15,744 bases of DNA, from contig JAITJT010000095.1 in NCBI GenBank assembly GCA_031278795.1, positions 1 through 15,744 on the forward strand. Direction: 5' to 3'. The notes beneath the pieces were generated by a model. That model saw only the letters and a program-made list of their open reading frames with translations. It ran no database searches and was not told where the DNA came from. The position numbers and the translations under genes are program-made. Positions 1-15,744 of the stretch are shown one piece after another. Each line of letters begins with the position of its first letter. Position 1 is the stretch's first letter. Source of the DNA: Deltaproteobacteria bacterium (GTDB lineage: Bacteria > Desulfobacterota > Desulfarculia > Adiutricales > Adiutricaceae).

Positions 1-1222
1 GTCTATCCGGCCGCTCCATGGGGACGCTAAGGGAGGCCGTGGTCTCGGTGTAGCCCACGCCCATGGGTATGACCAGTTCCTGGCCGGCGGCGAGCTTCTG
101 GCCGCCGGCTAGGTTGTTAACCTCTCTAAGGAGATTCTCGTCCGCCCCGTAGCGGGAGGCCAGCTTGTCCAGGCTGTCGCCCCTCTCCACCCTGTGGATG
201 GCCAGCCTATTTTTACCTTGCTTACTGGGGATGCGGGCGTACTGCTGGTAGAAGGCGGCCTTGGTGCCGCTGGGTATGCGCAATATGAAGTCCGGGAGGT
301 TGGGAGGGGTGGTTAGCTTTTTGAGATGGGGATTTAGCTCCTGGATGCGCTCCAGGGTGGTGTTGGCGAGCTGGGCGGCTGTTAAGAGCTGCAAAGGCTC
401 GAAGACCACCACCTCGTCCCAGGTGTCCGGAGGCGCCCAGTCTATCTGCAGGCCGTAGGCCGTGGGGTCCCTAGCGATGATGGCCGCGGCCAGGTAGCTG
501 GGCACGTAGCGCTTGGTCTCCTCGGCCAAAAAGCCCCTCTCCTGGGTCATGTCCCAATAGTTGTCCACGTCGTGCCGCTCCAGGCCACGCTGGATCTTGT
601 ACTCGCCCGAGTTGTAGGCGGCTATGGCCAGGGGCCAGGACCCGAACATGTCATGGAGGGTGGAGAGGTAGTCGGCGGCCGCGTAGGTGGATTTAACCGG
701 ATCCCTACGCTCGTCCACCCACTCGTCTATGGTGAGCCCGTAGCGCCTACCCGTGCCCGCTATGAACTGCCAGGGCCCCACAGCGGCTGCGTGGGAAACG
801 GCGTCGGTGCGGTAGCCGGACTCAATCAGGGCCAAGTAGACCAGGTTCTCCGGCAGGCCCTTCTGCCTGAGGATGGCCTTCATGAGGGGGATGTACCTCT
901 GACCCCTAGAGAGCGACCGGGTCATGAAGCCCCTACGGTCGTTGAGGAAGCTGTTGATGTTGATGAGGACCTCCCGGTTCACCTCGATGGGGATGTCCTC
1001 TTTTTTCGCCGCCAGAGAGCTGAACTCCGTGTCCACTATTGAGCCCAACTGGTCTTCAAACTGGGGTTCCAGGCGGTAGTACCTGAGGCCCCCGGCGTTA
1101 GCGCCCTTGGCGACGTCGGTGGCCACCCTCCTCATGGAAGAGTCATCCCTCGCCCCGCAGGACGCGGCGAGACTTAAGATGATGAGGGAAAGGATTAGGA
1201 GCCCTGCCTTTGGTCTATACAT
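1..1222 (-). CDS. mltD: Membrane-bound lytic murein transglycosylase D, partial (C-terminus beyond window)
   Basis: This is a periplasmic lipoprotein enzyme that cleaves the MurNAc-GlcNAc bond of peptidoglycan with 1,6-anhydro ring formation, for wall remodelling and recycling. 407 residues are visible and the frame is open to the left edge. Residues 5-21 form a hydrophobic signal ending in LAAS-C22, a plausible lipobox. The SLT catalytic domain spans about 110-255, with catalytic Glu134 in ALIESGY, then AVGPWQF (147-153), IAAYNSG (200-206) and ETKRYVPSYLAA (235-246), all typical of MltD. A beta-rich linker follows (about 270-325), then one LysM peptidoglycan-binding repeat at about 341-388 (HRVERGDSLDKLASRYG). 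MltD proteins often carry more than one LysM, so others may lie outside the window. The ATG at 1222 has only a weak AGG upstream, but it is the only start that includes the signal peptide. Confidence 0.93.
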   Translation of the reverse strand, partial: MYRPKAGLLILSLIILSLAASCGARDDSSMRRVATDVAKGANAGGLRYYRLEPQFEDQLGSIVDTEFSSLAAKKEDIPIEVNREVLININSFLNDRRGFMTRSLSRGQRYIPLMKAILRQKGLPENLVYLALIESGYRTDAVSHAAAVGPWQFIAGTGRRYGLTIDEWVDERRDPVKSTYAAADYLSTLHDMFGSWPLAIAAYNSGEYKIQRGLERHDVDNYWDMTQERGFLAEETKRYVPSYLAAAIIARDPTAYGLQIDWAPPDTWDEVVVFEPLQLLTAAQLANTTLERIQELNPHLKKLTTPPNLPDFILRIPSGTKAAFYQQYARIPSKQGKNRLAIHRVERGDSLDKLASRYGADENLLREVNNLAGGQKLAAGQELVIPMGVGYTETTASLSVPMERPDR

Positions 1223-1291
1223 GAAATACCTATATATTGCTTGTTTTTTTATCTTGATGGCCGCAAATGGTATAAAAACGAATTGAAAATT

Positions 1292-1320
1292 ATTTTAGTT
1301 AAAATAAGCCATTAAGGCAA
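1292..1320 (-). promoter_or_regulatory. Putative sigma70 promoter for mltD
   Basis: On the minus strand TTGCCT (1320-1315) and TAAAAT (1297-1292) are separated by exactly 17 nt. The -10 matches the consensus at five of six positions and the -35 at four of six. The -10 is one arm of a 6-bp inverted repeat with a 2-nt spacer (1292-1305), which could be an operator. The surrounding DNA is AT-rich, so chance matches are possible. Confidence 0.4.
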
Positions 1321-1460
1321 GAGTTAAATTCGCGTCCTTTGGCCCTAACTTAGATAAAACGGGGAATACACGCCCTTTTTTGTCATTCCCAAAATATTGC
1401 GCGGAGTTTAAAAAATTTCACTTTAGATGCGCTTTTTCAAAAAAATGCTTTCCTGGTGGA

Positions 1461-1509
1461 TTGTCACTAACTTTAATTTCTTGTATTAAGAGTTCGATTA
1501 ATCTATACT
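1461..1509 (+). promoter_or_regulatory. Putative overlapping sigma70 promoters for hppA
   Basis: Two candidates overlap. The first is TTGTCA (1461-1466), a 17-nt spacer and TATTAA (1484-1489). The second is TTGTAT (1481-1486), a 17-nt spacer and TATACT (1504-1509). Both have ideal spacing; the first has the better -35 and the second the better -10. Either gives a leader of about 60-85 nt before the hppA start. Confidence 0.4.
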
Positions 1510-1563
1510 TTAAAAAAATAATGATGCTGATCCCATATTTTTTTAATTTTTATAATGAGTTTT

Positions 1564-1568
1564 GGAGG
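1564..1568 (+). promoter_or_regulatory. Ribosome binding site that fixes the hppA start
   Basis: GGAGG lies 10 nt before the ATG at 1579. The in-frame ATG at 1555 lies upstream of this site and has no Shine-Dalgarno of its own, so translation should begin at 1579. Confidence 0.75.
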
Positions 1569-1578
1569 CTGGTTCTTT

Positions 1579-4113
1579 ATGCGCTGTAAACAAAGCTTCA
1601 AACTAAAACTATTTCTTTTCGCTAGCACCTTTCTCGCCCTTTCCTCTCTGAGCGCCTACGCGGCTTTCGCCAGCGAAGCCGATTTGAAGCTGCCTCAATT
1701 CAACCACACGCAGACAATAACCCTATCAATTGGGCTCATATTGTGCGTGTTTGGCTTCCTCTTCGGGGTATACCAATACTTCAGCATAAAAAAGATAAAA
1801 GCCCACGCCTCCATGCTGGACGTGGCGGCCACCATCTATGAAACCTGCAAGACCTACATGTACCAGCAGGCCCGCCTCCTCGTAATCCTCTTCATTTTCG
1901 TGGGAATCTGCATCGCCTTCTACTTCGCCGTGCTCCAGGCCACTCCCATAGTAAACGTCTTGTGGATCCTCTTCTGGACAATTATAGGCATTTTGGGCTC
2001 CTATAGCGTGGCTTTTTACGGCATGAGGGTCAACACCCTGGCCAACAGCCGCATGGCCTACCACTCCCTTTTTAAAAAGCCCCTCAAGTTCTGCTATATT
2101 CCCATGAATTCTGGCATGAGCATAGGGGTCTTCCTCATCTCACTGGAACTCTTCCTCATGCTCATCATCCTCTTGGTGATGAAGGACCTGGCCGGGCCCT
2201 GTTTCATAGGATTCGCCATAGGAGAGTCCCTGGGGGCCTCGGCCCTGAGGATAGCCGGTGGAATCTTCACTAAAATAGCCGACATAGGCTCGGATCTGAT
2301 GAAGATAGTCTTCAAGATTAAAGAGGACGACCCCAGAAACCCTGGGGTAATCGCCGACTGCACCGGCGACAACGCCGGCGACTCGGTGGGCCCCACGGCC
2401 GATGGATTCGAGACCTACGGCGTAACCGGTGTGGCCCTCATCACCTTCATCTCCCTGGCCGTGGGCCTAACCGCAACTGGGGATCTTTCCGGCAAGGAAC
2501 CCATCAAGAGCTGCCTACTCGCCTGGATCTTCACCATGGGCGTGCTCATGGTCATATCCTCGGTCATCTCCTTCTACATTAACAAAGTCTGGTGCAACTA
2601 CCGCTTCGGGAAGCTCCTCAAGTTCGATTTCGAGTCCCCCCTCACCTCCCTGGTCTGGATTGGCTCGATATTCTTCATAATCATCAACTTCATAGCCACC
2701 TACATAATCCTAGGCCCAGGCTCGCCCCTCCACGAGGTGGAGCCCAGGAGCTGGTGGATACTCGCTGGAATCCTAAGCTGCGGCACCCTGGGCGCGGCCC
2801 TCATCCCGGAGTTCACCAAGATCTTCACCTCCGGAAAATCCGGACACGTACTCGAGACCGTGGAGGCCTCCAAGGAGGGAGGGCCCTCGCTCAACATCCT
2901 GGCGGGCTTCATAGCTGGAAACTACTCGGCCTTCTGGATGGGCTTGGTCTTCTGCTTCCTCATGCTCCTGGCCTACCTCTTCTCCATCTGCGGCCTGGAT
3001 AAGCTCATGATCTACCCCTCGGTCTTCGCCTTTGGCCTGGTGGCCTTCGGCTTCCTCTCCATGGGCCCGGTGACCATAGCGGTGGACTCTTACGGCCCGG
3101 TCACGGACAACGCCCAGTCCGTCTACGAGCTGAGCCTCTTCGAGGAGATTCCCGGGATCGCCGAGGAGATGGAAAAGGAGCTGGGCGAGAAACCCGACTT
3201 CGAGCTGGCCCACTACTACCTGGAGGCCAATGACGGGGCCGGAAACACCTTCAAGGCCACGGCCAAGCCCGTGTTAATCGGGACAGCCGTGGTGGGCTCC
3301 ACCATCATGATCTTCTCCATCATCCTGGTGCTCCAGCAGGTCCTGGGGATTAAGGACATAACCTCCATCTTGAACCTCCTCAACCCCTTCACCCTGATGG
3401 GCTTCCTCTGCGGCGGGGCGGTCATCTACTGGTTCTCCGGAGCCGCCACCCAGGCGGTGGCGACCGGCGCCTACCGCGCCGTGGCCTTCATAAAAAACCA
3501 CATAGACCTAGACCCCAACGCCTCCAAGAGCGCGGCCCTGGAGAACTCCAAGGAGGTGGTGCGCATCTGCACCCTCTACGCCCAAAAGGGCATGTTCAAC
3601 GTATTCGTGGCTATCTTCTCCTTTGCCTTGGGTTTCGCCTTCATATCGAGCCCGGCCACAGGTAGCTCCAACGCCTCGGTTAGCTTCTTCATCTCCTATC
3701 TCATCTCCATAGCCTTCTTCGGGCTCTTCCAGGCCATTTTCATGGCCAACGCCGGAGGATCCTGGGACAACGCCAAAAAGGTGGTGGAGGTGGACCTCCA
3801 GCAGAAGGGCACACCCCTCCACGACGCCTCGGTCATTGGAGACACCGTGGGAGACCCCTTCAAGGACACCTCCTCGGTAGCCCTCAACCCCATAATCAAA
3901 TTCACGACTCTTTTCGGGATGTTGGCTTTGGAAATAGCCATTACGGACAATTTCCGCAACGTAGCCAAATATTTCGGAATCGCCTTCCTCATAGTGGCTC
4001 TTATCTTTGTCTACCGCTCCTTCTACTCCATGCGGATATCGTCTCTAACCGCCATAGATGAACAAGGAAAGGACGACAAGAAGAGCCCTCCGGAGGAACC
4101 GGCCAAGGCCTGA
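1579..4113 (+). CDS. hppA: Membrane-bound ion-translocating pyrophosphatase
   Basis: This integral membrane enzyme hydrolyses pyrophosphate and pumps H+ and/or Na+ across the membrane. It has 844 residues from the ATG chosen by its ribosome binding site. Residues 1-32 look like a cleavable signal segment (basic start, hydrophobic stretch, AYAAFA), and about 16 further hydrophobic segments follow. Active-site motifs are intact: EDDPRNP (249-255), GDNAGD (263-268) continuing as SVGPTADGFE (269-278), DSYGPVTDNA (503-512), NAGGSWDNAKK (724-734) and GDTVGDPFKDTSS (754-766). In the cation-selectivity motif GNTFKATAK (555-563), Lys559 occupies the position that is Ala in K+-dependent enzymes and Lys in K+-independent ones. 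The GDSVGPTADGFE version differs from the common GDCAGMAADLFE and resembles a Bacteroidetes-like branch as I recall it. The pumped ion is therefore undecided. The last 20 residues are a charged tail. Confidence 0.96.
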   Translation: MRCKQSFKLKLFLFASTFLALSSLSAYAAFASEADLKLPQFNHTQTITLSIGLILCVFGFLFGVYQYFSIKKIKAHASMLDVAATIYETCKTYMYQQARLLVILFIFVGICIAFYFAVLQATPIVNVLWILFWTIIGILGSYSVAFYGMRVNTLANSRMAYHSLFKKPLKFCYIPMNSGMSIGVFLISLELFLMLIILLVMKDLAGPCFIGFAIGESLGASALRIAGGIFTKIADIGSDLMKIVFKIKEDDPRNPGVIADCTGDNAGDSVGPTADGFETYGVTGVALITFISLAVGLTATGDLSGKEPIKSCLLAWIFTMGVLMVISSVISFYINKVWCNYRFGKLLKFDFESPLTSLVWIGSIFFIIINFIATYIILGPGSPLHEVEPRSWWILAGILSCGTLGAALIPEFTKIFTSGKSGHVLETVEASKEGGPSLNILAGFIAGNYSAFWMGLVFCFLMLLAYLFSICGLDKLMIYPSVFAFGLVAFGFLSMGPVTIAVDSYGPVTDNAQSVYELSLFEEIPGIAEEMEKELGEKPDFELAHYYLEANDGAGNTFKATAKPVLIGTAVVGSTIMIFSIILVLQQVLGIKDITSILNLLNPFTLMGFLCGGAVIYWFSGAATQAVATGAYRAVAFIKNHIDLDPNASKSAALENSKEVVRICTLYAQKGMFNVFVAIFSFALGFAFISSPATGSSNASVSFFISYLISIAFFGLFQAIFMANAGGSWDNAKKVVEVDLQQKGTPLHDASVIGDTVGDPFKDTSSVALNPIIKFTTLFGMLALEIAITDNFRNVAKYFGIAFLIVALIFVYRSFYSMRISSLTAIDEQGKDDKKSPPEEPAKA

Positions 4114-4188
4114 CCTTAGGCCTGAACGAGGCCTCGGCTCTCACTGCTTACGCCCAAGAACAACACAACATTTTTTTCCTTTCACTAG

Positions 4189-4222
4189 AAAACCCGCAGG
4201 GCTCCGTGTCCTGCGGGTTTTT
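4189..4222 (+). terminator. Intrinsic terminator between hppA and tlyA
   Basis: A perfect 12-bp stem (4189-4200 with 4210-4221) closes a 9-nt loop, and the right arm merges into a run of five T. It lies about 75 nt after the hppA stop, so it fits an hppA terminator. It ends only 18 nt before the tlyA ATG, so it is also in the tlyA leader. Confidence 0.85.
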
Positions 4223-4240
4223 CCTAAGGCGAGGCTCCCC

Positions 4241-4996
4241 ATGCCAAAAAAAATAAGGGCCGACGAGCTCCTAGTGAAGCTGGGCTTAGCCCCCACCCGC
4301 TCCCAGGCCCAGGCCCTCATCATGGCGGGACGCGTCCTTAAGGCCCAGGATCAGCCCGTTAAAAAGGCTGGAGAGCTCTTATTGGAAGATAGCCAACTTT
4401 GCCTCACCAAGGGCAAAACCTACGTCTCCAGGGGCGGCGAAAAACTCAAAGGCGCCTTAGAGGACCTGGAGATTGACGTTAGCGGTCTTATTTGCCTGGA
4501 CCTTGGGGCCTCCACCGGAGGCTTCACCGACTGTCTACTTAAGTCCGGGGCCCAGAGCGTCACCGCCGTGGACGTGGGAAAGGGCCTCATCCATCACTCG
4601 CTGAAGGAGGACCCCAGGGTCACCCTCATAGAGGGCGTAAACGCCAGAAACCTTGGCGATCTAGATATGGAGAGGGACTTACATGGCCCTTTCGATCTGG
4701 CGACCTTGGATCTCTCATTTATCTCACTTTCACTCATACTTCCAGTCACGGCAGAAGTGATGGGGCCAAGCTCCAAGATTCTGGCCATGGTGAAACCGCA
4801 GTTCGAGGTGGGTAAAGGCGAGGTGGGAAAGGGCGGCGTGGTGAGGGACGAAAAACTAATTGTTAGCGCAACTGAAAAGATAAAGGCCCTGGCACCCACT
4901 CTAAGACCCCCGTTTATAGCCAGCGGTTCCGCGCCCTCAAGGCTAAAGGGCCCCATGGGAAACCAGGAGATATTTGTTCTTATGGAGAGAGCCTAA
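4241..4996 (+). CDS. tlyA: TlyA-family rRNA 2'-O-methyltransferase (hemolysin A family)
   Basis: TlyA proteins transfer a methyl group from SAM to ribose 2'-OH of cytidines in 16S and/or 23S rRNA; some homologues were first described as haemolysins. The protein has 251 residues. An N-terminal S4 RNA-binding domain (about 5-65, RADELLVKLGLAPTRSQAQALI) is joined by TYVSRGGEKL (60-69) to an FtsJ-like Rossmann domain with SAM loop DLGASTGGFTD (87-97). The K-D-K-E catalytic tetrad can be assigned as Lys68, Asp157 (LDLSF), Lys185 (MVKPQFE) and Glu243 (NQEIFVL), close to the positions known in the mycobacterial enzyme. The frame is open upstream into hppA, but GAGG lies 6 nt before the ATG at 4241 and homology begins there. 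No convincing promoter is seen between the hppA stop and the terminator. Confidence 0.93.
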   Translation: MPKKIRADELLVKLGLAPTRSQAQALIMAGRVLKAQDQPVKKAGELLLEDSQLCLTKGKTYVSRGGEKLKGALEDLEIDVSGLICLDLGASTGGFTDCLLKSGAQSVTAVDVGKGLIHHSLKEDPRVTLIEGVNARNLGDLDMERDLHGPFDLATLDLSFISLSLILPVTAEVMGPSSKILAMVKPQFEVGKGEVGKGGVVRDEKLIVSATEKIKALAPTLRPPFIASGSAPSRLKGPMGNQEIFVLMERA

Positions 4997-5588
4997 GAAA
5001 TAATTGTTTTCCATTCCCAAAAATTTAAAAAGAGCTCTTTTGAACTACATAGGCATCCTCCGGATAAAAAATGCCCATGAAAAACTAAATATGGCTAAGG
5101 CCTGAGGGGAATGTTTCAGAGAACTCTTTGTGTAGTATAAATAATTAAAATTTTCATTACAAATCCAAATAACACCACGCATTAGCGTAGTTAAAAAAAA
5201 ACTCATATTGTGTGTTGCTATCGAAGTGCAAGTAGTGAACTATTATGAGCAGTGACTACCGCTAAATTTAAGAAAAATAATTTTTTAAAAGATATATTAA
5301 AACACTTGCTTTCATAAAAATAATAGCTAAAATATAGTTTTAGAAGATAGGGCTTTGTACTTTTCCTCCCCGTGCTCTTTAATTTTAAGGCCCTAAGCAT
5401 CAGAACCAATAAAACCTAAAGATTAAGGAAAAGAGGAAAAATTTGTAAAAATTATACATTTACTACGTTTAAAAATTTATTACTATTCAAGTCCTACAAG
5501 CCCTAGAGCTACTTTTTAATAAGCTTTTACCGCTCTTATTTTTACTCCTTTTATTTTTACTTTTAGTTTGCCGAGAGGTTTTATCCAA
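4997..5588. other. AT-rich intergenic region, no gene recognised
   Basis: This 592-nt stretch is strongly AT-rich and has no credible coding frame on either strand. It contains a perfect 14-bp palindrome (AAAAGAGCTCTTTT, 5028-5041) shortly after the tlyA stop and an imperfect 15-bp direct repeat near its right end. I see no clear terminator for tlyA and no strong promoter for the following gene. Confidence 0.6.
5536..5565. repeat. Imperfect direct repeat, two copies with 15-bp period
   Basis: The 11-mer TTATTTTTACT occurs at 5536-5546 and 5551-5561, exactly 15 bp apart, just ahead of the broken gene. T-rich composition makes chance plausible. Confidence 0.35.
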
Positions 5589-6526
5589 ATGTCACATTTT
5601 TACGCATGTGCACTGGGCACCTCGTATTTGATCAAAGGCTCGAATATTGCTCTCTACATACTAGCCAAGATGTATGAGGGCACGATCCTGGGAGATATTT
5701 GTTTTGTCCCAAAGGATCACCCATGGAGAAAAAAGACAATTCTCAAAGCCATCGAGTTTCCCACTCTAGATCTATATGATCAAACCTACACTAGAATGAT
5801 CTTATATCTGGAAGGAAACTATATTTTAATTGTTAAATTGATAAAAGATCAACAAATTGGCCCAAATGATCTTAGAAAATGGGTAAAAGAAAGTGCCCAT
5901 CTACGATATATTTGGGAGGAAGAAAATGACACTTCCGTTAATTCGAAAAAGACTCCAATGATAAGAACCCTCATTGTAGTTGGAAACAGAATTAAAGACG
6001 AACTCACGCTATCATATGATGGATTGGACTATGATATCAAAGCCAGAACAAAATACCTAAAAAGTATGGATCGAGAGGGAATATTTTCCAAAATAGAGAA
6101 GAAGCTAACATCAAAAGATGAACTCTGCGTTACGGATTTTACCTCTCTCACTATACTCCCCCTATGCGGACCAACTCCAGGCTTGGATACTAAATTATTA
6201 AAAAAATGCTTTAACTTGGCCTAAGATATTCTTCAAAAGGAACGCTGAAGTTGAAGAAAACTTGATGCTTCAAAAGCTTTATGCAAATATGATGATAATC
6301 ATCTATGGCAACATGTTTAACAAAGTAGATTGGGAGTATCTCTCTACTACAAAAGATTTGGAACCCGTTGCCATATTCATAAGTAAGCTTAGCCTATTTT
6401 GACGGTATTCTGGATGGGATTAAATCTTTTTGGAAAAAAGAGATTCTTATGATTATTCTAGAAAACCTTGACGGCCTTAAAATCCGGAAACATTTGCCAA
6501 AAATAAAAAACACAATCCATACCTAA
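5589..6526 (+). pseudogene. Unrecognised gene broken by two frameshifts
   Basis: The first segment (5589-6224, 211 residues) starts at ATG 5589, with GAGAGG 10 nt upstream, and stops at TAA 6222. The +1 frame then reads 59 further codons (6223-6399) with protein-like composition (RNAEVEENLMLQKLYANMM) to a TGA at 6400. A third frame gives 41 more codons (6401-6523; DGILDGIKSFWKKEIL) to TAA 6524. The three pieces abut and look like one original protein of about 310 residues. A run of seven A (6200-6206) just before the first break is a natural slippage site. I do not recognise the family: it is soluble, charged and alpha/beta-like, with no signal peptide. Its AT-rich composition and codon use differ sharply from its neighbours, suggesting acquisition from elsewhere. 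Sequencing or assembly error in the A-run, or programmed frameshifting, are alternatives for the first break. Confidence 0.6.
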
Positions 6527-6613
6527 CATTTTTCCTAATCATTTATGAAAATGACCTTATTGTGTGAATCTATAAGGCTTTTTAAAAATTATTAAAAGAG
6601 CCAATTAATCAAA

Positions 6614-6638
6614 AAAAGGAGCCATAAAGGCTCCTTTT
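6614..6638. terminator. Bidirectional intrinsic terminator between convergent genes
   Basis: The 10-bp stem AAAAGGAGCC / GGCTCCTTTT (6614-6623 with 6629-6638) has a 5-nt loop. It is preceded by an A-run and followed by T-rich DNA, so it can act on both strands: for the broken gene on the plus strand and the kinase gene on the minus strand. Confidence 0.85.
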
Positions 6639-6739
6639 GTTATTTATTACCCAAACTGCCGCTAGCCAAATCTACTAAAATCTCCCCTTTTATTCAATCT
6701 AAATAAAGGGCTAATTGTTTTTTAAAATTTATGCGTAAA

Positions 6740-7612
6740 TTACGGCAAAAGATGGTAGTTCTCCGAAAGAACTGGCGAAAGGAGGTTCTTAAGGGCGCGT
6801 TCGAGTAAGATCTCATTGTGCCCCAGACCCGAGTACCCAAAGGTTATGCGGATGGCGTTGGCCACAAACTGGGAGCTCCGGTCAATGGCTATGGGAAGGC
6901 TGTCCCCCTGGAGGAGGCTTCCAGTCAAGACACTGGAAAATATGTCCCCGGTTCCGTGGTACTGGATGGGCACTATGGGCCTGCCGGTTAGCCAGAAGCG
7001 GTTGTCTTCAGCGTTGTAGGCGGCAACCGTGCTTTGATCCTCGCGGCCCTTCAAGGGGAGACTGGTGATGACGGGCATGGAGGGGCCTAGCTGGGAAAGG
7101 GCCCTCAGCCAATCTTTGACCTCTAGCTCGCTTAAGACCTCCGGCACCTCGCGTCCCAGCATGAAGGCGGCCTCGGTTATATTGGGGGTAATGACCTTGG
7201 CCTTGACGGAGAGCCTCTTCATCTCGCCCACCATCTCCGGGGGCATGGAGGCGTACATCTTGCCGTGGTCGGCCATCACCGGATCCACCACCACCAGGGT
7301 CTCAGGGGTGCTGAAGGTGTCGATGAACCTGGAGACAATGTCCACCTGGGCGACCGATCCTAAAAAACCGCTATAAATACCCTCGAAACGCAGGTTCAAT
7401 TTTTCCCAGTGCTTAATGAAGGCCGGGAGCTCATCGGTTAGATCGAAGAGCGTGAAGCCCTCTATGGCCGTGTGGGTGGAGAGCACGGCCGTGGGAACCG
7501 GGCATACCTCGAAACCCATGGTGGAAAGTATAGGGATTACGACGGTTAGGGAGCAGCGACCAAAACCCGAAAGATCGTGGATAGCCGCCACCCGGGGTAG
7601 GGGATTTTTCAT
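6740..7612 (-). CDS. pdxY: Pyridoxal/pyridoxamine kinase (PfkB/ribokinase superfamily)
   Basis: This is a cytoplasmic kinase of the B6 salvage pathway that phosphorylates pyridoxal, pyridoxamine or pyridoxine with ATP. It has 290 residues, normal for PdxK/PdxY. Visible features are the substrate-binding start AAIHDLSGFGRCSL (9-22), IYSGFLGS (79-86), DPVMADHG (110-117), ITPNITEA (141-148) and the anion-hole/catalytic motif HGTGDIFSS (219-227) with general base Asp223. The combination, notably the SGFGRCSL start, favours a pyridoxamine-kinase type over the related HMP kinase ThiD; which vitamer it prefers cannot be read from sequence. The ATG at 7612 overlaps the stop of the upstream small membrane gene (ATGA) and has GAGGA just upstream, so the two are probably translationally coupled. 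Confidence 0.88.
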   Translation of the reverse strand: MKNPLPRVAAIHDLSGFGRCSLTVVIPILSTMGFEVCPVPTAVLSTHTAIEGFTLFDLTDELPAFIKHWEKLNLRFEGIYSGFLGSVAQVDIVSRFIDTFSTPETLVVVDPVMADHGKMYASMPPEMVGEMKRLSVKAKVITPNITEAAFMLGREVPEVLSELEVKDWLRALSQLGPSMPVITSLPLKGREDQSTVAAYNAEDNRFWLTGRPIVPIQYHGTGDIFSSVLTGSLLQGDSLPIAIDRSSQFVANAIRITFGYSGLGHNEILLERALKNLLSPVLSENYHLLP

Positions 7613-7836
7613 AAGTCCTCGCTTTCTTCGATTTTTACCTCTTCCTCTTTTCTACCGGGCCTTCCAAACCAGGCCCCCAGGATGCCGCTTAGGCCCAGAA
7701 GCACCATGAGGCTTCCGGAAAAGATGACCATGACAAAGACCTGGGGATTGTTGATGGAATAGGCCGCGTGTAGGGTCAACACCCCAAGGGGCGTGAAGAC
7801 CAGTACCATGGCTAGACAGAGGATGAACCTAAACAA
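7609..7836 (-). CDS. Small two-helix membrane protein, unknown function
   Basis: The protein has 75 residues and I recognise no family. Two hydrophobic segments (about 4-24 and 33-56) are predicted, joined by a short loop containing NNPQ. A basic patch (RPGRK, 59-63) and a strongly acidic tail (64-75) follow, suggesting that both termini face the cytoplasm. The start is taken as TTG at 7836 because GAGAGG sits 4 nt upstream; an internal ATG at 7809 would remove half of the first helix. The stop overlaps the kinase start by ATGA, which supports it being a real gene in a two-gene operon. A link to vitamin B6 is inference from position only. Confidence 0.7.
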   Translation of the reverse strand: MFRFILCLAMVLVFTPLGVLTLHAAYSINNPQVFVMVIFSGSLMVLLGLSGILGAWFGRPGRKEEEVKIEESEDL

Positions 7837-8163
7837 TTTTCCTCTCTTTTTATGGAAATTAAGATGCCCACATTAGTTTTTTTTCTCTGTGTTAAGACTC
7901 CCTTAAAAGATAAGAAGAATCCTAAAAACCAGAGAGACAGATATTAATATATAAGGCAAAAATTGTAAAGCCGCAGCTGAAATACCAAAAAAAAAAGAAA
8001 AAGATGAGATTGTGCTTGAGGCGACCAGAGAGCCTTAAGGGTTTTTCCTCAAAAAGAATAAAAAGCTCTTTTCCCTCTTATAAGTAAGGGTTTACCAAGA
8101 AGACTAAAATTAACAAATACCTCCCCCCTTCAAAAGAGAAAACCAAGAGCCCAAAAAGAAAAA
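7837..8163. other. AT-rich intergenic region
   Basis: 327 nt between the small membrane gene and the ferredoxin terminator. It has purine-rich, A-rich stretches and the putative operon promoter noted separately. I find no gene or structured element. Confidence 0.6.
7941..7969 (-). promoter_or_regulatory. Putative promoter of the membrane protein-pdxY operon
   Basis: On the minus strand TTTACA (7969-7964) and TAATAT (7946-7941) are separated by 17 nt. The -35 matches five of six consensus bases and the -10 four. It would give a leader of roughly 100 nt before the TTG start. Confidence 0.35.
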
Positions 8164-8195
8164 ACAGGCCGAAGAGCGAACGCTTTCCGGCCTGT
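8164..8195 (-). terminator. Intrinsic terminator of the ferredoxin gene
   Basis: Read on the minus strand, an 8-bp GC-rich stem (ACAGGCCG at 8164-8171 paired with CGGCCTGT at 8188-8195) has a 16-nt apical region that can fold further (AGC/GCT). It is followed immediately by TTTTTTCTTTTT. It lies about 40 nt after the ferredoxin stop. Confidence 0.88.
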
Positions 8196-8234
8196 CTGTT
8201 TTGATTTTTCTGGGGAAAAGGGACGTCTTGTGAC

Positions 8235-8423
8235 TTACTCCTCGGTGATGGTGATGGCGTTCACCTCACAGGCCTCAACACAAGTCTCGCAGCCTACGCA
8301 CTCGTCAGGATTGACCGGGACGGCAATTCCATCCTTAATCTCGTAGACTTCCACCGGGCAGGCATCTTTGCAATTACCGTCTCCATTACAGAGGCCGGTG
8401 TCGATTTTAATTGTGTAACCCAT
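8235..8423 (-). CDS. Dicluster ferredoxin with an Asp in the first cluster motif
   Basis: This small soluble electron carrier has 62 residues. The first motif is C12-x2-D15-x2-C18-x3-C22-P, with Asp15 where the second cysteine of a standard 4Fe-4S motif would be. The second is complete: C42-x2-C45-x2-C48-x3-C52. By family rules C12, C18 and C52 (plus or minus Asp15) bind cluster I, and C42, C45, C48 and C22 bind cluster II. The Asp pattern matches Desulfovibrio africanus ferredoxin III and Pyrococcus furiosus ferredoxin, where the cluster can switch between 3Fe-4S and 4Fe-4S. C52 is followed by Glu rather than the usual Pro. The frame is open further upstream to 8507, but family length and the GAGG about 11 nt upstream support ATG 8423. 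It is monocistronic, with its own promoter and terminator. Confidence 0.93.
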   Translation of the reverse strand: MGYTIKIDTGLCNGDGNCKDACPVEVYEIKDGIAVPVNPDECVGCETCVEACEVNAITITEE

Positions 8424-8542
8424 TTTAAGTACTACCTCGCTTTTGGGTTGTTGGATTTTAGAACTACCTTCCTGGTTTGGAAGGCCTCCCACCTGTAGCC
8501 AGCGCACGCATTTCCTTAGGGTGATTTGGCCAAGGTGATCTC

Positions 8543-8571
8543 TATATAGCCGATCTTGTCAAAATAATCAA
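8543..8571 (-). promoter_or_regulatory. Putative ferredoxin promoter
   Basis: Read on the minus strand, TTGATT (8571-8566), a 17-nt spacer and TATATA (8548-8543). It would give a leader of about 110 nt, which contains a 6-bp hairpin (8467-8472 with 8479-8484, 6-nt loop). Confidence 0.4.
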
Positions 8572-9040
8572 TATTTTTTTAGATTCCTTTTTTTTCAATG
8601 TTTTCAGGCACTTATCCAAAAATTTAGCTCATTTTATATCCTTGACAAAATAAAAATCCAACAAATCCCTCCAATATTTCAGCGTTATCTGCGTTTTTCT
8701 TAAGCTTGTAACTTACTCCTATAGATCTCCTCGCCATACCCAAGCCCAAAAACACTCTTAAAAAAAATTCCCCTTCCAAAATCCCCCCTAGAAACCCTGA
8801 TTGACCCCTAGCGACTTTGATAGATATATCCTTAAAAACCGTAGCTACCTGTACATACCCCAAGGCCCTAGGTGGAAGCCCTGGGGGTTCCAAGCCAAAG
8901 AACTATATAAAAATTAATAAATTTTATTAATTTATGTTTGTTTTATAAAATACATTCTTGTATAATTATAAATAACCATATATACTCTTAACAAAATTTT
9001 GCTTTGGCTCTTTTTTTTGTCTCTAGCATCAAAAAAATAT
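8572..9040. other. Intergenic region, mostly AT-rich, no gene recognised
   Basis: 469 nt separate the ferredoxin promoter from the Hsp70-cassette promoter. A minus-strand open frame (8893-8624, TTG start) has no ribosome binding site and no recognisable family, and I do not call it a gene. Its less AT-rich composition at about 8640-8890 compared with its flanks leaves open a gene remnant or a dispersed intergenic repeat. To the right the sequence becomes almost purely A/T and includes a long palindrome. Confidence 0.5.
8911..8933. repeat. AT-only palindrome
   Basis: Eleven base pairs (AAATTAATAAA at 8911-8921 and its complement at 8923-8933) flank a single T. It is a perfect inverted repeat made only of A and T, about 110 bp upstream of the cassette -35. 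It could be a cruciform or protein-binding site, but low complexity weakens the case. Confidence 0.5.
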
Positions 9041-9068
9041 TTGCAAATTATCCAACATAGTGTATACT
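9041..9068 (+). promoter_or_regulatory. Putative sigma70 promoter of the Hsp70 cassette
   Basis: TTGCAA (9041-9046), a 16-nt spacer and TATACT (9063-9068). The -10 matches five of six consensus bases. Transcription would start near 9075, about 100 nt before the leader ORF. I see neither a heat-shock sigma32-type promoter nor a CIRCE inverted repeat. Confidence 0.5.
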
Positions 9069-9176
9069 CCGAGTCGTCTCATATTTTATATGGTAGTTTT
9101 TAGGAAAAAATCGCTGGGCCCTAGCCATGGAGGCACTAAGCTCAGGCCAGATTTTCACCTATAGAAAGAGGGCAAA

Positions 9177-9221
9177 ATGTCAAATCTAAAAGCGTCCCTT
9201 AAACTAAGTGTCGCCCCATGA
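9177..9221 (+). CDS. 14-codon leader ORF overlapping the GrpE-like gene
   Basis: The frame reads MSNLKASLKLSVAP and stops at TGA 9219-9221, which overlaps the ATG (9218-9220) of the next gene as ATGA. AAGAGGG (9166-9172) stands 4 nt before its ATG, whereas the GrpE-like ATG has no good ribosome binding site of its own. Ribosomes ending the leader could therefore restart on the downstream gene. The peptide has no recognisable function and no run of one amino acid, so amino-acid attenuation is unlikely. Confidence 0.5.
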   Translation: MSNLKASLKLSVAP

Positions 9222-9631
9222 GCGACTCCCATTACAAAGCTCCAAGTCTTACGACCCTGGAGAACTCCCTCATCCGCATAGCGGTTGAGACCTGGCGCTT
9301 CGACAAGGTCTTCAAGCGCGTTGTGAACAAACTGGAAAGAACGGACCGGAGCCGCTATGAAGGCCACTTCAACTGGCTCCTCAAAGAGGTGCAAAACGCC
9401 TTGGAACAATCCGGGCTCTACGTCAACAACCTGGAGGGCCTGCCCTTTGACCCCGGGCTTCCGGCCACCCCCCTCAACCTAGACGAGTTCACGGAGGAAG
9501 ACGAGCTCTTTGTGGACACTATGATAGAGCCGGTCATCATGAACGAGCGCGGGATTGTGAAGACGGGCACCATCACCTTGAGAAAGGCCCTCGAAGACGA
9601 GCTTCCCCCAGAGGAGGACGCCGATTCCTAA
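9218..9631 (+). CDS. Short GrpE-like nucleotide exchange factor
   Basis: GrpE releases ADP from Hsp70 so that ATP can rebind. This protein has only 137 residues against roughly 180-200 in usual GrpE. Residues 14-64 are helical with a heptad-like pattern. Residues 66-125 align by eye with the GrpE beta head: G-x7-G-LPFDPGLPATPL (66-86), an acidic stretch, then VDTMIEPVIMNERGIVKTGTITLRKA (99-124), matching the family order G..FDP..h.....V......G......LRPA. The long N-terminal coiled coil of DnaK-partner GrpE is almost absent. It sits 67 nt upstream of a divergent Hsp70, which strongly supports the assignment. The C-terminus is acidic (EDELPPEEDAD). The start depends on coupling with the leader ORF. 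The family match is moderate and from pattern recognition only. Confidence 0.75.
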   Translation: MSDSHYKAPSLTTLENSLIRIAVETWRFDKVFKRVVNKLERTDRSRYEGHFNWLLKEVQNALEQSGLYVNNLEGLPFDPGLPATPLNLDEFTEEDELFVDTMIEPVIMNERGIVKTGTITLRKALEDELPPEEDADS

Positions 9632-9698
9632 CAATTAAAGAAAGCGAACTAAAAATCAAAAACAAAATAATTTACTTCCTAAGAGGAGAACAAATTAG

Positions 9699-12194
9699 AT
9701 GAAGAATTACCTTGGGATTGACCTGGGCACCACCAATAGCACCATATGCTCCTACAACGGCGTGGAGACACGCATCTGGAAGAGCCCGGAACACAGTGAG
9801 GTGACCCCGTCAGCCATCTATATAGATAAACTTGGCAACAAATACGTGGGCCAAAGGGCCTATGACCTCTTCCCCCAAAACCCGGACAACGCGGCCACGC
9901 TCTTCAAGAGGCTCATGGGCACGAGCACGCCCATCCTCCTCAAGGGCGGGGCTCTCACCATGACTCCGGAGCAGTGCTCCAGTGAGGTCCTGAAGCTTCT
10001 CTTTGGATACCTCCCCAAGGAGTTAAAGAACCACGAGGATGCCGGAACGGTGGTAACCATTCCGGCCGCCTTCAACCAGATGCAAAAGAACGCCACAGTG
10101 GAGGCCGCGGAAAAGGCGGGCATCGGAGAGGTCGCCCTCATGCAGGAGCCCGTGGCCGCGGTCATAAGCGTCATGCGCGAAATGAAGAAAGACGGGATGT
10201 TTTTGGTCTATGACCTGGGTGGCGGCACCTTGGACATCGCCATCGCCGAGAGCATAGGCGGAAAGGTCTCGCTTTTGGCCCATGGCGGCATCGCCATGTG
10301 CGGGGGAAGGGACTTTGACCGCCTCCTGGTGGACAAGCTGGTCTTACCATGGCTTAGGGACAAGTTCTCGCTTGCGGAGGACTTCACCCAGGACCACCGC
10401 TACCGGATACTAATGAGGATGGCGGCCTGGGCCGCGGAAAAGGCGAAGATTGCCCTCTCCCGGAGAAAAGAATCTTTGATCTACCTAAGCGAGACCGAGG
10501 CCGCCGCCAAGGATCTCAAAGGGACCGACATCTTCTTAGATGTCGCCCTCACCAGGGAGAGCTTCAACTCCCTAATCGCCAAGCGCGTGGAGGAGACAAT
10601 TGAGGCCGCGCGGGAGACCTTGTCCAAAGCCGGCCTCCAAAACACCGACATGGAGCAGATGGTCTTCGTGGGAGGGCCCACCATCTATAAGCCCTTAAGG
10701 GACAAGGTAGCGCGCGCTCTGGGTATCAAAGCCCAGAGCTCGGTAAATCCCCTGACCGCCGTGGCCGAAGGGGCGGCCATCTTCGCCGAGTCCATAGATT
10801 GGCGCACAGTGGAGAGGTCCCGCAAAGAAAACGTGGGAAAAATCGCCCCCCTAGGAGAGCTTCCCCTAGCTTTCACCTTCATAGCCCGCACCCCCAAGCT
10901 CCAGGGGAGGGTAATGGTGAAGCACTCCGGAGAGGTCCCGGAGGGTCTGGAGTTCCAGATAGATTCCCGCACAAGCGGCTGGACATCCGGAAAGAGGCCC
11001 TTGACGGATGAAACCTCGGTTGTCTTAACGCTCGCTGAAAAGGGCGAAAACCTCTTTGACGTCAAGGTCTTTGACCAGAGCGGGAACAGCCTCATGCTCA
11101 AGGAGAGCTCCTTTTCCATCACCCGCACGGCCGCAACCGTTGAGGCCATACCCGCCTCCTACTCCATCTGCATAGAGGTCCTAGATAAGCTGGGCGGAGA
11201 GTCGGTTCCGGCCTATCTGGTGAAAGCGGGCGATGCCCTGCCGGTGAAAAACAGCCTTAGCTTCAAGGCGGGGCTATCCCTAAGGGCCAGGCAATTTGGG
11301 GCCATCAACTTCAAGATCTGGGAAGGGGAAATCGAGAGCCCCATCACTGACAACCGTTTCGTGGGCATGCTCCAGATCCGGGGCACGGATTTCGATTACG
11401 GCATCATCCCCGTGGGAGCGGATCTCAAATGCGACTACGAGATCCTGGACAGCGGCTATATCTCGCTCTCCGTCTCCATTCCCGCCATAAGTGGCACCTT
11501 CAAGTCCGAAAAAAACTTCTACTCCCGCCAGGAGGGGCAAAAAGATTACACCAACTCCGCCCTCTCCATAGTAAGAGAGGCCAAGGAAACCTTGGAGCGC
11601 ATAAATGATATGGAGGGAATCGTGGCGGATCCCAAGCTGGAACAGGCCCGCCAGAAGCTAAGGACCTCCAGCCAACTGGACCCCAAGGAAAGCGATCCGG
11701 AAAGGGCCCAGGAGGCTATGGAAGATGTACTCAAGGCCAAGAAGCTCATGGCCTTGGCCAGGAAAGAAAACCTCAAGGAAGTGCGTCAGCGCGAGCTGGA
11801 CAACCACATCATGTATTTTAATCAGAAAATTCGCTTGTTAGCCACCAACGAGGATATTTCTACCTTCGAGAACATCAAGAAGGCGGCCCAGAGGGCGACT
11901 GAGCTAGCTGACAACGATTTCGAGGTCCTCTATGACACTTTGAGACAGTTTTGCTTCAATATCCTGTGGCGCTACGACTGGTACGTCTACGTTCTCTTGG
12001 AGGGCTTCGAGATGTCGCCCGAGCGCTTCAAGGACCAAAAAAAGTACCAGCAGCTCATGAGGCTCGGCCAAAGCTACAAAAGCGAAAGAGACATCCTCAA
12101 GTTGAGGCAGGTGGTCTCCAGCCTCCTCAGCATGAGCTACAGGTTTCCGGAAGAGAAAGTCATGTTCAACAAAGTGAACATCGTGAGAGGCTGA
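9699..12194 (+). CDS. Divergent Hsp70-family chaperone with extra beta domain
   Basis: This is an ATP-dependent chaperone of 831 residues, about 200 longer than DnaK. The nucleotide-binding domain (1-370) has phosphate-1 DLGTTNS (8-14), Lys70 in FKRLMG, EP (150-151, catalytic Glu side), phosphate-2 YDLGGGTLDIA (171-181) and the adenosine motif VGGPTIYKPL (324-333). NPLTAVAEGAA (350-360) lacks the Asp-Glu of DnaK NPDEAVAIGAA. The DVLLLDVT-type linker is missing; about 110 beta-rich residues (372-484) occupy that place. A substrate-binding beta domain follows at about 485-605, recognisable by order and spacing (ICIEVLDKLGG, FKIWEGE, GTDFDYGIIPVGADLKCDYEI as separate landmarks). A long, charged helical region runs from 615 to 831 and lacks a DnaK-type tail. 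AGAGGAG lies 10 nt before the ATG. It is distinct from housekeeping DnaK and probably serves a dedicated client. Confidence 0.95.
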   Translation: MKNYLGIDLGTTNSTICSYNGVETRIWKSPEHSEVTPSAIYIDKLGNKYVGQRAYDLFPQNPDNAATLFKRLMGTSTPILLKGGALTMTPEQCSSEVLKLLFGYLPKELKNHEDAGTVVTIPAAFNQMQKNATVEAAEKAGIGEVALMQEPVAAVISVMREMKKDGMFLVYDLGGGTLDIAIAESIGGKVSLLAHGGIAMCGGRDFDRLLVDKLVLPWLRDKFSLAEDFTQDHRYRILMRMAAWAAEKAKIALSRRKESLIYLSETEAAAKDLKGTDIFLDVALTRESFNSLIAKRVEETIEAARETLSKAGLQNTDMEQMVFVGGPTIYKPLRDKVARALGIKAQSSVNPLTAVAEGAAIFAESIDWRTVERSRKENVGKIAPLGELPLAFTFIARTPKLQGRVMVKHSGEVPEGLEFQIDSRTSGWTSGKRPLTDETSVVLTLAEKGENLFDVKVFDQSGNSLMLKESSFSITRTAATVEAIPASYSICIEVLDKLGGESVPAYLVKAGDALPVKNSLSFKAGLSLRARQFGAINFKIWEGEIESPITDNRFVGMLQIRGTDFDYGIIPVGADLKCDYEILDSGYISLSVSIPAISGTFKSEKNFYSRQEGQKDYTNSALSIVREAKETLERINDMEGIVADPKLEQARQKLRTSSQLDPKESDPERAQEAMEDVLKAKKLMALARKENLKEVRQRELDNHIMYFNQKIRLLATNEDISTFENIKKAAQRATELADNDFEVLYDTLRQFCFNILWRYDWYVYVLLEGFEMSPERFKDQKKYQQLMRLGQSYKSERDILKLRQVVSSLLSMSYRFPEEKVMFNKVNIVRG

Positions 12195-12240
12195 TGCATT
12201 TACCGTATAATGAGATGCTTTTGCCGTATAATGAGATGCT
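12193..12240. repeat. 21-bp tandem repeat over the Hsp70 stop codon
   Basis: GATGC-N5-CCGTATAATGA occurs twice with an exact 21-bp period (12193-12213, 12214-12234), and a third partial GATGCT follows. The 17-bp core CCGTATAATGAGATGCT is identical at 12203-12219 and 12224-12240. Each unit contains a perfect -10 hexamer TATAAT. The first unit overlaps the Hsp70 TGA at 12192-12194. Confidence 0.9.
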
Positions 12241-12369
12241 CTTAGAGATCCTTAAAAGCCCCACTAAAGCGCCATTTCCCCCTAACTTCCCCCGATAACT
12301 CATAAGCATATTGCAACTAAGAGCTAAGAACACAAAAAAGCTAAAAACAATCTTAAAAAAAGGTAATTT

Positions 12370-14064
12370 ATGGATCTTTTTGATAATCCCTTTTACATCC
12401 TGGGCGCGAGCTTCCAAAGCAGCCGAAAGGATATCCTGAATCTAGCCGAGGAGCGCTCTTTACTTACCGAGTCTCAAAAGGAGTGCGAGGAGGCCAGAAG
12501 CTCTCTCACCAACCCCAGGAAGAGGCTCACGGCCGAGGCCTTCTATCTCCCGGGCATGAAAGAGTCTAGGGTGCTTAATATTCTAGATACCCTCTCAACA
12601 TCTCCGGAGCTAGTGGCCTCTGACCCTTTAATCCCCAGATTCAGTAAGCCCAATGTCTACATGGCGGTCCTCAAACGCCTGACAAATCCCTCACCCGAGG
12701 AGGTGGCCTGGTGGATCTTCAAAGTAGCCAAGGCCTTTGAGAACCTAGACGCGAAAGACCTCATGACGCTTCTAAACAAGAAACGCGAGCTGTCTAAGTT
12801 TCCGGAGATAAGTGAGCTTAGGTCAGTGGAGGCCACCTTGGAGGAGCTCAGAGCCTATTACCGCATGTCCACAGGTGAGGCCATGAAGAACCTGGGGCCG
12901 GAGGGATTCATCGAATCCATGAACATCCTCGCTATCAAGGCCACCAAGAACGGCCAAAGGGTGGCCCCGGTTTTGGTTTCCGATCTGGCGGCCCTCTACC
13001 AGATGGGGACGCAGCCGCCCTGGCAAAGGGAGAAGGGGAAATTAGAGGAGCTCATCAAGACCATCTACGCCAACGCCCGCGGCCTGGAGGACAACTTTGC
13101 CTTTGAGCCCCTCTTGGAGGATCTCAGAAAGTGCGTCACAAACATGTACAAAATCCTCAAACCCTTACAGCTCATAGACAAGTCCAGGGGCAATATCTCC
13201 CAAGAACTCGTGGATACTTTTTATGATATAAGGGTTATGGCCATTTCCATGCACAACGACTATGCGCGCACTGATTTATCCATTAAGATCTCCAAGATCT
13301 TAGTACCTTTGGCCGAAGATTCCCAGGACTTGATGCAAATGATCCAAGATGACCTGGAGGCCTCAGAGGAGATAGCCGAGGAAACGGATATCATGACAGG
13401 CTCCATCTCGGCGGATGATTCCACAAAAGACCTCAAAGGTAAGACCATACGCATTCTGGCCGGGGAAGACTTGGACTCGGAATTGATTCTTTCCCCAACC
13501 TTCCTCAGATGGCAAGATGAGGACGTCTTTTATGACTCGGTTCTGGGCTTCCGCTTCGGACTACCTACCAATTCCTTGTTGAACCTAAACCATGACGATG
13601 CGGATCTAAAGGATAGCCTCTTTCAAATAACACTTACGACCGAGTCCTCCGAGACGACAATCCCGGTTCTCGGCCCCATGGTTTTCCAAAAAATCATAAA
13701 GATCCTCGATCTCTATCTGGTGGACCTCTTGATGGTGAAATTACTAGAAGATCTCAAAGATGGCCGCAAGATAAACTTCCTCATGGCCGTCGTGAGCGAC
13801 AAGGGCATAATGGCCAAGCACAAGAAGGTCTTCAGCAGCTCGCCGGGCTTCATCCGCTGGACGGACGCCAATATCTGGCATGAGGCTGGAGCCCTGTGCG
13901 TAGGCGTCAAGGGAATCAGGCAGCCCCTCATCATGTTCGCCTACCAGATGGAGAACAACATCAAGGTCGTGGAGAAGGCCGTTTCGCTACTCCAGGAATA
14001 CGACCTGGAAAGGCTCTCGGATTTGTTGGAAGTCCTGGGTCTGGAAGGAGAGGAGGAGGTGTAG
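12370..14064 (+). CDS. J-like cochaperone candidate lacking HPD, with duplicated C-terminal module
   Basis: A 564-residue soluble protein of no named family that I can recall. Residues 1-62 read like a J-domain: NPFYILGASFQSSRKDILNLAEERSLL matches helix I and II spacing, and ECEEARSSLTNPRKRLTAEAFY matches the helix III and SDPxKRxxYD region. The HPD tripeptide between them, needed to trigger Hsp70 ATPase, is absent (SLLTESQK instead). Residues 65-330 are mainly helical. Residues 330-350 are acidic. Two C-terminal modules share FxRWxD (378-383, FLRWQD; 494-499, FIRWTD), each preceded by SP and followed by an aromatic-rich segment, suggesting an internal duplication 116 residues apart. There is no signal or membrane segment. 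AAAGG lies 6 nt before the ATG. It follows the Hsp70 by 175 nt in the same direction, so a cochaperone or client-adaptor role is inferred. Confidence 0.7.
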   Translation: MDLFDNPFYILGASFQSSRKDILNLAEERSLLTESQKECEEARSSLTNPRKRLTAEAFYLPGMKESRVLNILDTLSTSPELVASDPLIPRFSKPNVYMAVLKRLTNPSPEEVAWWIFKVAKAFENLDAKDLMTLLNKKRELSKFPEISELRSVEATLEELRAYYRMSTGEAMKNLGPEGFIESMNILAIKATKNGQRVAPVLVSDLAALYQMGTQPPWQREKGKLEELIKTIYANARGLEDNFAFEPLLEDLRKCVTNMYKILKPLQLIDKSRGNISQELVDTFYDIRVMAISMHNDYARTDLSIKISKILVPLAEDSQDLMQMIQDDLEASEEIAEETDIMTGSISADDSTKDLKGKTIRILAGEDLDSELILSPTFLRWQDEDVFYDSVLGFRFGLPTNSLLNLNHDDADLKDSLFQITLTTESSETTIPVLGPMVFQKIIKILDLYLVDLLMVKLLEDLKDGRKINFLMAVVSDKGIMAKHKKVFSSSPGFIRWTDANIWHEAGALCVGVKGIRQPLIMFAYQMENNIKVVEKAVSLLQEYDLERLSDLLEVLGLEGEEEV

Positions 14065-14154
14065 GTGGAGGGCTAAATGAAAGAGCGCAGACCCCTTCCC
14101 CAAAACCCTTTGAGGAGGGGGCAGCTTTTAATATGCCGAAAACATTTCTCAAAA

Positions 14155-14199
14155 AGATCTAAATATAAGAGACCTAAATAATTGAGATCTAAACGAAAA
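14155..14199. repeat. 15-bp imperfect tandem repeat, three copies
   Basis: AGATCTAAATATAAG, AGACCTAAATAATTG and AGATCTAAACGAAAA follow each other at 14155, 14170 and 14185. The first nine or ten bases of each unit are nearly identical. They lie between the J-like gene and the shared terminator. Confidence 0.75.
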
Positions 14200-14200
14200 T

Positions 14201-14223
14201 AGCCCGGGGCTTTGCCCCGGGCT
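14201..14223. terminator. GC-rich terminator hairpin between the J-like gene and rpmA
   Basis: The 10-bp stem AGCCCGGGGC / GCCCCGGGCT (14201-14210 with 14214-14223) closes a 3-nt loop. On the minus strand it is followed by ATTTTCG, giving a modest T-tract for rpmA; on the plus strand only TTAAACATT follows. It probably stops both convergent transcripts. Confidence 0.75.
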
Positions 14224-14260
14224 TAAACATTGGGAAAATTATTTTGGATTTGATCTTTAC

Positions 14261-14310
14261 GCTAAAACACTTAGTTGAGCTAAAACTCTTAGTTGAGCTA
14301 AAACTCTTAA
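14261..14310. repeat. 18-bp tandem repeat, about 2.7 copies, after rpmA
   Basis: GAGCTAAAACTCTTAGTT is repeated with an exact 18-bp period: GCTAAAAC begins at 14261, 14279 and 14297. The first copy has one substitution (CACTTAGTT) and the last ends in CTCTTAA. On the minus strand it lies in the rpmA 3' untranslated region, between the stop codon and the terminator. Confidence 0.9.
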
Positions 14311-14325
14311 AGGTTATTTAGGGAC

Positions 14326-14607
14326 TTAGGCCTCAGCGGCCGCTTGCTCGACCTCTCTCGGGTAGACGCTCACCTTCTTCCTGTCGGCGCCGTAGCGCTC
14401 GAACTTGACCAGGCCGTCTATGAGGGAGAATATAGTGTAGTCGCGCCCCAGGCCCACGTTGTTGCCGGGGTGGATCTTGGTTCCCAGTTGCCTCACCAGG
14501 ATATTTCCGGCCCGCACGAATTGGCCTCCGTAGCGCTTGACGCCCCTTCTTTTACCAATAGTGTCGCGACCGTTGCGGCTGGAGCCGCCCGCTTTTTTAT
14601 GGGCCAT
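14326..14607 (-). CDS. rpmA: 50S ribosomal protein L27
   Basis: A 93-residue protein of the large subunit whose N-terminal tail reaches toward the peptidyl-transferase centre. The start [16 protein letters not shown], then [14 protein letters not shown] (18-31) and [19 protein letters not shown] (42-60) are diagnostic. There is no cleavable N-terminal extension of the Firmicutes type. GGGAGG lies 7 nt upstream of ATG, inside the last codons of rplU, and only 2 nt separate the two genes, so they are translated from one message. In many genomes obgE follows; here a repeat and a terminator follow instead. Confidence 0.98.
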
Positions 14608-14609
14608 TT

Positions 14610-15095
14610 TTAGACCTCCCCTTCCTTATCCGTTTCCTCGGAGTTTGACGCCTCTGGGCTCTCAGGTGAAGACTCATGCGTCTCTGGCTCTTGGTGAGCC
14701 TGGTAATCGCCTGGAGCTGGAGCCTGTGCCACAGGCTCCGGAGCCTCGCTTGTTGACTTTTCCTCATCGTGGCCCTCACGGCCAGTGGGGAGGATGTCGG
14801 TAATTAGGAGCTCTGTGAGCTTCTGGCGGTGACCTATGGTCTTCTGGAATCCGGTGCGGCGTTTTGTCTTAAAGACGCGGATCTTGGGGCCAAGGATGTT
14901 TTTCTTGGCCAGGGCCCTGACAGTGGCCGCCTCTAGTTCTGAGCTATCCAGGGTGACACCGTCGTCGCCACTCACCAATAGGACGTCCTTGAGGTAGAGC
15001 TCGTCATCCACGTTTACATCCAGACGGTTTACCTGGATGCGCTGGCCCTCGGTGACCTGGTACTGACGTCCGCCTATTTTTAATATCGCATACAT
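14610..15095 (-). CDS. rplU: 50S ribosomal protein L21 with long acidic C-terminal tail
   Basis: A large-subunit rRNA-binding protein. Residues 1-102 are a complete L21: [14 protein letters not shown] at the start, beta-barrel, then the rRNA-binding [21 protein letters not shown] (71-91) and LTELLITDI (93-101). Standard L21 ends about here (near 103 residues). This protein runs on for about 59 residues (103-161) rich in Glu, Pro, Ser and Ala, strongly acidic and probably disordered. The tail is in frame with no break, and its end overlaps the rpmA ribosome binding site, so it is translated and not an annotation artefact. GGAGGAAGG lies 6 nt upstream of the ATG. It is driven by the strong promoter at 15134-15162. 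Confidence 0.97.
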
Positions 15096-15133
15096 TGAAA
15101 GCCTTCCTCCATGGGGAGCTATAAAGAGTGGAT

Positions 15134-15162
15134 ATTGTACAAAGGGGATCTAGGCTTGTCAA
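15134..15162 (-). promoter_or_regulatory. Strong sigma70 promoter of rplU-rpmA
   Basis: On the minus strand a perfect TTGACA (15162-15157), a 17-nt spacer and TACAAT (15139-15134, five of six). Transcription would start near 15127, leaving a leader of about 30 nt. This is the best promoter match in the window. Confidence 0.85.
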
Positions 15163-15222
15163 CACTTTTTTAGCTCTTGGCTGGGCTTTTGGCTTAAAAG
15201 CGTGGGTTTAGGCCCTTGTTCC

Positions 15223-15249
15223 TTGGGGGCGGGACCCGAGCGCCCCCAA
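15223..15249. other. GC-rich hairpin just after leuS
   Basis: TTGGGGGCG (15223-15231) pairs with CGCCCCCAA (15241-15249) around a 9-nt loop, 3 nt beyond the leuS stop on the minus strand. No T-run follows on either strand, so it is not a classical terminator. It may protect the 3' end or cause pausing. Confidence 0.6.
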
Positions 15250-15252
15250 AAA

Positions 15253-15744
15253 CTACTTAACCACAAAGTTTATGAGCTTATCCGGGACGTAGATCTTCTT
15301 GACTATGACCTTCCCTTCAATCCACTTGAGGACCGTGGGGCTTTTGAGGACCAAGGGGTCTATCTCCTCCGGGGTGAGGCCCACGGCGAGTTTTAGCTTG
15401 TCCCTTAGCTTTCCGTTTATCTGGACAACGTACTCCACCTCTCCTTTCACAAGCTTAGTCTCGTCATATTGGGGCCAGCTGGACTTGAAAACGCTCTTCT
15501 TTTCCCCCAGCTCCTCCCAGAGCTCCTCGGCTAAATGCGGCGCGAAGGGCGAGATGAGTCTGGCGACCACGCTGGATATCACCTTGAGGCGGATCTTGTG
15601 TTTGGTCAGGTGGTTGATGAGCTCCATTATCCTAGCTATGGCCGTGTTGTAGGAGAAGCGCTCTATGTCGTTGGTTACCGCCTTGATGGTGGAGTGGAGC
15701 TGGTAGAGGGTCTCAGGATCCTCAGGCAAGGCATCTGTTAGCTC
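15253..15744 (-). CDS. leuS: Leucyl-tRNA synthetase, C-terminal part (start beyond window)
   Basis: LeuS attaches leucine to tRNA-Leu in the cytoplasm. Only the last 163 residues are present; the frame is open to the right edge, so the TTG at 15729 is internal and not a start. The segment covers the end of the helical anticodon-binding domain (LHSTIKAVTNDIERFSYNTA, then ISPFAPHLAEELWEELG) and the C-terminal domain that contacts the tRNA elbow (VQINGKLRDKL, matching the usual VQVNGKLR, and KKIYVPDKLINFVVK at the end). The catalytic HIGH and KMSKS motifs lie outside the window. It ends with TAG, followed by a GC-rich hairpin and then the separate rplU promoter. Confidence 0.97.
   Translation of the reverse strand, partial: ELTDALPEDPETLYQLHSTIKAVTNDIERFSYNTAIARIMELINHLTKHKIRLKVISSVVARLISPFAPHLAEELWEELGEKKSVFKSSWPQYDETKLVKGEVEYVVQINGKLRDKLKLAVGLTPEEIDPLVLKSPTVLKWIEGKVIVKKIYVPDKLINFVVK

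What the first reader, a model, noticed from the sequence alone, without database searches (positions are those of the whole stretch)
9041..14064. Self-contained specialised Hsp70 cassette: mini-GrpE, divergent Hsp70, HPD-less J-like protein
Seen: three same-strand genes behind one promoter candidate, encoding a short GrpE-like head, an 831-residue Hsp70 and a 564-residue protein with a J-like N-terminus. Known: DnaK needs GrpE and a J-protein. Inferred: the three form a parallel chaperone machine, with all three parts altered together, dedicated to an unknown client. No client gene is adjacent.
Basis: partly seen in the sequence, partly recalled or inferred. Interest (0 to 1): 0.8.

Follow-up and report, generated by a model that had tools for sequence, protein, structure and literature searches.

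The report
Dedicated Hsp70 chaperone cassette, minimal form
Three neighbouring genes encode a private version of the Hsp70 protein-handling machine that recurs across many bacteria, usually with a fourth motor protein and membrane proteins that share a short address tag, and it seems to use a different on-switch from ordinary Hsp70s.

Summary
In detail: a GrpE-like gene (9218-9631), an 831-aa Hsp70 (9699-12194) and a 564-aa J-like protein without HPD (12370-14064). The same three families sit together in 68 of 84 sources; of the other 16, 15 are cut by a contig end and one looks decayed.

The trio is usually not the whole system. In 64 of the 68 a one-domain AAA ATPase lies with it, and 59 of those 64 also encode tag-family proteins, mostly membrane-anchored, many beginning with about K-GFAGLSSLVSDV. 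The window has the rare form without ATPase and tagged proteins (also L061, L062, L078, L178).

New support for altered coupling: the DnaK arginine that binds HPD is Ala in 64 of 67 cassette Hsp70s and Arg in 16 of 16 canonical DnaKs; ATPase residues are kept. GrpE kinship is supported by fold. A J-domain was not shown.

Most likely it is a mobile, dedicated Hsp70 machine with its own exchange factor and an HPD-independent partner, normally coupled to an AAA motor acting on tagged envelope proteins. Ten paper searches found no description.

The parts
9218..9631 (+). GrpE-like protein, 137 aa: two helices (11-36, 41-64) and a beta head (68-123); probable nucleotide exchange factor
9699..12194 (+). 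Divergent Hsp70, 831 aa: conserved ATPase domain 1-365, an extra segment about 368-487 where the usual linker would be, a weak match to the substrate-binding beta domain about 489-586, then a long C-terminal part
   Evidence: PF00012 5-364; DnaK 2v7y, E 1.5e-47; residue comparison; weak profile match to canonical substrate domain, P 0.006, probability 6%
12370..14064 (+). HPD-less J-like protein, 564 aa: N-terminal helices 7-11, 19-32, 36-47, 49-58; long helical middle; PH-like beta domain about 355-452 and a second beta-rich part after 470
   Evidence: consensus match only
12183..12211 (+). second promoter-like site (10 of 12) in front of the third gene
   Evidence: consensus match only
12195..12369 (+). 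175-nt gap where relatives carry the AAA ATPase gene; a 21-nt tandem direct repeat (12193-12234) runs into it; no recognisable AAA remnant
   Evidence: (six-frame against the AAA profile: best E 0.67, negative score)

Best explanation
The three genes are the minimal form of a dedicated, horizontally spread Hsp70 machine. The Hsp70 keeps the ATPase. The small protein exchanges its nucleotide as GrpE does. The third protein sits in the J-protein position and recruits or activates the Hsp70 without an HPD motif, at a surface that has changed in step (HPD lost; its arginine partner Arg167 of DnaK replaced by Ala). In most relatives the Hsp70 hands substrates to, or works beside, a one-domain AAA ATPase. 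The substrates or docking partners are then membrane-anchored proteins that carry a shared cytoplasmic N-terminal tag (K-GFAGLSSLVSDV). The window form has no AAA ATPase and no tagged protein in the sequence available, so it would act on other clients or through a host unfoldase. Shown: conservation and linkage, ATPase residues, loss of HPD with loss of Arg167, the tag and its confinement to the cassette in the genomes searched; GrpE fold by prediction. Inferred: physical interaction, activation, hand-over to AAA, membrane topology, the tag as address, envelope proteins as clients.
For: Linkage: 68 of 84 sources hold all three families; 64 of the 68 also hold the AAA, and in 62 of 64 the order GrpE-like, Hsp70, AAA, J-like on one strand is kept. 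Whole-genome samples: of 669 genomes searched with the GrpE-like profile 7 have it, and in 6 of the 7 cassette genes follow it (two of the seven are the genomes on which the samples were centred, known beforehand). ATPase residues D8, T11, K70, E171, D194, T199 are kept in 67 of 67 rows save one gapped row at the first three. DnaK R167 site: Ala 64 of 67, Arg 16 of 16 in canonical DnaKs; N170 site: Gln 67 of 67 against Asn 16 of 16. HPD Asp is reported to bind R167 and Q378, and HPD His the linker L391 (PMC8215388, passages). No HPD in 90 of 90 J-like frames. GrpE fold. Tag: 72 open frames in 84 sources, 64 of the 72 with a membrane-spanning-like stretch behind it; in 21 whole genomes 20 tag matches, all 20 inside a cassette locus by coordinates. 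Two natural fusions of the J-like protein with the membrane protein family, the main match starting behind the tag (P0011, P0014). Spread across phyla: cassette Hsp70 identity exceeds canonical DnaK identity in 15 of 15 pairs of six genomes; plasmid and viral-contig copies.
Confidence: 0.6

Rival explanations
1. The third protein is not a J-protein at all but a client-side or membrane-side scaffold (helical rod with PH-like domains), and the Hsp70 is activated by substrate or by the AAA ATPase alone.
For: A canonical J-domain profile matches no J-like frame better than E 9.9, profile comparison aligns 16 columns only, no J-domain chain is in the fold rows shown, PH-like domains are. Fusions join it directly to the membrane protein.
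Against: The N-terminal helix register (7-11, 19-32, 36-47, 49-58) resembles a J-domain with the HPD loop shortened (comparison with DnaJ is from memory), and the ARSSLTNPRKRL stretch aligns with the AYEVLSDPEKRA stretch of J-domains.
Confidence: 0.35
2. The window cassette is a decaying remnant: after loss of the AAA gene the remaining three genes are on the way out and do nothing specific.
For: The window Hsp70 and L078 have long branches (1.11 and 1.26); the AAA and tagged proteins are missing; a 175-nt gap with a tandem repeat lies where the AAA gene would be.
Against: All three reading frames are intact and full length, catalytic residues are kept, and AAA-less trios recur in Synergistaceae, Poribacteria and another sampled genome (L061, L062, L078, L178). 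The cassette AAA is not elsewhere in the three AAA-less genomes searched.
Confidence: 0.15
3. It is an anti-phage or mobile-element stress system in which the Hsp70 set controls a membrane effector (the tagged proteins).
For: Patchy distribution (about 1% of sampled genomes), plasmid copies two of which lie beside Tn7-like TnsE, viral-contig copies, Hsp70 and GrpE genes reported in GTPase-centred conflict systems (PMC7159879, passages).
Against: PADLOC finds no defence family in the three window proteins or three tagged proteins, and in the AAA ATPase mainly similarity of the AAA domain to IetA and TRIP13. No nuclease or toxin family was seen in the ten tagged proteins scanned.
Confidence: 0.2

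Closest known systems
DnaK-DnaJ-GrpE machine
   Same: Same three roles by family: Hsp70 ATPase with its catalytic residues, GrpE fold, a partner in the J position
   Different: No HPD, Arg167 and Asn170 sites changed, usual linker replaced by an extra segment, 831 aa, short GrpE, one locus, present beside the canonical set
HscC with DjlB/DjlC, and HscA with HscB (specialised bacterial Hsp70 systems; PMC8215388, passages)
   Same: Specialised Hsp70 with its own partner beside DnaK
   Different: HscC and HscA are shorter (550-620 aa) and reported to lack the GrpE signature; here a GrpE-like gene goes with the set and the partner lacks HPD
DnaK with ClpB disaggregase (recalled)
   Same: Hsp70 next to an AAA motor in most relatives
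   Different: The motor has a single AAA domain nearest the PAN/FtsH/CDC48 type, not the two of ClpB, and the window lacks it
GAP1-N2 GTPase neighbourhoods with Hsp70, GrpE and DnaJ-domain fusions (Kaur et al. 2020, PMC7159879, passages)
   Same: Hsp70 and GrpE genes set apart in a locus with a J-type partner
   Different: Centred on a GTPase in actinobacteria and firmicutes; here an AAA ATPase, mostly in proteobacteria, no standard DnaJ domain

Membership tests
Hsp70 | Nucleotide-binding domain with catalytic residues (DnaK D8, T11, K70, E171, D194, T199) | tested here: met
   PF00012 E 1.6e-52; all six kept in the window and in 66-67 of 67 cassette rows, the one exception being a gap. Which residues are catalytic is recalled, K70 also
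Hsp70 | Canonical substrate-binding domain behind the ATPase domain | tested here: inconclusive
   PF00012 stops at residue 364; weak profile match of 85 columns to canonical substrate domains, probability 6%, P 0.006
DnaK (canonical) | prok_dnaK cut-off 822.55 bits | tested here: not met
   193.9 bits
DnaK (canonical) | HPD-binding arginine 167 | tested here: not met
   Ala in window, 64 of 67 in family; Arg in 16 of 16 canonical DnaKs
GrpE | PF01025 at its gathering cut-off (25.8 bits) | tested here: not met
   No PF01025 match for the window protein. 22 of 46 relatives match weakly, best E 0.0044 (bits not shown there)
GrpE | GrpE fold (helices plus beta head) | tested here: met
J-domain proteins | HPD motif | tested here: not met
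   HPD nowhere in 90 of 90 J-like frames
J-domain proteins | Match to a J-domain profile | tested here: not met
   No match for the window protein in Pfam; profile of 20 canonical J-domains: one of 90 J-like frames at E 9.9, no better. In one search PF00226 is not among the 25 of 97 families listed, which leaves at most 2 of 64 members
J-domain proteins | J-domain fold | tested here: inconclusive
   No J-domain among the rows shown, but that part of the model was barely tested and the domain was not folded alone
HscA | HscA family cut-off; length 600-620 aa | tested here: not met
   HscA models 188.6 of 620 and 178.1 of 708.55 bits; 831 aa against the length reported
HscC | Length 550-580 aa | tested here: not met
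   831 aa against the length reported; no HscC model appeared among the NCBIfam matches
ClpB-type bichaperone | Hsp100 with two AAA domains in the locus | tested here: not met
   No AAA profile match in the window; the relatives' ATPase, scanned in L002, has one PF00004 domain
GAP1-N2 GTPase conflict system | GAP1-N2 GTPase in the neighbourhood | not tested
   No profile for it was run
Three-gene system | The three families co-occur | tested here: met
   67 and 66 of 68 with room upstream; 6 of 7 GrpE-like carriers among 669 genomes; one solitary case

The most novel reading that the evidence does not exclude
A tag-addressed, HPD-independent Hsp70/AAA machine for the bacterial envelope: the Hsp70 has swapped the J-protein switch for a new one, and the cassette marks its own membrane proteins with a short N-terminal address. 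In the fusions the address is gone because the J-like protein is joined directly. The window would be the core without the motor.
Probability: 0.3. Interest if true: 0.85.

Novelty: new variant of a known kind. Interest (0 to 1): 0.62.

Why it matters
Changing HPD is reported to abolish J-domain stimulation of Hsp70 in every system tested (PMC8215388, passages). A widespread Hsp70 family whose partner lost HPD and which lost the arginine partner, yet kept a full ATPase and its own exchange factor, would show how an Hsp70 can be driven another way. The shared tag on neighbouring membrane proteins gives a ready, testable client or docking signal, and the AAA-less window form suggests the core can stand without the motor.

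Tried and rejected
Tried and led nowhere: E. coli genomes hold no close copy (near mode only). Phage records match the Hsp70 over no more than 43% of its length in the ten rows shown, the ATPase domain; none of 43 reaches 80%. Rfam found nothing in the window. PDB sequence search with the GrpE-like and J-like profiles gave nothing of note. PADLOC gave only AAA-type similarity.

J-domain by profile: 16 columns locally, nothing of weight globally; canonical J-domain profile against all frames, nothing better than E 9.9 on a J-like frame. The PDB fold list for the J-like model has no J-domain chain in its 50 shown rows. This is absence from a list, not disproof.

AAA remnant in the window gap: none. 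AAA elsewhere in the three AAA-less genomes searched: only partial matches over about residues 237-468, E 9e-23 to 2e-29. Origin of the window: no whole genome held; not identified.

Considered and rejected: that the three genes are a chance neighbourhood; that the Hsp70 is a plain DnaK paralogue; that the tag is a general genome feature.

Counting notes: the F3 profile contains the tag, so the F3 label of tagged frames is partly circular; the independent test is, with the tag removed. One search printed 60 of 64 for tag-family proteins; one search showed that one of these (L065) falls only on the J-like frame, so I give 59. The Fisher value treats related loci as independent and adds L178 by hand, so I do not rely on it. 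One search tested HPD in 77 N-termini and left 13 out; one search repeated it on all 90 frames. One search's PF01025 search took 17 genomes and one search's DnaK search 15 of those behind the loci, not all. For the residue comparison 67 of 73 Hsp70-bearing sources were long enough. In one search, 12 of the 17 GrpE loci given gave a canonical GrpE sequence by the motif used. In one search the tree is a quick one and the place of the window is unsure.
Full report
Observation. Flanks look unrelated: a pyridoxamine kinase-type gene upstream and ribosomal protein L21 downstream, both on the other strand. Of the three only the Hsp70 is known to Pfam or NCBIfam, and only by its ATPase domain.

A conserved set. 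A protein search with the third gene gave 18 proteins, the query included (only the best 7998 candidates were scored). Its profile found 92 encoding stretches among 142 candidates in one genome per species; 79 loci were kept, and plasmid records gave 4 more. I built profiles of the neighbouring families from these loci and searched all six frames of the 84 sources (window included). The J-like family is in 84 by construction, Hsp70 in 73, AAA in 72, GrpE-like in 68. Many contigs are cut: of the 16 sources without the full trio, 15 have the J-like frame within 4.9 kb of a contig end and the other is L022. Among the 68 sources with at least 4.6 kb upstream of the J-like gene (L047 added by name, its set being divergent), Hsp70 is in 67, GrpE-like in 66 and AAA in 65; the exceptions are L022, L026, L062, L078 and the window. 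In L026 the contig begins inside the Hsp70 gene, and in L022 only a short AAA piece remains.

The usual form. 68 sources have all three families; 64 of them also have the AAA ATPase, and in 62 of these 64 the order GrpE-like, Hsp70, AAA, J-like is kept on one strand (exceptions L047, L069). The AAA protein, scanned in L002, has one classical AAA domain, closest by profile to PAN, FtsH and CDC48. A family of proteins with a membrane segment (F3) lies between AAA and J-like or after J-like (37 and 31 cases, 1 elsewhere).

The tag. F3 proteins begin with a motif near K-GFAGLSSLVSDV; G, F, G and S are invariant in 30 aligned examples that I chose from the 72 frames. The same motif opens proteins of other families in the same loci, F7, F10 and an SH3-domain protein. 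With the tag cut off, F10 does not match F3 or F7 (profile probability below 1%), but F3 and F7 still match over 98 columns at 95%. 72 open frames carry the motif pattern; 64 of the 72 have a membrane-spanning-like stretch behind it, median 56 residues on. Behind it the modules vary: peptidoglycan-binding, SH3, TPR and an EGF-like match in the ten proteins and in L002; four of the ten had no match. In 21 whole genomes the tag profile gives 20 matches in 15 genomes, and by coordinates all 20 lie within the cassette loci (contigs bear numbers only, so the match is by position). Six genomes gave none: the three AAA-less ones and those of L053, L069 and L065. L053 and L069 have tag-like starts that differ.

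Fusions. Two database proteins join the J-like N-terminal part to the F3 family: P0014 (F3 match E 7.5e-37) and P0011 (4.4e-25), with the main F3 match beginning at profile position 92 and 106 (a weak one at 72 in P0011). The tag sits near the start of F3 proteins, so these matches begin behind it. I saw no tag in P0014 by reading it. If the tag normally brings the membrane protein to the machine, a fusion would not need it. That is inference.

The window form. The window, L061, L062 and L078 have the trio without AAA, and none has a tag-family protein. Of the 64 AAA-bearing trios 59 do; one search counted 60, but the L065 match falls on its J-like frame. Whole-genome search of the genomes of L061, L062 and L078 finds no cassette AAA elsewhere, only partial matches of E 9e-23 to 2e-29. 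Another AAA-less trio appeared in sampled genome G450 (L178), its J-like frame shorter than usual. On a quick Hsp70 tree the AAA-less rows need two changes; branches are long and the place of the window is unsure. In the window the place of the AAA gene is a 175-nt gap with a 21-nt tandem repeat and no remnant.

Do the families occur apart? With the GrpE-like profile, 3 of 274 genomes of one class and 4 of 395 of one phylum matched. Of these seven (two of which, G004 and G006, are the known genomes on which the samples were centred), G004, G006, G143 and G484 have the full set, G450 the trio, G385 GrpE-like and Hsp70 on a 3.2-kb contig, and G220 the GrpE-like gene with no partner in the 18 kb fetched. 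With the J-like profile 3 of the 274 matched: G006, G143 and G072, the last a decayed copy with a tag-family protein near a contig end. G072 has no GrpE-like match.

Parallel to the canonical set, and mobile. Canonical GrpE, DnaJ-domain and DnaK genes occur elsewhere in all genomes tested (17, 13 and 15). Cassette Hsp70s are more alike between distant hosts than canonical DnaKs in 15 of 15 pairs of six genomes. Four of the six are MAGs, so contamination is possible there; the pair of isolates, Desulfopila and Geomonas, gives 91% against 74%. Copies lie on plasmids of Aeromonas, Shewanella, Vibrio and Polaromonas, two beside TnsE, and in 4 viral contigs, all 4 with the AAA.

In print. Ten literature searches found no description of this set in their listings. 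Most subscription papers are not in the library; the survey of bacterial J-proteins by Barriot et al. cited in PMC8215388 I did not see. A review names three prokaryotic Hsp70 types, DnaK, HscA and HscC (PMC8215388, passages). The nearest described arrangement is the GAP1-N2 GTPase neighbourhood with Hsp70, GrpE and DnaJ fusions (PMC7159879, passages). Myxococcus DnaK2 has its own exchange factor in a two-gene operon (PMC11019930, passages). CoCoNuT systems carry other Hsp70-like proteins (PMC11090510, passages). The Hsp70 family itself is common in databases (1297 proteins at E 1e-5 by the C-terminal part, 120 listed) under names such as 'Hsp70 family protein' and 'molecular chaperone DnaK'.

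Verdict. A real, recurring, dedicated Hsp70 set.

Noticed in passing
window 12193-12234: A 21-nt tandem direct repeat with a TATAAT box at the gap where relatives carry the AAA gene.
   Followed up: partly
window 14201-14223: A 10-pair GC-rich hairpin between the cassette and the L21 gene, terminator-like on the minus strand.
   Followed up: no
window 5568-6224: A 218-aa ORF with a TTG start and no Pfam match.
   Followed up: no
window 1555-4113 and 4058-4996: A membrane pyrophosphatase of the sodium-translocating type next to a TlyA-type rRNA methyltransferase.
   Followed up: no
L001 1-1246, L002 1-1383: Tn7-like TnsE annotated upstream of the cassette on an Aeromonas and a Shewanella plasmid.
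   Followed up: partly
L174 6352-6828: A GrpE-like gene of this family without Hsp70 or J-like gene nearby, followed by large uncharacterised genes including one with a P-loop-like start.
   Followed up: partly
P0009, P0012 N-termini: Some J-like proteins carry an extra N-terminal part with two CxxC pairs, a likely zinc ribbon.
   Followed up: no
P0011, P0014: Natural fusions of the J-like protein with the tagged membrane protein family, in place of the PH-like part.
   Followed up: yes
L042 6572-14790: One locus has two J-like genes and three tagged proteins.
   Followed up: no
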